DNA from: a virus
Reading direction: 5' to 3' (one strand)
Length of the DNA stretch: 64,000 bases
Virus record (IMG/VR): IMGVR_UViG_3300010372_000004
Span: 1 to 64,000 of that record
The notes under the pieces are model-generated. The model saw only the letters and a list, made by a program, of their open reading frames with translations. It did not search any database and had not been told where the DNA came from. Shown piece by piece: positions 1-64,000 of this stretch (the stretch's first letter is position 1; the number at the start of each line of letters is the position of its first letter). A program made the translations under genes and the position numbers.

Positions 1-311
1 ACTTTATCTAAATCAATTAATTTTAAATATTTGAATTTTGCTGATTTATGTATTAATAAACTTTTGCGTTTTACTTTCCTACATAAGCTTTTTGCTACCC
101 AGAAAACACCCTTTTTATTTTTAAGAAGGAACGCTTTCTCAGTTTCTTTAACAATCTTAGCCTTCACTTTAACATGATAATAGTTCTTATCATATTTAAA
201 ATTTGAGTCTGAGTCATAATCTTCGTAAGAATTAGATGTTGTAGGGGTGTCGTGATTACCCCAAAAACGACTTTCAAATGCTTCTAAAGCATGATCAAAG
301 CAATCACTCAT
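1..311 (-). CDS. hypothetical protein, 3' end outside window
   Basis: An open frame runs from an ATG at 311 to the window edge without a stop (about 103 residues seen). AGAGGG sits 7 nt upstream of the ATG, and the gene follows the DNA polymerase stop by 12 nt, so it is probably the next gene of that operon. The N-terminal third is acidic and low in complexity. The following segment (KAFLLKNKKGVFWVAKS) resembles the short beta-hairpin found in many small phage proteins that ends in a W-[IV]-x-K-S motif. I do not recognise a function. Confidence 0.75.
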   Translation of the reverse strand, partial: MSDCFDHALEAFESRFWGNHDTPTTSNSYEDYDSDSNFKYDKNYYHVKVKAKIVKETEKAFLLKNKKGVFWVAKSLCRKVKRKSLLIHKSAKFKYLKLIDLDK

Positions 312-323
312 TTTTAAACCCTC

Positions 324-2912
324 TTATGCTGTAGCAGTCATACGACCAATTGTTAAATAATTAATAATAGCGTCACGATCTTCTTTTGATGCTCGTTCCC
401 CAACATTTTCTGGATGAATACAAGGTATTCCATCCTGTAATTCCATCAATTCTATTTGACCGTATGGAGCCAAATCTTTATCAAATGGTTGGAATGTATA
501 ACCAACAGCCACTGAACTATCAATTTTCACACCTTGAAGTAGATCACTATCTTGAATCATTTGCTCATATAAGAAATCACAGAAAGCAGCAGCTTCTTTT
601 CTTGGTACAGAGAATAATAATTCATCATGAATGAGTAACATGAAACGAGCCTTAAAGTTTGCTTTTTTGGACTCATCAATTGTTCTCAAAATAGTTTTCT
701 TTGCCAAAGCAGCGCAAAGCCCTTGGATTGAGAAGTTCACCGCCTGATTATAAGATCGACGTTGGATTCTTCGCATAGCTTCACGTGCAAAGTTCAAAAT
801 GGCTTCTGAACCAAAGCTTGTGAATGCTTCCCAAATCATATCAGACCATTCTTCTGTTGCTTCAAAACGAACACGTGTATGACCATCTGGTAATTGAATC
901 ACTCCACGTTGTTGAATTTCAGCAATAATACCTTGTCGCCATTGTTCTGCAACTTTAAATGTTTCAGCATAACCTTTTACAGCTTCTGAGGTTTGTTCCA
1001 TGTTCCAGCCCATTCGTTTAGCTGTGTTCATCAACCAACCAGAGTACCAGTATTCAAAGTTTGCACCTTTACCCAACACGGTACGATGTGTTTTTTTATC
1101 AGGCAAGGCATAGAACTCATCCATTGCCAAGTTCATTACCCCTGCTGCAGCCTTACTATGTAAATCCGCATGTGGTCGTTGTCCATACGCTTCCAAAAAC
1201 TCAGGGTCCTGACTGTTTGCAGCAATTGCCACAAGCTCGATTGCAGACCAATCGGCTGAGACAATAACACTATCTGGGTCATCAGCTTGGAAAAAGCCAC
1301 GGACAAAGACAGAGTCACCACGTTTTGCAAGCTGTTGACCATTAGGGTTAGAACAACTGGTACGTCGAGTTGCCAACATACTGGTCATGATCGGGTGCAT
1401 CAAACCTGTTTCTGGGTCAACTAAATACAAGTATGGTGTGATGTATAATTTAAAGGCTTGTTCTGCTGAACCCAATTTAGCGTAAAGCTCAACAATTTTA
1501 CGACCTTTATGGTTTTCATCAATCTCATTCAGCATGTCAGCACGTGCATCTTTATCTGATTGAATCTTTCCACCTGTTGCCTTGCATGGTAAATCACAAA
1601 GAACAAATAAAATATAACGCATAGCCATGTAGTGGTTGATGGATAACTGAGCTTGCGGTGGATGTTTAGTGCTGTTGGTTTCTTCTTGATACCAAGCGTT
1701 GCCTGTTGCACATTTCACTTGAGTACATATTTGGTAAGCACTTAATTCATCTGAAGTATCTAACCAAGCTTTTACTTGATTAAAATATTTTAAATGAGAC
1801 TCAGGCTTATACCATTTCTCGTATTTAGCGAGTTTTTCATGTTGCTCAGGCAAAGACTCAGGCATAATTTCACGCAATGCTTTTTTAAAAGCAATGAGAT
1901 TTTTTGCAACTTCACCACGCATGGTGTTCTGTCTTTTAATAATCTCAGGACGATTTACTTTCATTCCCCCTATCGTTGTTTCTGAAAATACTTTAGTGAT
2001 TGGATTCTCAACCATTAAATATGTTTCTAACACTTTAGGATTGTTTGTCTGTAAATAACTATACATACGGAAAAATAAACGATAAGCCCAGATAGCATCG
2101 TCAGCACCATACGCCAGAACTTGTGCACCAGTAAGTGCTTCCATGTCAGGCTCGTCACCCAATGTGTCTTTAAATTCCAACATTTGATGACCAAACCAAG
2201 ATTTAACGGCTTTTTTCAAACCGTAACCATAGGCGATACTTTTTACAATCCCTTCATAAGAATGTGTCGCTGTACCCGACTTAGCACAGAATTTACCCAG
2301 CACTTCTTCTTGCTGAAAAGTTAAAGAACCTTTTTCATAATCAGAAAAGCAACGATCAATTTCTGGTATTAGTGGTTTAATCCCATTTACTACAGCATTA
2401 ATCAACTCAGATTTTTTATATTCATCTGGATTGTATGCTGTGACACACAATTGCATTGAACAGAAAGCATTAGGCAATTCATAATTATACGAACCTAAGT
2501 GAACAGAATGCTCATACTGTCTATTGTGAATAATTAAATTGGCATTAGCTTTTTTGGCTAAATCCATCCATTTCCATAGATAAGAAATGTTGATTATGTT
2601 CTCTGTGTCAGCATGACCAAAGTTAACATAAAAAGATTTATCCCCTGCAGAATGTCCAAAGTAAAAAGAAGCACCTGTTATTTTGGTGCGTTTAAAATCA
2701 AAAATTAATTTTTTACCATGACTGAAACCATCGTCGTCAATTTTCATTAACTTCTTAATACCATCGTGTGCATTTCTTTGTGAGGTCTCTATATCATAAC
2801 CACAGAAGTTTTGAGGTATAGACATTTGTTCTGAGATAAAGGAATCCCATTGATCTATGTTTGTTCTATCTACCAAAATATTCTGTACTGGTGTATTAAA
2901 GGCGAATGTCAT
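324..2912 (-). CDS. Family A DNA polymerase with 3'-5' exonuclease domain
   Basis: Replicative polymerase of 862 residues. The N-terminal proofreading exonuclease shows all three motifs: Exo I DIE at 40-42, Exo II around N129 (IIHNRQYE) and Exo III YGADD at 268-272. The polymerase domain has motif A (SADWSAIELV, from about 552), motif B (RTVLGKGANFEYWYSG, from about 610, with the conserved R, K and F/Y) and motif C HDE at 762-764. No 5'-3' nuclease domain is fused; that activity is encoded separately at 11843-12655, as in T7-like and many other phage replisomes. The ATG at 2912 has GGAG 7 nt upstream and overlaps the end of the preceding gene by 17 nt, suggesting translational coupling. All catalytic residues look intact. 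Confidence 0.97.
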   Translation of the reverse strand: MTFAFNTPVQNILVDRTNIDQWDSFISEQMSIPQNFCGYDIETSQRNAHDGIKKLMKIDDDGFSHGKKLIFDFKRTKITGASFYFGHSAGDKSFYVNFGHADTENIINISYLWKWMDLAKKANANLIIHNRQYEHSVHLGSYNYELPNAFCSMQLCVTAYNPDEYKKSELINAVVNGIKPLIPEIDRCFSDYEKGSLTFQQEEVLGKFCAKSGTATHSYEGIVKSIAYGYGLKKAVKSWFGHQMLEFKDTLGDEPDMEALTGAQVLAYGADDAIWAYRLFFRMYSYLQTNNPKVLETYLMVENPITKVFSETTIGGMKVNRPEIIKRQNTMRGEVAKNLIAFKKALREIMPESLPEQHEKLAKYEKWYKPESHLKYFNQVKAWLDTSDELSAYQICTQVKCATGNAWYQEETNSTKHPPQAQLSINHYMAMRYILFVLCDLPCKATGGKIQSDKDARADMLNEIDENHKGRKIVELYAKLGSAEQAFKLYITPYLYLVDPETGLMHPIMTSMLATRRTSCSNPNGQQLAKRGDSVFVRGFFQADDPDSVIVSADWSAIELVAIAANSQDPEFLEAYGQRPHADLHSKAAAGVMNLAMDEFYALPDKKTHRTVLGKGANFEYWYSGWLMNTAKRMGWNMEQTSEAVKGYAETFKVAEQWRQGIIAEIQQRGVIQLPDGHTRVRFEATEEWSDMIWEAFTSFGSEAILNFAREAMRRIQRRSYNQAVNFSIQGLCAALAKKTILRTIDESKKANFKARFMLLIHDELLFSVPRKEAAAFCDFLYEQMIQDSDLLQGVKIDSSVAVGYTFQPFDKDLAPYGQIELMELQDGIPCIHPENVGERASKEDRDAIINYLTIGRMTATA

Positions 2913-3237
2913 TGAGAGACTCCATAGGTGTGTAAATTAAAGTAAAAGTTATATTGTTTAAAACATGTGGAACCCGACCTCTTTCTAAAGACAAGCTTGG
3001 CTCCTTTGCTATTCTTTGTTTTAAAATATCCAAAGCTCTATCAATACAACCATACTCTTTATGTAGAAGTTCCATAGACAAAGAAATATCTGCAAGATAT
3101 TTTTGATTGATCTGATCTTTAAGAGCATTCAATAACACTTCTTTTTTAAATCGAGATATTGTTGTATCTATCAAGTCCATTTTAATTTTTGGGTCAATGA
3201 TAGGCATACAAGAATTTATCACTTGATGCAATAACAT
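2896..3237 (-). CDS. hypothetical protein upstream of DNA polymerase
   Basis: 113 residues, predicted mostly helical, rich in Leu, Ile and Lys. GGAG lies 8 nt before the ATG. The 3' end overlaps the polymerase start by 17 nt, so the two are probably co-translated. The gene begins just after two tandem terminator hairpins, so its expression probably needs read-through or antitermination. No family recognised. Confidence 0.75.
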   Translation of the reverse strand: MLLHQVINSCMPIIDPKIKMDLIDTTISRFKKEVLLNALKDQINQKYLADISLSMELLHKEYGCIDRALDILKQRIAKEPSLSLERGRVPHVLNNITFTLIYTPMESLNDIRL

Positions 3238-3261
3238 GGTTTAGCTCCAATTTTAGGGTTA

Positions 3262-3297
3262 GAAAAAGGACAGAAGGTACTTTCGTAGCTTCTGTCC
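3262..3297 (-). terminator. intrinsic terminator with GAAA loop
   Basis: On the minus strand a 9-bp stem (3289-3297 with 3268-3276) is extended past one mismatch by TAC/GTA, is capped by a GAAA loop, and is followed at once by TTTTT. It is the second of two terminators in series. Confidence 0.75.
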
Positions 3298-3317
3298 GTT
3301 GTTGATTCAGCATATAT

Positions 3318-3346
3318 GAAAAAACCCACTAGGGCAATAGTGGGTT
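3318..3346 (-). terminator. intrinsic terminator
   Basis: Minus-strand stem AACCCACTA/TAGTGGGTT (3338-3346 with 3323-3331), 6-nt loop, followed by a T-run (3318-3322 on the complementary strand). It ends the transcript that carries the structured segment at 3347-3646. Confidence 0.8.
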
Positions 3347-3646
3347 GGTTGATTATTTTTCACTGTCAAGGATAATCTCACTTGTGTAATTAAAAGGTCA
3401 GAGTTTTTAATTACCATTTTGTGATTATATTCAAATATCTCTTTGCAGAGTGCCTACCAGATTTGAATATTCGCTTGCTCAAGCTTACACAAAATACAAC
3501 TCACATATTTTACTTAATTAAAAGAAAAGGTATCAAATCTTTTAATTAAATTCCTCCACGATGTCTTATAGTATCCATTTTTCTGAGCTAAGGAGCTGGA
3601 TATTTGGAACTCTTTGAGATATGTGGCTCACATACAAACTTTAGCT
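3347..3646 (-). ncRNA. structured non-coding segment (3' UTR or small RNA)
   Basis: About 300 nt with no convincing reading frame lie between a gene stop and a terminator. Three perfect inverted repeats stand out: 12 bp (3514-3525/3538-3549), 10 bp (3427-3436/3461-3470) and 10 bp (3386-3395/3405-3414), plus shorter stems. I infer a structured RNA on the minus strand, either the long 3' UTR of the gene at 3647-4138 or a processed small RNA. No promoter of its own was found. Confidence 0.45.
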
Positions 3647-4138
3647 TTAGCCCTCTAAAGTCATGTGTTCATTATAATCAAAATTCTCAGGGATACCATA
3701 CTCTTGTTTGATGTTTAAAATAATTTCTTTCATTGCCTGAACATAAGTGTCATATAGCTCAAAATCGAAATTTAATTTTTGAAGCTGTTCAGTGACCAAT
3801 TTGTTGAATAACACAAAATCTAAACTACCAAAAGTTTTTGTAAGACTTTCAATGGATGCAGTTAAATGTGCCATACTTGATACTGTTGAGTTTTCCAATT
3901 TTTTTACTTGTTCTTCTTCAGAATCTTTTGGATTCCATAAGTTCCCTTCAAGCATCACTAAAAAATCTTTGGCTTGTTTTTCTGTTTGAATTGTTGTATT
4001 TACTGCCATTTTAATTGGACCCAAGACAGCATCTACACCTTGTAATTGTATGTGACTTAAAAACATATTCATGGAGATAGCCACGTTGGTAGCCAATACT
4101 TCTTCTGTGATTTCACTTGGGTTTGGATTTAAGTTCAT
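3647..4138 (-). CDS. hypothetical acidic protein
   Basis: 163 residues, helical and acidic, no cysteine, no membrane segment. AAGGA lies 7 nt upstream of the ATG. The gene sits alone between the terminator that ends the tRNA-Asn transcript and the structured segment at 3347-3646. No family recognised. Confidence 0.75.
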   Translation of the reverse strand: MNLNPNPSEITEEVLATNVAISMNMFLSHIQLQGVDAVLGPIKMAVNTTIQTEKQAKDFLVMLEGNLWNPKDSEEEQVKKLENSTVSSMAHLTASIESLTKTFGSLDFVLFNKLVTEQLQKLNFDFELYDTYVQAMKEIILNIKQEYGIPENFDYNEHMTLEG

Positions 4139-4159
4139 GGAGGTTTCCTTCAGATATAA

Positions 4160-4184
4160 GAAAAACCTGAATATATCAGGTTTT
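4160..4184 (-). terminator. intrinsic terminator after tRNA-Asn
   Basis: Minus-strand 9-bp stem AAAACCTGA/TCAGGTTTT (4176-4184 with 4162-4170) with a 5-nt loop and a T-run. It lies 55 nt past the tRNA 3' end and defines the end of the ncRNA-tRNA transcription unit. Confidence 0.85.
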
Positions 4185-4238
4185 CGTTTAGTTTACTTCA
4201 ATTTTATTTTGGATTCAAAAATAGAATAACCAAGAAAA

Positions 4239-4314
4239 TGGCTGCTTCAACACGGTTCGAACGTGTGACCCACAGATTAACAGTCTGCTGCTCTACCAAC
4301 TGAGCTATGAAGCA
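4239..4314 (-). tRNA. tRNA-Asn (anticodon GUU), CCA encoded
   Basis: 76 nt read on the minus strand. The 7-bp acceptor stem TGCTTCA/TGAAGCA is fully paired; T8 and A9, D arm GCTC/GAGC, anticodon arm GCAGA/TCTGT with loop CTGTTAA (anticodon GTT), 5-nt variable region, and T arm ACACG/CGTGT with loop TTCGAAC all fit the consensus. The discriminator is G and the 3' CCA is in the DNA (4239-4241), the usual phage and proteobacterial form. It is the last element of a transcript that begins near 5230. It would help decode AAC/AAU codons, which an AT-rich phage uses heavily. Confidence 0.96.
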
Positions 4315-4322
4315 ATAAACAT

Positions 4323-5230
4323 AAGCCTTGTGATTTACCAGCCTTGGCTTCAGCTGTAGATTTTTACATCAAACTGACTTGCAAATCAGTTTGAACATTG
4401 GTCTTACCCAATTTAGGAAAGTCGCCCTAAATCACAAGCTTATATTTACTTAGTGGTACGTTCTCCAATCGGCTGACTAGACCAATTTGGGTTTTTACAC
4501 TGGATAATAGCTAGTTACCAATGTTCTGGGAATAAACCGTTGAAAATTCCCTCATGCAGTGAGATGTAGAATAATCACCTAACTGAAGCACTCGCCACAG
4601 GTTTGTAATCTTCTTGCACCCCGATCTGGTTCGTCAAAGAACATACCACTAAGTAAACATCTTTAAGAAATCTTCAAGGTTACGGTTATGGCTTTCCGCT
4701 TACCTAGAGTCAAAAGCCAATTATGCACTCTGCCTTTCGGTCTGAAAATTTCTTAAAGATATTTGGACATGAACACATAGGGTTCTACTAAATTCGTTAC
4801 CGAAATTAAAGCTGTGTCCACAGCTTGGTTAAAACCTAAATTTTAACAGTGATTAAGTCACTAGCTGCCTTTTATTGTCCATTAGGCTATCGACGTTCAC
4901 TCACTTTGTAATAAAACAATCAAATGGGTGATTGCTTCAAAGCTCTGGAACATTTAAGAAAATCACTTGTAAGCTTTTCACTTACTTGCTGATTTGGTTT
5001 GTATGCAGTCCCCAAACAGGCGATGCTTGTTACCAAGCTGGTAGCCACAGACTATTGTAGAAAGTCTTAACCATATAGGGATTCGGGCTTTTCTACTCAT
5101 TTGTGATTTTCTTGGAAACGATTTTGTTACTCTATCAAGAACACACTTTTCAGCTTTACTTATCAAGGAACACCAAAATCGTTTCCAAGAAAATCGAACT
5201 GCTGATTTCTCAGCAGTTCGTCTTCATGTG
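4323..5230 (-). ncRNA. large structured RNA upstream of tRNA-Asn (GOLLD/ROOL-like candidate)
   Basis: About 900 nt without a credible gene. Read on the minus strand from a probable start near 5230, consecutive helical domains follow each other with junctions of 0-3 nt: a 10-bp hairpin with a GAAA tetraloop (5210-5219/5196-5205), a 22-bp helix (5174-5195/5105-5126), a central domain including a hairpin with a GTAA loop (5025-5038), a 17-bp helix with one G-U pair (4744-4760/4659-4675), a 19-bp helix with one G-U pair (4639-4657/4445-4463), and a 14-bp helix with one bulge (4428-4441/4323-4337) ending 8 nt before the tRNA. The GNRA loops form only on the minus strand, as do G-U rather than A-C pairs, which fixes the direction. 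Large ornate phage RNAs of the GOLLD and ROOL classes have this size and tRNA adjacency; membership is inferred, not shown. Confidence 0.75.
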
Positions 5231-5236
5231 ACCAAG

Positions 5237-5263
5237 ATTATTATAGAAAACAAAATCCGTCAA
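5237..5263 (-). promoter_or_regulatory. sigma70-like promoter for the structured RNA and tRNA-Asn
   Basis: Minus-strand -35 TTGACG (5258-5263) is followed by AATAAT at 15-nt spacing (5237-5242), embedded in TATAATAATCT. Transcription would start near 5230, a few nt before the GAAA-loop hairpin. It overlaps the stop codon of the 38-codon gene upstream. Confidence 0.7.
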
Positions 5264-5376
5264 CCACGTTTTTCATTTTCTTTTTCCTCTTTCCGTTTTT
5301 GGCGTTTATCATATAAATAAATTCCTATACGAAACAAGGCTTTAGCTGCGTCAATAATAAGTTCTCGTTTGTTCAT
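5260..5376 (-). CDS. possible small protein, 38 residues
   Basis: An ATG at 5376, 8 nt after the lysin stop, opens a 38-codon frame: an amphipathic first half (LIIDAAKALFRIGIYLYD) and a strongly charged tail (RQKRKEEKENEKRG). AAAGGG is present but 13 nt upstream, which is weak. The stop codon lies within the -35 box of the RNA promoter. It could be a fourth lysis-cassette gene or a spurious frame. Confidence 0.45.
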   Translation of the reverse strand: MNKRELIIDAAKALFRIGIYLYDKRQKRKEEKENEKRG

Positions 5377-5383
5377 AATTTAA

Positions 5384-6124
5384 TCAATACCCTTTGTTTT
5401 TAAACTTTAAACACGCCTTTGCAATTTTAACATCATAGTTAAATTTAGCATACTGTGAACCATTATAGCCTTTGGCAAAAGGTACACAATTTTCTGCAGA
5501 ACCATTTATTTTTAGAAAAGCAGATTTTAAATTGTTGGCAATAATATACTTTACCAATAAGTCATAGTGATTACTTTCTTCAGAAACCAAGGAGAACATC
5601 ATGTCCCAAGGTGTTTTAAAACCAAGTGTTTTGTAATGAAAACCCATCACCTGAAATTTACCCATTGATACTGACATGAATGCAGCAAGAGGGTCATACT
5701 CACACGCCCGAAGTAATTTTTCCCAGCTGTCGTTTATGTCATTTTTATTTGCATCAATGGTGTAATTTCCACCGCTTGGGTAATTAAAGAAAGTAGACTT
5801 TGGTGCAGTTTTATCATCATTATATGTCCAGAATTTGTGTCGTTCATATAATATTTTTACATGCCCTGTATCATACCAACCGAAACCCCCTGACTCCACT
5901 TCTGCTACAGCTCGGATTCTGGCTGTGCCTGTGTTATCGCCTAAAGTAAGAGAAAAATCTTCAAGTTGTGCATCAGTCACAGCCTTGGCTTTGAGATCAG
6001 CAAATAATTTATAAGTTGCTTCTTTAGTGGCTTTACCAATAATACCATCAGCACCAGAATTACCTATGAAACAACCCTTGGACAACAACCAATTTTGGTA
6101 ATCAACACGTGTTTTTTTAGACAT
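5384..6124 (-). CDS. endolysin, N-acetylmuramidase family
   Basis: Peptidoglycan hydrolase that releases progeny at lysis, 246 residues. Residues 1-60 resemble a short peptidoglycan-binding domain (QNWLLSKGCFIGNSGADGIIGKATKEA is typical of PG_binding folds). The rest matches the phage N-acetylmuramidase (DUF3380) family, with the likely catalytic Glu in AVAEVESGG and the downstream YERHKFW block. The ATG at 6124 is preferred over one at 6142, which lies in the loop of an upstream hairpin and lacks a ribosome binding site. No signal peptide is seen, so export should depend on the holin upstream. Translation probably depends on whether the hairpin at 6128-6157 forms. Confidence 0.88.
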   Translation of the reverse strand: MSKKTRVDYQNWLLSKGCFIGNSGADGIIGKATKEATYKLFADLKAKAVTDAQLEDFSLTLGDNTGTARIRAVAEVESGGFGWYDTGHVKILYERHKFWTYNDDKTAPKSTFFNYPSGGNYTIDANKNDINDSWEKLLRACEYDPLAAFMSVSMGKFQVMGFHYKTLGFKTPWDMMFSLVSEESNHYDLLVKYIIANNLKSAFLKINGSAENCVPFAKGYNGSQYAKFNYDVKIAKACLKFKNKGY

Positions 6125-6127
6125 AAA

Positions 6128-6163
6128 AATAGACCTTGACATTTATCAAGGTCTATTCTAACA
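6128..6163 (-). promoter_or_regulatory. lysin leader: extended -10 overlapping a Shine-Dalgarno-hiding hairpin
   Basis: A 12-bp stem (6146-6157/6128-6139) with a 6-nt loop places AAGG, the only ribosome binding site of the lysin, in its 3' arm. The stem begins within TGTTAGAAT, an extended -10 element (6155-6163), so a transcript started there would lack most of the 5' arm. The stem is followed by ATTTTT, so it could also terminate. The same flanks occur before the tail-fibre gene. Confidence 0.6.
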
Positions 6164-6170
6164 GCAATTT

Positions 6171-6443
6171 TTACTTATGTTCTTGCATTCTTTTAAGTCG
6201 TTTGCACATCTCTATGTATGGTTTATAGTCAACACTCATCAAATACAATGCCAGCCCTGATAAAAGAAAAGCAGCCCAATTGTTTTGTCGCATTCCAAAC
6301 AAGGATGCCAAAATAAACAATACCAAGTATTTTCGAGAGGTGACAAAATTTAAAACATTTCTTTTGTTATTAAACCAGTACAATCCGATGATACTAAGTA
6401 TAGCCATGATTGACCAAAATACAGTTAAAAAAGTAATTTGCAT
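6171..6443 (-). CDS. small membrane protein of the lysis cassette
   Basis: 90 residues with three hydrophobic segments (about 2-25, 40-52 and 57-72) and a basic C-terminal tail. The ATG at 6443 directly follows the stop of the holin-like gene, and GGTGGA precedes it; a GTG 12 nt upstream is less likely. Position between holin-like and lysin genes suggests a second holin, antiholin or accessory lysis factor. No family recognised. Confidence 0.7.
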   Translation of the reverse strand: MQITFLTVFWSIMAILSIIGLYWFNNKRNVLNFVTSRKYLVLFILASLFGMRQNNWAAFLLSGLALYLMSVDYKPYIEMCKRLKRMQEHK

Positions 6444-6444
6444 A

Positions 6445-6867
6445 TTATCCACCATCTTTTGGATATTTCATAACTTTAGCATACGCTATAAGGCGATCAC
6501 GTAAAGTTATTATTGTTAACGGTAGGGCTACACAAGCTACAGCAATCCAAATTGGATTCATTAGTGTTAACCCTTTATCCTTTTGTAAACAATAAATAAA
6601 CGCTAAAAGACCGCCTAAAATACCAGCTACAATTTTAATACCTTTGGACAGTTCTACTTCACCAGCTTTAGTTGGTATTTTAACCCCCAACCATGTGCCT
6701 AAGATCATTGTGAGGATACACAATAAAAAAGTAAATTCGTTTTTATAAAACAGAACAAACTCCGTAGACACACTATTGGTTTGAGCAAAAGCACTTGTTG
6801 TGACCAAGGTAATTAAATAACCAATTAAAAACCAAGGTGACAAATACTTTAATTTGAAACGCAACAT
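6445..6867 (-). CDS. holin-like membrane protein
   Basis: 140 residues. An N-terminal hydrophobic segment (about 11-29) ends in AFAQ, which resembles a signal peptide cleavage site. Three more membrane segments follow (about 46-65, 79-95 and 104-121), with a basic tail. Placement immediately before a small membrane protein and the muramidase supports a holin that opens the inner membrane. GGGG lies about 8 nt before the ATG. The start codon is part of a 7-bp inverted repeat (6857-6863/6867-6873), which may control initiation. Holin is inferred from topology and context. Confidence 0.65.
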   Translation of the reverse strand: MLRFKLKYLSPWFLIGYLITLVTTSAFAQTNSVSTEFVLFYKNEFTFLLCILTMILGTWLGVKIPTKAGEVELSKGIKIVAGILGGLLAFIYCLQKDKGLTLMNPIWIAVACVALPLTIITLRDRLIAYAKVMKYPKDGG

Positions 6868-6925
6868 GCGTTTTCCCCTATAGTACGATGCTGGAATTTT
6901 ACCAGTTTTTGAGCGTTTAAAAAAT

Positions 6926-6952
6926 AAAAACCCACTTCGAGAGTGGGTTTTT
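6926..6952 (-). terminator. intrinsic terminator after tail fibre
   Basis: 11-bp stem AAAAACCCACT/AGTGGGTTTTT with a 5-nt loop, 10 nt after the tail-fibre stop codon. A-rich and T-rich on both sides, so it may work in both directions. Confidence 0.85.
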
Positions 6953-6961
6953 ATTTATTGT

Positions 6962-9900
6962 TTAGCAGTTGATTGAAACAACCCCTGCATCTATATCTAC
7001 ACTGATTTTACCATTTGCGTCTGTCACTAATTGTCCATTATTTACAGAGAAACGAGTACCAACAGCTGGCTGTTGATTATCAGCAAGAACGAAATGAGGT
7101 TTGTTTAAATCTGCAAAGATGTAACCACGTTTCATCACACGACCTTGTCCTTTTCGTACACCAACTGAGTTTAAACTCATGACTGGAATATCATCAAGGG
7201 CAACGCCATAGACTTTATCATTACCGTTTGCTTTTCTAACGTAACCACCTCTTTTGGTTACAATGCTTCCTTTTGGAATGTACTCTTGAACAGCACCAGA
7301 TTCTGTTTTCCAGTTATATACAGACTCAGATACATCTGTAATTGTTGGATAGTAATCTCGACCATAAACGTACAAATCCGCAACCGCATTGGTTAATTGT
7401 GAATTAATTATATTGAGAATACTTTGATTACTCATACCAGTGAAATCTTGGTTGAAATTAATTGTGTTTACTACACCATCCACAGTCAATTTCAATTGCT
7501 TATTCTCAGTTCGACAATCACCAAGGCGTACACTTAAACTGGTGTATTTAACTCCACCATCGTAAAGATAAGCACCATCGGTTAAATCTTTACAACCAAA
7601 AGCAATCGCTGGTAATCCAAGGGAACCATCCTGAGTAATATACCCATCAATATATTCTCGGCTATCTACATAAATTGCTGCATCAGCATTCGATTGATTA
7701 TTTTTAATCAAAGTTGCAAAGGCACTTGATGTTGTATCAAAACGAATTGTTTTTCCTTCACCAACTGTATTTGATTTAAAGCGTAAACAAAGACCAGTTG
7801 ACACCAAGTTCTCAAACAGGAATGGTTCATTACCATGTCCGTAAACATGCCATTCAGCGTGATTGAACGAATCTCGGTTTAAAGTTGTATTGCCCGTCAA
7901 CCAAATATCCACGTATGCCAACATGTAGGCAACACCACCGAAGCTACAACCAGATAACTTTAATTTATCTTGCAACAATGAACCATCCGACTGCATCAAT
8001 ATTCCATACTTGTTGGTGATACTTGAGAAATTGAAGTCCTCAAAGAACCAGCCTGAAGGAACATTAAATTGAATGTTATTATGGCAAGCAAATGGGTGTC
8101 CTACGTCAGAATGTGCACGACCACCGTAAAGGTATGTTTCTTCACCTTCCCATGTTCCGATACCGAGTGGGTTAATAGCACCTTTATCACCTTTGTAAAC
8201 AAAACCTACATTGTGATAATTGTGAGTTGCGTTAGCACCTCTTGGGTTATCTTGATGCAAAGTGTAACGCAAGTTTTGAGCAATAAATGTCAAATCTTTT
8301 ACGTGAGCATCTTTAGCATAGTGATAAATCGTTTGATACTGTAGTCGTGGGTAGGTATTACCATCTGCGGAAGGACCAATGGCTGCATCATCATAAGGTA
8401 ACTCAGCCCAGAAGATGGTGTTGTTTTCACCTTGACCTTCAATGTCTACATGATCTTTCATTTCAATCATTGCTGGATAACCAAGATACCCAATAAAGTC
8501 CACCGCTTTATCAACCTTGTAAATACCTTTCTTCGCTTTAATAACGTATCGGTTATTTTCTGTGGCATCTGTAATACTATTTAAGGCTAACTGAACCGCA
8601 TTTGGTCCCTTAAACTTAAATTTAGTATCTGTTTCATTTAAATCAGGAGATACCCAAACTTCTGTTCTATTTACAGAAGAACCTTTAATCATTAAGTTAT
8701 GAGCAAGCTTAACTTTATTTGGTACATAACTTGAAGGAAAGTTCTCTCGTTTAGCAACAACCACAGTGTTCAGGATTGTTTTCAAAATAGTGAGTTTTAT
8801 ATATTTAGCATTGCTTGGAGTGCTAAATGTAAAATCACTAGCTGGTAGAGACTGACCAGAGATATAGGTCATGTTCTCGTCAAAAAAGGCGAACTGCTGA
8901 TAAAAGTTACTTGATGTTTTATAAACTGTAGAAGGTGAAACTTCATAAGGTCCAGCAGCGTAATAATCTGGATTAAACCCTAAATCACCGTTTTCGTACA
9001 TCACGTAAGCATTATCTACAATCTTACTTGTGTCTACAATATTCACAGTTTCAGCACCAATGAAGTCGTCTAAAACTTCTGGTAAATCTAATACTTGTGA
9101 GCTATATAGGCGCAAGTTATTTGCAATCCTAATATCATTAGATAGATATTCAAATGGATAAACAGCTTTTTTAGCAACAACAAGAGTTGCAAGGTCTGCT
9201 TTTTTGACTGTGAATTTTACATATTTTGCATTTGCAGGGGTCTTGAAAGATTTCCCGATACCTGTATTTGCTTGACCAGAAATATATGCCATATTTTCGT
9301 CAAAAAAGGCGAACTGCTGATCGTAAGCAGGGGTTACAGAATATTCGGTAGAAGGTGAAACTTCATAAGGTCCAGCAGCGTAATAACCAACGACTCCACC
9401 TATTTCACCATTTAGGTAATTTACATAAGCGTCATTCATTACCAATTTTTGGTCGATAATATTTATAGGTTCTAAGGCTAAAGCATTGGCAATGAATGAG
9501 TAAAGTTCTGGAAGTTGTTTCGCTTCAACAAAAAAATCTTTAAAACGTAAACCATACGGTTCGTATTCTTTAGGGAATAAGGAACTTTCAGCGACGACAA
9601 GACTATTTTCCAAACCTTTATCTACAGTTAAACGAATATACTTAGCGTTGCTCGGTGTAACTGTTTTAAAGCTTGGAGATACGTTAGCAACACCTGAAAT
9701 ATATTTTCCATATTTATCTAAATAGACAAATTGTTGACCATAGTTGTTTGAGAACTGATATTCAGTATTTGGTTTAATCTCATATGGACCAGCTACTGAG
9801 AAATTTTCAGATTCATATAGCTGTCCATCACCATAATTAATATAGTAACCCTGTAATAATTTAGATTTATCTAAAATATTTACAACATAAGCACCCAAAG

Positions 9901-11317
9901 TGTCTTTTACAACAGTGTCTATTCCGACTACTTGTGAAGCATCTGCTTGTAATTTTTTAGAACGTAAAACAAAAGGTATATAATTTTTAGGAAATTCATC
10001 GAACTTAGTGATCATTAAAGTATCAAGTTCAGTTACTTCAACTGTAATACCTAAGTATTTTGCATTTGCAGGGGTGTTGATCTCAAAATTAGGGCGAGTT
10101 GTTGCCTGACCTGAGATGTAGTTCATGTTTGCATCAAAAAGTGCATACTGTTGGTTATGTGTTGTTGAAATACGATACTTGGTATTTGCATCAATTTCAA
10201 AAGGACCAGCTGCTGCAAAACCTGAACCTGTTTTACCTTTCCAACCACCTGTGTAATCGTAGTACATACCAAGTTCTACTCTTTCTTTATCAAAGATGTT
10301 CACACCTCTTTGGAAAGCGTAGTTGAAATAATTTCTTTGGCTGTTTCGATTTAAATTATCGTAGATGGTTGCTTGTTCAGCACCAAGACCTATTTCTTTA
10401 TAAATATTGTGAATGAGTAAAATGCAGTCGTGCATATCACCCAAACCAATGGCAGAACCAATGATAAATTTTTTGGTTTTAACATTGAAGTATAAAGCAG
10501 TATCGTTTCGGATAATGATACAGTCAGTGACACCTGAAGGAGATGTAACTTTATAATCCTCAACACTCAATTGAGAAAGCATATCCTCATAAAACTGAGT
10601 TAAAGTTATCTCAGTCACCCCAAAACGATCAGGGTAAATCATGAAACAAATATCTGAGTTTGGAGAAGCATATGGTTTGAAATACAATAAAGCTTCTTCT
10701 GGCTTTTTCTCGTAATACGGAGCTATAAATCGTGTGCTTTGTCTCGTATAGAAAGGGTCCATGACTTTTTCATTAATCATTTGACTTGCTAAAGTGACAA
10801 TATCAGAACTACTCTTGGTAAATGTACCACCAGAGTACAACCATTCACCGTTGTTGCTTGGGTCTGGGTCATTGAATACAGTTACTTTTGAATTGTTTGC
10901 AATGTTTGCCTTATCAGCATCCATAGCAGCATAAGTAACATAACCTTTATTTCCAGAAAGGCTAATTGCGTTTATTTTATTATCTAAACCTTGTTCAGCA
11001 GCCATAGCTCTGGTTTTTTCAGCACTGATATTTCTATCTAATAAACTCACTTTACCATCTACAGTTGCCACTTTATCGCTCAAGACTTTGGCTTCTGCAT
11101 CAAACTTATCTTGAGCTGCTTGAAGAACTTCATCAGCTTCATGCAAGAAAATAGCTGTGATTTGTCCTAGTTCTAAGGCTTCACAGTTTTTAAATCCATC
11201 AGGTAAAAAACCTACTGGAACTTTACATTTTTTAAAAATAGTTAAGTCAGTACCTAAGTCGTTTGGTACAACTAAGTCTCTTAACTTTCTGGCATGGATA
11301 TTCACAAATTCAGACAT
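6962..11317 (-). CDS. tail fibre / tailspike with four repeated modules and a beta-helix-like domain
   Basis: Receptor-binding protein of 1451 residues. Residues 1-120 form an attachment region with a coiled coil (about 60-118). Four tandem modules of about 139 residues follow (339-478, 479-617, 618-757, 758-873), each with AGP[FY]E[IV], QQ[FY]x[FLY][FL]D, YISG and A-K-Y landmarks, the look of carbohydrate-binding beta-sandwiches. From about 890 the pattern changes to one seen in pectate-lyase-like spikes (GPNAVQLALNSI, then GIYKVDKAVDF, then IEGQGENNTIF), so a polysaccharide depolymerase is plausible but no catalytic residues were identified. The gene lies apart from the plus-strand tail genes. 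Its ribosome binding site is hidden in a hairpin at 11321-11346. Confidence 0.85.
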   Translation of the reverse strand: MSEFVNIHARKLRDLVVPNDLGTDLTIFKKCKVPVGFLPDGFKNCEALELGQITAIFLHEADEVLQAAQDKFDAEAKVLSDKVATVDGKVSLLDRNISAEKTRAMAAEQGLDNKINAISLSGNKGYVTYAAMDADKANIANNSKVTVFNDPDPSNNGEWLYSGGTFTKSSSDIVTLASQMINEKVMDPFYTRQSTRFIAPYYEKKPEEALLYFKPYASPNSDICFMIYPDRFGVTEITLTQFYEDMLSQLSVEDYKVTSPSGVTDCIIIRNDTALYFNVKTKKFIIGSAIGLGDMHDCILLIHNIYKEIGLGAEQATIYDNLNRNSQRNYFNYAFQRGVNIFDKERVELGMYYDYTGGWKGKTGSGFAAAGPFEIDANTKYRISTTHNQQYALFDANMNYISGQATTRPNFEINTPANAKYLGITVEVTELDTLMITKFDEFPKNYIPFVLRSKKLQADASQVVGIDTVVKDTLGAYVVNILDKSKLLQGYYINYGDGQLYESENFSVAGPYEIKPNTEYQFSNNYGQQFVYLDKYGKYISGVANVSPSFKTVTPSNAKYIRLTVDKGLENSLVVAESSLFPKEYEPYGLRFKDFFVEAKQLPELYSFIANALALEPINIIDQKLVMNDAYVNYLNGEIGGVVGYYAAGPYEVSPSTEYSVTPAYDQQFAFFDENMAYISGQANTGIGKSFKTPANAKYVKFTVKKADLATLVVAKKAVYPFEYLSNDIRIANNLRLYSSQVLDLPEVLDDFIGAETVNIVDTSKIVDNAYVMYENGDLGFNPDYYAAGPYEVSPSTVYKTSSNFYQQFAFFDENMTYISGQSLPASDFTFSTPSNAKYIKLTILKTILNTVVVAKRENFPSSYVPNKVKLAHNLMIKGSSVNRTEVWVSPDLNETDTKFKFKGPNAVQLALNSITDATENNRYVIKAKKGIYKVDKAVDFIGYLGYPAMIEMKDHVDIEGQGENNTIFWAELPYDDAAIGPSADGNTYPRLQYQTIYHYAKDAHVKDLTFIAQNLRYTLHQDNPRGANATHNYHNVGFVYKGDKGAINPLGIGTWEGEETYLYGGRAHSDVGHPFACHNNIQFNVPSGWFFEDFNFSSITNKYGILMQSDGSLLQDKLKLSGCSFGGVAYMLAYVDIWLTGNTTLNRDSFNHAEWHVYGHGNEPFLFENLVSTGLCLRFKSNTVGEGKTIRFDTTSSAFATLIKNNQSNADAAIYVDSREYIDGYITQDGSLGLPAIAFGCKDLTDGAYLYDGGVKYTSLSVRLGDCRTENKQLKLTVDGVVNTINFNQDFTGMSNQSILNIINSQLTNAVADLYVYGRDYYPTITDVSESVYNWKTESGAVQEYIPKGSIVTKRGGYVRKANGNDKVYGVALDDIPVMSLNSVGVRKGQGRVMKRGYIFADLNKPHFVLADNQQPAVGTRFSVNNGQLVTDANGKISVDIDAGVVSINC

Positions 11318-11320
11318 AAA

Positions 11321-11352
11321 AATATCTCCTTAATTCAGGAGATATTCTAACA
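11321..11352 (-). promoter_or_regulatory. tail-fibre leader: extended -10 overlapping a Shine-Dalgarno-hiding hairpin
   Basis: 10-bp stem (11337-11346/11321-11330), 6-nt loop; AGGAG, the ribosome binding site 8 nt before the ATG, is in the 3' arm. TGTTAGAAT (11344-11352) precedes and overlaps the 5' arm. Flanks GCTGTTAGAATA and TATTTTTATGTC match those of the lysin leader while the stem sequence differs. Confidence 0.6.
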
Positions 11353-11393
11353 GCTTATTTTATGTTGACTGAGACTTTTTCATAGAAAAATTA

Positions 11394-11831
11394 TCAGTCA
11401 CTTTTGTCAGTTTTTAATGCTTTAGATTTTTTCGGGTCATCAGTGGCTGTTAAATCAACAACGTCACTTGAAAGAGCAGAGCCATAGTCTGTTGTTAAAG
11501 TTCCACCCACAGTGTTTGTATCTGTTTTCGCTGGGCTTGCTTTACCATTGGGGTTATTTAAACCAGCTTTGAACTGATCTACAAAAGCTTCTGCAGCTTT
11601 ATCATCTTCAGCAATATTAAAGACCACTGGCTTTTCCAATTCGTCCAACCATGCTTTAGATTTTTCAGCATAATATAAACGAGTAGGTACAACATAATTT
11701 TCATCTTTGCTAAACTTTAAAAATTCTTCAAAGATGGCTTCACCTTTGCCATTCGCTGCCTTAAAAGATTCTTTTTTATTTAAAAGAAGAATGCTTGAGT
11801 CACCCGACTTTTTGGTTAATTGTATTGCCAT
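11394..11831 (-). CDS. hypothetical protein downstream of the exonuclease
   Basis: 145 residues, with a structured N-terminal half and a disordered, Thr/Asp/Lys-rich tail from about 95. The ATG at 11831 has AAGG 8 nt upstream and is preferred over the in-frame TTG at 11846. It is next in the operon after the 5'-3' exonuclease. No family recognised. Confidence 0.75.
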   Translation of the reverse strand: MAIQLTKKSGDSSILLLNKKESFKAANGKGEAIFEEFLKFSKDENYVVPTRLYYAEKSKAWLDELEKPVVFNIAEDDKAAEAFVDQFKAGLNNPNGKASPAKTDTNTVGGTLTTDYGSALSSDVVDLTATDDPKKSKALKTDKSD

Positions 11832-11842
11832 AGTTGTTACCT

Positions 11843-12655
11843 TCAATCCATAGTCATTCGAGCACCATCTGTTTTAACTGGATGAATACTCATGTGTTTA
11901 GATAGTTCTTCGTTTGTGACCCAGATAGGGCAAACGAGTGAATACCACATTCTAACTTCATTCCAATTTTCTGTCAGCTTTTTAGCTAATTTCTCATCGA
12001 AATCAGGTATTGTTTCTGGGATACCAAAATTTAAATAATCTTGTTCTAAACAAAATTGAACCCAGTTTTTTTCTGGTTCAGCTAAGTTAGACCAAGCTTT
12101 TTCACCGAAACCTTTCAACCCTTTAATATTATCACCAGAGTCTCCCACCAGTGTTTTATATAAAGGGATTTCTTCAGGCGTTTTACAGTAATTAGGTAAC
12201 TTAGATTGTGGTTGTGTTACACCAGTGATTGCTGTCTGATCAAATAAATCGGCATCGTTTGAAGCAATTTCAATATCTACATCATTACCATAGGTTTGTT
12301 TTAGTAAACGAATCAAGGAACGAATAATATCGTCGGCTTCGACCTTGGGTATGTCAATGATGGAGACACCGCCCATTTCTGGGAGGTCTTGTTTTTTAAA
12401 CTGGTTCAACAATTCATACTTGGTTGGGTCTTGTTTATTTTTTTCACGAGATTTTGTATTCTTATATTCAGAATAAATATCTCGTCGTTTGGCACGTGAG
12501 TCAAAACCATCAAAGGTCCAATAAACAAAATCAAAACCAAAGTTAAGCTGTTGACAACGTCGAACCAAGTCTGGGTAACTTGTGGCTTTTGCATAATTGA
12601 TCAGGAATTGGTTTGCTCCATCAATTAAACGAATCTTAATTTTTCGTTGCTGCAT
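11843..12655 (-). CDS. 5'-3' exonuclease, FEN-1 / T5 D15-like
   Basis: 270 residues of the 5' nuclease superfamily, which removes RNA primers and flaps and supplies the activity missing from the phage polymerase. Metal-binding landmarks are present: the N-terminal Asp in RLIDGAN, FDGFDSRAKRRDIYSEYK with the conserved basic/Tyr/Lys pattern, EADDII at about 108, SNDADLFDQ at about 132, and the H3TH-type GDSGDNIKGLKGFG at about 171. AGGAG lies 9 nt before the ATG, inside the end of the GIY-YIG gene, which it overlaps by 20 nt. Confidence 0.93.
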   Translation of the reverse strand: MQQRKIKIRLIDGANQFLINYAKATSYPDLVRRCQQLNFGFDFVYWTFDGFDSRAKRRDIYSEYKNTKSREKNKQDPTKYELLNQFKKQDLPEMGGVSIIDIPKVEADDIIRSLIRLLKQTYGNDVDIEIASNDADLFDQTAITGVTQPQSKLPNYCKTPEEIPLYKTLVGDSGDNIKGLKGFGEKAWSNLAEPEKNWVQFCLEQDYLNFGIPETIPDFDEKLAKKLTENWNEVRMWYSLVCPIWVTNEELSKHMSIHPVKTDGARMTMD

Positions 12656-13274
12656 CTTTAGTTTCTCCTGTGTGAATCCATCTATCTAATCTAAGCTTTA
12701 TCGCCTGATAGCCTGTGTTGTACTTTATTTGCATTTCTTTATTTGTTAAACCATTGTGATAGTCCTGAATAAATTCATCTTTCGATATATTTAAACGAGT
12801 CAGTTTTGTTACATAATCAGCATACTTCTTGGTTCTTTTACCTTTATGAGCATTACTCATACTTTCTCGATATTTTGGGTCTTTCCATTTTTCTTTCATT
12901 ATGTTGCTTATTTTCTTACTTGGGTTTTTTTGAGTTCCTTTTTTATTTTGTTTATATTCTTCACACCATGTGAAACCTTCGTCTCCACCTGTGTTTTGGT
13001 TATACCCTTTAGGCATCAAACAATCATACTTAGAAATATATTCTTTCTCTAAATTATTTAAATCTTCACTAGAGAAACAACCTTCAGCTAGTACATTTAT
13101 TTGGAAAATATCCCACCCATATTTCAAAGCATCTTGGTAAAGAGGGTTTTTAGCGTTGCTTATTCGTTTAGAATCTGTTTTATGAGCTGTTATTCTTTTC
13201 CGTAATTCTTTAACTGTTTTACCAATATAAATTTTACCATTTACAGTATTTTTTATTTTATAAATACAAGCCAT
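12636..13274 (-). CDS. GIY-YIG homing endonuclease, free-standing
   Basis: 212 residues. The N-terminal GIY-YIG nuclease domain (about 1-90) starts CIYKIKN and continues KIYIGKT, followed by the conserved Arg (LRKRITAHK) and a Glu around LEKEYI. A NUMOD3-like DNA-binding motif (SNAHKGKR) lies near 145, and a helix-turn-helix-like segment (LTNKEMQIKYNTGYQAI) near the C terminus. These selfish genes spread by cutting alleles without them. It sits directly upstream of the exonuclease gene, a common type of target neighbourhood, and is not inside an intron here. Confidence 0.92.
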   Translation of the reverse strand: MACIYKIKNTVNGKIYIGKTVKELRKRITAHKTDSKRISNAKNPLYQDALKYGWDIFQINVLAEGCFSSEDLNNLEKEYISKYDCLMPKGYNQNTGGDEGFTWCEEYKQNKKGTQKNPSKKISNIMKEKWKDPKYRESMSNAHKGKRTKKYADYVTKLTRLNISKDEFIQDYHNGLTNKEMQIKYNTGYQAIKLRLDRWIHTGETKDAATKN

Positions 13275-13353
13275 AATTTAGTCCATCAATGAGGGTGATT
13301 ACTAAACATAAAATACCATCAATTACTATTAATTAATAGGTTTATATAAAAAG

Positions 13354-13383
13354 AAAAAATCCCCGATCAAAGATCAGGGATTT
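13354..13383 (-). terminator. intrinsic terminator
   Basis: 12-bp stem AAATCCCTGATC/GATCGGGGATTT on the minus strand (one G-U pair, an A-C clash on the plus strand), 3-nt loop, then a T-run. It follows the gene at 13403-14146. Confidence 0.82.
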
Positions 13384-13402
13384 GAAGATAAACTATCTGG
13401 TT

Positions 13403-14146
13403 TTAAACTTCTTTTAAGATCAACTTTTTAAAGTTACCTTTGTCGTTTTTAATTTCTTCACCAGATAATTCAATCAGGATGTTTTCACCACGTTTTCCAG
13501 CAGCTAAAGCTTTATCCCAAACACCTTTCAACAGTTTTGATGCTGTGTAAGGAGTTGAATAACCAAACATGGTTCCAGCAGGGATTGTTACTTTACCATC
13601 TAGGCTTGTAGTATCTTCAGCAAGTTCTAAGGTTAATTCAAAACCTAAGTACGTGTAAGAAGCAGGGTCTTTTTGCTTACACAAAGCTACGTTTTCAGCC
13701 CAAGGCATACCGTTGTGAGCAGCATTGAGACTTACAGTAGTCGCATTGTCATACGTTTTTGTGTAAACATAACCAGCTGGTGAATTGTAGTTACAAGCAT
13801 GGAAAGGTTGGAATGAACCGCCAGCGTGAGAGCCTTCAATTTTTAATTTGAATTTAGTTGGTCCAAACTTTTGTTCGTCTAATTCCAAACCACCGTCTCG
13901 TAATTTTACGAAAGCAGATACAGCACTCACGGCAGCAACTGAAGCATCATCCATCGACATTACAGCAGCTGGTTGATGTTTAGCAACAGCATGTGTTTGA
14001 GCAACGGCTGGGGCTAAGGTTTGGGCTTGTTGAACATTTTGAGAAGCTTGTTGTTCTTGTTGAACAACTTCAGCAGCTTGTTCAGGTTGAACTTGTGCAG
14101 CAGCTGCAGCTAAAGCGTCTTGTACTGGATTTGCAGAGTTAGTCAT
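13403..14146 (-). CDS. hypothetical replication-region protein, possible ssDNA-binding role
   Basis: 247 residues. The first 80 are a disordered Ala/Gln/Val-rich linker; a beta-rich domain follows (about 85-247). It has its own leader and terminator, and lies between the helicase and the exonuclease, a position where phages often encode a single-strand DNA-binding protein. There is no acidic C-terminal tip as in SSB, so that role is only a guess. The ribosome binding site is weak (AGAGA). Confidence 0.6.
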   Translation of the reverse strand: MTNSANPVQDALAAAAAQVQPEQAAEVVQQEQQASQNVQQAQTLAPAVAQTHAVAKHQPAAVMSMDDASVAAVSAVSAFVKLRDGGLELDEQKFGPTKFKLKIEGSHAGGSFQPFHACNYNSPAGYVYTKTYDNATTVSLNAAHNGMPWAENVALCKQKDPASYTYLGFELTLELAEDTTSLDGKVTIPAGTMFGYSTPYTASKLLKGVWDKALAAGKRGENILIELSGEEIKNDKGNFKKLILKEV

Positions 14147-14183
14147 AAGATTTCTCTTTATGTTAAATGTTAAATGTTAGAGT

Positions 14184-14258
14184 AAAAATTATCACCTAAC
14201 ACACAATTAAAGTCTTTCGGTCAAAGCCTACTTCGTTTAATCAGTTATTAGGTGATAA
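14184..14258 (-). promoter_or_regulatory. inverted-repeat leader of the gene at 13403-14146
   Basis: An 11-bp perfect inverted repeat TTATCACCTAA/TTAGGTGATAA (14189-14199/14248-14258) encloses 48 nt and is followed on the minus strand by TTTTT. It may be an attenuator, a long-loop terminator after the helicase-side transcript, or an autoregulatory site. The downstream leader has two TTAAATG repeats (14162-14177). Confidence 0.5.
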
Positions 14259-14312
14259 CAGCTATATTGTCTGAAAAAGATAATGCTGTCAAATAAAATT
14301 TAAAAATTATTT

Positions 14313-15929
14313 TCAAGCGATCATTTTTTCACCAACTTCTTTAAATGTCATAAATTCACTAAGTAACTCACTGAAATCATTAGAAATATTTTCAGATTTA
14401 ACTTTAGGGAAATAAATGACAGGGTTATCTGGGTTAGCTGCATGACTACTTTTTGAGTTGTAATGCACCGCCCACATCACATATTGATCTGCAGAATTTT
14501 CATATTCTAAACAAATAATACGCAATAACTCAGAACGAATACCACGTTTAGCACGTGCCACCGCTTGTAAAAACTCATCATCCCCATAGTTTAGACTATG
14601 GAAAATTACAGTATTTACGTGACCCCAGTTGTAGCCCACCCCTGCTGTCGCTGCAGAAGCAATGATACAATCCAGATTTCCATTTCTAAATTCTTCATCA
14701 ATTTTGTCACGACGATGACGAGGTATTTGTCCATGAATTACACCAACTTTGTATCCTTTTTTGGATAACGCTTCGGCAACTGCTTCAATCTCAGCCGTGA
14801 ACGTACCAAATACGACGAACGGTTCCCCTTCTTCGGCATACTCAAAGATACGCTCCATTTTTGGGGTAATTCCATCGAACAAGCAAACATCCTGATACTT
14901 TGTTGGGCTTCCTTTAGAGTCCCATTCAATTGGGAGATTGATTCTGTTAGGGTGTGCAAGGATTTGGCGAACTCTAAGGCTGTTGGTTCCACCTGTTTTA
15001 GCTTCCAGAACAATATCTTTGATTTCGGCAATACCAGCTTGTTCAAAGGTACGGTAAACGGATGAGACACTGGCTTCCATTGGTAAAACGTCACGCAAAA
15101 TAACTTCATCAACATCACCATACATATCTTTAGCAGTCCAACATATTGAATAGTTCAATAAAAATTTCTGCAAAACATCGTGATTAATCCACTCGGTTGG
15201 GGAATTATATTCATCCAAAATAGCGTGTTTGGCTAAGAAAAAATCATAAGAATGATAATAATTTCTTTGAATCATGTGACAGTAAACGTAAGCCGATGTT
15301 AGTTTGCCACGTGGTGTTGGGGTCGCTGTCATAAAATTAATACGACACCAATCTGGTGTACCTTGAACAAAAGCTTGGGTTCGTTTACTTCCCCAACCAC
15401 GGTAATATAAATGAGGTTCATCACAAATTACCTGAACAATATCAGCAAATTTGTGGCGCATTTCTACAATATATTTTGCATAGGCTTCTGCAGTCATCAG
15501 CCAGACTAGAACATTAGGGTCTAAAGCAATCTTCTTTTTCTGAGCTGCTGTACCTTTAATAATTTGAACTTGGTCAGGGGTTAAATCTGGATTCCAGTCT
15601 AAAATCTCTTGTTGATTTTTCTTAATCAGAGAAGATGGTTGAATCCAAATTACTCGACAGTTAAATTTTCCCCCTGTAACAATACGAGCCGATGTTGCTT
15701 GTAGAAAATTATTCATCGAGAAAGTTGAAGTCGATTTCCCCAAATTCGCTGTCTGGGTCTTCGGCAATAATTGTATAATCTGTTGGGGTTGAATCCTCAA
15801 TAGATACCCTGTCAGAGCACACTCCGTTGGTGTTTTCCCTGTCCCAGCTTGGCTCCGATCTAGGAATCTGGGGTTCGCTAAGAACTTTTGGAACGATTTT
15901 ATTTGTTTTTCTCTCAACATTAATGTCAT
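14313..15929 (-). CDS. SF2 DEAD/SNF2-like DNA helicase
   Basis: 538-residue ATP-dependent helicase or translocase. Motif I AGTGKT begins near residue 28, motif Ia IWIQPSSLI near 93, motif II is DEPH, motif III TATPTP, and the second RecA domain carries VVFGTFTAEIE, SAATAGVGYNW (motif V) and QAVARAKRG (motif VI). It probably unwinds DNA during replication or recombination. GGGAG lies 9 nt before the ATG. The first 73 codons overlap the end of the upstream gene in another frame. Between motifs I and Ia there are about 35 more residues than usual, in the part encoded by or next to the overlap. Confidence 0.92.
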   Translation of the reverse strand: MTLMLREKQIKSFQKFLANPRFLDRSQAGTGKTPTECALTGYLLRIQPQQIIQLLPKTQTANLGKSTSTFSMNNFLQATSARIVTGGKFNCRVIWIQPSSLIKKNQQEILDWNPDLTPDQVQIIKGTAAQKKKIALDPNVLVWLMTAEAYAKYIVEMRHKFADIVQVICDEPHLYYRGWGSKRTQAFVQGTPDWCRINFMTATPTPRGKLTSAYVYCHMIQRNYYHSYDFFLAKHAILDEYNSPTEWINHDVLQKFLLNYSICWTAKDMYGDVDEVILRDVLPMEASVSSVYRTFEQAGIAEIKDIVLEAKTGGTNSLRVRQILAHPNRINLPIEWDSKGSPTKYQDVCLFDGITPKMERIFEYAEEGEPFVVFGTFTAEIEAVAEALSKKGYKVGVIHGQIPRHRRDKIDEEFRNGNLDCIIASAATAGVGYNWGHVNTVIFHSLNYGDDEFLQAVARAKRGIRSELLRIICLEYENSADQYVMWAVHYNSKSSHAANPDNPVIYFPKVKSENISNDFSELLSEFMTFKEVGEKMIA

Positions 15930-16209
15930 CTTTGCTTACTCCCATGAGTGTTGTTTGTAAATTTAGAAAACGATTAGTAAATTCCTGATCGTTCAGTGTT
16001 CGAATCAATTCGAAAATATTTGCTGTAGAAGGTGTGTCATAACCAGCGAAGATTTGAGCCAGTTGGTTTTCATTTTTTAAACCAAGGCTGCTACATAAAA
16101 TACCGATTAGTTCATCCCGATTGGAACGAACTAAAAGGTGATTTTCTAAGAGTTGACCAAATTCTATAGCAAATAATGTATCAAGATTTCGTTGATTTTG
16201 TTTTATCAT
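15709..16209 (-). CDS. hypothetical protein overlapping the helicase gene
   Basis: 166 residues, helical N-terminal half and a disordered second half ending in a very acidic tail (DSEFGEIDFNFLDE). The last 221 nt overlap the helicase start in a different frame, an unusually long overlap. The ribosome binding site is weak, and the start overlaps the preceding membrane-protein gene by 29 nt. The acidic Phe-containing tip recalls C-terminal peptides that recruit partner proteins, but this is speculation. Confidence 0.6.
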   Translation of the reverse strand: MIKQNQRNLDTLFAIEFGQLLENHLLVRSNRDELIGILCSSLGLKNENQLAQIFAGYDTPSTANIFELIRTLNDQEFTNRFLNLQTTLMGVSKDDINVERKTNKIVPKVLSEPQIPRSEPSWDRENTNGVCSDRVSIEDSTPTDYTIIAEDPDSEFGEIDFNFLDE

Positions 16210-16477
16210 TGAAGATTGAACCCAATAAGAACGCAGTGATATTTAAAAACCACTCTTGGAGTGTTTGAAACACTAAAGAGAGTATCCTGAAAAACAATGC
16301 TGTGATTATTACAGCAAAACAAATAACCATTGCCATTATGATGAATGGTACTTTTTCATTTCGTTTATTCACACCCATATTTTCTTTAATACGAAGTAAA
16401 AAGGGTAATAAAAACCAAATGGTGTAAACCATTAAGAACAGCATAAAGGTTGGGTTTAATGTGAACTGATATGTCAT
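16181..16477 (-). CDS. small membrane protein
   Basis: 98 residues with two or three strongly hydrophobic segments (about 7-28 and 42-64, perhaps a third near 70-88). The ATG at 16477 overlaps the previous stop as ATGA and has GGGAG 8 nt upstream; the GTG at 16492 is less likely. Unrecognised; an inner-membrane early protein by topology. Confidence 0.75.
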   Translation of the reverse strand: MTYQFTLNPTFMLFLMVYTIWFLLPFLLRIKENMGVNKRNEKVPFIIMAMVICFAVIITALFFRILSLVFQTLQEWFLNITAFLLGSIFNDKTKSTKS

Positions 16478-16707
16478 ATTGTGATCTCCCACATTTCGCC
16501 ATTTTCTATTTTGGCTAATGTTTCTGGTGAAATGTTAATTAAGAAACCATGTTGTGTTCTTTGAATACAATCATGTTTGGCTTGAGTATAATTTGTTGTT
16601 GCAAACACCATTGGTATCACCAATGGGTCTACAACAACATGCACCCAATTTTGACTACGTTCAATATCGTCCATAGTCAACATATTTGGAAATGCAGAGC
16701 TTAACAT
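16474..16707 (-). CDS. hypothetical protein
   Basis: 77 residues, mixed alpha/beta, no membrane segment. AGAGGG precedes the ATG by 8 nt, and the stop overlaps the next start by 4 nt. No family recognised. Confidence 0.72.
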   Translation of the reverse strand: MLSSAFPNMLTMDDIERSQNWVHVVVDPLVIPMVFATTNYTQAKHDCIQRTQHGFLINISPETLAKIENGEMWEITI

Positions 16708-16724
16708 TTTTAAAACCCTCTTAC

Positions 16725-17195
16725 TTATTTTTTAGCATAAGAGAAGCGTTTACTACCATCGGTTTTAGTTGATAATTTTGGATTCTCTTTAAGAATAACT
16801 TTAACAAAATCATCTGATACTTTAAGCTTGAAGTAATTTAGAGGGTCACGACCTGATTTTTTAATCAGCGCAGCCACTGCTTTTTCATCAACAATTTGAC
16901 TTGTTGTTTTGGTGATTGTTAAACCATACGATGACCCATATTTTCCAGCTGCAGGGTCTAAACTTTTGACTTCTGTTTCAATCTGTTCAATAAGATCAAT
17001 AACTGGTCCATAAGCTACCACTAATTTAGCTCTAAGCTTAATTAATTCTTCCAAAGTTTGGTTAAATTCCAAACTTTGTTCTTCTCCATTTTTAGATTTT
17101 TTAGCTTTATTAACCAATTCTTCAATTTTGTTTTGAACATCTTGAAGGGTTAATTTTGCATCATTTGTAGCAACTGTTTCATTTAAAGTGTTCAT
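16725..17195 (-). CDS. hypothetical coiled-coil protein
   Basis: 156 residues, predicted coiled coil over the first 85, then a basic domain ending in YAKK. AAGGA lies 8 nt before the ATG. Function unknown. Confidence 0.75.
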   Translation of the reverse strand: MNTLNETVATNDAKLTLQDVQNKIEELVNKAKKSKNGEEQSLEFNQTLEELIKLRAKLVVAYGPVIDLIEQIETEVKSLDPAAGKYGSSYGLTITKTTSQIVDEKAVAALIKKSGRDPLNYFKLKVSDDFVKVILKENPKLSTKTDGSKRFSYAKK

Positions 17196-17222
17196 GGTCT
17201 TTCCTTATTTAACGAGGGGTGG

Positions 17223-17639
17223 TTATTTAACTGAGGTAATATCGAATAGGGTTGTGAATGTAATCTGTAAATCTTCAACCACTGGTTTGCTTAAAAGCAA
17301 ATAAGAGTTCAGTATGGTTGGGTGGATATTCTGTCTTACCGCTTCAGGCATTAAGTAGCGAACATCGGCATACATCATTTTACTACCCATACCTTCAAGC
17401 TGGATTCGTTTTAAATGGGTATTTTCCATATCGAAGACAACTTCCAAACCTTTGGAATTTTCAGTGTCAAAGATATGGGTTAGGATACCTCCATTCCATT
17501 TAACATATAAATTGTCTGCAATTCGATATTGGTTTCTATCCCGATTACCTTTGTAGACAAGATTATGTGCAAAACCTACATAGTTTATTAACTTTCTATA
17601 TAGGACTTGAGATAATGTTGGTGTTTGTATCTCAGACAT
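17223..17639 (-). CDS. hypothetical protein
   Basis: 138 residues, alpha/beta, GGAG 5 nt before the ATG. First gene after a terminator on the minus strand, so probably the head of a short operon leading to the helicase. No family recognised. Confidence 0.72.
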   Translation of the reverse strand: MSEIQTPTLSQVLYRKLINYVGFAHNLVYKGNRDRNQYRIADNLYVKWNGGILTHIFDTENSKGLEVVFDMENTHLKRIQLEGMGSKMMYADVRYLMPEAVRQNIHPTILNSYLLLSKPVVEDLQITFTTLFDITSVK

Positions 17640-17683
17640 ACGTTCTCCATTGTTGGTTAATTCTTCAACTACTTATTTTTAAG

Positions 17684-17712
17684 CAAAAACCCAATCCTAA
17701 GATTGGGTTTTA
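17684..17712 (-). terminator. intrinsic terminator after the DUF2303 gene
   Basis: 11- to 12-bp stem AAAACCCAATC/GATTGGGTTTT with a 4-nt loop; T-rich on the minus strand. Confidence 0.85.
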
Positions 17713-17730
17713 TTAACTGATTTACATTAA

Positions 17731-18600
17731 TTATTTACGCTGGCTGTATGTTCCAATAAGAACATTATCCAATTCGCTTTGAATAAGTTTTTGGAAACTA
17801 TCAGCAGCAATTAAATAATGCGCCAATAAACCAATTGGTTTTAAGCGATAAAATACTGCAACACCAGCACCTTCTTTTTCTTGGAAGTGAGTATCTACAC
17901 GGAAGCGAATACTTTGTTCTTCTAAACCAAGATATAAGTCTGTAGTGAAAATAAAATCTGTTGCCAAGGTGTTGCCTTCAGCTTCAATGGCAATTTTTTC
18001 CATGTCTGAAGCTTCATAACCTAAAGCACCAGTGTTTAATTTTGAAGTGCTGTTTTTGTCAATTTTGGCATTACGAATACCAGTAATTGCTTGAGCAAAA
18101 CCGATGTTTTGACCATCTTTAAAAGCATCAACATTTGCACTACCAAGGAAATTTTCAAGAGCTTCTGCAAAAGCAGTTGCATTTAAATATTCACCAGTTG
18201 TGCGAACAAATTCGATGAACAATGGGTCTTTGCGTAATTTAAGAACCGCAATGTCGTCAGCGTGACCAGCGTTTTTGTAATCGCCAAAGTTAAGCACTGT
18301 TGTTGCTGTAAGTGATACTTCAGGATTTTCTGCATCAACAAAAGTACGCTCTAATTCAGCACCTTCTTCAGAAATTCGTGACTTCACATAATCGAAGAAT
18401 GAAGCTGTATCAAGAGTGTTGAAGTGACCACGGAAACGATCACGAACTGGTTCTAAAGATTCGTCATGTGTGTCTTGCACTTCAAAATCTTTATGAATAA
18501 TCACTTTACCTTTTTGCAATTCAACAGCTTTGTAGTCTTTTGCAAAATCGTAATTTTGAGTATTACCAATTGCTGCCAATTCTGCTTGTGTATATGACAT
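17731..18600 (-). CDS. DUF2303 (YfdQ-like) family protein
   Basis: 289 residues. The overall pattern matches the phage DUF2303/YfdQ family: the RFRGHFNTLDTASFFDYV segment, a TATTVLNFGD beta strand and the IRFRVDTHF segment near the C terminus. The family is common in early or replication regions of siphophages; its function is not established, though it often lies near recombination genes. Good expression is suggested by GGAA 8 nt before the ATG and by its own terminator. Confidence 0.8.
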   Translation of the reverse strand: MSYTQAELAAIGNTQNYDFAKDYKAVELQKGKVIIHKDFEVQDTHDESLEPVRDRFRGHFNTLDTASFFDYVKSRISEEGAELERTFVDAENPEVSLTATTVLNFGDYKNAGHADDIAVLKLRKDPLFIEFVRTTGEYLNATAFAEALENFLGSANVDAFKDGQNIGFAQAITGIRNAKIDKNSTSKLNTGALGYEASDMEKIAIEAEGNTLATDFIFTTDLYLGLEEQSIRFRVDTHFQEKEGAGVAVFYRLKPIGLLAHYLIAADSFQKLIQSELDNVLIGTYSQRK

Positions 18601-18652
18601 TTTACTATTCCAATTTAGAGATTAAAATTTGATGTTACTTTGTGGGGTTTAA

Positions 18653-19033
18653 TTAACTTGCTTGAAAACCTGTACCAGCTGGTAGCCCTGAACCCATACT
18701 TGGATTAATACCGTCTTCTTTTGCTTTCGGTGGTGTGTCTACCAAACCTTTTTGTGGGTCCATGAAGAAAACGCTTTCACGTGTTTCATCTTCTTGTTTA
18801 GAACCTTTCTGGGTTGGCATTTTATAAGCCAATTTTGCGTTGACTTTAACACCTGTTTCAGAGTCTTCAGACATTTTATCAATGGTTAACTCCAAGACTA
18901 CTTTACCTGTCTTTTTAGCACCATGAACAAGTACAGCCATTGCTGTATCAGTCAAGACTTTTGAAAGAACTTTTTCAGTGACTCCACCACCAAGTGAACC
19001 CATAAATTCTGAAACATTTGTGGATTTAGACAT
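18653..19033 (-). CDS. hypothetical protein next to DUF2303
   Basis: 126 residues: an N-terminal beta-rich domain and a disordered Gly/Pro/Lys-rich C-terminal half. AAGGAG lies 8 nt upstream of the ATG. Unrecognised. Confidence 0.75.
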   Translation of the reverse strand: MSKSTNVSEFMGSLGGGVTEKVLSKVLTDTAMAVLVHGAKKTGKVVLELTIDKMSEDSETGVKVNAKLAYKMPTQKGSKQEDETRESVFFMDPQKGLVDTPPKAKEDGINPSMGSGLPAGTGFQAS

Positions 19034-19066
19034 AGCCTACTCCTTTTATCGTTGGCTTTTACTTAA

Positions 19067-19108
19067 ACAAAACCTCAGAGGTAAATCGAGTTGATTTGCA
19101 TCTGAGGT
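19067..19108 (-). terminator. possible intrinsic terminator
   Basis: 8-bp outer stem ACCTCAGA/TCTGAGGT (19072-19079/19101-19108) with an inner AAATC/GATTT stem. On the minus strand TTTTGTTT follows. It lies between the genes at 19132 and 19033. Confidence 0.5.
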
Positions 19109-19131
19109 ATTACAACACATTACTTAAAAGT

Positions 19132-19689
19132 TTATTTCATGTCAACATTTTCTATGCTTAAACTTTCAGTAATGGCTTTTACACCTTCTTCACCAAGTAA
19201 AGCTAAAGCTTGGTGCTTTTTGGTATTTTCAATTAAACGAGCAACTGCCAAGTCTACAGCTTTCTTTTCTCGTTCTGCTGTTTTATTGGTTTCACTTGAA
19301 CCAGCCAGAGGTAGGACTTGCACCAGATACTTCAAACGCAATGGGTCAATTTGTAATTCCAGTTCTGAATAGGTCATAACCTTTAAAATTTCTACAATAG
19401 TGTAAGGTTGTGCAGAATTTACTTCAGTTGGCATAACTCCATAAATAGTTTTTTCTGGGATTTTATGTGGTTGTGTAAACTGTTCAAGCCCATTCAAAAC
19501 CAATCCGACTTGTTCTGGTTGAACCTCTTTTTGTTGCTGAATAATTTGATCATACTGTTCCTTGGTTACTTTCGCAGTATAACCACGGTCTTGAGATTTA
19601 GGATAACGATATTCTACAAAGAAAATTTCTTCATCCATTAATGCTAAAATTGCTGCTGCTGCTTGTCCACGTAATGTGTTTGAAGTCAT
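19132..19689 (-). CDS. hypothetical protein
   Basis: 185 residues, helical, acidic with a Gln/Glu-rich middle and a Lys-rich helix after 135. AAGGA lies 8 nt before the ATG. Unrecognised. Confidence 0.75.
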   Translation of the reverse strand: MTSNTLRGQAAAAILALMDEEIFFVEYRYPKSQDRGYTAKVTKEQYDQIIQQQKEVQPEQVGLVLNGLEQFTQPHKIPEKTIYGVMPTEVNSAQPYTIVEILKVMTYSELELQIDPLRLKYLVQVLPLAGSSETNKTAEREKKAVDLAVARLIENTKKHQALALLGEEGVKAITESLSIENVDMK

Positions 19690-19700
19690 GGTGATTTCCT

Positions 19701-19940
19701 TTATGGGTTTTTTGGGGGATTTAAATTCTTTTCAGCTCTTAAAAAATTAACTATCTCATTAATTTTTTTATTTGCTGTTGAATCAGACATCACTGGTGTT
19801 TTTACCTCAGTACCATTTTTTATAATAAAAACAATACCTTCTGCGATATTTGGGTTACTTGATTTGTGGTAGGTTGTTGCTCCTACCACATGATTTAGGT
19901 CTATAATGAAGTTTTCAATGTACCACCAGTTGGGTTTCAT
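19701..19940 (-). CDS. hypothetical small protein
   Basis: 79 residues, N-terminal Trp/Tyr-rich beta segment followed by a helix. Strong AAGGAG 7 nt upstream of the ATG. Two nt separate it from the upstream gene. Unrecognised. Confidence 0.72.
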   Translation of the reverse strand: MKPNWWYIENFIIDLNHVVGATTYHKSSNPNIAEGIVFIIKNGTEVKTPVMSDSTANKKINEIVNFLRAEKNLNPPKNP

Positions 19941-19942
19941 AT

Positions 19943-20332
19943 TTACTCCTTTTTCTTTGGTTGAATACCAATACAGTCAAAACCTACGATCTTGGTTGAA
20001 GAACCCCGATCATCTAAAAGAATACCGTAAACACTAACATTGACTCGGTCATTGTCCATGAAATGAATATCGACACATTCATAATTAACGTCTGTTCCAT
20101 TTTCATTTTTGAAGATGTTATAAGCGTCAAATTCTAAATGAGACCATTCGTGTAGTGACACTCCATGCTCTCGAACTGTGTTCAAGGCATAGCCCATCAA
20201 TTTTCTTACTGTCGCCCAATCGGTATCCTTTGTGTCAGTCAATTGTTTGATAGTATTGTCATTGTGTTTTTCAAAAATCTTTACTTTTTTGGTGTCTAAA
20301 ACACCGACTGCTTTTTTCTGAGGTTTAGACAT
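19943..20332 (-). CDS. hypothetical protein
   Basis: 129 residues, basic N terminus then an alpha/beta domain with alternating charged beta strands. The start overlaps the end of the upstream gene by 8 nt; AGGTGGA precedes the ATG. Unrecognised. Confidence 0.72.
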   Translation of the reverse strand: MSKPQKKAVGVLDTKKVKIFEKHNDNTIKQLTDTKDTDWATVRKLMGYALNTVREHGVSLHEWSHLEFDAYNIFKNENGTDVNYECVDIHFMDNDRVNVSVYGILLDDRGSSTKIVGFDCIGIQPKKKE

Positions 20333-20747
20333 TTTCCACCTTCGGAGTAACTGCTGGGATTAAGTTTGCAATCGGACCTAATGCTTGAAGACTGATCACC
20401 ATTTCTGCTGTGGTTTTGAGGGTTTCAAACCCATCAATTATTCTATCCACAATTTGAGACCAAGATTCTTTTTCAAAGGGTTCCCATTTTACTGGTTCAT
20501 TTCCAGTAAATTTAAACCATTCATTTTCAAAAGTATCATCATCAGCATCTAAAAGAACGCCACTGAAGACAAAATCAAAAATTTTGGCACAATCGTCATA
20601 ATAATCGCCTGTAGTGTTTTCATTGGTGAAGCCCAATCCACCAGCTAAGAAAGTACCTAAAGCTTGCTCTTTCAATTTGATTAAAACCTGTCGGTGAAGA
20701 CCTCCAATTTTTTCAATGTGTTGGTCTAAATAATCTGTATTAATCAT
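20325..20747 (-). CDS. hypothetical protein
   Basis: 140 residues, acidic, helical with a Phe/Trp-rich centre. The ATG at 20747 has AAGGA 8 nt upstream and replaces an in-frame start at 20792 that lies inside the upstream gene. Unrecognised. Confidence 0.72.
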   Translation of the reverse strand: MINTDYLDQHIEKIGGLHRQVLIKLKEQALGTFLAGGLGFTNENTTGDYYDDCAKIFDFVFSGVLLDADDDTFENEWFKFTGNEPVKWEPFEKESWSQIVDRIIDGFETLKTTAEMVISLQALGPIANLIPAVTPKVENV

Positions 20748-21201
20748 TTGGTGTTTCCTTCGTTTGTTCCATTTTACGGATGTGATCTTCAATCGCTTTC
20801 CGTAATGGTGTTTGGTTTGGTTTAAAACTTCTGATAGAAGAAATGTTTTTACTAAACTTTTCTACCATAATGTTTTTTTCAAAAACATGAAGAATATCCT
20901 TATCTTTAACATTTAAATAAGGAGTTAGACTTCTATTTATACCTAAAGAACCTTGATAACATTTAGATAATTTCTGATTGAGTTCAAGAAGGTAACTTTT
21001 TAACCCAAAACCTTCTTTTTTGACCTCAGCAGTTCTTCTTAAATCTTCAATCGTTAATTTTATTCCAAAACCAGCTGTTTTATCCATCAAGATAGATGGG
21101 TTTATTTTTTGATGCGTTTCAAATAGTTTTTCCAGTTTTGAAAAATCTGCTTTTACTAAATTAAAAGGTGAAGAACAACTCCACCGTTTTGTTTTATCCA
21201 T
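20740..21201 (-). CDS. hypothetical basic protein
   Basis: 153 residues, Lys-rich and helical. The ATG at 21201 has GAGG 6 nt upstream and follows the upstream stop by one nt. Unrecognised. Confidence 0.72.
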   Translation of the reverse strand: MDKTKRWSCSSPFNLVKADFSKLEKLFETHQKINPSILMDKTAGFGIKLTIEDLRRTAEVKKEGFGLKSYLLELNQKLSKCYQGSLGINRSLTPYLNVKDKDILHVFEKNIMVEKFSKNISSIRSFKPNQTPLRKAIEDHIRKMEQTKETPND

Positions 21202-21202
21202 T

Positions 21203-21436
21203 TTAATCCTCAACATTGTAAGGGTCATAAGGGTCAGGAATCTTTAGATCGTGTAAAGCATTCACCATTCCGCAATCAAATTCTTTACGTCCAAAAGGGT
21301 CATCCTGTTCTAACCACAATCGTCTGGCAGTTTCTGAGTTGGGACTTTTATTCCACTCAGAAACTACATATTGATAACCACGGTTATGTAAATCTTGTGG
21401 GTCTTCTTTGAAGAAGTTAACCAACCATTTAAACAT
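21203..21436 (-). CDS. hypothetical small protein
   Basis: 77 residues, rich in Asp, Trp and Tyr; the repeated DPxD/DPxN segments near the C terminus (PDPYDPYNVED) are notable. AAGGA lies 8 nt before the ATG. Unrecognised. Confidence 0.7.
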   Translation of the reverse strand: MFKWLVNFFKEDPQDLHNRGYQYVVSEWNKSPNSETARRLWLEQDDPFGRKEFDCGMVNALHDLKIPDPYDPYNVED

Positions 21437-22118
21437 TTACCGATTCCTTTTCTTTCAATACTTTAGTAATGACACGCTTTGGTACTCGTTCTAAGTACCA
21501 GCAGTTGCTATGTCCAGACTTTGCGATAAACTTTGCATCAGGATTCTTTTTGATGTAGTAACCTACAGCTTCTGCTGTAATATCACCACGGAAAAACAAT
21601 TCTGAAATATACTTATATTCCTGACTCATATTGAATATTGGCTTAGTCAAAGCCTGTGCTTCAGTCAATAATTTTGCAGTGCTTGGAATATCTTTTTTCT
21701 TCAAGATCATTGCTGTTTTGTACTCTGGGCGACCTTTACGATCTCGCTTATATTCGTATGAAACTTCATAACCCAATAAATTGGTTAATATCTTTTCCAT
21801 GCAATTTAAGCCACAAGCACCATCTACTTTTAAGTAATCATCTTTAAAAGAAAAACCATAAAAATTGTCACATTGTCCAGTCAGTTCTAGTAAAGCATTC
21901 TTGAATTGATCTTTGATAAATTGACCAACTGCTGACCCTTGCATATCATAACCACCGCCACATTCTCGGTACTTTCCATCGTTTCCGCAAACACCAGTTA
22001 AAGTGACTAAGTTATACCCATAAGTATTCTGACCACGGCTTGTACCATAGGTGAATGCTAACTCCAAATATTTCGGTAAATTAGCAAAAGTTTCTGGTTT
22101 CATTTTCATATTTTTCAT
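21429..22118 (-). CDS. hypothetical cysteine-containing protein
   Basis: 229 residues. Several cysteines fall in the first 110 residues in Gly-rich contexts (VCGND, ECGGG, QCDN, ACGLNC), which may bind metal. A basic C-terminal domain follows. The third ATG-type start, at 22118, is chosen because AGGA lies 9 nt upstream; the ATG at 22127 touches it directly. Unrecognised. Confidence 0.72.
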   Translation of the reverse strand: MKNMKMKPETFANLPKYLELAFTYGTSRGQNTYGYNLVTLTGVCGNDGKYRECGGGYDMQGSAVGQFIKDQFKNALLELTGQCDNFYGFSFKDDYLKVDGACGLNCMEKILTNLLGYEVSYEYKRDRKGRPEYKTAMILKKKDIPSTAKLLTEAQALTKPIFNMSQEYKYISELFFRGDITAEAVGYYIKKNPDAKFIAKSGHSNCWYLERVPKRVITKVLKEKESVNV

Positions 22119-22172
22119 GTGAGACATTCCTGTATTTAGGTTAAATTTACTTTTAAATTTTGAAGTTACTGA

Positions 22173-22508
22173 TTACTCAGTAACTTCAATCCAGCCATTT
22201 GAAACTACAACACCTTGCTTCACTAGCATCACATTTTGGTGTACTTCACCTTGTTTGATATTGAACCAAGTATTAAAACCCAATGCTTCACAAATCGCAT
22301 TGATTCGGTTTCGTGTAGTGTTTGTGACATAACCACAGAAATTTACTTTCAATTTATTTTTACTGTGATCATATTCAGCAATACGATTTCCATGTAAATC
22401 AATTGTTGATATTTCTGTTGCAACAGAATATTTAACTGTTGTGTTAGATACCGACAAACTTCCACGTGTTTTTAAGGCTTGAGTTACTTTAGTTTCAGCT
22501 ACGTTCAT
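22173..22508 (-). CDS. conserved phage protein of unknown function (TTRxRINA motif)
   Basis: 111 residues. The block LHGNRIAEYD, then LKVNFCGY, TNTTRNRINAICEAL resembles a small phage family with a Leu-His-Gly-Asn strand followed by a Gly-x-x-T-x-TTRxRLNAL helix. The family is widespread in phages and has no known function. GGAG is 7 nt before the ATG. The leader contains tandem repeats. Confidence 0.75.
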   Translation of the reverse strand: MNVAETKVTQALKTRGSLSVSNTTVKYSVATEISTIDLHGNRIAEYDHSKNKLKVNFCGYVTNTTRNRINAICEALGFNTWFNIKQGEVHQNVMLVKQGVVVSNGWIEVTE

Positions 22509-22528
22509 GGTTTTGCTCCAAGGTTTTT

Positions 22529-22580
22529 GGTTAATAAGTTTGGTTTGGTTAATAAGTTTGGTTTGATTAATTGAGTTTAG
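22529..22580. repeat. 18-bp tandem repeat in an early leader
   Basis: GGTTAATAAGTTTGGTTT occurs twice in tandem (22529-22546, 22547-22564) followed by a diverged partial copy (22565-22580). It fills the gap between the gene at 22581 and the start of the gene at 22508. Confidence 0.8.
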
Positions 22581-23699
22581 TTAAACAGTTTGAGTCATAC
22601 CTAATTTTTTATAATTAGGTGTGAACTCAACATCTTTCATTTCTTTGTAGTAATCAAAATGTTCAATCACAGCAGCTTCTGATTCAAAACCACCGCATGA
22701 TTCATTCTGATTAATTACATAAGCTTCAAATCGTGAGTCATATTCACAATCATCTTGATCTTTATATTTCCAAAGATCATTTTCAGGGACAATGAAGTAA
22801 ACTTCACCCCAATACCAATCTCCTTCAAGGTATTGATTCACAACTTTAAGTACATTTTCATAACCTTCTGGTTTTTCTGAAATAATTAAACAATTTGAGG
22901 AATCATAATCAGAAGCTGTGTCAATACTGAAATTAATGTGACTTTCACCTAATTGACCCCATTCCACATATTGATTGCATTCAACATAAATATACTCAAG
23001 ACTTTGAGTTAAACGTGTTTCAAAGTCTGGGTCTGGAATCATGAAAAAATTCTCAAAGTTATACGTGTCGTAATAACCACGTAAGAATAAATCCAGAACA
23101 TTATCCAAATCAGTGACGTTGTTTACTTCAAGTTTTTCAAGCATCTCCACATAACGAGACGTTGTTGCTTCAATCCAGTCGGAGCCTGTCTCATCAACAC
23201 AGTTTTGAATACGCTGATACAGATTGTCATTCTGAAAAATCACCAATTCTTTTAAATAAATGGTTTCAGTGATTTTTTCAAACACTTCATATCGGTCAGT
23301 ATTTTCAACTTGTTTCATATATTCAATATGTGAATCAACAAGTGGTTTCCACCACTCTTTGAATATGTGTTTAGCTGCTGAATCAAAATCAACTTCTTGT
23401 TTAAAAGTATGGGTGCTTGCCAAATCTTTTACAGTGATTTCCCAATGTTTCACGGCTCTTGAGAAACCATCTCCTACAGCTTCATAGCCCTCATCCATAG
23501 CTTGACATACAGAAGCATACAAAGAGGAAGCACCATTAAAAATGTCAGAGCGTATTTCTTCATGTTTAAACCCATTGTGTGAGATTGAATTATCTTCCCA
23601 GTCTGAGTAATCACCCAGAGTGTTCCACGGGCGTTCATCATCTTCAATTAAAATAGCGTAATTACTTTTATCAAAGCGATGGATGTTATGTTCAGTCAT
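22581..23699 (-). CDS. hypothetical large acidic early protein
   Basis: 372 residues, very rich in Asp, Glu, Tyr and Trp throughout. No transmembrane segment or known motif is seen. Such composition can occur in DNA-mimic proteins that block host nucleases, but nothing here proves it. AGGA lies 8 nt before the ATG, in a leader with CCTAAATATAGG, a short hairpin shared in part with the genes at 22118 and 24939. Confidence 0.75.
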   Translation of the reverse strand: MTEHNIHRFDKSNYAILIEDDERPWNTLGDYSDWEDNSISHNGFKHEEIRSDIFNGASSLYASVCQAMDEGYEAVGDGFSRAVKHWEITVKDLASTHTFKQEVDFDSAAKHIFKEWWKPLVDSHIEYMKQVENTDRYEVFEKITETIYLKELVIFQNDNLYQRIQNCVDETGSDWIEATTSRYVEMLEKLEVNNVTDLDNVLDLFLRGYYDTYNFENFFMIPDPDFETRLTQSLEYIYVECNQYVEWGQLGESHINFSIDTASDYDSSNCLIISEKPEGYENVLKVVNQYLEGDWYWGEVYFIVPENDLWKYKDQDDCEYDSRFEAYVINQNESCGGFESEAAVIEHFDYYKEMKDVEFTPNYKKLGMTQTV

Positions 23700-23745
23700 T
23701 TCGATATTCCTATATTTAGGTTATTTAATTTCTATTTTTCAGCGT

Positions 23746-24099
23746 TTAAGCTGCTGAAACTTTAGGGGTTTTGTCTTCTAAACTTTTTAATAAAAAGTTC
23801 AGTAGCTCGTATAAAGGACCACCGATGTTGTGTGTTGTGGTTACATCAGTGAAGATTATATTTAGAATATTGGTTAATAATTTTTCATGATCATAACCAA
23901 TTTTGTGGTAAATAGAAGCTTCTGAGGTTCCAGTAGATTTTACATGTTCTAAAAGATACTGAAGTGTTCCCAGTTCTTTATCAATTAGGTCAAAAACCCC
24001 TGCTTGTTTTGCTCGCATTTTAAAATCAGTGCTGGACAACACCTGTGCAATTGTTGCCAATTCAAACGATTTAATAATCACCTTACTAATTAAGCTCAT
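23746..24099 (-). CDS. hypothetical helical protein
   Basis: 117 residues, almost all helix. The ATG at 24099 has GGAG 7 nt upstream; an in-frame start at 24114 has none. It overlaps the end of the upstream gene by 14 nt. Unrecognised. Confidence 0.72.
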   Translation of the reverse strand: MSLISKVIIKSFELATIAQVLSSTDFKMRAKQAGVFDLIDKELGTLQYLLEHVKSTGTSEASIYHKIGYDHEKLLTNILNIIFTDVTTTHNIGGPLYELLNFLLKSLEDKTPKVSAA

Positions 24100-24325
24100 G
24101 GTTTTTCTCCACATTAACGAAATAAGTTATTTCGGTTTGGTTGTTTTTTATGGCAGAAATTACAGTAACTGAATATTCACCATTCAGTTTTTTTCGTAAT
24201 AACGCCATGTTTACTGATCGTCGAAACTTTTCTGCTTCTTCTTTATCAGAAATGTTCCACGTGAAACCATCTATGGTTTCTTCAACAATATTATTGATAG
24301 CTTCTGATATTGGAAATTGTTTCAT
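24086..24325 (-). CDS. hypothetical small protein
   Basis: 79 residues, a helix-rich N-terminal half then beta strands. TAGG is about 5 nt before the ATG. Unrecognised. Confidence 0.7.
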   Translation of the reverse strand: MKQFPISEAINNIVEETIDGFTWNISDKEEAEKFRRSVNMALLRKKLNGEYSVTVISAIKNNQTEITYFVNVEKNHELN

Positions 24326-24336
24326 AAGGACCTACT

Positions 24337-24939
24337 TTATAGTGTTTCAATTCGAATAATGTCGTGAGGGCTATAATCAACAATTCGTTCAGAACAGTCA
24401 CGACCATCTTGGTGATAACGTCGATTACGAACACGTGGGTCACTACCTAATAAACCTAAGTTTAAAAATACTTGACCTGTTTCGCTATCCACAAATTTTC
24501 CAAGCAGCATATACCACAGTCCGTTTCGAGTTTGAATTTTGCTGTGTTGTTTCACAAGATTGCTGTCCAACAAATCAAACTTTTTATGTGAGACATGATT
24601 TTTGTATGCTGCTGTTTTAATGATGAAAGAATTTTCACCTTCACCAACTGTTACTTTAACTACATCTGCTTGATTTGTTTCATTATTTGGTAAAAAACTA
24701 CCAGTTTCAGAAATAACAATTTCTGCACCAACTTGGCGATCTTCACGTTTAGAGTATCGGGTTAAATTAAATTTAACTCGTTTTGGTCCCGCTATGTGAG
24801 GTGTTTCCATTTGTGTTGTTTCACGTGGAACATCAGAAATCACGCTGGCGTTCAAAACTCGAAAGCTCAAACCGCTGGCTATTGTGATGAACTTGATTTC
24901 ATCAAGATGTTGAATAAAATTGTTTTCTTGGTTTGTCAT
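24337..24939 (-). CDS. hypothetical protein
   Basis: 200 residues, beta-rich. The leader contains TGTAGGAAT with AGGA 8 nt upstream of the ATG. The start overlaps the upstream stop by 4 nt. Unrecognised. Confidence 0.74.
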   Translation of the reverse strand: MTNQENNFIQHLDEIKFITIASGLSFRVLNASVISDVPRETTQMETPHIAGPKRVKFNLTRYSKREDRQVGAEIVISETGSFLPNNETNQADVVKVTVGEGENSFIIKTAAYKNHVSHKKFDLLDSNLVKQHSKIQTRNGLWYMLLGKFVDSETGQVFLNLGLLGSDPRVRNRRYHQDGRDCSERIVDYSPHDIIRIETL

Positions 24940-25631
24940 ATCGGTATTCCTACAGTTTGTTTTAAAAAGATAACGTAACGATAGTCCATAGAGCTTTCAA
25001 ATTGTCTTATATAAATTCCAATTTCGCTTCTTATGAACTCTTTGATTATTTCACCATCCAAATATCCAGATATTTGAGTGGCTCTGTTTTTTTCCCATTT
25101 GTGGCGTTCCACGGTTGATAATGTGACATACGGTGGAACCCTCATCTTTACAAAGCCATAACCTAAGTCTTTTCTGGTAATTCGAACGACTGGGGGTTTT
25201 AGGTAATAACCTAGCAGAGTCAATGTAAAGTTGTCAGCCAACGCATTTGGATTAGCATGAGGTACATGTTCCAAATATGTATCACTGGTATTAATTGGTA
25301 CGAAATAACTTCCTGTCGGGTCTCCAATTAAAAGTCCATTATTTCGATATAAATACCAACGTAAAAATCGACTTGGGTGACGATAAATACTTTGACCATA
25401 AGGGTAAACATTCTTTAAAAAAGTGTTTCGTTTCTTCTCACTTTTTGGATGAATGCGTTGTGCTCTTTGATACGTGGAACGTACCAAAGACAACCAGTTG
25501 GCTGCAAAAGAACCACTAGGGCATTGATTACCTTCCCAGTCCATAGCTTGTCTGGCTCGGTAATAAGCAGACTCATGAACTTTTTCAGGATTTAAAGGAA
25601 CCAAAGCTGGGTCTTTGTCGAAATATTTCAT
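24936..25631 (-). CDS. hypothetical basic, Tyr-rich protein
   Basis: 231 residues, with many Arg, Tyr and Trp residues. The segment QRIHPKSEKKRN, then RHPSRFLRWYLYRNNG looks nucleic-acid binding. GAGAG lies 7 nt before the ATG. Unrecognised. Confidence 0.74.
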   Translation of the reverse strand: MKYFDKDPALVPLNPEKVHESAYYRARQAMDWEGNQCPSGSFAANWLSLVRSTYQRAQRIHPKSEKKRNTFLKNVYPYGQSIYRHPSRFLRWYLYRNNGLLIGDPTGSYFVPINTSDTYLEHVPHANPNALADNFTLTLLGYYLKPPVVRITRKDLGYGFVKMRVPPYVTLSTVERHKWEKNRATQISGYLDGEIIKEFIRSEIGIYIRQFESSMDYRYVIFLKQTVGIPI

Positions 25632-25640
25632 AGTTTACTC

Positions 25641-25829
25641 TCAAGCATAATTTTTTAAGCTTTTAAGAATTAGATCAAACTCTGCTGTTCCACAAGAAAA
25701 CAAACGTGAAACATAATCTTTTTCACCTTTTGTTGTTCTCCAACCTGTAATGCGTTTGATCTTAGCATTCGCTTTTTCTCTGCTCATGCTAAATTTAACT
25801 TCACCATCGTCTGATCTAAATTCAATCAT
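25641..25829 (-). CDS. hypothetical small basic protein
   Basis: 62 residues with a basic central segment (REKANAKIKRITGWRTTKG). GAGGA lies 9 nt before the ATG. Unrecognised. Confidence 0.7.
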   Translation of the reverse strand: MIEFRSDDGEVKFSMSREKANAKIKRITGWRTTKGEKDYVSRLFSCGTAEFDLILKSLKNYA

Positions 25830-25834
25830 GGTTG

Positions 25835-26314
25835 TTATTCCTCATCAGGGTCAACAATTGAGACACAGAAATAATCACAAAATTGCCAATCTGTGTTATA
25901 GGCTTCTCGTTTTGAGTATGTGACTTTAACATATTCAGAACCCATAAACTCCTTGAAAAAAGCATGTGGATAACGTGCCCATTCTTCTTTTTGAGAATTG
26001 GCAATCGTTAAAGTTTTCAATTTATTCAATGTGTTGTGTCGAATAAAGTAGCTTGGAACAGTTGACCAATGTTTTAATGGGTGGTGTTTGAATGCTAAAA
26101 ATAGCATTTCACCCACATCTGAATAATCGTTGGCAAGAATTTTAGCTATATAAATAGGGTATTCATACTTACCATCTTTGGCTGTCTGAAAGGCAAAATC
26201 CACATAGAAATTACCATTGGTTGGGTCTTTCTGGTGATTACAGACAACTATTCGACCATCGTTTTTTAATCGGTTGAATAATTGTATTGCTAAATTTGAA
26301 GTTTTAATACTCAT
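25835..26314 (-). CDS. hypothetical protein
   Basis: 159 residues, alpha/beta, Phe- and Tyr-rich. The ATG at 26314 has CGGAG 6 nt upstream, in the shoulder of a small CCGA/TCGG hairpin seen before two other early genes. Unrecognised. Confidence 0.74.
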   Translation of the reverse strand: MSIKTSNLAIQLFNRLKNDGRIVVCNHQKDPTNGNFYVDFAFQTAKDGKYEYPIYIAKILANDYSDVGEMLFLAFKHHPLKHWSTVPSYFIRHNTLNKLKTLTIANSQKEEWARYPHAFFKEFMGSEYVKVTYSKREAYNTDWQFCDYFCVSIVDPDEE

Positions 26315-26322
26315 CACTATCT

Positions 26323-26332
26323 CCGACTTCGG
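26323..26332 (-). promoter_or_regulatory. CCGA/TCGG leader hairpin, copy 1
   Basis: Minus strand TAACCGA, 2-nt loop, TCGGAGA directly before the gene at 26314; the Shine-Dalgarno GGAG overlaps the 3' arm. Copies 2 and 3 are at 27716-27726 and 29873-29883. Confidence 0.5.
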
Positions 26333-26345
26333 TTAAATTTTATTT

Positions 26346-26375
26346 AAAACAACCACTTAGCTAAGTGGTTGTTTT
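26346..26375. terminator. 30-bp perfect palindrome, probable bidirectional terminator
   Basis: AAAACAACCACTTAG followed directly by its complement. Flanked by T-rich sequence on the minus strand. Lies between two early genes. Confidence 0.7.
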
Positions 26376-26397
26376 ACAATTAATGTTTAATCATTTG

Positions 26398-26445
26398 ATT
26401 AAGCGGTTGATTAAGCGGTTGATTAAGCGGTTGATAAAGCAGTTG
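26398..26445. repeat. 12-bp tandem repeat, four copies
   Basis: ATTAAGCGGTTG is repeated at 26398, 26410 and 26422 exactly, and at 26434 with two changes, just past the stop of the gene at 26447. Possible binding-site array or replication-slippage product. Confidence 0.85.
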
Positions 26446-26446
26446 A

Positions 26447-26773
26447 TTAATCAGGAATAACAAAAGTCTTTTTGTATTCTTTTAACTTTTCAACTGCTTT
26501 ATCTTTGTCTTTATGATTTTGAAAACTGAGTGTTTTAATTCCAGCATTGTGTTTTGGAATTAAAACACGCAAAGTATATAAGCGTTCAGTTCGGTCAAAG
26601 TTGTCTTCAATAGTTAAGAAGAAAATACAACCATCTTCTCGTTTTTGAAGTTTTGTGCAAATCTTACTGCCCCAGAAATTCATACTTTCTGGGTCAAAGA
26701 AATGACCTTCTGGGTTCCACTGTTCGTATGCTGCGGTTAAGTCTGCATCTGTTACATAATTTGCTTTAGGCAT
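26447..26773 (-). CDS. hypothetical protein
   Basis: 108 residues, alpha/beta. GGAG lies 8 nt before the ATG in a leader (CCTTGGAGC) shared with the gene at 22508, and GGTTAAT-type repeats lie upstream of both. Unrecognised. Confidence 0.73.
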   Translation of the reverse strand: MPKANYVTDADLTAAYEQWNPEGHFFDPESMNFWGSKICTKLQKREDGCIFFLTIEDNFDRTERLYTLRVLIPKHNAGIKTLSFQNHKDKDKAVEKLKEYKKTFVIPD

Positions 26774-26843
26774 GGTTAATGCTCCAAGGTTGTTTGGTTA
26801 GTTGGTTGGTTAATTGATTTAAGTTTAATTAAATTTATTAGGT

Positions 26844-27707
26844 TTACTTTTGAAGTAAATCTAATAAATGTTGAGCGAGTTCAAATCGTTTTTCACCATA
26901 ATCGCCAGTGTATAGTGGCAAAGTATCGTATGAATAATGACCTGCTTTATATATTATTTCTGGGTTTTCCATTTTTACGCTATAACTATCAGCTATTGGA
27001 TATTGAATATTTCCACTAAAATGTTCCCATTTTTTAAAAGCAAAACGTAAAAACTCCTCCACATGATCAATATAGTTAGTACCTATATTGTCTTCTAAAT
27101 TACTGCAAAGTCCTGTTATTTGATCGAGACTATAAGCATTTTCAGAACCAATAACGTCTACCTTTGGGTCTTCTTGAATATACTGTTTATCTTCAATCAA
27201 AGCTTTTAAAAAGTTTTCTAAATCATGCCAATATTTAGCATCATCTTTGAAAAAGATTTTTTTAACTAAATCTTTAAAATCTGTTTTTTCATGCAAAAGA
27301 TTATATAAATCCTCTTTTGACATAAACAATTTCCCATCCTGTGTATAAACTTTTGGAATTACCCATTCAGGTTCAAATTGATAATTCCTAGATGGTTCCA
27401 ATGTTGCAAAAAACTTACTACACCATTTTGGGTTATATGTAATTTCAACATGTGATACTAAACTTCGATCAATGGTTGATTCAGAAGCTTCGTCTATTTT
27501 TAATATTGGGTCATTGCTACACATAAAGGCGTGGACATTTTTCACACCTTCTTCAATAACTCGCTGACGACCTGTTTCACGTGAATAAAACTGCACATTG
27601 GTTAAGATTAAGTTATCGCCACGGTCAATAACTTTCCCATTACTTAGTATAGAAAAATCTCCACGGTGGAGATTTTTATATATTCGATATTTGAATTGGT
27701 TTTTCAT
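26844..27707 (-). CDS. hypothetical protein
   Basis: 287 residues, acidic, helical middle. Preceded by GGAG 6 nt upstream in a CCGA/TCGG hairpin leader. No family recognised. Confidence 0.75.
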   Translation of the reverse strand: MKNQFKYRIYKNLHRGDFSILSNGKVIDRGDNLILTNVQFYSRETGRQRVIEEGVKNVHAFMCSNDPILKIDEASESTIDRSLVSHVEITYNPKWCSKFFATLEPSRNYQFEPEWVIPKVYTQDGKLFMSKEDLYNLLHEKTDFKDLVKKIFFKDDAKYWHDLENFLKALIEDKQYIQEDPKVDVIGSENAYSLDQITGLCSNLEDNIGTNYIDHVEEFLRFAFKKWEHFSGNIQYPIADSYSVKMENPEIIYKAGHYSYDTLPLYTGDYGEKRFELAQHLLDLLQK

Positions 27708-27715
27708 TTACTTCT

Positions 27716-27726
27716 CCGAGAATCGG
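27716..27726 (-). promoter_or_regulatory. CCGA/TCGG leader hairpin, copy 2
   Basis: Minus strand CTAACCGA, 3-nt loop, TCGGAGA before the gene at 27707. The GGAG ribosome binding site overlaps the hairpin. Confidence 0.5.
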
Positions 27727-27740
27727 TTAGCTATTTTAAA

Positions 27741-28052
27741 TTAATCCTCTAAAAAGTTTTCCAGCTCTGGAAAACTTTCTGGTACTCCAAATTGTCTTTG
27801 GACAGCTTTCGTGTTGTTCCAGTCTTTAAACCACTGAGATTCAAATTTTTCATTTGCATCTGTGACTTTATCTAAGTATTTTTGCAATTCTGCAATTATA
27901 CGTTGATTTCTGTTAAAAATAATCCAGCCGTCTTCCAGTTGATCTGAGCTTAAAAAATCATTGTGTCCACAACAAGTACAGACCTCTAAATGAAAATCTA
28001 TAACGTCACAGCGTTTACACAACTTCCTTTTAGCATATTCTGGGTTAGCCAC
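27741..28052 (-). CDS. zinc-finger-like small protein
   Basis: 103 residues. LCKRC then CTCCGHND (about residues 12-31) give four cysteines with the spacing of a small zinc ribbon; an acidic helical domain follows. A GTG start at 28052 has AAGG 8 nt upstream, whereas the TTG at 28058 is too close to it. Overlaps the upstream gene by 8 nt. Confidence 0.72.
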   Translation of the reverse strand: MANPEYAKRKLCKRCDVIDFHLEVCTCCGHNDFLSSDQLEDGWIIFNRNQRIIAELQKYLDKVTDANEKFESQWFKDWNNTKAVQRQFGVPESFPELENFLED

Positions 28053-28431
28053 AGTCAATACCTTCCCGAAAATGATGAAAACTTACATAAGGTAAATTTT
28101 TATCTTTGTGAAATTTACGTTCAGCAGCAAGTAAATTCTTTAAGCTCAGTTCAGAATCAACTTCATGCTTCCATTTATCTTTTACATCAACAGTCTGGTA
28201 ATACCATTCGTTGCCATGTTTATAACCAACTTCTACAGTAGCTGGGTCAAAAAATTGAGTGTATTCACTACCGTCTGCAAATTTGGTAATGAGTACAAGT
28301 CTTGGTTGAGATCGGGACTTAGCCCATTCTCTCATTGCTGAATGAATCCTATCAGCGCAATAGTAGCGATAATCGGGGTGTCGCCAGTCTGGTTTTGGTA
28401 GCCATTTTTCATGATACGTTTGCGTCTTCAT
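28045..28431 (-). CDS. hypothetical protein
   Basis: 128 residues, rich in His, Trp and Tyr, alpha/beta. ATG at 28431 with CGGAG 8 nt upstream; it overlaps the upstream gene by 23 nt. Unrecognised. Confidence 0.72.
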   Translation of the reverse strand: MKTQTYHEKWLPKPDWRHPDYRYYCADRIHSAMREWAKSRSQPRLVLITKFADGSEYTQFFDPATVEVGYKHGNEWYYQTVDVKDKWKHEVDSELSLKNLLAAERKFHKDKNLPYVSFHHFREGIDCG

Positions 28432-28792
28432 CAAATTTACTCCGAATACTTAACCCATCAATGGTTGGGTTCCAGTCAATGTCTTGGACAGAATTACCTG
28501 ACATTTTACAAACAACTATTTTCCCATTTAAATCTTTATAACCATTGAGGTTTTTGGATTTCCAGATATGTTGAATGGTTAAAATTTGCTGTTTAATATC
28601 ATCGAAAGTAGTATTAATATTGGTTTCATCCCAATAATTTAAAAGACTTTCCAAAGTTGGCATTACCGCCATTCTGGTTTCTGTCACAGTCCCATCTTTC
28701 TGAAATTTCAATTCGGCATAAAGACCTTGGGCTTTAGTATCACAGTCAGTTAAGACACTGATATTTTCAATTGTTGCGATTTCTAAATTCAT
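28409..28792 (-). CDS. hypothetical protein
   Basis: 127 residues. The ATG at 28792 has GGAG 6 nt upstream; an upstream in-frame start at 28834 would lie inside the previous gene. Unrecognised. Confidence 0.72.
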   Translation of the reverse strand: MNLEIATIENISVLTDCDTKAQGLYAELKFQKDGTVTETRMAVMPTLESLLNYWDETNINTTFDDIKQQILTIQHIWKSKNLNGYKDLNGKIVVCKMSGNSVQDIDWNPTIDGLSIRSKFDEDANVS

Positions 28793-28805
28793 TATTGGCT
28801 CCAAA

Positions 28806-29075
28806 CTAATCAAAGTCATATTCAAATTCACCATCTGAATTAATGAATTGCATCACAAAACTTTTCAGTTTGCTTTTCATCATTTTATTTTCAGACAGTA
28901 ACTTTTGTGTGCGTTCCTGATAATATTCCATAGCTTTAGTGAACGCTTGATGTTCGGTTTCAGCTCTCATTGCCAAGTTCATGCTTTGAGCATGATCATA
29001 TAACCAATAACCATCTCGGCATTTATGAAGGTTAAAAAATTCATTGCTGAGAATTTTTTCACATTTTTCAGCCAT
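28806..29075 (-). CDS. hypothetical helical protein
   Basis: 89 residues, helical, with an acidic C terminus (DGEFEYDFD). GGAGGG lies 8 nt before the ATG. Unrecognised. Confidence 0.72.
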   Translation of the reverse strand: MAEKCEKILSNEFFNLHKCRDGYWLYDHAQSMNLAMRAETEHQAFTKAMEYYQERTQKLLSENKMMKSKLKSFVMQFINSDGEFEYDFD

Positions 29076-29521
29076 TAATCAGTCCCTCCATCAATGCTAA
29101 TGATATTTTCAGCATGGTAGACCCAGTCTGTATCTACCAAACCTCTTTTGTTATACATTCCAGCTGCTTCAACACCTTTAAACTTAATCATGATGTTGTA
29201 TTGTGGATGTTTAAGGTAACGCTCATGAATTGTTGAGAAGCTTTCAACAATCTTAATGTCACCATCCAAAGTCATTATTTCGGACCCAACTTTGATTCGT
29301 TTCAGAACGTCAGCACCTACTTCATATTTGTCACGGAAGTAGTCAATGGCATCTAAATAAGATTTTTCTTCATCATTCCAACCACCGATGTTGAAAATAG
29401 CCCATAAGGTGTTCATGACATTGTTGTAGTCGTCAATAAGGTCGGCATCACCGCATTTTTCGGACACTTTTTGGTGCATGTGGTTGACAAATGATAAAAA
29501 AAGCAGGGTCTCCCTTTTCAT
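29075..29521 (-). CDS. hypothetical protein, start uncertain
   Basis: 148 residues from the ATG at 29521, which has only a weak AGAG site and overlaps the upstream gene by 74 nt in another frame. An internal ATG at 29479 would shorten the overlap but has no better site. C-terminal half beta-rich (IKVGSEIMTLDGDIKIVESF). Unrecognised. Confidence 0.62.
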   Translation of the reverse strand: MKRETLLFLSFVNHMHQKVSEKCGDADLIDDYNNVMNTLWAIFNIGGWNDEEKSYLDAIDYFRDKYEVGADVLKRIKVGSEIMTLDGDIKIVESFSTIHERYLKHPQYNIMIKFKGVEAAGMYNKRGLVDTDWVYHAENIISIDGGTD

Positions 29522-29864
29522 GCTCTAAAATTCTTTGTTCAAAAGTCAAAGGTTTTGCAGTTTCTTGAGGATTTTCTGCAACCCAATTTTCTGGATGAAG
29601 TACATCTTCCAAAGGTTGAGGTGGAATATTCAAAACTGCAAAATAATCAGTCATATCATTGTTATTCAAACCATCTATGAAAGTTTGAGTTGTGTCTGTT
29701 TTGAAATATTCATCGTTTTCATTACTGGCTTCAATCTCAGCCAAAATTTTTGACCAAGGTTCGCCAGAATTTAAACGCTCTTGTAACCACTCTTGATAAT
29801 CATCAATTCGCATATCTTGCTTATGGTTGTGTGCACTGCTGATTGTGATAAACACTTGTTGCAT
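29448..29864 (-). CDS. hypothetical acidic protein
   Basis: 138 residues; ATG at 29864 with CGGAG 6 nt upstream in a CCGAA/TTCGG hairpin leader, preferred to an in-frame start at 29909. Acidic helical body, basic last residues. Unrecognised. Confidence 0.7.
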   Translation of the reverse strand: MQQVFITISSAHNHKQDMRIDDYQEWLQERLNSGEPWSKILAEIEASNENDEYFKTDTTQTFIDGLNNNDMTDYFAVLNIPPQPLEDVLHPENWVAENPQETAKPLTFEQRILEHEKGDPAFFIICQPHAPKSVRKMR

Positions 29865-29872
29865 GATTTTCT

Positions 29873-29883
29873 CCGAATTTCGG
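29873..29883 (-). promoter_or_regulatory. CCGAA/TTCGG leader hairpin, copy 3
   Basis: Minus strand TTAACCGAA, 1-nt loop, TTCGGAGA before the gene at 29864; the ribosome binding site overlaps the 3' arm as in copies 1 and 2. Confidence 0.5.
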
Positions 29884-30264
29884 TTAATTGTTTGAGGGAT
29901 TTTTGACATAACAATTATCAGGGTTGAAACCTAAGCTTTTGTTTTTTCTGATAATTCTACTGCCTTTGACATAGTTTTGTGAGTCACACCACTTGAAGAA
30001 ATTTTCACGTTCTAACCATTCGGTGCAAATGGTGATTCCAATTTCTCCAAATTTATAGAAATCATCGTGAGTTTTGCTCAGACATTTTCTACGCATTGTT
30101 TCATAACTAGCCTTGGCTGGATGATTTGAATAGCTCTTGACACGGCTTAAATCACAGCAAGGTCTGCAAATATAAAAGCCTTTTTTACGACTCTCATATT
30201 CTGCTTGCCTACTGACAGTAAAAACCAGCTGGCAAGATTTACAAGTCAGCTGATACTTTTTCAA
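29884..30264 (-). CDS. zinc-ribbon protein with AP2/HNH-associated fold
   Basis: 126 residues. Two CxxC pairs (CKSC near 8, CRPC near 33) form a zinc ribbon. The rest (YETMRRKCLS, then FGEIGITICTEWLE, FFKWC, FNPDNCYV) matches the DNA-binding module found in many small phage and homing-endonuclease-related proteins (pattern M-x-R-C, G-x-x-G-I-x-x-C-x-x-W, N-C). No HNH catalytic histidines are visible, so it is probably DNA-binding only. It starts with TTG, with GGGAG 8 nt upstream. Confidence 0.75.
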   Translation of the reverse strand: MKKYQLTCKSCQLVFTVSRQAEYESRKKGFYICRPCCDLSRVKSYSNHPAKASYETMRRKCLSKTHDDFYKFGEIGITICTEWLERENFFKWCDSQNYVKGSRIIRKNKSLGFNPDNCYVKNPSNN

Positions 30265-30569
30265 TTTCTATACTCCCGAATTAATTTGGAGAATAAACGA
30301 TTTCGCCAATGTCCTGTCGTTGGTCTTTGATCGTTATAAATCACCTGACTTAATTGAATATAAAACTTACGTTTTGAATATCGCTTTCGCCAGCTTTTTA
30401 ATAACATCAAAGTATTATGAACTTCACATTCAAGCTCTCGCTTATATTGACGGTTGGTGTTTGGAATCAATTCATGGATAGAAACTTTGACACCATCGTT
30501 GATTTTATTTGTCAACGATGGGTATTTTTTCTGAGCCAAGAATTGAAGATGTTTTTGAGTTACTTTCAT
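30261..30569 (-). CDS. hypothetical basic protein
   Basis: 102 residues, very basic (Lys/Arg throughout, e.g. LKSWRKRYSKRKF), probably nucleic-acid binding. AAGGA lies 6 nt before the ATG and the end overlaps the next start by 4 nt. Unrecognised. Confidence 0.72.
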   Translation of the reverse strand: MKVTQKHLQFLAQKKYPSLTNKINDGVKVSIHELIPNTNRQYKRELECEVHNTLMLLKSWRKRYSKRKFYIQLSQVIYNDQRPTTGHWRNRLFSKLIREYRN

Positions 30570-30605
30570 AATCTTTCCTTAACTCATAAATTGTTATTTA
30601 ATAGT

Positions 30606-30839
30606 TTACCAATTCTCTAATAAATTTAAGAAATTTGGTTTGATTGTATATTTTCGATGGGTTTGATAACTCGCTGCACCATAACGGATAAATTCACAGT
30701 TGGTCATTTCAGAAAACATAATTGAGCTTCTTAAATCTCGCTCAATTAGCATGTTATATAATTTCAACACTGCTTTATTTTCTTCAGTTTCACCCTCTCG
30801 TTCTATTTGAGCTTTGATTGAATCCAAGACTTTGCCCAT
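30606..30839 (-). CDS. hypothetical small protein
   Basis: 77 residues, helical N-terminal half. GAGG lies 7 nt before the ATG. Unrecognised. Confidence 0.7.
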   Translation of the reverse strand: MGKVLDSIKAQIEREGETEENKAVLKLYNMLIERDLRSSIMFSEMTNCEFIRYGAASYQTHRKYTIKPNFLNLLENW

Positions 30840-30856
30840 AGATTTACCTCAAATTT

Positions 30857-31132
30857 TTACAATAAATGCTGTGGAATAAAGGATAATTTACGAGTTTTCT
30901 CAAAGTATTTGAGCCAATTTTCTTTACTCATAAATATACAAGGTGATTCAAAAGTAATACCTGAATTAAGTCGGGTGCACTTATGAAAACCAGACTTATA
31001 CTTGAATCCCATTTTTTGAACTTGACCAATCAATATGTGATGTTGCCGACCTATTAAATACCCAATAGATCGACTGTCGGCATTTTCAAGGTCAGTAACA
31101 CGAAATTGATTGGCATACGTTTTACTGACCAT
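30857..31132 (-). CDS. hypothetical small protein
   Basis: 91 residues, basic. GAGG lies 6 nt before the ATG; 8 nt separate it from the upstream gene. Unrecognised. Confidence 0.7.
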   Translation of the reverse strand: MVSKTYANQFRVTDLENADSRSIGYLIGRQHHILIGQVQKMGFKYKSGFHKCTRLNSGITFESPCIFMSKENWLKYFEKTRKLSFIPQHLL

Positions 31133-31140
31133 TCGTTACC

Positions 31141-31422
31141 TCAAAAATAATAGTGATTGGTGATGTGAATACTTTGGACGAATGGACATTGTTTGACTAT
31201 GTCCTTGAAACTGTTGTGGATACAATCGACGTACCCATCTGGATTACAGATTGATACTTGAATAGAAGTTTGAGATGTTTTAATCATCTCGGCTTCAGCA
31301 TAGACTTCGTCAAAGTCCTTGCCATTTTTCTTGAAAATGGCTTTTAGTTTGTCAATTGGATTTCGTGAACTATCCAATTTGTCAAGATTAAGCTCAACAG
31401 CTGCTTCTAGCCATAAAGACAT
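31141..31422 (-). CDS. hypothetical small protein
   Basis: 93 residues, helix followed by beta strands. ATG at 31422 with GAGG 8 nt upstream, preferred over the GTG at 31431. Unrecognised. Confidence 0.7.
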   Translation of the reverse strand: MSLWLEAAVELNLDKLDSSRNPIDKLKAIFKKNGKDFDEVYAEAEMIKTSQTSIQVSICNPDGYVDCIHNSFKDIVKQCPFVQSIHITNHYYF

Positions 31423-31434
31423 ATTGCTCACCTC

Positions 31435-31848
31435 TTACATCCCTTGCTTCCACTGCATACAAGCCATTGCTCGGAAGTATGGAATGGTCACTGGGTCAAG
31501 ACACCAATGTTTGCCATTCATACCAGTTTCATGAATTTTCTTATACAAAAGTATTCCAAACATGCCTTGGTTTTGTCCAAAACACAGGCATGAACGGATT
31601 TGCTGACCTTTTTCGTTCAATTCATAAAACCCATCTTTTTCAATGACGTAATGCTCAATGTTTAATTGTTTGAGTACATCATTAAATTCCTGAACTTCAG
31701 CATCGGTTAAGTTTCTGCCAAGGTTCGGGATAAAACCAAGGTCGAAATAGATGAAACCATTTGTTGTTGGGTCATAAGTGTGGACAGTTCTCAAATATTG
31801 AGTCTTTGCATCTTTTACATGCAGTTGTGTCATGTTTTGATGATTCAT
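31435..31848 (-). CDS. hypothetical protein
   Basis: 137 residues, alpha/beta. AAGGA lies 10 nt before the ATG, slightly long spacing. Unrecognised. Confidence 0.7.
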   Translation of the reverse strand: MNHQNMTQLHVKDAKTQYLRTVHTYDPTTNGFIYFDLGFIPNLGRNLTDAEVQEFNDVLKQLNIEHYVIEKDGFYELNEKGQQIRSCLCFGQNQGMFGILLYKKIHETGMNGKHWCLDPVTIPYFRAMACMQWKQGM

Positions 31849-31862
31849 TGCTTGGTTATCCT

Positions 31863-32138
31863 TTACTTAATTTCGTTGATCAATGTTGGTTGATTACCTG
31901 TTCTAAACAAATGATCGAATAGCGCACTCAAAAATAAAAACAGCAAGGCATCAACAATACAAAAAAGAATTTTCAGCTTTGCAATTTCTAAAGTTATTTT
32001 TGACCAGTTTCTGCCGTCGAAAGCTATTTGAAAAAAGATAATAACCATGATGATGATTGCAATAAATCCAATCCCAAAAAAGAACCAAGAAACGTATTTG
32101 AAAATGATGTTTCTTGAATAGTGAAATGAACTTTTCAT
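31863..32138 (-). CDS. small membrane protein
   Basis: 91 residues with two strong hydrophobic segments (about 15-38 and 58-74) joined by a short basic loop. GAGGA lies 5 nt before the ATG. It is the first gene of the long minus-strand early array, immediately left of the non-coding control region. Unrecognised. Confidence 0.75.
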   Translation of the reverse strand: MKSSFHYSRNIIFKYVSWFFFGIGFIAIIIMVIIFFQIAFDGRNWSKITLEIAKLKILFCIVDALLFLFLSALFDHLFRTGNQPTLINEIK

Positions 32139-32199
32139 GATTTTCCTCTGTTTTTGAATTTACGCTTGTACGCTTGTTAGAGCGATTTTAATTTGCTGA

Positions 32200-32620
32200 C
32201 GCTACGTTTCCCTATGTGGTGCTTAAAAGTGCGCTAAAAACGCTGTTTTTGGGCATTTTAGAGGGGGTCAGCTTGGGTTGGTGACGCAGATTTTGGTTTT
32301 TCACTCAAAAATTGGGTGTTTTGGTGGGGTGTTTTGTTGGGGTTTTTGAGTGAGTTTTCGGTGACGGTTTTGAGTCAGGTTGAGGTTCAGGTTTTGACTC
32401 GGTTATGACTCGTTTGTGGATTTTGCTACAGACACAGACGGAGTCGGGGTCTGTGGGTGTCGGCTGTGCGAATAGGTTATGGTGATGGTTTTGTCAAGGG
32501 TTTTTACACAAGTTAACGAAAAGGTTCTGTTTTTAACAAAAGATTACGTTAAGGTTGTGGTTGAGGTCTTGACTTGGATTAGGGTTTAGGCAGGGTGGTT
32601 AAAAAATAATCAAATTACGT
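32200..32620. other. gene-free, strand-asymmetric G/T-rich tract
   Basis: The plus strand is strikingly rich in G and T (repeated GGTT, TTGAG, GTGACG and GACTCGG words) and poor in C and A. No gene is seen. Such asymmetry is seen near replication origins and in R-loop-prone DNA; it borders the repeat array at 32681. Confidence 0.55.
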
Positions 32621-32659
32621 GAAACGGAAAGTAATCTGATTAAAAAATGAACACCTTGA

Positions 32660-33080
32660 AAAAGTCCTTTAAAAACGCAGGGTTAACTCTCTAGGAATTA
32701 CGGAGATGGAGAAAAAGCCCTATTTTGGTGCGAAAAATCGTCAAATGAGACAATTTCTCATTAACAAAAAACCTTTAAAAATCGCATGGTTAACTCTCTA
32801 GGAATTAAACTGACCAAAAGTGCTTTTATATTAACTATATTTATTTACTCTATTTTTTTAAATTTTTTCATTTTTATCACACCCAAATTTTATTTTCTCA
32901 ATTGTAATTCCTAGAGAGTTAACCAATGGATTTTAAAGAGAAAACTGGTAATGAGAAAATTTCTCAATTTGCATAAATTCCGCCACTTTTTCACCAAAAT
33001 GGTCCAATCTGTGACAGAATCTCTCACTGATCAATTTCCTACAGCCCTTTATCCATCACTGGTTAACTCTCTAGGAAATA
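32660..33080. other. candidate replication origin: four iterons flanking an AT-rich tract
   Basis: GGTTAACTCTCTAGGAATTA occurs at 32681-32700 and 32788-32807 (plus), inverted at 32905-32924, and with one change at 33061-33080 (plus). Copies are extended upstream by a shared CCTTTAAAA/CGCA-type segment, and copies 2 and 3 also share an AATGAGA/TTTCTCATT inverted repeat about 40 nt away. A highly AT-rich stretch (32820-32900) lies between copies 2 and 3, as expected for an unwinding element. Origin function is inferred; an operator array is the alternative. Confidence 0.65.
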
Positions 33081-33370
33081 AGAAATTCTTGAACTTTTAA
33101 GTAATCTTCTGGCTTAAATCCATTTTTCCACTCAAAATTCCAACCTTGTCCAGTTTTTTCGATCAACAAACCATAAGATTTTACTTGACTTCCACCACGT
33201 ATTCTGTATGCAGTCCCAACTCGGACTCTGTCAAGGTTTTTAACACTGTCATCGAACTTGATGTAAACGGCGTTAAAACCACGTGGAACCCAACAAACTG
33301 TGTCTGGAACAGGGAAAATTGACGCTATTTTTGGCGAATTTAATTTGTTTTTTACGTTTTGAATATCCAT
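33071..33370 (-). CDS. hypothetical protein ending within an iteron
   Basis: 99 residues, basic, beta-rich (VCWVPRGFNAVYIKF). AAGGA lies 7 nt before the ATG. Its stop codon is inside repeat copy 4. Proximity to the putative origin might hint at DNA binding, but no motif supports it. Confidence 0.7.
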   Translation of the reverse strand: MDIQNVKNKLNSPKIASIFPVPDTVCWVPRGFNAVYIKFDDSVKNLDRVRVGTAYRIRGGSQVKSYGLLIEKTGQGWNFEWKNGFKPEDYLKVQEFLIS

Positions 33371-33417
33371 TTTGGTATCCTTTATGTGATAACTTTTGTC
33401 ACAGATGCATAAAAAGA

Positions 33418-33444
33418 AAGGGCTAAGTCATTGATTTAGCCCTT
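33418..33444 (-). terminator. intrinsic terminator
   Basis: Stem AAGGGCTAA/TTAGCCCTT (33418-33426/33436-33444), 9-nt loop, followed on the minus strand by TCTTTTT. Ends the gene at 33470-33916. Confidence 0.8.
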
Positions 33445-33469
33445 GTAAATGATGTGTTTCAGACAATTT

Positions 33470-33916
33470 TTATTTTGTCAAATTTGTAGTAACTTTCACG
33501 TAATCTTGATCAGAAATTGAGCGTTTTAAAGCCTTAAATTGAGCCTTAATCCATGCCAATTGTTCCAGTCGAAGATCAGTTAAAGTTACAGCCGATTGCC
33601 AAGAATAGACCTTATTTTCGAGATACCATTCTTTAGCTTCAGTTAACAATCCAATCTTTTGGTCGATTGATTTAATCCAAAATTTGAAATCTGTAAAGTT
33701 AGAAACTGCTTTTAATACCGAACAATAAGTCACAATATGAGTTAAAACCCAAGCGATTTGGTTCGATTTTTTATGAGCTTCATAATTGAATGGCTGCTTA
33801 TATGCTTCAAAAGCAACACGATTTTGCACAGAAGTATCTGTGATAAAAGTATTTGATAAAACACGGACAGCATCAAAGCGCAGAATTTCAGGGAACTCTA
33901 TATGAATTTCTTTCAT
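33470..33916 (-). CDS. hypothetical helical protein
   Basis: 148 residues, predicted all-helical, basic C-terminal third. Weak ribosome binding site (GAG). Unrecognised. Confidence 0.68.
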   Translation of the reverse strand: MKEIHIEFPEILRFDAVRVLSNTFITDTSVQNRVAFEAYKQPFNYEAHKKSNQIAWVLTHIVTYCSVLKAVSNFTDFKFWIKSIDQKIGLLTEAKEWYLENKVYSWQSAVTLTDLRLEQLAWIKAQFKALKRSISDQDYVKVTTNLTK

Positions 33917-34014
33917 GATTTTGACTCACTATATTGATTTCAATTTTGAATTTAACAAAATTTGCCGATTAAGGCAGTTTTTACCACGAATGAACGCCTA
34001 TTACACGGCGCATA

Positions 34015-34060
34015 AATATAAGCAAAAACAAAGACTTACATCTTTGTTTTTGCTTATATT
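34015..34060. repeat. 20-bp perfect inverted repeat (long hairpin)
   Basis: AATATAAGCAAAAACAAAGA at 34015-34034 faces its exact complement at 34041-34060 across 6 nt. AT-rich; either a terminator or a structural element between genes at 33916 and 34125. Confidence 0.85.
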
Positions 34061-34079
34061 CAACTATTTAGGCTCAGTC

Positions 34080-34112
34080 CTAGCCCAAGCTTGGGCTTGG
34101 GCTAGATTTTTG
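34080..34112 (+). terminator. intrinsic terminator facing right
   Basis: Stem CTAGCCCAAG/CTTGGGCTAG (34080-34089/34096-34105) is followed on the plus strand by ATTTTTG. It would block rightward transcription entering the convergent gene at 34125; no plus-strand gene precedes it. Confidence 0.6.
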
Positions 34113-34124
34113 CTTTTGACATTT

Positions 34125-34724
34125 TTACGCAACTTTTTGAAGGTTATCTTGAGAAAGCTCATTTAAGCGACCTTGCAAAACTTGCATCATTAAAAGCACT
34201 TGGCTTTCATCCAAAGTATTTAATGTGCTAGTCAATTCTGACAAGTCGATTTTTTTAGCTTCTACACTTGGCACACTTGTATCATGTGCACCTGTCATGA
34301 AGCTAATCACTTTTAAAAGTTGTTTAGCTTGAGTATGTGCTACATAAGCATTTTTGATTTCTTTTAAAATGCTCATATCTTGAAAAGCTTTGATAGTCAT
34401 AATTTTATCAAGGCTTTCAGCTTGGCTAGTTTTAATAACTTCACCTTTTAAGTGAATATTGATCATAGCTCTAAGCTCATGATATGAATCAGTATTGCAT
34501 ACTTTAGCAAGTGATTTTTCGCTAAGGTTAAAAACATTTTCAAAATGTGACAAAGGCATAGTCTTTGCCCATGTTGGCAACTCGTTGCCTTTCATCATGG
34601 CTTTAGCAATTGTTAGTAAAACGCTAGCATTTTTACCTACATTAACAAGATTAGATAAAACGCTAATTTTTTCGTTTGTCACTGTTGCGTTATATGTAAC
34701 AGCTTGATTTTGCTTGTTTAACAT
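34125..34724 (-). CDS. hypothetical helical protein
   Basis: 199 residues, almost entirely helical, no cysteines beyond one. AAGGA lies 9 nt before the ATG. Its long leader contains the structured RNA at 34768-35231, so the gene could be controlled by read-through of that unit's terminator. Unrecognised. Confidence 0.72.
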   Translation of the reverse strand: MLNKQNQAVTYNATVTNEKISVLSNLVNVGKNASVLLTIAKAMMKGNELPTWAKTMPLSHFENVFNLSEKSLAKVCNTDSYHELRAMINIHLKGEVIKTSQAESLDKIMTIKAFQDMSILKEIKNAYVAHTQAKQLLKVISFMTGAHDTSVPSVEAKKIDLSELTSTLNTLDESQVLLMMQVLQGRLNELSQDNLQKVA

Positions 34725-34767
34725 GGCTTTATTCCTTAATAGGTTAGGTTAGGACTTAGGCAAGATC

Positions 34768-35231
34768 AAAAAGCTAGTCGAATTATCGTACTAGCTTAAA
34801 TATAGATAATGTCTAAGTCCTAGTTTTTGGATTAGATTAGATTAGAAAACAGTCATCAATTCAGCTTGTCTATTTCGTTAGACATACGGCAAAATATAGG
34901 TACTATGTGACAAACAGAATTATCACTATGATCTATATTTTTTTTGCATCACTATTTTAAAATCCTATACCTGAATGCAGTTTTAGCCACATATTCAGAT
35001 TTTAAAACACTGTTAAATAGTCGCCGATTAGCCTTGCATAAGTGATTGTTAAAGTCTACTTATGCCCTAATCTGAAAATATGCCTCATCGGTCACATTTC
35101 AAAAGGGTGCAACAGTCCTTGTCATAATCAGAAATTCTGGTTAAGACTGTGTCTTTTATATAGCCTACAAGCTAGGCTTGTGACTATATGAAAGGCAATA
35201 AGACTGTATATGTTCCCTTGTTTACTTGGTA
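34768..35231 (-). ncRNA. second structured RNA or long attenuator leader
   Basis: About 460 nt between a promoter and a terminator, gene-free. Minus-strand helices: ATATAG/CTATAT enclosing ACAAGC/GCTTGT (35184-35189 and 35158-35163; inner 35167-35181), GCATAAGT/ACTTATGC inside GATTAG/CTAATC (35026-35072), TTTTAAAAT/ATTTTAAAA with CTGAAT/ATTCAG (34955-35007), TGTCTA/TAGACA (34867-34884). The terminator stem is AAGCTAGT/ACTAGCTT (34771-34797) then TTTTT. A 10-bp outer stem (34813-34822/34750-34759) enclosing that terminator can form only after read-through. It may be a free RNA or a regulator of the gene at 34125-34724. Confidence 0.65.
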
Positions 35232-35238
35232 TGAGTGC

Positions 35239-35266
35239 ATTATATCCCATCAAAAACCTGTTACAA
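35239..35266 (-). promoter_or_regulatory. sigma70-like promoter for the second structured RNA
   Basis: Minus strand TTGTAA (35261-35266), 16-nt spacer, TATAAT (35239-35244). Start expected near 35231. Confidence 0.72.
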
Positions 35267-35406
35267 CATTTATCACAAAATAATTTAAAATATTTTATAA
35301 GTTGTTGATTTATATAGAGTTATTTTTTAAGGGTAGGGAGCTTTTTTACTACACATAAGCTGGGGGAGGGTCACTGTGTCCAGAACCTCGCTATAAAAAA
35401 TTTTAG

Positions 35407-35508
35407 GGTCTAGGTCTGTGACAACATCTGTAACAAGGTCTAGGTCTGTGACAAGGTCAAGGTCAAGGTCAAGCTCTGTAACATAGACCATAAAAGGTCA
35501 AGGTCTGT
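35407..35508. repeat. GGTC-rich direct repeats
   Basis: GGTCTAGGTCTGTGACAA is repeated exactly at 35407-35424 and 35437-35454, followed by three tandem GGTCAA units (35455-35472) and a further GGTCAAGGTCTGTGAC. The array lies between the divergent promoters at 35239-35266 and 35518-35546, and could bind a regulator or replication protein. Confidence 0.75.
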
Positions 35509-35517
35509 GACTATACC

Positions 35518-35546
35518 TTTACCTACTTCATCAATTAAAATATAAT
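35518..35546 (+). promoter_or_regulatory. promoter for the zinc-ribbon gene
   Basis: TTTACC (35518-35523), 17-nt spacer, TATAAT (35541-35546), 38 nt before the start of the only plus-strand gene in this half of the window. Confidence 0.65.
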
Positions 35547-35583
35547 CTTTTTTTCAACAACTAATTGCCAAAAAGGAAATCTC

Positions 35584-35793
35584 ATGATTAAGGTATTGTC
35601 GAAAGGTACTCCACCAGAACAAATCATTTACCAAAGCACGTGTTCAAACTGTAGATCAGAACTAGAATTTAACAAGTCAGACACTCATGCAAGCACAGAT
35701 AGAAATGAAACAGTTTATTCTTTGACTTGTCCTGTATGTAAAAAACTTATGTATCTTTCCTCAGAATTTTTTAGACAAGCAATAAAAAGATAA
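35584..35793 (+). CDS. zinc-ribbon small protein
   Basis: 69 residues with CSNC near 20 and CPVC near 50, a classic zinc ribbon with a 26-residue spacer. AAGGA lies 6 nt before the ATG. It stands alone on the plus strand with its own promoter and terminator, amid minus-strand genes, which suggests a separately timed regulator. Target unknown. Confidence 0.75.
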   Translation: MIKVLSKGTPPEQIIYQSTCSNCRSELEFNKSDTHASTDRNETVYSLTCPVCKKLMYLSSEFFRQAIKR

Positions 35794-35803
35794 ACTAAAA
35801 ACA

Positions 35804-35823
35804 AAGCCCCAGAACTGGGGCTT
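35804..35823. terminator. hairpin terminator between convergent genes
   Basis: Stem AAGCCCCAG/CTGGGGCTT with a 2-nt loop; T-rich on the minus-strand side (GTTTTT). Serves the convergent genes at 35793 and 35847. Confidence 0.78.
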
Positions 35824-35846
35824 CATCAAAAGCTAGATCAAAAACA

Positions 35847-36179
35847 TCAATCAGACTGATACACAATCGTTGACAAAATCCCTGCCTGTCTCAACATCTC
35901 AGATAGCTGCCGACAGAACTCAGTGTTACGTTCAGCCTGACCATTTTGTTCTAATAACCAAAACTGATTGTTAATACCTTTACCTGTTCGACGTTCCATT
36001 CGCAAACCTTGTTCAGTGAACTTAGTCACATCATTGGTCGTTAAAAAAGTAAGGGCGATCATATCATTGTTAACATAACCTTTATCTTCTATTACATCTG
36101 TAATCGCATGAGCACGAACCAGACAAGAATTAATAATTTTTGCAAACTCTGCATAATCAAAAGGGTTGTATTTGAACAT
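35847..36179 (-). CDS. hypothetical protein
   Basis: 110 residues. Helical first half, a segment TFLTTNDVTKFTEQGLRMERRTGKG that resembles a winged-helix wing, and a Gln-rich second half. AGGA lies 7 nt before the ATG. Last gene of the primase operon. Confidence 0.7.
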   Translation of the reverse strand: MFKYNPFDYAEFAKIINSCLVRAHAITDVIEDKGYVNNDMIALTFLTTNDVTKFTEQGLRMERRTGKGINNQFWLLEQNGQAERNTEFCRQLSEMLRQAGILSTIVYQSD

Positions 36180-36216
36180 GGTGTTTTCCTATTTATTTAC
36201 CTATTTAGCTTAATGA

Positions 36217-36411
36217 TTAAGGTTTAAAAATTTGCATGACAGTTAGAATGGAACCCATAAGAGTTGCACCCAGAGCCATACCCCATCCGAAAAACCACCA
36301 ATTATTAGAATCTGGTTTTTTCATTTTATTCATAGACTTCTCCACAATTTGCTTATACGTCTGAGTATAAGCTTGTTTATTTGGTTGAAAGTTTGGATTA
36401 TTAAAATGCAT
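36217..36411 (-). CDS. small membrane protein
   Basis: 64 residues, Gln/Asn/Lys-rich N terminus and one C-terminal membrane segment (WWFFGWGMALGATLMGSILT). Weak ribosome binding site; follows the primase stop by 12 nt. Unrecognised. Confidence 0.68.
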   Translation of the reverse strand: MHFNNPNFQPNKQAYTQTYKQIVEKSMNKMKKPDSNNWWFFGWGMALGATLMGSILTVMQIFKP

Positions 36412-36423
36412 AATTTTAAATTC

Positions 36424-39099
36424 TCACATCTTTAAAGCATTCTTTACACGAATACCGCTGTACCACTGGTTAATATCATTTTCTTTAGAAAAACGACGAA
36501 TACCACGTGACTTAATTACTTCATCCAACATCGAACGAAATTCTTGCATTTCCACATTTCTACGGCTACCAATACCAAGACGTAAAAATTGACGGAACTG
36601 TAAATGTAAATCCATTTCTGTGCATTCAAAAATCTCATGTTTAGCAGCTTCATTTTTTAAAACCGCCTTGGATTGAATCTCAATACTTGGGTCTTTCTCT
36701 AAAAAATACACCGCTGGATTTGTCTGGAACGCCAACGTAGCCATTAACCGCTTATGGGACTTGCATAAAGTGTAACCTTTATTTTTTACAAGTCTTGGAC
36801 CAGCTTCTAAAGCCCAAGCAAAAATGGCTTCACGTTCTTGGGAAATGATTTTTTTCGCAAGATCAACATCCACATTTTCAATAGGCACTTGCTGGTCAAA
36901 ATGGAAAAATAACCAACGACGAGTGAAACCTTCAGAGGTGTCCATTGTTTTCGGCAAATGGTTTGATGCAGCCCAGTGTGCACATGTTGGTCTCATCATG
37001 AATGATTCACGATAAAGTTGGTACACAGAAGTTGGCGACCCATCAATCATTGATTTGAACACATCACCTTCAATACGTTTACGTTCAGAAAGTTCTCCGA
37101 CAATATTAATATTTTTACGATGTAAGCTTACGAGTAAACGGTTTTCACTCATTTTGTCAAAACTGATAGAAGCCTTGGCATCATCTGGGAAAAGGGAGCC
37201 AATAATTTCAAGCAAAACAGATTTACCTGTACGAGCTAAACCGAACAGTAAAAAAGCACGTTGGTATTTTGTGGCACGACCCATGAAGCTTACATACAAA
37301 GCTTCTTGCAGCGCATTTCTCATATCCTGATAATCAGAATGATGACCCCAGCTTTCATATAAGAATTTATCAAACAAAGGCATTTTTCCTGCCACTTCAG
37401 GATTGTAACGATATGGTAAAACATACGTTGCACCATACGCTTTTTGGTGTGTTGTAAAACTGAGTGGTGATTTCATTGATTCTAAAAATCTTTCCACAGC
37501 ATTATTTTGTGCTGATTGAATATCTTCTGCAGACCACATACCCATCTGAGCATTTGGGTGTGCCAATATCTGATCTTTGATTCGTTGAATCTCAATATCA
37601 ATAGCTGGGTCATCACGTGACATTTTGGCTGATTGATTTTCAAGAATCATACCATTCGCCACATTGACATAAGCAGTATCCGATTTATTCAATTCAGATT
37701 CACATAAAATCAAAAGCTGTTTATAAACACCATCCACATCTGAATTTCGCTTCATAATATCCAAAGCGGTAAAGTTCATGGCGATATATTGTTTAACCTG
37801 TTCAGCTGGATAATGTACCCAATGTGAACCCATAAATTTATATACAGCACCAGAATCCACACAGATTGGATGCAGTGTTGAAAGTTGATCTTTCACCGCC
37901 ATAGCAACTTCTGTGTGAGTATTCAAATTCAGTTCTGTTGCACCTTTACCATCATCATCACCACCAATAGCTGTTGTGGTTTTTAAAGCTTCACGTGTTT
38001 GCTTAATTTTTGCCTTCAGATCAGCAGCACGAATTTGTAAGCCTGATTTACTGACAATTTTATTGATTACGAATGTTTCACGAACCTGATCATGTTTTTT
38101 AATCTGAGCCATTTTCAATAACATTTCGTCAACTAAATCAAGAGCTTTTTCTTCTTTAGTGTTGTCAGCTTCTTCATTGTAATAACTGAGAATTTGATCA
38201 TACGACCATTCAGCTTCAAGATCATCAAGACCAAAAGCTTTGACCTGTTCTTTGGATAAGTCTTCATCCCAACCATTTGGCAGAGCAACCTTACGCTTAT
38301 GCAAAGTTTGACGAATGAATTTCACCAAGTTACGGACATGCTTATCCATATCCATCGGGTCGCCTTCGACCTGTTCAGTGAATCCGTCATTAATTGCATA
38401 AAGCATCTCTACAGCTTGTTTCATAGAAATACGACCTTCCACAACTTCGTGTGCAAGGAGACCATTTTTCTGTGTGATTGAACTATCACGAAACCCAGCT
38501 GGTACATATTCAACAAGCGAACCCATACCCTTACGACTAAGGTTGATTCCTTCCAGTTCAATAAGGTTACGCAGCTTATCTTCAAGATCATCTGGAATCA
38601 TCACCAACTGATCAAGAACATCATAAAGATTTGAATTTGACGTATAAGGTTTTTTAGTTTCTGGATGAATTGAAGGAGGTAATACCACCTGTTGACCAGT
38701 ACATAAATATTCCACCAAAGTACCGTACTCAGGTGAAATTAATTTAAATGCTTTAGGAACTTTTGGGTTGAATTTAAATGCCAACACCATCCCTTTTTTA
38801 CCCACACGTTTCCATGTGTCGTAACCTTTAGGAAGTATTGAAAGTATTTTTTCAATTAAACGCTCGTCGGCATAGTCAATATCAAGAACACCGATTTGAG
38901 ATTGTTTACCTAAAACCAAACCAATATTGTGGTTCGCTGGAAGTTGCAACCACTGTTGTTGAATTTCAGTCGGAACAGCATGGTCGGCAAAGTCTGACCA
39001 AGCATTCATTAAAGGGATTTTTGACTGCTCTTTCAAAGGAATAACAGACATACCTTTTGCATAATAGTGAGGTGCATGTTCACGAAAAATATTAGTCAT
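36424..39099 (-). CDS. primase-helicase: AEP/prim-pol domain plus D5-like SF3 helicase
   Basis: 891-residue replication initiator-type enzyme that combines primer synthesis with DNA unwinding. The N-terminal prim-pol domain (about 10-150) has the metal-binding LDIDYAD (D73, D75) and a downstream conserved LVEYLCTGQQVVLPPSIHP segment with its His. The C-terminal part (about 450-860) is D5/SF3: VNVANG, Walker A GLARTGKS at 620-627, Walker B-like NIVGELSE at about 665, and motif C AASNHLP at 710-716 with Arg finger FTRRW. Such proteins often act at plasmid- or phage-type origins, and this one lies close to the iteron region at 32.7-33.1 kb. Its ribosome binding site is weak (GGA, 11 nt). Confidence 0.93.
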   Translation of the reverse strand: MTNIFREHAPHYYAKGMSVIPLKEQSKIPLMNAWSDFADHAVPTEIQQQWLQLPANHNIGLVLGKQSQIGVLDIDYADERLIEKILSILPKGYDTWKRVGKKGMVLAFKFNPKVPKAFKLISPEYGTLVEYLCTGQQVVLPPSIHPETKKPYTSNSNLYDVLDQLVMIPDDLEDKLRNLIELEGINLSRKGMGSLVEYVPAGFRDSSITQKNGLLAHEVVEGRISMKQAVEMLYAINDGFTEQVEGDPMDMDKHVRNLVKFIRQTLHKRKVALPNGWDEDLSKEQVKAFGLDDLEAEWSYDQILSYYNEEADNTKEEKALDLVDEMLLKMAQIKKHDQVRETFVINKIVSKSGLQIRAADLKAKIKQTREALKTTTAIGGDDDGKGATELNLNTHTEVAMAVKDQLSTLHPICVDSGAVYKFMGSHWVHYPAEQVKQYIAMNFTALDIMKRNSDVDGVYKQLLILCESELNKSDTAYVNVANGMILENQSAKMSRDDPAIDIEIQRIKDQILAHPNAQMGMWSAEDIQSAQNNAVERFLESMKSPLSFTTHQKAYGATYVLPYRYNPEVAGKMPLFDKFLYESWGHHSDYQDMRNALQEALYVSFMGRATKYQRAFLLFGLARTGKSVLLEIIGSLFPDDAKASISFDKMSENRLLVSLHRKNINIVGELSERKRIEGDVFKSMIDGSPTSVYQLYRESFMMRPTCAHWAASNHLPKTMDTSEGFTRRWLFFHFDQQVPIENVDVDLAKKIISQEREAIFAWALEAGPRLVKNKGYTLCKSHKRLMATLAFQTNPAVYFLEKDPSIEIQSKAVLKNEAAKHEIFECTEMDLHLQFRQFLRLGIGSRRNVEMQEFRSMLDEVIKSRGIRRFSKENDINQWYSGIRVKNALKM

Positions 39100-39104
39100 C
39101 AGGG

Positions 39105-39674
39105 TTAGTCCAAATCATTTAATAGGTTAAGGTATCGGTCTGCAATTCTTTCAAGATCAGGATATTTCTTAATTTCTTGGAAAAAGCGACGAGTGACTGA
39201 TTCAATTTTTTGAGCTTTGGCAATATTTGTAAGCTGCAGAAGTATTTCCATTTCCTGTTGTTGGAAGTCTAAGAATTTAGACATTGCTGACATTTTTACG
39301 GAATCTGTACTACCATTCGTTGCCATACGCTCCATACTACGAACGATTTTTTCTAAGCGTACTAGGATTCCATAATTATCACGATACTCTGAACTACGTT
39401 TTTCAATATCAGCATTTAAATCAGCAAATTGTTTTTCAATTTCTGCATTTTCTTTACTGTTATCAACAGAGGTATTGTCAGGACTTGCTGCAGCTTCAAA
39501 TTTTCCTGAAATAACACCATTGCGGAATTTATCAGTTACCTCATTAATTTTTGAAATCATTAAAGAGCTATAGGGTGCTTCCTTTAAATAATTGTTATCA
39601 CTTAAACAACCTAAAATTAAGGTGGCTGCAGCATCTAAAGCTTCTTGTGTGATTTTTGGATGTTTATCTGACAT
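39105..39674 (-). CDS. hypothetical coiled-coil protein, first gene of the primase operon
   Basis: 189 residues, long central coiled coil (about 70-160). The ATG at 39674 has GGGA 6 nt upstream; an in-frame ATG at 39686 overlaps that site. Six nt separate it from the primase gene. By position opposite the terminase it might be a small terminase subunit, but it is on the other strand and shares the replication promoter, so a primase-loading or accessory role is equally possible. Confidence 0.72.
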   Translation of the reverse strand: MSDKHPKITQEALDAAATLILGCLSDNNYLKEAPYSSLMISKINEVTDKFRNGVISGKFEAAASPDNTSVDNSKENAEIEKQFADLNADIEKRSSEYRDNYGILVRLEKIVRSMERMATNGSTDSVKMSAMSKFLDFQQQEMEILLQLTNIAKAQKIESVTRRFFQEIKKYPDLERIADRYLNLLNDLD

Positions 39675-39694
39675 AATCTTTCCCATAATGTTTT

Positions 39695-39776
39695 GACCTC
39701 AACAGCGAGTAGTAACTAATATTCGCTGTAGAGGTCTGAATAGGGTTTATTATAGGTAAAAGATTTAGTCGAACAA
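39695..39776 (-). promoter_or_regulatory. promoter and 5' hairpin of the primase operon
   Basis: Minus strand TTGTTC (39771-39776), 16-nt spacer, TATAAT (39749-39754). The transcript would begin near 39742 with a 14-bp stem carrying one mismatch (39723-39736/39695-39708), 20 nt before the first start codon. Confidence 0.65.
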
Positions 39777-39901
39777 CAGGGTAAAATGAATTAGAAACGG
39801 TTATAACGATTAACAGTAAAAATCATAAGAAAAAATAGAAAAATAAATTAAATAAAAACAAAGGCTTACTAATAGTTATTTAAAAAACCGATTAAAAAAT
39901 T

Positions 39902-39921
39902 GTGTAACTCTCTACGAAATG
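39902..39921 (+). repeat. degenerate fifth copy of the origin repeat
   Basis: GTGTAACTCTCTACGAAATG matches 15 of 20 positions of the repeat at 32681, including the core TAACTCTCTA. It lies between the divergent early and late promoters, 30 nt upstream of the late -35. Confidence 0.55.
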
Positions 39922-39950
39922 AATTTTCAACTTATTTTAAAAACCCAAAT

Positions 39951-39980
39951 TTGTCATAAAACATGTGTTTTATGTATAAT
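39951..39980 (+). promoter_or_regulatory. late promoter with palindrome in its spacer
   Basis: TTGTCA (39951-39956), 18-nt spacer, TATAAT (39975-39980). A 9-bp inverted repeat CATAAAACA/TGTTTTATG (39955-39963/39966-39974) fills the spacer, a natural operator position. The transcript would begin near 39988, so the terminase must start after that. Confidence 0.72.
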
Positions 39981-40007
39981 CAATCCAGTCTCAATTGGAA
40001 CATCAAC

Positions 40008-41756
40008 ATGGAAAAAGGTAGCTTCAAAGAACGAATGGCATCCTATGTAAAGGAGTTGGTAAACCCAATGTCCTATTACGATTGGGTGAACCAAAACACA
40101 ACTATTCAGGGTATGCCTTTTACGTGTGATCGTTATCCATTTCAGAAACAAATTTTGAATGATATGTCACAGGAATTACACTGCATCAAACCATCACAAA
40201 TTGGTTTGACAGAGATTCAATTGCGTAAAGCTTTAGCCTATGTCGCACGAAATCCCCATCGAAATTTGATTTATACAATGCCCGATGAAAACATGCGTAA
40301 ACGTGTTTATCAAAACCGTATGCTTCCAATTTTGACTCAGGACACGGTCTTTCACAGTCTAAATTCTGCAGGGAAAAAACCAATTCGTTCAATTGAGATT
40401 ACTGAAATCAATAATTCTCAAATGTTGATGTTTCCAGCAAATGAGAAATCAGCAACATCTCAGCCAGCAGATGTTGTTTTTAACGATGAGGTGGATTTAT
40501 CCGACCCTCAAATTATTGCCTTGTTCAACTCACGTTTACAGGGTTCCGATGTAAAAATTAATCATAACTATTCGACACCAACATACGCTGGTATCGGTAT
40601 TGATGCTTTATATCAAACATCGGACCAACATGAGTATATGTTCCAGTGTCCACACTGTAACTTTTATCAGTTGCCAGAATTTACGACTAAGTTTATTCGT
40701 ATTCCAAATTTACCAATGGAAGCCAACGATGATTTAAGTAAATTTGAACCTCAGTGGATTGATAAATATAAAATTAACCCTTTGGATGCTTATTCAGTTT
40801 GTTATAAGTGTGGAAAGAAAGTAACTTATGGTGACGATGAGAATCATCAATGGGTTTCTAAATACCCACATCGTACTACAAGCCGTGGTTATAAAATCAG
40901 CCCTTTCTCTACTCGAAACTTAGATGCAGCATACGTCTTAACCACGCTTTTGAAATATATCCGTGGTGACAATATGAAAGGTTTCTATAACACAGTATTG
41001 GGTTTAACTCATGAAAACTCAGATGAGCGTTTACCTGAAGGTTTGTTGAGAAATTTATTCACACCAAATTTTGACCCTATTTACGATGGTTATGGAACTG
41101 TACCCCACTTCATCGGCATCGACATGGGTAAAGTTTGTCACGTGTCGATTGGTATGGCTGATTCTTTGACAAAAATTAAAACTGTGCTTTTAGAAACAGT
41201 GAAAGCAGAAGAATTGCCAGCGAGAATTACTTCTTACATGAAACAATTCCCTATCAAGGGAGGTTTTATTGACAGATTACCGCTAATTACTGACTCAGAT
41301 AAAGTACGTGTAATGACAGATAATGTGATTATGCCTATTCAATATGAGCAAAACAGCGGTGGTGCAATGCTTGTTCCAAAAAATGACGAGTATGGTACTT
41401 TGAGTTATGTCGGAGCACACCGAACCATGCACTTGGATACCTTAGTTTCAGCAATAAAAAATGGTTGGATTGAATTTTCAGGGTATGGTAGTCAAAAAGA
41501 AACAATCATTAGTCATTTACGAGCAATGGTTCGTATGTTAGCTGAATCTAAAGAAGGTACAGAGAAGGTTCCTGTCTGGATTAAGAAAGATAAAAATGAC
41601 CACTATTTCCATTCATTAGGTTATTTGAATCAAGCGGTACATCAATACTATAATGGCTATAGCTTTTTACCCGATCAAAGTTATAATTCAACCATATATT
41701 TGGGTGGTATGGATAATTTTATAACACCATCACAATCACTATTCGGACGAAATTGA
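40008..41756 (+). CDS. terminase large subunit, GpA-like
   Basis: DNA-packaging ATPase and nuclease of 582 residues. The ATPase has a deviant Walker A of the GpA type (KPSQIGLTE) and Walker B VVFNDEVD. A zinc-binding insert follows (CPHC, then CYKCGKK), and the nuclease domain begins at FIGIDMGK. The start at 40008 (GGA 8 nt upstream) is chosen over an upstream in-frame ATG at 39963, which lies inside the promoter. It is the first gene of the virion operon, and the portal follows after one nt. GpA-type terminases usually cut at cohesive ends, so a cos-type genome is plausible. Confidence 0.95.
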   Translation: MEKGSFKERMASYVKELVNPMSYYDWVNQNTTIQGMPFTCDRYPFQKQILNDMSQELHCIKPSQIGLTEIQLRKALAYVARNPHRNLIYTMPDENMRKRVYQNRMLPILTQDTVFHSLNSAGKKPIRSIEITEINNSQMLMFPANEKSATSQPADVVFNDEVDLSDPQIIALFNSRLQGSDVKINHNYSTPTYAGIGIDALYQTSDQHEYMFQCPHCNFYQLPEFTTKFIRIPNLPMEANDDLSKFEPQWIDKYKINPLDAYSVCYKCGKKVTYGDDENHQWVSKYPHRTTSRGYKISPFSTRNLDAAYVLTTLLKYIRGDNMKGFYNTVLGLTHENSDERLPEGLLRNLFTPNFDPIYDGYGTVPHFIGIDMGKVCHVSIGMADSLTKIKTVLLETVKAEELPARITSYMKQFPIKGGFIDRLPLITDSDKVRVMTDNVIMPIQYEQNSGGAMLVPKNDEYGTLSYVGAHRTMHLDTLVSAIKNGWIEFSGYGSQKETIISHLRAMVRMLAESKEGTEKVPVWIKKDKNDHYFHSLGYLNQAVHQYYNGYSFLPDQSYNSTIYLGGMDNFITPSQSLFGRN

Positions 41757-41757
41757 T

Positions 41758-43242
41758 ATGGCTGGATTAGATATTTGGGGTAAAGTGAGTCAAATCATTT
41801 TGCCAAGTAATGCAAAAACAGGAGGTAATGCCTTATCTCCTACATACAATCCACAGCAATCAGATCAGGCAATTGGTGCACCAGAAACAAATATGCACCT
41901 CAGAAATTTACTTGATGAACGAGTAAATACAGAAGATGATGATCTGATTACAACACTAATGCAATATGACCCAGATGTGGGTGCTGCTGTTGGGGCTTAC
42001 TTGACTTTAAGTAACACACCCATGCGTTATATTGCTAAAACACCAGAAGGTGAAATTGATTCAGAGTCTATTACAAAAATTAGTCAATTATTGATTCAAT
42101 TATCATATCCAGTTGATTATGAAGCTGGGTTCACACAGGACCGTACTCTTAAAACAAGAAACCAAGCTTTACGCTATATGCTGCTAAAGCGGGGTTCTAT
42201 TTCTGTAGAAATGGTTTTAGACGATGCTTTTGGTGTTTTGGATGTTCGAAATATTGATACCAAGTCATTAAAATGGTATGAAAAAGAGAATGGTTTTCTT
42301 AAACCAGTCCAAGGCTCCAATAATGAAGAAATTGATTTAGATATACCTACATTTTATTATGCTTCACATCGTCAAGACCCAAATTCACCATATTCAAAAA
42401 GTGTATTTATTTCAGTAATTAATACAGTTTATGCTCGACTACAGGTGATTAATGATTTGTATAACATTTTACAAATCACAGGCTTTCCACGTATGGATAT
42501 TAAGGTTTTGGAAGAATCCATTACTCGACACATGCCTGAAGATCAAAAGCGAGATGCAAAAAAGCGTGGTGAATATGTTTCGAGTCAAATTGCATCAATC
42601 ACACGTAGCTTTTCATCCATCCGAGCTGATCAACCAGTGGTACACACTGATTCTGTTGAAGTTGACACCCTAAACATGCCTAACGGCTCAGTGGGTATTG
42701 ATATTCGACCAGTGATTGAGGTTTTAAATGCTCAAAACCAAGCAGCATTAAAATCTGTAGCAACGGTACTGGGTCGTGGAGAATCTGGTGTAAATACAGC
42801 ATCGGTTGAAGCTCAAATTTTTAGTATGCAAGCTGCAGAAATTAATGAACCTTTAGCTTCAATTTGGTCAAATTTATTGACTTTTGCTTTACGTTTATCT
42901 GGGTCAACTTCTTATGTCGAAGTTTATTTTGATGCACCAGAAATGCGACCACCAAATGAACTAGAACCAGCTATGGTCCAAAAACAGGCTCGTTTGCGAA
43001 AAGATTTATCAGATGGTTTAATCACAGATGACGAATACCACTGGCAAATGTATAATCGACCTAAACCAACGTCTGCACCAGAATTGTCAGGGACAGGATT
43101 TGATAATGCGAAGACCGAATCGACTACAAGTTCTACAGCGAGTGCTACGACTAACACACCGCAGAAGGACCAGCCAAATTCAAGACAAAGAGCACAGACA
43201 AAATCAAGTGACAAGTCTGCCAATAGTAATGCAGTAAAATAG
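41758..43242 (+). CDS. portal protein
   Basis: 494 residues forming the dodecameric vertex channel. The order terminase-portal-protease and the sequence pattern (DPDVGAAVGAYLTLSNTPM at the N-terminal helical region, an IDTKSLKWY clip-like strand, a long helical stem at about 230-340, and a disordered Ser/Thr/Lys-rich tail after 440) fit phage portals. No single diagnostic motif exists in the family. Confidence 0.88.
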   Translation: MAGLDIWGKVSQIILPSNAKTGGNALSPTYNPQQSDQAIGAPETNMHLRNLLDERVNTEDDDLITTLMQYDPDVGAAVGAYLTLSNTPMRYIAKTPEGEIDSESITKISQLLIQLSYPVDYEAGFTQDRTLKTRNQALRYMLLKRGSISVEMVLDDAFGVLDVRNIDTKSLKWYEKENGFLKPVQGSNNEEIDLDIPTFYYASHRQDPNSPYSKSVFISVINTVYARLQVINDLYNILQITGFPRMDIKVLEESITRHMPEDQKRDAKKRGEYVSSQIASITRSFSSIRADQPVVHTDSVEVDTLNMPNGSVGIDIRPVIEVLNAQNQAALKSVATVLGRGESGVNTASVEAQIFSMQAAEINEPLASIWSNLLTFALRLSGSTSYVEVYFDAPEMRPPNELEPAMVQKQARLRKDLSDGLITDDEYHWQMYNRPKPTSAPELSGTGFDNAKTESTTSSTASATTNTPQKDQPNSRQRAQTKSSDKSANSNAVK

Positions 43243-43251
43243 GAATAAATT

Positions 43252-44394
43252 ATGTTTCGTATTGACCCAGAAAAACATCCACGTGTCAAAAAGAAACTAC
43301 AAGCTTTGTTGGGGTCGAAGTTCGACCTCAGCACTCTTGCTGTTTTTGAAGGTTTAGCCAATGACACATTACCAATCTCAGGTGCTGGGGGCATTTATAA
43401 AAATGCTCGAATGACCAACGCTTATTTAGAAGATATGTCTTCTAAAGTAGCCAATGGTGATTATGTACCAATGATCAAATTACATGACCAGCATGGTAGT
43501 TTACCAGTAGGTCGAATTTTTGATGCTGCCACTTTCTCATCAACCGCTGGTGAAAATGAAACAGATTTACATATTTTGTTTTACCTTGATCAAAAAAGCG
43601 AAGCTGATTTAGTCGCAAAATTGGAAAATGGTTCTATTGCTGAAATTTCCACTGGTTCAACTCCTTCAAGTCTTCAATGTTCAGCTTGTGGTTATGACTT
43701 TTTAGCAAGTGTGGATAATCGTCGTCGTTTATGGGCTGGAAAAGACTACACACCTTTATGTTCAGAAGGGCATCAATGGGGTGTTGGAGGTAATCACTTA
43801 AAGTTATCTGGACTAAGTTCTTGGAAAGAAACAAGTGCTGTTACACGTGGTGCTGTAACACGTGCACATATCTTAAATGAAAAAGAATTACGTTTAGCAC
43901 CTCAAAGTGAAGAAATTAATTTGGCAGCTCACGCAGATGATGATAAACTTCTGCTAGTTACATTACAGGATGGTGTGGATACACCTGAATTTAATGGTTC
44001 TACACATTCTGATCAGAATAATGGGAATAAAAATATGACTGATATTTCAGTACCACGTGAAGACTATAACAAATTAGTCTTGGCGCAAGGTAAAGCAGAT
44101 GATTTAACTGCACAATTAAATGCTGCAACAACTGCTAAAACAGACGCTGAAACAGCAAAATTGGCTGCAGAAGCTGCTCAAAAAACTGCAGAAGAAGCAA
44201 AAGCTGCTGTTGATGCAGAGCTTGCAACTGAAAAAGCAAAAGTTACTCAACTTGAAGCGCAAATTGCTGTTCTTAAAAACGGCGGTGGCGACAACGGTAA
44301 AGGCTTAGAAGGTTCAGGTGGCGAAGGTGGCGAAGGCTCTAACGCACAGTTCCAAATGGGCTTGGATACAAGCTACTATAAAGTTAGCAAATAA
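43252..44394 (+). CDS. head maturation protease with C-terminal scaffold
   Basis: 380 residues. The N-terminal 210 residues are protease-like: a possible catalytic His in KLHDQHGSLPVGRI and Ser in EISTGSTP, the order seen in prohead proteases, with a Cys/His insert (CSACGYDF, then CSEGHQW) that may bind zinc. The C-terminal 119 residues form an Ala/Lys/Glu-rich coiled coil ending in a Gly-rich linker, typical of scaffold. Directly before the decoration and capsid genes. AGGA precedes the ATG. Confidence 0.82.
   Translation: MFRIDPEKHPRVKKKLQALLGSKFDLSTLAVFEGLANDTLPISGAGGIYKNARMTNAYLEDMSSKVANGDYVPMIKLHDQHGSLPVGRIFDAATFSSTAGENETDLHILFYLDQKSEADLVAKLENGSIAEISTGSTPSSLQCSACGYDFLASVDNRRRLWAGKDYTPLCSEGHQWGVGGNHLKLSGLSSWKETSAVTRGAVTRAHILNEKELRLAPQSEEINLAAHADDDKLLLVTLQDGVDTPEFNGSTHSDQNNGNKNMTDISVPREDYNKLVLAQGKADDLTAQLNAATTAKTDAETAKLAAEAAQKTAEEAKAAVDAELATEKAKVTQLEAQIAVLKNGGGDNGKGLEGSGGEGGEGSNAQFQMGLDTSYYKVSK
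44035..44394 (+). CDS. nested scaffold protein from an internal start
   Basis: An in-frame ATG at 44035 with GGGA 8 nt upstream would produce the 119-residue coiled-coil C terminus alone, like Nu3 inside gene C of lambda. The upstream linker is Asn/Gly/Ser-rich, a natural domain boundary. Inferred from the ribosome binding site and the architecture. Confidence 0.6.
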   Translation: MTDISVPREDYNKLVLAQGKADDLTAQLNAATTAKTDAETAKLAAEAAQKTAEEAKAAVDAELATEKAKVTQLEAQIAVLKNGGGDNGKGLEGSGGEGGEGSNAQFQMGLDTSYYKVSK

Positions 44395-44408
44395 GCGAGG
44401 TTTACGGA

Positions 44409-44807
44409 ATGGCTAAATTTAACGTAACAACTACTGGCTTACCGATTCGTGAATCTCGTTTCACTTTCGTTGGTCAAGGTATTACTGAACAAGATGTGGG
44501 TAAAGCAGTAACTTTAGTTTTAGCTGGTGATGCCAATCTTGTGAAACTTGTTGAAGGTACTGAACCAGTTTTGGGTCGAATCGAAACAGTTGAAATTGAA
44601 ATGAATGGCGACATTTCAGTGAACGTCCTTTTATTAGGTGGTTTCCGCTTGAATTGTGCCCCAAATGAAGTGTTCAAAGTAGGTGACACAATCATCGCTG
44701 GTGCAACCGCTGGTTTAGTAAAAGCTGGTCCAGCTTCTACCGATCTTCGTTTCTTCGTGTCCGAGCCTGATTCTTCTGAAGGTTTCGTTGGCGTAATCAA
44801 ACTTTAA
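44409..44807 (+). CDS. head decoration (cement) protein
   Basis: 132 residues, beta-rich, with FTFVGQGITEQDVGKAVTLV and the DTIIAGATAGLVKAG segment typical of small capsid-stabilising proteins. Located between protease/scaffold and the major capsid gene, as gpD is in lambda. It would trimerise on the expanded head. Confidence 0.82.
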   Translation: MAKFNVTTTGLPIRESRFTFVGQGITEQDVGKAVTLVLAGDANLVKLVEGTEPVLGRIETVEIEMNGDISVNVLLLGGFRLNCAPNEVFKVGDTIIAGATAGLVKAGPASTDLRFFVSEPDSSEGFVGVIKL

Positions 44808-44822
44808 TAGGGGTAGTAGTAA

Positions 44823-46022
44823 ATGACAGCTGCTAATTTAAAATTCTTCGAAGGTGGTAAAAAACTTAAAGCCACTGAAGTAATTGCAAAGTTGCAACAC
44901 AGCGAACGCTCAGTTGCTCAAGAAAACGCTTTAGCATTATTGCATGATGCAACTAAAGTAGGTTTTGGTCTTGAAGCAACATTGCACCAAATGGTTGAAC
45001 CAGTACATGGTTTAAATGGTAATGAAGCAATTTTCCATGCTTTGGGTGTACCTTTAAATCTTAAAGATGATGCAGCTATTGCAGCTTTTGCAGCATCTTC
45101 AACTTCATTCTTCACGAATGATGGTTTAAAAATCCTTTTACCATCGTTGGTAAACAACCTGATTCGTGCACAAAAAAATGCGCCAGTTATTGAACGTGTT
45201 GAAGATTTAATCCTTCAAACTCGTATGGTAAAAGGCAACATTTTACAGAAAGAAATTGAATACGATAAAGCGTCTCAAGATTCATACGGAACTTTCCGTG
45301 TTGCTGAAGGTGCAAACATCCCTGTTCGTACACTAAAAACATCACAAACTGGTGTTAAGTTCTACAAAACAGGTCATGGTATTGAAATTTCTTACGAAGT
45401 TGCATCCGACATGACTCCTGACATTCTTATTCCATTTGCAAACCGTATCGCATTTGAACGTAGTCAGACTGAACACAGCCTTGCATTAACAACATTAGTT
45501 GATGGGGAATCTACAACCCCTAACTCACCTAATGGTCCAGCAGTTGTTGATAACTTAAACACTATCGACGGCAAAACTGGAACAATTCGTGCACGTGCTG
45601 AAGGTTTCATGATGTGGCTTATTGCTTGTGCACGTGCTGGTCGCCCTATTGATACCATCGTTGTAGGTTGGGACACAATCCTTGACTTACAATATATGTT
45701 CCCAGTAGTTGACCCATCTGGTAATCCAGCAGTAGGTCTTGGTGGTATCGCAAACGGTGCTGACCAAATGGCGCAAATGACAGTACGTTTGGTGAACGGT
45801 ATCAACCTTAACCTTAACGTGGTTATTTCATCAGGTATGCAAGAGAAACAAATCCTTGGCTTCCGTAAAAACGAAACCCTTGAGCGTTTGATCAAAGCAA
45901 ATTCTCAAATCGACGAAATGGAACGTGTTATCAAGAGTCAAACGATTCTTTATACTCAATCAATCATTTCTGGTTTCACCTTGGCTTATGGTGATTCTCG
46001 TCGCTTATTGACTTGGTCTTAA
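44823..46022 (+). CDS. major capsid protein
   Basis: 399 residues. Position, size and pattern match HK97-fold capsid proteins: a long N-terminal helix, a DSYGTFRVAEGANIPV segment resembling the P-domain start, and E-loop-like KTSQTGVKFYKTGHG. GGGG lies 10-12 nt upstream. Codon usage and the terminator that follows fit very high expression. Confidence 0.92.
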   Translation: MTAANLKFFEGGKKLKATEVIAKLQHSERSVAQENALALLHDATKVGFGLEATLHQMVEPVHGLNGNEAIFHALGVPLNLKDDAAIAAFAASSTSFFTNDGLKILLPSLVNNLIRAQKNAPVIERVEDLILQTRMVKGNILQKEIEYDKASQDSYGTFRVAEGANIPVRTLKTSQTGVKFYKTGHGIEISYEVASDMTPDILIPFANRIAFERSQTEHSLALTTLVDGESTTPNSPNGPAVVDNLNTIDGKTGTIRARAEGFMMWLIACARAGRPIDTIVVGWDTILDLQYMFPVVDPSGNPAVGLGGIANGADQMAQMTVRLVNGINLNLNVVISSGMQEKQILGFRKNETLERLIKANSQIDEMERVIKSQTILYTQSIISGFTLAYGDSRRLLTWS

Positions 46023-46043
46023 TCGACTAATTTATAAGTAAAT

Positions 46044-46081
46044 AAAAAACCCCTTTAAAGGGGTTTTTTATTTGCTATAAT
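46044..46081 (+). promoter_or_regulatory. terminator followed directly by an extended -10 promoter
   Basis: A 26-bp palindrome (46044-46069, AAAAAACCCC arm) with a T-run ends the capsid transcript. TGCTATAAT (46073-46081), an extended -10, begins 4 nt later and should restart transcription near 46088 for the connector genes. The pair would set capsid RNA high and downstream genes lower. Confidence 0.7.
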
Positions 46082-46123
46082 CTTTTCATCTAATATAGAT
46101 TGACCCCTACTGAGATTTTAAAA

Positions 46124-46519
46124 ATGGCTAAAATTTTTATCACCCCTGTACTTGGAACTGCACGAACTATACGTGGTCGTGTTTGCGTTGGCGGTACACA
46201 ATATGTTGTAGCAAACGAACTGAGTGTTGAAGTTCGCAACCTTTTGGCTCTTAATCTAATTACTAAATTAGATGGTGTTACTTTAAATGATGACGTACCT
46301 GATTCTGAATATTATGAATTGCTACGTGAACTTGAACGTGACAAACCACGTGATGTTGAAAAAGAAACAACCGAAGATTATTTTGCAAATTTGGTTCGTT
46401 TCGCTGCAGAATCTTTAAACTCTAAAAAAGTTGAAGATGAAGAAAAACCAGTGGTTGAGAAAAAACAACCTAAGCCAAAAACTGAAAAAGAAACAACTGA
46501 AACTGCTGCAAAGGAATAA
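46124..46519 (+). CDS. hypothetical head-completion-region protein
   Basis: 131 residues, small beta domain then a long charged Lys/Glu tail. The ATG at 46124 is chosen because upstream alternatives (TTG at 46100) fall close to the promoter start site. Position after the capsid gene suggests a connector or neck factor. Unrecognised. Confidence 0.72.
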   Translation: MAKIFITPVLGTARTIRGRVCVGGTQYVVANELSVEVRNLLALNLITKLDGVTLNDDVPDSEYYELLRELERDKPRDVEKETTEDYFANLVRFAAESLNSKKVEDEEKPVVEKKQPKPKTEKETTETAAKE

Positions 46520-46522
46520 ACC

Positions 46523-47233
46523 ATGCGTTATTTAGCACCAAGTGACACACATACGATCAACGTACCTGTAATCGTTGGTGCTGAATACACAGTACCAACA
46601 GCAGATGGAAAACTGACTACTAGAATTGACAACAATACAACAACCACCGTTATACCTGTTGTTGATTCTAGTACATTAGATATTAGTTTACAGACACCAG
46701 CAGTGGCATCAGGGCAACTTAAAATAATGTCCGTGATGTTGACTATGCCAACCCAAATTGGTCAGTTAAATTATAGAGAAAATTTCGGTATTATCGACTT
46801 AATGGATATACCAGCAACTGGTGATTCTGTTAGAAAATTATTTGGTTTGAATAATTATGAAATACCAGATGAAGAAATGGATTTGGAAGGAAAATATCTA
46901 AGTCTATATAAAGCTTTTATTAATGACTTCCACACTAAACGCCAAACAGATCAATATCTCACAAAATTATTTGGGGATTTAATTTCCATTGTGGAAGCTT
47001 TAAGTTTAGCTCCAAGTTTAATTATCAGAATTGATAAAAAGCGATCAACCGAAAATGGTGAAGTTACTCGCTTTGGAGACGCTGGCGATCTTGCAGAATT
47101 TATAGATGATCTAAATTCTAAGAAAGCAACTATCTTAGACGAACTAGATGACTTCTTGGAAGATGAAGCTCTGACAAGTGTTGCTTATTTACAATTTGTG
47201 CCTATGTATAATCACGCTACAGGCGGTCAATAA
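46523..47233 (+). CDS. probable head-tail connector
   Basis: 236 residues: a Thr-rich beta N-terminal domain and an acidic helical C-terminal half. Fits by position the adaptor/connector between capsid and tail genes. No diagnostic motif seen. Confidence 0.65.
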   Translation: MRYLAPSDTHTINVPVIVGAEYTVPTADGKLTTRIDNNTTTTVIPVVDSSTLDISLQTPAVASGQLKIMSVMLTMPTQIGQLNYRENFGIIDLMDIPATGDSVRKLFGLNNYEIPDEEMDLEGKYLSLYKAFINDFHTKRQTDQYLTKLFGDLISIVEALSLAPSLIIRIDKKRSTENGEVTRFGDAGDLAEFIDDLNSKKATILDELDDFLEDEALTSVAYLQFVPMYNHATGGQ

Positions 47234-47234
47234 T

Positions 47235-47789
47235 ATGGCAATTCCTTTAATAAATAAGCAAAAGCATAAAGAGACTTTTAGGATTTTGTCAAATCCAGCT
47301 TTAAAAGTCTTGGCTTTGGTGCATGAACCACCTCAAGATATTCGCTACTCTAATAACTCTGTTGTTAGAATGATTGAAATAGCTGGCACAGCACTCGACG
47401 TTCAAGGAAAACAAATACAAAATATTGGTCGTGCTCAAGCTATTTATTTGATGGGTTCCTTTATGTTGTATCGAGATGATAGAACGTATAGAGCTTATGA
47501 GGTAACTCACAAGCAACAAAACTGGTCTAGGCAAGAAAAAGAAATTCACAAAGTTACTGGTTTAGAGACTGGAAAATCTAAATATTTAGATTTAGGAAAA
47601 ATAAACATCAGTGTTTTATGGGACTCAAAACCAGCCAACAGTGATGTAAACCCAACTCAGTTTTGCACAATCTACAGCACTGACGAATTAAAGGCAGCAG
47701 ATGTTGTAGGACCTTTCCTTATCCGTGAAGTGAAAAAGGACTATGGTTTATGGATTGCTCGTGCTGAGTATGAAACTGTGAAGGTTTAA
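47235..47789 (+). CDS. probable head-completion or neck protein
   Basis: 184 residues from the ATG at 47235, one nt after the upstream stop; an in-frame ATG at 47178 would overlap it. Mixed alpha/beta and basic. By order it should be a neck or stopper component. Confidence 0.65.
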   Translation: MAIPLINKQKHKETFRILSNPALKVLALVHEPPQDIRYSNNSVVRMIEIAGTALDVQGKQIQNIGRAQAIYLMGSFMLYRDDRTYRAYEVTHKQQNWSRQEKEIHKVTGLETGKSKYLDLGKINISVLWDSKPANSDVNPTQFCTIYSTDELKAADVVGPFLIREVKKDYGLWIARAEYETVKV

Positions 47790-47790
47790 A

Positions 47791-48771
47791 ATGGCTAAAA
47801 AATTACCTACAGTTGTTTTAGACGGGGTTGACCAACTACTTTTAAGAGTAGAAGGTCAATTCAATTTAGAAATGGACAAAAGAATATTAGATATTTCTGG
47901 TGACTTTGCAAAGCAAATGGATGTTGCAGCGCAGAAAGTATTTAAAGCTATGGCTGTGGGTGCAACAACACAAGGCATTACAGGTCAGCCAGTAATTGGT
48001 CGCTATTTAAGTGCACCATCTTTTCTTAAACCCTATATTCCAGCAGATGAGTCTTGGAAGCCCCTAAATAAAAAGTATTTGAGACGAAAAAGACGTTTAA
48101 TGGGGTCAAGAGATTTGCGTGGAAATAAAATATCTACGATGAATATGTGGCAATATTCAGGAGATTTAAAAAGAATATTTCAAAGAAATTCAACTGCCTT
48201 TACCCGAATGAGTGGTAACACCTTTAGATATAGAAGCACATATAATACCTCAACAAAACAGTTTGATTCACGACGAGTAGATGGTCGAAAAAAAGAAGAC
48301 ATATTATTTAGAGCAATCCCAGCGGTGGGTGGTAATACAGGTAAAAACTCATTAGGTTATGATTTTACATATATTGGCTCTAGTCTAAATGTTAAATATA
48401 CAGATAAGCACAAACTAGCTGGGAATTATGCTCGACCAAACAACATTGCCAGAATGAACCGATATATTGGTTTTAATGTTTTCAATGGCTTGTCCAAGTA
48501 TATGGATGCTTTTTTTAACGGTGGTGAAGCTCCCAGAGTTGAGGATTATATTGATTCACAATATGGTGGAAAGGCAATTTATAAAAATTCTGGTTTAAAT
48601 AGAACTTTCAATTCAAAAGGTTTTTATACTAGAAATTTAACTATTGCCAATAAACTCACATATTATGCTCAAGGTAAAAGAATGCGTAGAGGTTTAATTC
48701 AACCATATATGCTGTATTATGCTAATAAAGTTATGCGACCTGTAGCGCAAAAATTGATTCAAGGAAAATAA
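47791..48771 (+). CDS. basic minor head or tail protein
   Basis: 326 residues, very basic and Tyr-rich, with a strongly charged stretch KYLRRKRRLMGSRDLRG near 95. Between the neck and tail-terminator positions, where HK97 gp10-like proteins lie. Assignment by synteny only. Confidence 0.6.
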   Translation: MAKKLPTVVLDGVDQLLLRVEGQFNLEMDKRILDISGDFAKQMDVAAQKVFKAMAVGATTQGITGQPVIGRYLSAPSFLKPYIPADESWKPLNKKYLRRKRRLMGSRDLRGNKISTMNMWQYSGDLKRIFQRNSTAFTRMSGNTFRYRSTYNTSTKQFDSRRVDGRKKEDILFRAIPAVGGNTGKNSLGYDFTYIGSSLNVKYTDKHKLAGNYARPNNIARMNRYIGFNVFNGLSKYMDAFFNGGEAPRVEDYIDSQYGGKAIYKNSGLNRTFNSKGFYTRNLTIANKLTYYAQGKRMRRGLIQPYMLYYANKVMRPVAQKLIQGK

Positions 48772-48772
48772 C

Positions 48773-49270
48773 ATGGCTATTGTAGAAAGAGCATACCAAT
48801 ATGCTGATATTTATGTCAGTTTATTGAAGTACATCAATGATTTAGCTACAAGAATAGCTGCTAAATATGATGTACCTCCTTTAAGTGCCATTAATTTAGA
48901 CAGTGTTACAGACTTCGCTAAATTACCAGCGAATGATTTTATCTTTATCGCTGACTGGACAATTCAAAGAGATGGTCATGTTTATGGTGATTATCATGAA
49001 TTAATTATTGGTTTTAGTGTTGTAAATGATGTAAATTTTACAAAACTAGAAACGATGTATCTAAATGAACTTATGTTAGATATTACAAAAAGAAAGCCTT
49101 GTAGAACAGCAATAGATATTTTTAAAGAAAACAACACTGGTGTTGTGGGTACACTCATTTATTCAGATGATTGTGAAACCATGTCGATGACACGTAATGA
49201 TTCACGTTGTTTTAAAGGTGTTTCTGTGACTTTATTAAGTCCACAGCGGTTAACTGAAAAAGGTGGTTAA
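48773..49270 (+). CDS. probable tail terminator protein
   Basis: 165 residues, alpha/beta, of the size expected for a tail-terminator/completion protein and immediately upstream of the tail tube gene. Assignment is by synteny. Confidence 0.6.
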   Translation: MAIVERAYQYADIYVSLLKYINDLATRIAAKYDVPPLSAINLDSVTDFAKLPANDFIFIADWTIQRDGHVYGDYHELIIGFSVVNDVNFTKLETMYLNELMLDITKRKPCRTAIDIFKENNTGVVGTLIYSDDCETMSMTRNDSRCFKGVSVTLLSPQRLTEKGG

Positions 49271-49286
49271 AGCTATTCTTTTTGTT

Positions 49287-49292
49287 TATAAT
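49287..49292 (+). promoter_or_regulatory. possible -10 element before the tail tube gene
   Basis: TATAAT at 49287-49292 in a 66-nt gap; the matching -35 (TGGTTA, 17 nt upstream) is poor. Confidence 0.4.
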
Positions 49293-49336
49293 TTGGCAAG
49301 ACTAGCTATAGTTACAACAAATATGTCGAGGAAAGT

Positions 49337-50134
49337 ATGACAGCTCAAAATTTTGGTTCAGCATTGGGTGACGGTTTCGTTTTAAACGAAGCAACACTCA
49401 TGATCGGTCCTCTTGGTAGTGCTTTAGATTTAACTGAAGAAGAACATAGCTTCGGTTTATTCAAAAACATGGCTTTGACCAATGATAAAACATTCCAACC
49501 CTTGACTCAAGGCGTTCGTCAAGATGTAGTTCATCAAACACTTACATCCGACAACTGGACACTTGCTGGAAATGGTTATGAATATAACCCACGTACCATC
49601 ATGTACGCTCTTGGACAAGCTGGTTATACAGCAGACCCAACAGCTCCACGTGTGAAAGTTACTTTAACAGCACCAAGTGCTGTTGCTGAATCCACAATTA
49701 CTGTTGATGCTACCACAGGTTTGGCAGTAGATGACTGGATTATCCTTTCACCAAACAACGGCAACACAGACGGTTTGGCTTATAAAATTAAGACGATTGC
49801 TACTAATGTGATTACCCTTGATCGACCACTTGTTTCCGCAGTGGCTGTGGGTGATAAGGCAGTTAAGTCAACACTTATCATGACAAATGATATTGAAAGC
49901 TGCTCTGGTGCAAACTATTACTCAGCAAAAATTGTCTCTGCTGACGTAAACTGCAACCCAATTGTAATCATTGCCCCTAAAGTTCAAATTACATCAGGTT
50001 TAAATTTGACATTCGGTGTTTCAGATTACTCAAACATGAACTTCCAAGCAACACCAATGGCTCTTACTCGTAAAGACGCTGGTTATGATTGGTATGTTGC
50101 TCAAGGTAAATCAAAAGTTGTATTGATTACCTAA
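49337..50134 (+). CDS. major tail tube protein
   Basis: 265 residues, beta-rich with a central Thr/Val-rich insert (about 110-180, Ig-like in composition). Precedes the frameshifted chaperone pair and tape measure, the invariant position of the tube gene in lambda-like phages. AGGAAAG provides a strong ribosome binding site, and a terminator follows. Confidence 0.85.
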   Translation: MTAQNFGSALGDGFVLNEATLMIGPLGSALDLTEEEHSFGLFKNMALTNDKTFQPLTQGVRQDVVHQTLTSDNWTLAGNGYEYNPRTIMYALGQAGYTADPTAPRVKVTLTAPSAVAESTITVDATTGLAVDDWIILSPNNGNTDGLAYKIKTIATNVITLDRPLVSAVAVGDKAVKSTLIMTNDIESCSGANYYSAKIVSADVNCNPIVIIAPKVQITSGLNLTFGVSDYSNMNFQATPMALTRKDAGYDWYVAQGKSKVVLIT

Positions 50135-50171
50135 TTGTGACTATAATAAAACCCACCCAAGAGTGGGTTTT
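50118..50171 (+). promoter_or_regulatory. promoter whose start lies inside a terminator hairpin
   Basis: TTGTAT (50118-50123), 18-nt spacer, TATAAT (50142-50147) directly abut the stem AAAACCCAC/GTGGGTTTT (50148-50156/50163-50171, followed by ATTTTT). Incoming transcripts carry the whole hairpin and can stop; transcripts started here (near 50154) lack most of the 5' arm and should escape. The -35 is inside the tail tube gene. Confidence 0.6.
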
Positions 50172-50199
50172 ATTTTTGCCTAATAAATGAGGAAAGAGT

Positions 50200-50616
50200 A
50201 TGTCAGCTATTGAAACAAATGCAGATGCTGGGGTTAAAGAATTTAAGATAGGTGGAAAACTTCGTGAAATAAAATTCACTGCAGCTACACGTTATCGCTT
50301 ATTTTTAAATGTTGAAAAAGAAGATATTCAGGGCTATGTGACCTCTGATCTTTTCAAAATAACAGCTGTTGCTTTATTACTTTATGGTAAAGAAACAATC
50401 GGCAAAAAGCTTGACGAATTGATGGATATGTTTGAAAACGATAACTTAATGGACGATGAAATGGAAGAAATCGTAGGTTGGGTGCGTCAAAGAACATTAA
50501 ATTTTATGTTGAAAGAAGCCGAGGAAGTGGGGAAAGCTCTGGAACAGGTGATGCCGAAAGCGATGGCATTAAACAATACCTTAACTGGTTTTCAGGACTC
50601 AGTTTCCACGAAGTAA
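50200..50616 (+). CDS. tail assembly chaperone, G-like
   Basis: 138 residues, the short product that helps fold and polymerise tube protein around the tape measure. Acidic and helical as usual. It overlaps a second frame (to 50897) that has no good start of its own and joins by -1 frameshift. Confidence 0.82.
   Translation: MSAIETNADAGVKEFKIGGKLREIKFTAATRYRLFLNVEKEDIQGYVTSDLFKITAVALLLYGKETIGKKLDELMDMFENDNLMDDEMEEIVGWVRQRTLNFMLKEAEEVGKALEQVMPKAMALNNTLTGFQDSVSTK
50499..50505 (+). promoter_or_regulatory. candidate -1 frameshift site A_AAT_TTT
   Basis: In phase with the chaperone frame (codons TTA AAT TTT), this heptamer has the canonical X_XXY_YYZ form. A second candidate G_GGG_AAA at 50529-50535 is less regular but contains GGGAAAG, the lambda slip sequence, in another phase. 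Both lie within the overlap of the two frames. Confidence 0.6.
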
Positions 50617-50897
50617 TTTGTTTAATCTATCAAATCCATTTTTCTGATCTACAAAGTTTTCTGTGGACAGTAACGATGGAGGATATAGAACTCAGATTAA
50701 AAGTGTATATCCAAGAAAAACAAACGACATTTGTTCAAGCTCAAGAGATTTTGGTCCTTCTAGCAAAAAGTATTTTAGGTTCAGATACAAATCCTAAGTC
50801 AAATGATACAATGGGTGAAAAGTTTAAACACTTACCAGTATTTAATGACGTAAATCAGGTGGCAGCTTGGTTTAAAGGACAAAAACAGAATGGCTAA
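50505..50897 (+). CDS. tail assembly chaperone, T-like part reached by frameshift
   Basis: The -1 frame continues for about 130 residues after the slip site, giving a G-T fusion of about 232 residues. It has aromatic-rich helices (WFSGLSFHEVICLIYQIHF, reading after the fusion region), typical of T domains. Its end overlaps the tape measure start by 8 nt. Confidence 0.75.
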   Translation, partial: YVERSRGSGESSGTGDAESDGIKQYLNWFSGLSFHEVICLIYQIHFSDLQSFLWTVTMEDIELRLKVYIQEKQTTFVQAQEILVLLAKSILGSDTNPKSNDTMGEKFKHLPVFNDVNQVAAWFKGQKQNG

Positions 50898-53800
50898 TCA
50901 GCAAGAACCAATCAATGTCGGACTCAATCTCCAAGGCAACGCCTTGGGGAGCGTCAACCAATTAACCCAACACATGATCGCTTTAAGAGATATAGCTAAA
51001 GCTGTTGGTGATCAATTTGATCGTATAAACAAAGCAAATAAAACAGGCAATATCCCTAACGCTAATACTCTAAAACGCCTACGCCAACAAATGGACTTGA
51101 TGGTAACTTCACCTCAAAGTATTACCGCCAAGGCTCAACTTCAACACTACTCAAATTTAAGTAATATTAGCAGAGCAAACCAAGTATCAGCCTTGGTCAA
51201 TTCTAATCTTAAATTCCAAGACCCTAGAACAATGAGCACAATGTTTGCTCAATTTGATCAACAGGTTCTGAAACAAGCATTAAAAACACGCTTAGATATT
51301 GCTAATTTAAATGGTGATATTAAAAAAATTAAAGCTGCTGAACAGGCTTTGATTCAGTATAAAAACACCTTAAAAAATCTTAATAATGAGTTTAAGGGTC
51401 TTGATTATATAAAACGTCAAAGTGATGCTTCAATCCAGAGCATGATGCAAATGCCAGCTGGACAGTTAGCGTTACAACGAAGTATTCAAGCACGAAACCT
51501 GAACCAATTCGGAAGTGGTGCAAGAGAATCTGCTGTTCAGAAATATATGACTGACCCTTCACGGTTAGTTCCAGCGAATAGAGATTACACCAACGCTAAT
51601 GCAGACCAGATTCGTAAGGACATGCAAGCCAACGCATCTAAAATGGCTGCAGCTCAACGTCTCATGGGTCAATTATATTTACAAGACCCTGCTAAAAATC
51701 CTCAAGTAAGCCAACAACTTAATCAATATAGTCAAATGTTGGCGAAGCTTGAGGAAGAAAAAACAAGACTCCAAGCGATTCAAAATTTGCGTAGAGCAAA
51801 TTTACGAACTACAGATGAACAAATTCAAAAATTACGTCAAGTCAATGATGCTACCAAAGTTAATCAGCGTTTGACAGAATTAACCAACGGTGGTTTAAGG
51901 GTCAATACTTTAAGCACTGAACGAATTGCTCAACTAAGCCCAGACAATTTGATTGCTCGTCAAATGACCATGACCAAGCGTTTGTCTCAGGCTAAAGAAG
52001 TCATGTTCCAAGCTGAATCGCTTGGTAATGCCAAAGCTAAAAAAGAAGCAGAAGCTTTAGCTATTGCATACCAAAAAGAACTGGATTTAATCAAGGCTCG
52101 TAATCGTGAGATTGCCAACGCTAATAAACCAAACAGTTTTGTCACTCGTTTGAGGGACATGAATACTGGGGAGTCTAGTGGTGCTTTATTAGGTATGCAA
52201 GGTTTATTGATGCGTAACTACATGTTGTGGGGAGCCTTCATGGGTTCAATCACAGGTAGTTATGCTTTCTTGCGTGACTTTGAATTAGCTTTGAAACAAA
52301 CACAAGCAATTTCTCAAGCTACCGACACCCAAATGATTGGATTAAAACAATCCATTTTGGAAGTTGGTGAAAATTCACGCTTTAGTGCGATTGAAATTAC
52401 AGAAGCAGCTACAACTTTAGCTCAAGCTGGTTTCTCTTTAGCCGAAATTCAAAAAACTTTGCAGTCAGTCACATTATTGGCTACAGCTACTGGTTCAAGT
52501 CTGAAAGAAACGGTTGATATTGCAACAGCTTCTTTGGGTGCATTCCAATTATCTGCAGACAATATGCCTAAAATTGTCAACCAGATTACCCAAGCTATGA
52601 ACTTATCTAAATTGGATATTCAAAAATTCCAATTGGCGGTTCAATACGCTGGTAACGCTGCATCAGACGCTGGCTTAAACTTTGAAGAACTATTGGCTTC
52701 GGTATCTACAGTAGCCAACGCTGGTGTACGCTCTGGTTCAACACTAGGTACAGGCTTCCGTCAGTTATTGACAGATTTGATCTCCCCTTCTCAAAAATTT
52801 GAGAAAATTTTAGCTCGTTTAGGTTTAACGACAGCAGATATTGATGTTCGTACAAACGGATTGGTTGGTTCGCTTAAAAAACTTAAAGAAGCTGGATTCA
52901 CTACAGCAGATGCTTATGAGTCATTTGAAGTTCGTTCGGTAGCGTTTTATACAGCCTTGGCGAACAACACTGACACTTATGATAATTTAACAGCTAACTT
53001 GGATAACAATACTGCAGCTATGGAAGCCAATGAGATTCAAATGAACTCATTAGGTGCTCAGACTGACCGTATGTTTAACCAGTTCAAGGCATTATCAGAA
53101 ACAGCTGGTGAAGGTGTTCGTAAATCTTTAACTGATTTATTTCACGTTGTTGGTGATTTAACTACAATTTTGATTTCTCTAACGAACAATGGTGTTGTCA
53201 AATTTACAGTTCAAGCAGTCACTATGGGTGTAGCCCTTGGTGGTGTGACGATTTTGGTTAGAGGTATGTACGGAGCTGTAATTGGTTTAGCTGCAGCCTT
53301 GAAAACTACAGGGGCGACTTTTGCCTTAACTACACCATATATTTTTGCTATTGCTACTGCTGTCAGTGCTGCAATTATCCTATTCCAGAAATTTTCACAA
53401 TCAAATGAAAAATTAAAAGCTGCTGTTGAAGATAGTAAAACCTCTTTGAATAATTTAAAAGATGCTTCAACCAGTTTGCAAGGTGGAATAACTGAGGTAA
53501 CGAATAAACTCACTTCATTAGAATCTCGTTTTGAAAATATTAAAGACGACCCTGCAGCTTTGGCTGTGGAAATGTCTAACCTAAGAACCAAAGCAATGGA
53601 ATTAGGTGTTACTTTAGAAACGGATTTAAACGGTAGCATTGAATCAGTTAAAAAAGGCTGGCAAGAACTTCGCATAGAGCTTGGTAAAGAATTAGAAATG
53701 AACTTAGACCGTCAAGTGTCTGAGCTTCGTAATTTATCAGCGTTGACAGCCCAAATGAGAGCTGAAGAAGCTATTCGTAATAAACCAACATCTATTGGTG

Positions 53801-56800
53801 CAGCAGCCAAAGGTGGTTATGGTTTGATTTATGATGCTTACAATTTAAAAAATCAATCAGGTAAATTACCAGCCAACCCTTCTGGTGATGATGCTACCCA
53901 ATTTTTCACAATGATGGGTGCTTTTAATAAAGAAGCAACCAGTTTAGATGTATTTAATGAAGCAGCTAAATTCGGTGGTAAAGGTGCGCCAACAGGTGCT
54001 CAGATGAATAAGATGTTAGAAGCACTACATCAAGATTTATCAACACCTCAATCAAGTGATGTTGTTCTTAAAAAAGCACCTGAATGGAATAAACAAGCCA
54101 ACCAATTATTAACTGCTTTGAACCGAGCTAGAGATGGTTATTTAAAGGCAGCAAACAATACAGCAATATCAGCAGAAGCTAGAAAAAATGCTAGAACTTC
54201 TGCTGACAGTGTTACTAACTTGGCTAAAACAGTTCAAGATATTCAAACATATTTAAATTCAATTTCTCAACCATTGATTCAAGCTGAATCAATGTCTAGT
54301 CAAGCGAAAGCGCAAGGCTACACTAACCAGTTGAATACAGAGTTGATGGATGGTACTTTCTCCCAAAAACATAAAGTTAATTGGGGTAAAGCTCTATCAG
54401 TTGTGGACCCGAAAAGAGCTAAACCAGTAAGAGCAGAAAACTTACGCTTTTTGCGTGAAGAATTAATGCCTTACGTGAATGAAGCTGCAGCTTTAACAGG
54501 GCTTCCACCTGAATACATTATTTCCCACATGGCGCAAGAATCAGGTATCAGTAAAGATAAATCTGTATTGGGTAAAAACCCTGACGGTTCTACAACATCA
54601 GCCGTTGGTTTGATGCAAGTAACCGAGGCTGCAGCTAAAGATGTTGGAATTGGTTATAACACTATCTCGAATGATTATCGAGCAAACATCATAGCTGGTG
54701 CTAAATACTTGAAACAAATGAAAGATGCCACAGATGGTACTTTGTATAGTGGGTCAAGAGCTTATTATATGGGCATCGGAAATTGGCAAGATGAAAAAGC
54801 CAAGGGTTCAAATAGTCGATCAGGCGAAGCTAATGCGTATGCTAAAGGTATTTTTTCAACAGTAAACGCTATTCAAAAAGGTAACTTTGGTAATGTTGTT
54901 TTACAGCAAAACGGTATGCCAAAAGAACTTTCTGATAACGTCACCCAAGGTCAACAATTAAAGTCATATCATGATTTTGTTATGGCTGAGTTGAGTATGC
55001 TTCCAAAAGACGTAAATAAAATGTCTGAGGAGCAAAAGACAAAATATAAAGACCTGATTGCACAAGAAAAAGCATTGGCAGATAAAATGGCAGATGTAAG
55101 TGCTTCGGTCAATAACAGCCTTCGTTCAGCGAGAGCAGAGCAAGATCAAATTCGAAAAAGCACTTTAGAAAATTTAAATGAAAAAAGTGAACTTCTTCAA
55201 AATGAGATTACTGCTACTGAAGCACAGTTGAAGGAGAAATTTGACCCAGAAGTAGACAATAATCTAAAAGCTTTCAATGAAAAACAAAAGCAACTGTTTG
55301 ATAAAGCTAAAGATTTAAGAACTCAACAAGCTAAATTAAAAGCAGATATGGAGCAGCTACAAGCTGCAGACTATGGTGCAAATTCAACTGATTTTGTTAT
55401 TTCACCAGCGGTGGCAGCTATTGCCAAAATTAAGCTTGATCGTGAATTAAATTCAATCAACACCGATATTGAGCAAAAGCGTAAAGCTCAGTTGAAGGAA
55501 TCAAGTAAAGCTTTTGCTGATTTAATTAAAAAACAAAATACTGAATTTGTAGATTCTTTTAAAAACGAATTGCAAGATTTGGATGAACCATATCAGGATG
55601 CTTTAACTGTAAATGCTTTTAATAAACAAAAAAGCACTTGGAAATTGGAAGATGAATTAGGTCTTACTGATATGAGAAATCGTCGTGCTTCTATGGAAGA
55701 CCCACGATTCAAAAATCAATTTACCGATGCTGAAAGAAATGACCTAGATTTGGCTATTCAGGCACAAGCAAGTCGTGTTGATGAAGTGAATCAAAATTAT
55801 CTTATTGCTGAAAGAGATATTACCCTTCAACAAATTAAAAAAGTTGAAGATAAATTAACTGAATATGAAGTTAAATTTAGAGAGTTTGAAATTCAGCAAA
55901 ATCTTAATCTCACTCAAAATTTATCAGGTACTGAGCTGGAAGCTTTGAAAACAGCTCAAGATAAAGAAATGAATAAAGTGAGTCGAGAGATTCAAAAACA
56001 AAAAAGTGATCTTCTTTCTTTACAGGAAAAAGCTCGTAATATTAACAATACGCTTGAAGCTGCAGCAGCCGATAATCCAGCAGACCGTTACAATATGGCT
56101 GACACCTTCAAAAGTTTGGCTAAATCTGCTGTTCGAAATGATAATTCTGCTGCAGGGTATGAACGTGATATTCAATCAACAATTGGTGGTATTAACTCAG
56201 CCTTCAATAACTTGATTAACACAGCAATTGAAGCCAGCGATAATGTGGATGATTTCTTTAAAATCATCACAGGCGGTTCTGGTCAATCACGTGAAGCTTT
56301 CAAAGCATTTGGTTATGAAATTATTTCTACAATAGCTAAAGTGGTTCAAAACCGTTTAGTTAATAAATTTGTAGACATGATGATTAGTGGAATCTTCGGT
56401 GGTTCCCCAACATCAAGTAGTGCTGCTTTAAGTGGACAAATGATGGGTCAGAATGCTTCATCAGCCAACAATGGTTCAGGTTGGTGGCAAACAGGTTTAT
56501 CCGCTTTGGTTCAAGCAGGGGTTGGTGCTTTTTCTGGATGGTACGGTGGTTTAGGTGCATCATCAGCTGCTGGGGTTCAGGCATCAGGGGCGACAACGTA
56601 TGGTCTTGGAGCTGATTACTTTAATTCAGGAATAACCTCTAAATCTGTTGTAAACAATGCAGGGGGTATGATTCCAATGGCTTCAGGGGGTGAAATTGTA
56701 GGGGGAGTACCTAACAAGGACTCAGTACCGATTTTGGGTATGCCAAAAGAATATATTTTACCTACATCTACAACTGAAGTAGTTGGTAAAGACTTCTTAT

Positions 56801-57024
56801 CAGGTTTGAGAAAAGACCCACATGGTATGATGGCTGCAATAAAAGGAAATAACTTGGCGAACCGTCCACAGATTAATAAGACAGTTCAAAGTAATATTTA
56901 TATGGTAGCACCTCAAGCCGTTCCGTCATCTATTGGACCTAATGACATTGTTGTAGCTGTTTCTGATAATATCAGTCGTAACGGTGAACTTAAACAATTA
57001 ATTAAACAGGTACAAGCAGAATGA
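50890..57024 (+). CDS. tape measure protein with lytic transglycosylase domain
   Basis: 2044 residues, the longest gene, setting tail length. Coiled coil dominates 1-440; 455-740 is the conserved tape-measure domain; 769-834 has two hydrophobic segments probably inserted in the host membrane at infection. A lysozyme-like SLT domain spans about 1195-1320, with catalytic Glu in MAQESGI (about 1216), GLMQVT and a later GAKYLKQM, and would open peptidoglycan. Coiled coil resumes at about 1380-1720, and the C terminus is Gly/Ser-rich with membrane-active features. AAGGA lies 8-9 nt before the ATG. Confidence 0.94.
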   Translation: MANQQEPINVGLNLQGNALGSVNQLTQHMIALRDIAKAVGDQFDRINKANKTGNIPNANTLKRLRQQMDLMVTSPQSITAKAQLQHYSNLSNISRANQVSALVNSNLKFQDPRTMSTMFAQFDQQVLKQALKTRLDIANLNGDIKKIKAAEQALIQYKNTLKNLNNEFKGLDYIKRQSDASIQSMMQMPAGQLALQRSIQARNLNQFGSGARESAVQKYMTDPSRLVPANRDYTNANADQIRKDMQANASKMAAAQRLMGQLYLQDPAKNPQVSQQLNQYSQMLAKLEEEKTRLQAIQNLRRANLRTTDEQIQKLRQVNDATKVNQRLTELTNGGLRVNTLSTERIAQLSPDNLIARQMTMTKRLSQAKEVMFQAESLGNAKAKKEAEALAIAYQKELDLIKARNREIANANKPNSFVTRLRDMNTGESSGALLGMQGLLMRNYMLWGAFMGSITGSYAFLRDFELALKQTQAISQATDTQMIGLKQSILEVGENSRFSAIEITEAATTLAQAGFSLAEIQKTLQSVTLLATATGSSLKETVDIATASLGAFQLSADNMPKIVNQITQAMNLSKLDIQKFQLAVQYAGNAASDAGLNFEELLASVSTVANAGVRSGSTLGTGFRQLLTDLISPSQKFEKILARLGLTTADIDVRTNGLVGSLKKLKEAGFTTADAYESFEVRSVAFYTALANNTDTYDNLTANLDNNTAAMEANEIQMNSLGAQTDRMFNQFKALSETAGEGVRKSLTDLFHVVGDLTTILISLTNNGVVKFTVQAVTMGVALGGVTILVRGMYGAVIGLAAALKTTGATFALTTPYIFAIATAVSAAIILFQKFSQSNEKLKAAVEDSKTSLNNLKDASTSLQGGITEVTNKLTSLESRFENIKDDPAALAVEMSNLRTKAMELGVTLETDLNGSIESVKKGWQELRIELGKELEMNLDRQVSELRNLSALTAQMRAEEAIRNKPTSIGAAAKGGYGLIYDAYNLKNQSGKLPANPSGDDATQFFTMMGAFNKEATSLDVFNEAAKFGGKGAPTGAQMNKMLEALHQDLSTPQSSDVVLKKAPEWNKQANQLLTALNRARDGYLKAANNTAISAEARKNARTSADSVTNLAKTVQDIQTYLNSISQPLIQAESMSSQAKAQGYTNQLNTELMDGTFSQKHKVNWGKALSVVDPKRAKPVRAENLRFLREELMPYVNEAAALTGLPPEYIISHMAQESGISKDKSVLGKNPDGSTTSAVGLMQVTEAAAKDVGIGYNTISNDYRANIIAGAKYLKQMKDATDGTLYSGSRAYYMGIGNWQDEKAKGSNSRSGEANAYAKGIFSTVNAIQKGNFGNVVLQQNGMPKELSDNVTQGQQLKSYHDFVMAELSMLPKDVNKMSEEQKTKYKDLIAQEKALADKMADVSASVNNSLRSARAEQDQIRKSTLENLNEKSELLQNEITATEAQLKEKFDPEVDNNLKAFNEKQKQLFDKAKDLRTQQAKLKADMEQLQAADYGANSTDFVISPAVAAIAKIKLDRELNSINTDIEQKRKAQLKESSKAFADLIKKQNTEFVDSFKNELQDLDEPYQDALTVNAFNKQKSTWKLEDELGLTDMRNRRASMEDPRFKNQFTDAERNDLDLAIQAQASRVDEVNQNYLIAERDITLQQIKKVEDKLTEYEVKFREFEIQQNLNLTQNLSGTELEALKTAQDKEMNKVSREIQKQKSDLLSLQEKARNINNTLEAAAADNPADRYNMADTFKSLAKSAVRNDNSAAGYERDIQSTIGGINSAFNNLINTAIEASDNVDDFFKIITGGSGQSREAFKAFGYEIISTIAKVVQNRLVNKFVDMMISGIFGGSPTSSSAALSGQMMGQNASSANNGSGWWQTGLSALVQAGVGAFSGWYGGLGASSAAGVQASGATTYGLGADYFNSGITSKSVVNNAGGMIPMASGGEIVGGVPNKDSVPILGMPKEYILPTSTTEVVGKDFLSGLRKDPHGMMAAIKGNNLANRPQINKTVQSNIYMVAPQAVPSSIGPNDIVVAVSDNISRNGELKQLIKQVQAE

Positions 57025-57938
57025 GTAATTTTGATTATTCTCAAAAATTTAGTCGTCGGGTCATTAATGACCCACGGCTAAAGCGGTTCATTTGGGATTT
57101 CCACAATTTTGGTACAACTTATGTTGAGCCTTTTGTCCATGCTTCTATAGGTCCAGAAGGAACTCAAAATTTTGTACCTTATAGTTCTATTAAACCAGTG
57201 AGAAACATCTCACTGGATTTCCCCTTACTTTTATTGCAAGAAGAAGACCATGCGCTAATCACAGGGTTGGCATATCGACCAGAGATGGATTTTAATAAAT
57301 TGAAGGACTTTTATATTGAACATAAAAGCTATAAACCTTTTATTTATGAACACCCCATTTATGGAGATATGACAGTTAGATTTGCTAAACCAATTGCCAT
57401 GCCTAAAAAAATAAAAGGTGGTGTAGGTGTGGTGCAAAACTTTACAGTAGAATTACAAGAAGTTGTCACCACAGACTATACATTTCAAAAAGGTGAGAAT
57501 TATCAAGGAGATATGGTTTTTCCAGTAGGTTATTATGATGTTGAAATTGATTATCCTGACAACTCAAATCTAATCCCTTTGGGAAACAACTACACAATGG
57601 CTTTCTACTCTGTGGCTAAAAATTTGAGAGTTTTTAAGTTAACATGTAGTGGTTTGAAATACTTTATAGACTCAGACAACAAAATCAGACTGGGTCCTTG
57701 TCCTGATCAAAACATGGCTTTATTGGAAATGTTCTATTTAAAGTATAGACTTAATTCCAGATTCAATTTTGAATATATGGGAGAAGTTATTCCTGTCCGT
57801 TTTCAGCAGCCAATAAGTATTCCAAAAATTAACGGAAATACTGGTATAATTTCAGACTTAGAACTAACCCTTATTGAAACACCTTACAAAACTTCAGAAA
57901 AAGGAACCGTGTATGAGCGAGGTGATAAACTTAGTTAA
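57021..57938 (+). CDS. minor tail protein, M-like
   Basis: 305 residues, beta-rich, containing two similar halves (the strand pattern around TVRFAKPIAMPKKIKGGVG recurs as PVRFQQPISIPKINGNTG), suggesting a duplicated tail-tip fold. Starts as ATGA overlapping the tape measure stop. First gene of the tip cluster. Confidence 0.75.
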   Translation: MSNFDYSQKFSRRVINDPRLKRFIWDFHNFGTTYVEPFVHASIGPEGTQNFVPYSSIKPVRNISLDFPLLLLQEEDHALITGLAYRPEMDFNKLKDFYIEHKSYKPFIYEHPIYGDMTVRFAKPIAMPKKIKGGVGVVQNFTVELQEVVTTDYTFQKGENYQGDMVFPVGYYDVEIDYPDNSNLIPLGNNYTMAFYSVAKNLRVFKLTCSGLKYFIDSDNKIRLGPCPDQNMALLEMFYLKYRLNSRFNFEYMGEVIPVRFQQPISIPKINGNTGIISDLELTLIETPYKTSEKGTVYERGDKLS

Positions 57939-58392
57939 TGCTTCAAATCTTGAACAAATTAAAAAAGTTAATTTGTTCAAGATTGTCACAGTTGATCAAA
58001 ATGAAATATACATGTGCGACACATTCACTGTTTCTGATTTTTTAGGTGATGAATATCGCTTTATGTCCTGTGCCTTACAAGGTGCAGGGCAATCTTTTAC
58101 AAATGAATATGTTAGACCTCAGTTTTCATTTGAAAACCCAAACTTCATGTTCAACCAATATGTATTAGAAAAGAATCTTGATTACGCACAAATCATTCAT
58201 TATGAAATGATTTTTGATACTTCAGAAGGTGTCAATGGTCAAGTAATCTCTACAAATGTTTGGCAAATTTATCAAGTATCCAACGTAGGTACTCAAATCA
58301 CGGTTAAGTTAAGAGCCTTATCTGATTGTCCAAACACAAATATTCCCCCACGCTCTTATTATGCCCCAGAGTTTTCGAGTGTTAATGTCTAA
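57913..58392 (+). CDS. minor tail protein, L-like
   Basis: 159 residues from the ATG at 57913 (AAGGA 7 nt upstream), overlapping the previous gene by 26 nt. Beta-rich with two cysteines (MCDTF, SCALQ). Assigned by order between the M-like and NlpC/P60 genes. Confidence 0.7.
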   Translation: MSEVINLVNASNLEQIKKVNLFKIVTVDQNEIYMCDTFTVSDFLGDEYRFMSCALQGAGQSFTNEYVRPQFSFENPNFMFNQYVLEKNLDYAQIIHYEMIFDTSEGVNGQVISTNVWQIYQVSNVGTQITVKLRALSDCPNTNIPPRSYYAPEFSSVNV

Positions 58393-58865
58393 TGATTGAA
58401 TATAAATTTTATCAAGAGTTAATGGAAAGGAATTACAAAATGGGTGAGACCGATTGCTTTGGTCTCATTCGTGATTTGTATGATAAAAAATATGGTATTC
58501 TTCTGCCAAATTTTGCTCGTCCTAAAAACTTTTTTGACCCAAGAATTAATGTTTATGCACGAATAGTGGCTGAACCTTATTTTAAAGAAAGAGGTTTGTG
58601 TCCTACTACCTTTAAAGAAGGGGATATTTTAGCTTTCCGAATTGGTACAGACTTAGTCAACCATGTTGGGGTTTATTTAGGAAATAAACTTTTTTTACAT
58701 CAAATGTTTAATGCTCAACCAAGAGAAGAAAATTTAGACGATAGATGGTTGAGACGTTTGTATATGGCACATTACCATGTGGATGTTCCTGTCGTGAAAA
58801 AGAAATTGAACATTTTAGATGTTATGCCAAATTACCTAAAGGCTGAAAGATATGTTGAACAATAA
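58392..58865 (+). CDS. NlpC/P60 tail-tip peptidase (K-like, peptidase half)
   Basis: 157 residues. The catalytic Cys is in ETDCFGLIRDLY (C22), His in NHVGVYLG (about H86), and the third polar residue is probably His in LFLHQMF. Cleaves peptidoglycan cross-links at DNA entry and helps tip assembly. Start overlaps the previous stop by one nt. Confidence 0.9.
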   Translation: MIEYKFYQELMERNYKMGETDCFGLIRDLYDKKYGILLPNFARPKNFFDPRINVYARIVAEPYFKERGLCPTTFKEGDILAFRIGTDLVNHVGVYLGNKLFLHQMFNAQPREENLDDRWLRRLYMAHYHVDVPVVKKKLNILDVMPNYLKAERYVEQ

Positions 58866-59151
58866 TTGGAATCCTATTGAGGAACTTTGTGGTTACATTG
58901 CAGAAGACGGCTCCTTGGTAGAATTAAAAAATTTGTCTTCAAACCCAAAAATGGGTTTTTCTGTTAATATTGATGAAGTTCCAGAAGATGCTCAAGGCTT
59001 GTGGCACAGCCACCCTAGTAATGATTTAAATTTATCTGTTGAAGATTATTTAAACTTCTTACAATTCCCTCAATATATTCATAGAATATATGGGAAAGAT
59101 AGTTATGCTGAATATTACGTCAGAAGCAACGTAGTATATCGCAAGGAGTAA
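58852..59151 (+). CDS. JAB/MPN metalloprotease-like protein (K-like, JAMM half)
   Basis: 99 residues with a complete JAMM metal site: HSHP then S-V-E-D at the right spacing (LWHSHPSNDLNLSVEDY) and an upstream Glu (YIAEDG). In lambda, JAB and NlpC/P60 domains are fused in gpK; here they are separate genes that overlap by 14 nt, with the NlpC gene first. Confidence 0.87.
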   Translation: MLNNNWNPIEELCGYIAEDGSLVELKNLSSNPKMGFSVNIDEVPEDAQGLWHSHPSNDLNLSVEDYLNFLQFPQYIHRIYGKDSYAEYYVRSNVVYRKE

Positions 59152-59153
59152 AA

Positions 59154-59951
59154 ATGCTTATAGTGTTCGAAGAATCTTTAAGAGATTTATTTCCAGAAGG
59201 TACTTATGACATTAAAGCATCCACACCATTGGATGCTTTAAAGTTATTAGCTACCAACCACCCTTTGGTTGATAAAATAAGACCAAGGGCTGTGAGAATT
59301 AGACAAATAAAGGACTTGAGTTTATTAACTGACCCAAGCCTTCAAAGTAAAACCTTTGAAATTATTCCAGCTGATCACAATGAATTAAACAAAGCTTTTT
59401 ATTCAGGCGCAGGCGGTGACAACGGCTGGGTAAATGTCATTATCGGTGTCGTGATCATTGTCGTAGCTGTAGTCGCTGCCCCAGTCAGTGGTGGTTCATC
59501 TTTAGCAGCTGGTGGTGCAGCCGTAGGCGGTGGTGCTGCAGCAACTACAGGTTTTTCTTATGCAGCTTTTGCAGCACAAATGGCTATGTCAATTGGTGTT
59601 TCATTAGTTCTGACTGGACTTATGCAATTATTGGCTCCCAAGCCGAAAGATGCTGAAGGTAATAAAAGTTCACGAAAATTTGGAACTCAAACAACTACAG
59701 AACTAGGTGCACCCATTCAAATGATTTTTGGCTTACACAGAGCTTATTTTCATTTAATTAGTTTCAATGTCGATGCCAGAAAGTACGATGGTGTAGATCG
59801 ACCCGATGATTCCCCTTACTTTAAAGAAAAAGTAGATGAACATTTACCTGAAGCAAATTTGAACCGCTTCTATGGTATTTACCAAGCAGGGGATGAAACT
59901 AAGTTGCTACAGGTAAATAATGAAATAAACCGTACAGGTATGGAGTATTAA
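59154..59951 (+). CDS. tail assembly protein, I-like
   Basis: 265 residues: an N-terminal ubiquitin-like region (about 1-80), then a Gly/Ala-rich hydrophobic segment (about 92-165) and a charged C-terminal part. Matches lambda gpI by order and shape (small domain plus hydrophobic, Gly-rich stretch). AAGGAG lies 6 nt before the ATG. Confidence 0.8.
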   Translation: MLIVFEESLRDLFPEGTYDIKASTPLDALKLLATNHPLVDKIRPRAVRIRQIKDLSLLTDPSLQSKTFEIIPADHNELNKAFYSGAGGDNGWVNVIIGVVIIVVAVVAAPVSGGSSLAAGGAAVGGGAAATTGFSYAAFAAQMAMSIGVSLVLTGLMQLLAPKPKDAEGNKSSRKFGTQTTTELGAPIQMIFGLHRAYFHLISFNVDARKYDGVDRPDDSPYFKEKVDEHLPEANLNRFYGIYQAGDETKLLQVNNEINRTGMEY

Positions 59952-59952
59952 A

Positions 59953-62900
59953 ATGGGTGGTAAAAAGGGTAAATCCCCAACAATTACAGCTGATAACTTA
60001 TATAGCCAAGACATTTTAGAGATTGGAGCAGCTATCGGCAATGGTACTATTTACGGTTTAGAAAAAGGACTGGAATCTTTCTATATTGGAAATATCCCTT
60101 TCCAATCAGAAACAGGCACATATAATTTCCAAGATGTTTGTGTCAGTTTTAGACAAGGATATTATGATGATCTACCTTTAAAATATATTATGGGTGGTGA
60201 AGGTTCTATTATTCAAGAAACTGTAGGTATGACCTTACCAGCAGAAGTGACTCGAACAATCATTACGCCAGCAACCCATCGTGGGCGTATTAAACAAATT
60301 GATGTTCGTTTTTTAGTTTCTATGCTTTATGCAGGGGACTCTAAAGGTAATACAAGAACCAGTAGTTTGTTAATGTCGATTAAATACAGAAAAGTAGGCG
60401 ACACCGTCTGGTCAAAAGTTACAGAAACAACAGCATCGTTATATTCATCAAAATCACAAACAGACACCTTACGTCAAGAAGCATCAAGACGAGGTTTAAA
60501 TTATGATGCCATGACAGAAGCGGATAAAGTCACTTTTGCCAATGAAGTATTGACCGATAATCAGATTATTACCAGTGCCGATGACTTAAAACAAACCTAC
60601 ATCCCTTCTGGTTATGGAGGGGGCTTTGGTTTATCTGGTTTACAAGGTATGAGTGTTCAGGCAATTCAAGCACAAAAAAGAGCTGAAGCTATTCGTCAAC
60701 AAATTTCAAATAACCAAGCTATAATAGATGCTTATAACGCAGGGGCTTTAACTATTGAAGGTAAAACCACTGGTGGTTATATTTATGAAGTGAGTATCCC
60801 TATTTTTGATAATGAGGGAGATAATCATGATTGGGAAATTCAAATCACTAGATTGTCTAAAGAGCTAACTTCTGAGGAAAAGAAATTTTCAAACAAGCAA
60901 ATCTCTTTAGAATCTATGGCTTTGATCACTGATCAAGAAAAGATATATAGAAAAACAGCAATATGTCATATTGTGGCGCAGCACACAGACCGCTTTGATA
61001 CCATTCCAGATTTCTCTGGGGATTTCTATGGTCTAATTTGTGATATTCCCTCTAATTATAATCCCTTCGAACACACTTACGATGAAGCCACACCTTGGGA
61101 TGGAACATATAAAAAAGGTTGGACCAATAACCCTTTTTGGATTTTACGTGAATTGATCATGAATCAAGACTGGGGTTTACGTTCAATAGAAAGAAAAATG
61201 CAAGTGGACAATGCTAATTTCTACACCTTAGCAAAATATTGTGATTTTAAAGTCCCTACCTTCGACGGTAAACTTGCTCCACGATATACTTTTAATGAAG
61301 TTGTTCAGCAAAAAACTAAAATTAAAGAATATATCAATTATGTAGCTGGGGCTGTGCATACGACTTTGCGTGAAATTAATGGTGTTTATTATGCTTTTAT
61401 GGATAAACCAAACACACCTAAATTTTTCGTAACGCCTGAAATGATTCTGCAGACTAATTTTCAATATAGTTCTGCTGATTTAGAGTCAAAATATAATTCA
61501 GTAAATGTTACTTTTCTCAATGCTGAGAATAACTATCAGCAAGATCGACGAACTGTAATTGATAATCCGTCAATTGAAAAATATGGGATAATCCCTTATG
61601 AATTTCAAGCTGTCGGTTGTACTAATGTTACGGAAGCAATTCGTCAAGCAGTTTATGCTTTATTAACCAACCGTGATGAAGACATTTTTACAACCTTCAA
61701 CTTGCCACGGCTCGGACACTTGGTGAATATTTACGATCATTTCTATATTGCTCATAAAGAAAATGGTTGGGGAAATCACGCTCGTATTTTGCAATATGAC
61801 ACAGTAACCAGAACAGTTCATTTAAGAGACCCAATTTTTGAAGGGACTTACACCTTATACTATCACACCCCTTTTGGCATAGGCTCAGTTTCAGTACATA
61901 GTCAAGACCCTTATTCTTTAAGAATCTTAGGTGAATTTTTTGATAGTGAATATCTTCAAGAAGAAACCCCAATCGCTATCAGTGGTGGGGTCTATGGTCA
62001 ACCAAAAGTGTTTCGAGTTTTAGGTATTATGCAAGATGACACCACAGGGGCATCAGGTGGTGAAGTGTTTGAGTTTAAAGCAGCAACAGTTTCTGAAAAT
62101 AAATTTTTGGCTGTAGATAATGTTAATAATCCAGAACTTGTAAATTTAACATTCGATGTAACTGACACTATCTATAAGCGAGAACCAACTCCTACAGCAC
62201 CAGAAAATGTTCGTTTACGATACAAAGACTGGTCATCATATAATGGTCAATTGGTTTATCAACTTTCCTTCAATACTGAAGTTAAAGCATATTACTATGA
62301 CGTTGTCTGGGTAGATGAAACTACAGGTGAAAGAAGAAATAAACGAATTTTTGGACAGGGTGGAGAACTATTCCCAGCGTTTGATCGTGAAACCAATAAG
62401 GTCTCATTATTTATTACGCCATTCAATTCGAAAGGAGAAGCTGGTTATACAAAATATATTCGTGATATTGTACCTTATGTAGATGCAGAAACGAAATTAC
62501 CAATCTTGCAAGGTATTGAGTCTGTAGGTTCAAGTATTAAAGTAAAATGGTCAGCTGAAACATCAGATATGTTCCCATACACCTTTAAATACTTTTCTTA
62601 CATGACACCGAAAGAGACTGTGACAAATATTGTTCTGAAGCCAACGGATACTGAATATTCTGTACCAAACCAAGGTGAAGGTAAATACTCATTCCAATTG
62701 GTTTATGATCAGGACGGTTCTGGTTCTAAAATGTCTTCTGAAGTTTGGCATTATAATTCAACTACAAGTGGTTTCTATATCCAACCACAGATTAATAGCA
62801 TAACTTCAAGTAAGAAAAATGAAGATGGTTCTTCCGCTTCTGGTACGAAAGTTTTCCCTCAATTAACTGTCACAGTTGCTGAGTGGATGACAAATAAAGA

Positions 62901-63138
62901 TTTAAATCAATTAACCAATCCGTTTGCTATTCGTCATGAAAACACAGTCGGTGGTGGTGATTATGTCTTTTTATCTGGTGATTTCTATGTTCTTAAAACA
63001 GGAGATACTACAGCCAGAATTGTTATTTCTAAAGAGATTGAAGTTGGAGCCAATTTGCAAATCAGGGTTCAGAACCAATGGGGTACAACAACGTCACCTT
63101 GGTCAGAAGCTTTAGTTCCAGCAGCACCTACAACTTAA
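59953..63138 (+). CDS. tail tip attachment protein, J-like
   Basis: 1061 residues, the central tip protein. The N-terminal region has ITADNLYSQDILEIGAAIGNGTIYGLEKG and PF13550-type phage tail domain features at about 390-700 (GWTNNPFWILRELIMNQDWG, then AGAVHTTLREINGVYYAFMD). The C-terminal 300 residues are fibronectin-like beta domains (PTPTAPENVRLRYKDW). Receptor specificity may be shared with the separate tail fibre at 6962-11317. Last gene of the virion operon. Confidence 0.9.
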   Translation: MGGKKGKSPTITADNLYSQDILEIGAAIGNGTIYGLEKGLESFYIGNIPFQSETGTYNFQDVCVSFRQGYYDDLPLKYIMGGEGSIIQETVGMTLPAEVTRTIITPATHRGRIKQIDVRFLVSMLYAGDSKGNTRTSSLLMSIKYRKVGDTVWSKVTETTASLYSSKSQTDTLRQEASRRGLNYDAMTEADKVTFANEVLTDNQIITSADDLKQTYIPSGYGGGFGLSGLQGMSVQAIQAQKRAEAIRQQISNNQAIIDAYNAGALTIEGKTTGGYIYEVSIPIFDNEGDNHDWEIQITRLSKELTSEEKKFSNKQISLESMALITDQEKIYRKTAICHIVAQHTDRFDTIPDFSGDFYGLICDIPSNYNPFEHTYDEATPWDGTYKKGWTNNPFWILRELIMNQDWGLRSIERKMQVDNANFYTLAKYCDFKVPTFDGKLAPRYTFNEVVQQKTKIKEYINYVAGAVHTTLREINGVYYAFMDKPNTPKFFVTPEMILQTNFQYSSADLESKYNSVNVTFLNAENNYQQDRRTVIDNPSIEKYGIIPYEFQAVGCTNVTEAIRQAVYALLTNRDEDIFTTFNLPRLGHLVNIYDHFYIAHKENGWGNHARILQYDTVTRTVHLRDPIFEGTYTLYYHTPFGIGSVSVHSQDPYSLRILGEFFDSEYLQEETPIAISGGVYGQPKVFRVLGIMQDDTTGASGGEVFEFKAATVSENKFLAVDNVNNPELVNLTFDVTDTIYKREPTPTAPENVRLRYKDWSSYNGQLVYQLSFNTEVKAYYYDVVWVDETTGERRNKRIFGQGGELFPAFDRETNKVSLFITPFNSKGEAGYTKYIRDIVPYVDAETKLPILQGIESVGSSIKVKWSAETSDMFPYTFKYFSYMTPKETVTNIVLKPTDTEYSVPNQGEGKYSFQLVYDQDGSGSKMSSEVWHYNSTTSGFYIQPQINSITSSKKNEDGSSASGTKVFPQLTVTVAEWMTNKDLNQLTNPFAIRHENTVGGGDYVFLSGDFYVLKTGDTTARIVISKEIEVGANLQIRVQNQWGTTTSPWSEALVPAAPTT

Positions 63139-63150
63139 ACTAAAAATAAT

Positions 63151-63178
63151 AAAAAGCCCTCAATAATGAGGGCTTTTT
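63151..63178. terminator. bidirectional terminator between tail operon and nrdB
   Basis: Stem AAAAAGCCCTCA/TGAGGGCTTTTT with a 4-nt loop, A/T-rich on both sides, between two convergent genes. Confidence 0.9.
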
Positions 63179-63188
63179 ATTATATGTT

Positions 63189-64000
63189 TTATGTATTCAT
63201 CAAATCAGCATACTTATGAGCATCTTTTTTGAAATCAGCTGGTGGGTATTCCCATTCCCCAACAAGTGCTCCAATTTGATAGTTTGTTCCAGCAGTTTCA
63301 AAGAAGTTATCTAATGATGCTGAGAACAACATTGAAGCCCATTCTAATTCAAGAATATTCGATGTGCCGTAAATTGTTTCTACACCAATGTTCAATTTTT
63401 TAATACGAACATCGGCAAGCTGTTTCAAGAACATTTCAATTTGATCAACAGTTAGATCGTGCAATGGTCCACGCTTTAACACAGCCTTGGCATAATTCAC
63501 ACCACGTTGAACAGAATTTTTAAACATAGCAATAACTACATTTTGTAAATTCTCTAAACGATTGTTTTTATTAATAATTTCCTTATTTTCTTCAAGTTCT
63601 GTGTTGAAGAATTTAGTCAGAATAGTGCAATGATGATTTTCATCACGTGATGACCAAGACACAATTTCTTGACCCAGTGCTTTCATTTTACCAAAACGCT
63701 GGTCGTTTAAAAGCATCAAGAAAATACCATATAAACCAATGCCTTCCCCACAAATATGACGACATAAAGTGGTTAATCGTTGATATAGATCATCCGACTC
63801 TGCTTGTTGAATCATGAAATCATGCTGTTCTGCAATCTCGTCAATTGCTAACATTTCCGCATAACCAGTTTTTGGGAACCCTAACTGGTCAGGTAACATA
63901 TCATAATTGTCAACATGAGTAAGTTCACGGTCAATGATTCTACCTATGACCATGCGTAGTTCAGGTTGACGATACCATTTGGCTAAGTTGTCAAAATAAG
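63189..64000 (-). CDS. nrdB: ribonucleotide reductase beta subunit, start outside window
   Basis: Class I R2 subunit, supplying the tyrosyl radical for dNTP synthesis. 270 codons are visible and the 5' end runs off the window. Compared with E. coli NrdB, the radical region ELTHVDNY gives Glu (115), His (118) and Tyr (122); GEGIGLYG gives Glu (204), and RDENHH gives Glu (238) and His (241). Only the first metal ligand (Asp 84) is out of view. All visible ligands and the radical Tyr are intact, so it should be active. The alpha subunit is probably beyond 64000. Confidence 0.95.
   Translation of the reverse strand, partial: YFDNLAKWYRQPELRMVIGRIIDRELTHVDNYDMLPDQLGFPKTGYAEMLAIDEIAEQHDFMIQQAESDDLYQRLTTLCRHICGEGIGLYGIFLMLLNDQRFGKMKALGQEIVSWSSRDENHHCTILTKFFNTELEENKEIINKNNRLENLQNVVIAMFKNSVQRGVNYAKAVLKRGPLHDLTVDQIEMFLKQLADVRIKKLNIGVETIYGTSNILELEWASMLFSASLDNFFETAGTNYQIGALVGEWEYPPADFKKDAHKYADLMNT

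Follow-up and report, generated by a model that had tools for sequence, protein, structure and literature searches.

A conserved RNA core beside tRNA-Asn in an Acinetobacter-type phage belongs to a new phage RNA family and may be tRNA-like

The window analysed here, a stretch of 64,000 nucleotides, is part of a 74.7-kb virus record of an Acinetobacter-type phage. Its phage group is that of the A. baumannii phages Mystique, TCUP2199, EAb13, fJoAci01 and fJoAci04 (DNA polymerase 69–71% identical); in Mystique the polymerase (L004, 5023–6898) is split in the annotation into several open frames, whereas relatives have a single one. On the minus strand of the window, an endolysin-like gene is followed by a very small open reading frame, ~930 nt without a credible gene, tRNA-Asn, a terminator-like hairpin and a 163-aa gene. 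The interval between the protein-coding genes contains the following features, compared where possible with the nearest relative, locus L009.

5229–5263, minus strand: promoter-like boxes TTGACG ... TATAATAATCT, read from the sequence; both boxes unchanged in L009, the spacer between them diverged
5195–5220, minus strand: 5' hairpin of 11 bp with a GAAA loop, from the fold; one compensatory change in L009
5105–5195, minus strand: hairpin with a 22-bp stem (5195–5174 / 5126–5105), from the fold; other letters rebuild the stem in L009
4964–5103, minus strand: conserved core RNA of a new family (model R2, 97.8 bits, E 2.6e-22; model R1, 117.6 bits)
4846–4915, minus strand: segment common to the window and L009 (79% over 71 nt)
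4450–4845, minus strand: lineage-specific structured stretch; other sequence in L009
4317–4447, minus strand: 131-nt domain immediately upstream of the tRNA, closed by 18 bp and enclosing four hairpins; each of the five helices shows compensatory changes relative to L009
4239–4314, minus strand: tRNA-Asn (GUU), CCA encoded, from the tRNA call
4161–4185, minus strand: intrinsic-terminator-like hairpin and T-run, from the terminator scan

The original prediction placed a ~900-nt structured RNA here, in one transcription unit with the tRNA, and several of its elements stand. The tRNA-Asn(GTT) lies at 4314–4239 minus, the terminator claimed at 4160–4184 is a hairpin with a T-run at 4185–4161, and the claim that the RNA region holds no credible gene is borne out: its longest open frame is 62 aa (5166–4978), and no frame common to the relatives was found in the core. 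The predicted sigma70-like promoter (5237–5263) is supported by the retention of its boxes in L009, but its spacing is ambiguous (12, 15 or 17 nt, by choice of −10) and a standard 16–18-nt consensus scan did not report it. The predicted minus strand is correct, though fold energy does not by itself reveal it: the minus-strand fold of 926 nt reaches −300 kcal/mol (z −6.7; none of 20 shuffles folds as well), and the plus strand also folds far better than its shuffles (z −13.1). Because both strands beat shuffles, fold energy alone cannot pick between them, and we assign the minus strand from covariation, homologues and the tRNA.

Only ~140–200 nt of the ~900-nt tract are widely conserved. R2, a held-out covariance model trained only on non-Acinetobacter metagenomic sequences, matches the window at 5103–4964 minus with 97.8 bits (E 2.6e-22), and its next match within the 64 kb scores 9.9 bits; in the nine records tested it finds a single core copy per genome. 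As the conserved unit, the large ornate RNA originally proposed gives way to this ~140-nt core, which also stands alone in phages without a large RNA. Four helices of the core covary strongly. It also has a 23-nt loop that is nearly invariant, a GNRA hairpin and, on the 3' side, a hairpin that fits the T-loop consensus. Its parts, with the helix P0 that lies just outside it, are listed 5' to 3'; A1 is a sequence-only alignment of 15 compact members, Acinetobacter members included.

5103–5113, minus strand: P0, 5' strand (AAGAAAAUCAC), from an unbiased closing-helix scan
5057–5096, minus strand: P1 hairpin (5096–5090 / 5063–5057, plus G5088-C5064), from 35 distinct P1 sequences
5065–5087, minus strand: near-invariant P1 loop CCCGAAUCCCUAUAUGGUUAAGA, 23 nt, from a comparison of 28 listed loci
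5048–5050, minus strand: P2, 5' strand; this helix closes the inner branch and shows covariation at each of its pairs across the family
5025–5038, minus strand: P2a hairpin with a GUAA (GNRA) tetraloop, from alignment and loop comparison
4992–5017, minus strand: P3 hairpin, variable in the family, from comparison; only 67% of cells paired in A1
4989–4991, minus strand: P2, 3' strand; covaries at every pair in the family
4969–4985, minus strand: P4 hairpin, 7-nt loop UGAAAAG closed by G-C, T-loop consensus, from alignment and loop comparison
4956–4966, minus strand: P0, 3' strand (GUGAUUUUCUU), from the same closing-helix scan

Covariation supports this fold. In A1 the score is 0.800, against 0.252 for shuffles and 0.11–0.15 for slid partners, and 24 of the 28 pairs change on both sides. 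A sequence-only alignment without any Acinetobacter member has 95.6% of cells paired and a score of 0.944 (0.250 shuffled, 0.07–0.17 slid). Across the 35 distinct P1 sequences, 84.8% of positions pair in register compared with 32–44% in shifted registers. P2 is just 3 bp in the window and 4–5 bp elsewhere (family consensus GUCYGG with CCRGRC). The P2a loop, which is the GTAA tetraloop named in the original prediction, is GUAA or GCAA across the family. Most positions of the P1 loop are identical in all 28 listed loci, with real variation confined to loop positions 5, 12, 13 and 19, and the family consensus is CCCGWAUCCCUNNAUGGUYAAGA. The window carries P1 with this loop (5096–5057), P2, the GNRA P2a and the T-loop P4, alongside its held-out model score. 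We are highly confident that the core represents a genuine RNA family that is new and missing from Rfam, and its identity as such is strongly supported.

The P4 loop of 7 nt, closed by G-C, is mostly UGNAARG in the family. A T-loop has U at position 1, a purine at 4 and A at 5; members with 7-nt P4 loops outside Ackermannviridae follow this consensus (U1, A4, A5, closing G-C), and the P4 of Ackermannviridae does not. The unbiased scan finds P0 as 9–12 bp just outside the core in the window, L009, Mystique, the Ackermannviridae Ag3, phiD3 and phiMAM1, GR28A and KKP 3715. Its letters differ by lineage: AAGAAAAUCAC/GUGAUUUUCUU in the window, UAAGUGUUG/CAACACUUA in A. baumannii phage Mystique, UGUACUCAACC/GGUUGAGUACA in phiMAM1, UGUGACCAACC/GGUUGGUCACA in Ag3, UUUCCUGAUUA/UAAUCAGGAAA in KKP 3715 and AGGAAAUUUUG/CAGAAUUUCUU in GR28A. 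In the large forms this covarying helix closes the core domain, and in several lineages it does so directly on P4. The order P0-P1-P2-P4-P0' is the order of a tRNA cloverleaf (acceptor, D, anticodon, T, acceptor) with the third arm enlarged. This reading is not universal, because the scan did not see P0 in most compact metagenomic members and because P4 of Ackermannviridae departs from the T-loop consensus. Position 56 of the loop, the counterpart of the tRNA base that pairs with G19 of the D-loop, varies.

A strict loop held within variable stems, together with a GNRA hairpin and a T-loop-like hairpin, suggests a compact tertiary fold, as expected were the core a new ribozyme with the 23-nt loop as its active site. 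We consider this rather improbable: no conserved cleavable junction was identified, and the core matches no ribozyme in Rfam.

BLAST finds an island of ~80 nt (5102–5023) common to the window and five A. baumannii siphophages. In the homologous stretch of fJoAci01, 27 nt recur exactly in Ackermannviridae (for example Shigella phage Ag3 and Salmonella phages SKML-39 and GG32), where they sit in unannotated DNA beside tRNA genes. In short-query searches some 160 named phage records carry the motif, and almost all of them are Ackermannviridae; further named carriers are Gamaleyavirus (Schitoviridae), Vibrio phage K474 and Acinetobacter phages. Scanning IMG/VR for the motif in forms relaxed step by step yields about 30 true contigs of up to 358 kb, jumbo-phage contigs among them. 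Other pattern matches from IMG/VR (L050–L054, L059) and GTDB (L037–L040) lack P1 and are regarded as chance matches. GTDB species genomes hold one true match, an 8-kb contig of a Flavobacteriaceae bin (L041, TTAAGA form of the motif only), a pattern scan of plasmids found no motif, and the Ag3 core as query matched none of 5,426 E. coli genomes. We conclude that the core is phage-specific and occurs in essentially no bacterial genome or plasmid. Among phages related more distantly by their DNA polymerase (Achromobacter JWF and 2-1, Caulobacter Seuss, Xylophilus Lumi and Pseudoalteromonas KB12-38), no core was found near that gene. That the loop is near-identical in siphophages, Ackermannviridae, N4-like phages and jumbo-phage contigs, with the stems free to vary, points to strict contact with something common to their bacterial hosts.

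Much of the remaining ~900 nt is bound to its lineage. L009 has the same order of promoter-like boxes, core and tRNA-Asn, with a degenerate tRNA (8718–8787, 36 bits) between the last two. Among the helices originally predicted, those of 10/11 bp (5220–5195) and 22 bp (5195–5105) exist, but the long middle ones (~4762–4450) have no counterpart in L009, so comparison lends them no support. Since 4845–4450 is not alignable to L009, the middle helices rest on one sequence. The 131-nt domain at 4317–4447 has no match in 50,697 phage records. The outer 9 bp of the 22-bp hairpin compete with P0 (5195–5105 versus 5113–4956): 9 nt, AAGAAAAUC, pair either with an upstream GAUUUUCUU in the hairpin or with a downstream GAUUUUCUU in P0, a choice that L009 also has and that is a possible switch.

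In the A. baumannii phages the order is tRNA-Asn, then a non-coding tract of ~1.4 kb, near whose 3' end the core is found. A circular permutation between these phages and the window was considered and rejected: only the order of tRNA and core differs, and the rest is not homologous by BLAST. Downstream of tRNA-Asn in the non-coding tract of one A. baumannii phage (L007, 2116–2250) is a 135-nt tRNA-like element (GGGUUAU ... AUAACCC AACCA).

The tracts around the core, 0.9–2.2 kb in Acinetobacter, Ackermannviridae and Gamaleyavirus phages, invite the view that the whole 0.9–1.9-kb transcript is one scaffold of the GOLLD/ROOL kind, perhaps a multimeric cage, with the core as assembly domain and the other half variable. 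Ackermannviridae fit this pattern, having a mosaic variable 5' part followed by a constant ~200-nt core, much as GOLLD is reported to combine a constant 3' domain with a variable 5' part (PMC12286853). However, neither the GOLLD nor the ROOL model matches, a lone core in a 150–220-nt gap seems too small for a cage, and the large extensions of different lineages showed no homology to one another; we judge such a scaffold unlikely. The core is shared and its flanks are lineage-bound, so we take common selection to act on the core, with the large RNAs as lineage-specific extensions. That the tract is decayed filler of a tRNA array with no function of its own might be suggested by degenerate tRNA-like pieces nearby (L009, 8718–8787; L044), but it is scarcely credible: unrelated phages show compensatory evolution and a loop almost free of variation, and these require selection acting on the RNA. 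This contradicts filler for the core, although the lineage-specific middle (4845–4450) may be of that nature.

The neighbourhood of the core varies. About half of the sampled lineages have a same-strand tRNA within about 1.2 kb (just 19 nt separate tRNA and motif in L065); the other half or so show no tRNA within the flank examined. In these latter lineages the core occupies a short gap whose neighbouring genes are unrelated (ThyX, an amino acid:DNA transferase, a terminase or unknowns), and in many phages it is alone in an intergenic gap of 150–220 nt. The 358-kb jumbo-phage contig L061, which has many tRNAs, carries a true tmRNA 1.5 kb from the core (8024–8381 minus, RF00023, 166.7 bits; tag frame ANDNALPMAA). 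Ackermannviridae and Gamaleyavirus have tmRNA-tag-like frames 0.8–1.3 kb upstream of the core. With these tRNAs, tmRNA and tag frames around it, the core has a neighbourhood of translation RNAs.

The tag-like frames themselves read ANDDVVLMAA, ANDNAYLAVA, ANDNTFLAVA, ANDSEVLMAA, ANDNAYLMVA and ANEEAYLMVA, each after an A/T-rich stretch (L018 2536–2568, L019, L021, L048, L049, L046, and L044 at about 2162). The Rfam tmRNA_permuted model scores weakly at these loci, below threshold, and they are possibly an unannotated permuted phage tmRNA. L018 (3773–3877), with equivalents in L021, L048 and L049, also has tRNA-like RNAs with an enlarged variable region, whose 3' part CAAACCCAGCAGGUGAGGUGAAAAUCCUC resembles the core 3' end (19.5 bits, R2). 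The idea that the conserved UGA of the AUGAG box is the upstream gene's stop codon was rejected, being true in two loci only.

Position beside genes could also mean that the core serves its own operon in cis, as a riboswitch, antiterminator or processing signal. It is on the strand of its neighbours in the mapped loci, in some phages a start codon follows it after 25–40 nt or a terminator follows it directly, and L024 and L043 have a boxA-like GCUCUUUAA 38 nt upstream of the motif. That boxA-like site is confined to one lineage, though, no downstream gene family is held in common, and the tRNA is downstream of the core in the window but upstream in A. baumannii phages. Because the downstream genes are unrelated, action in trans is favoured over a cis-regulatory element, which we hold to be an unlikely account.

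The explanation we tentatively put first, at somewhat less than even confidence, is a family of trans-acting tRNA-like RNAs, released from tRNA operons and engaging the tRNA-handling machinery. We prefer a tRNA-like RNA to a cage, a cis-regulator or a ribozyme because of the cloverleaf-like helix order and the T-loop-like arm. The core would be co-transcribed with tRNAs (in the window with tRNA-Asn) and released by the enzymes that mature them, in the window presumably by RNase P at 4315/4314, the expected tRNA maturation cut. Once released, it would fold as a stable tRNA-like RNA and act in trans on the tRNA-handling machinery during infection, with tRNAs, tRNA-maturing enzymes or tRNA-targeting host nucleases as possible targets. 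This mechanism, proposed from sequence comparison, is possible but doubtful.

More speculative still, and with a slim chance of being right, is a specific contact in which the invariant UGGU of the loop would pair with tRNA RCCA 3' ends and the T-loop arm would touch the elbow. The analogy is with the T-box UGGN bulge and the RNase P GGU loop, both of which pair with RCCA ends. Partition-function estimates predict UGGU to be mostly paired inside the loop (mean unpaired 0.26–0.53). In single-sequence duplex estimates against E. coli RNAs, one for each target, the invariant loop is marginal with 16S rRNA (−27.7, best shuffle −26.9) and tRNA-Glu (−22.9, best shuffle −21.3) and within shuffles for 23S and 5S rRNA. 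If UGGU did pair with tRNA ends, lytic phages could use this to capture, sense or shield tRNAs during translation takeover. Family phages can be grown on E. coli, so a partner can be sought directly. The family bears on why lytic phages carry tRNAs and would partly account for the long unannotated gaps that phage tRNA regions contain.

Among known RNAs, Rfam reports only a tRNA above threshold in the window, the RF00005 match being the real tRNA-Asn (4314–4242), and permissive filters (up to E 5) add only sub-threshold noise; the core itself has no tRNA-model match. The original prediction of a structured phage-linked RNA from GOLLD, ROOL or a new class is right as to structure, tRNA association and a new class, and wrong as to the two named families: neither the GOLLD (RF02032) nor the ROOL (RF03087) covariance model matches at any threshold. 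Dedicated searches for GOLLD (nine records) and for ROOL also found no match, but control genomes gave none either, so cmscan is the stronger negative for GOLLD. The likeness to GOLLD lies in a phage-borne, large structured RNA with tRNA genes beside or inside it and one conserved domain joined to a variable part; the core differs in being ~140 nt, able to stand alone, with an invariant loop of its own, no covariance-model match and, by our scans, essentially no presence in bacterial genomes. ROOL, too, is phage-linked, often near tRNA islands and rich in helices, but the core has no match to its model.

With tRNA and tmRNA the core shares a cloverleaf-like helix order, a T-loop-like 3' arm by the closing helix, and tRNA and tmRNA neighbours. 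It differs from them in a closing helix of 9–12 bp rather than 7, an enlarged third arm, a 23-nt loop in place of the D-loop, and the lack of a universal CCA end and of a tag frame; near the window core there is no tag frame, and the window has no match to Rfam tmRNA models (RF00023 and relatives).

Phage T4, a lytic phage, encodes within its tRNA cluster two stable RNAs, rnaC and rnaD, of 139 and 119 nt, for which we know of no assigned function. The core resembles them as a predicted small RNA of a phage tRNA cluster, but they were rejected as relatives: with filters off, the family model stays at noise (best 5.5 bits, elsewhere in the cluster). T4 rnaC (L072, 1409–1547) contains a T-arm-like GGGUUCGAAUCCC and may be a tRNA-derived RNA. 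The lytic phage ICP1 makes a ~800-nt non-coding RNA, its most abundant transcript, from an orf-less ~1-kb gap by the lysis cluster (PMC7567579). Family models find no member in the gap that fits this RNA (L074 4097–5109, ICP1 80.1–81.1 kb), so we rejected the RNA as a relative, and it may be a class of its own.

No paper on the motif was found in the open-access literature, where the string TATGGTTAAGAC occurs only in one unrelated paper. Because no catalogued family matches, the core looks like a new RNA class. The general niche of unexplained structured RNAs in phage tRNA regions was already known; what is new, as far as our searches reach, is this family with its fold and invariant loop.
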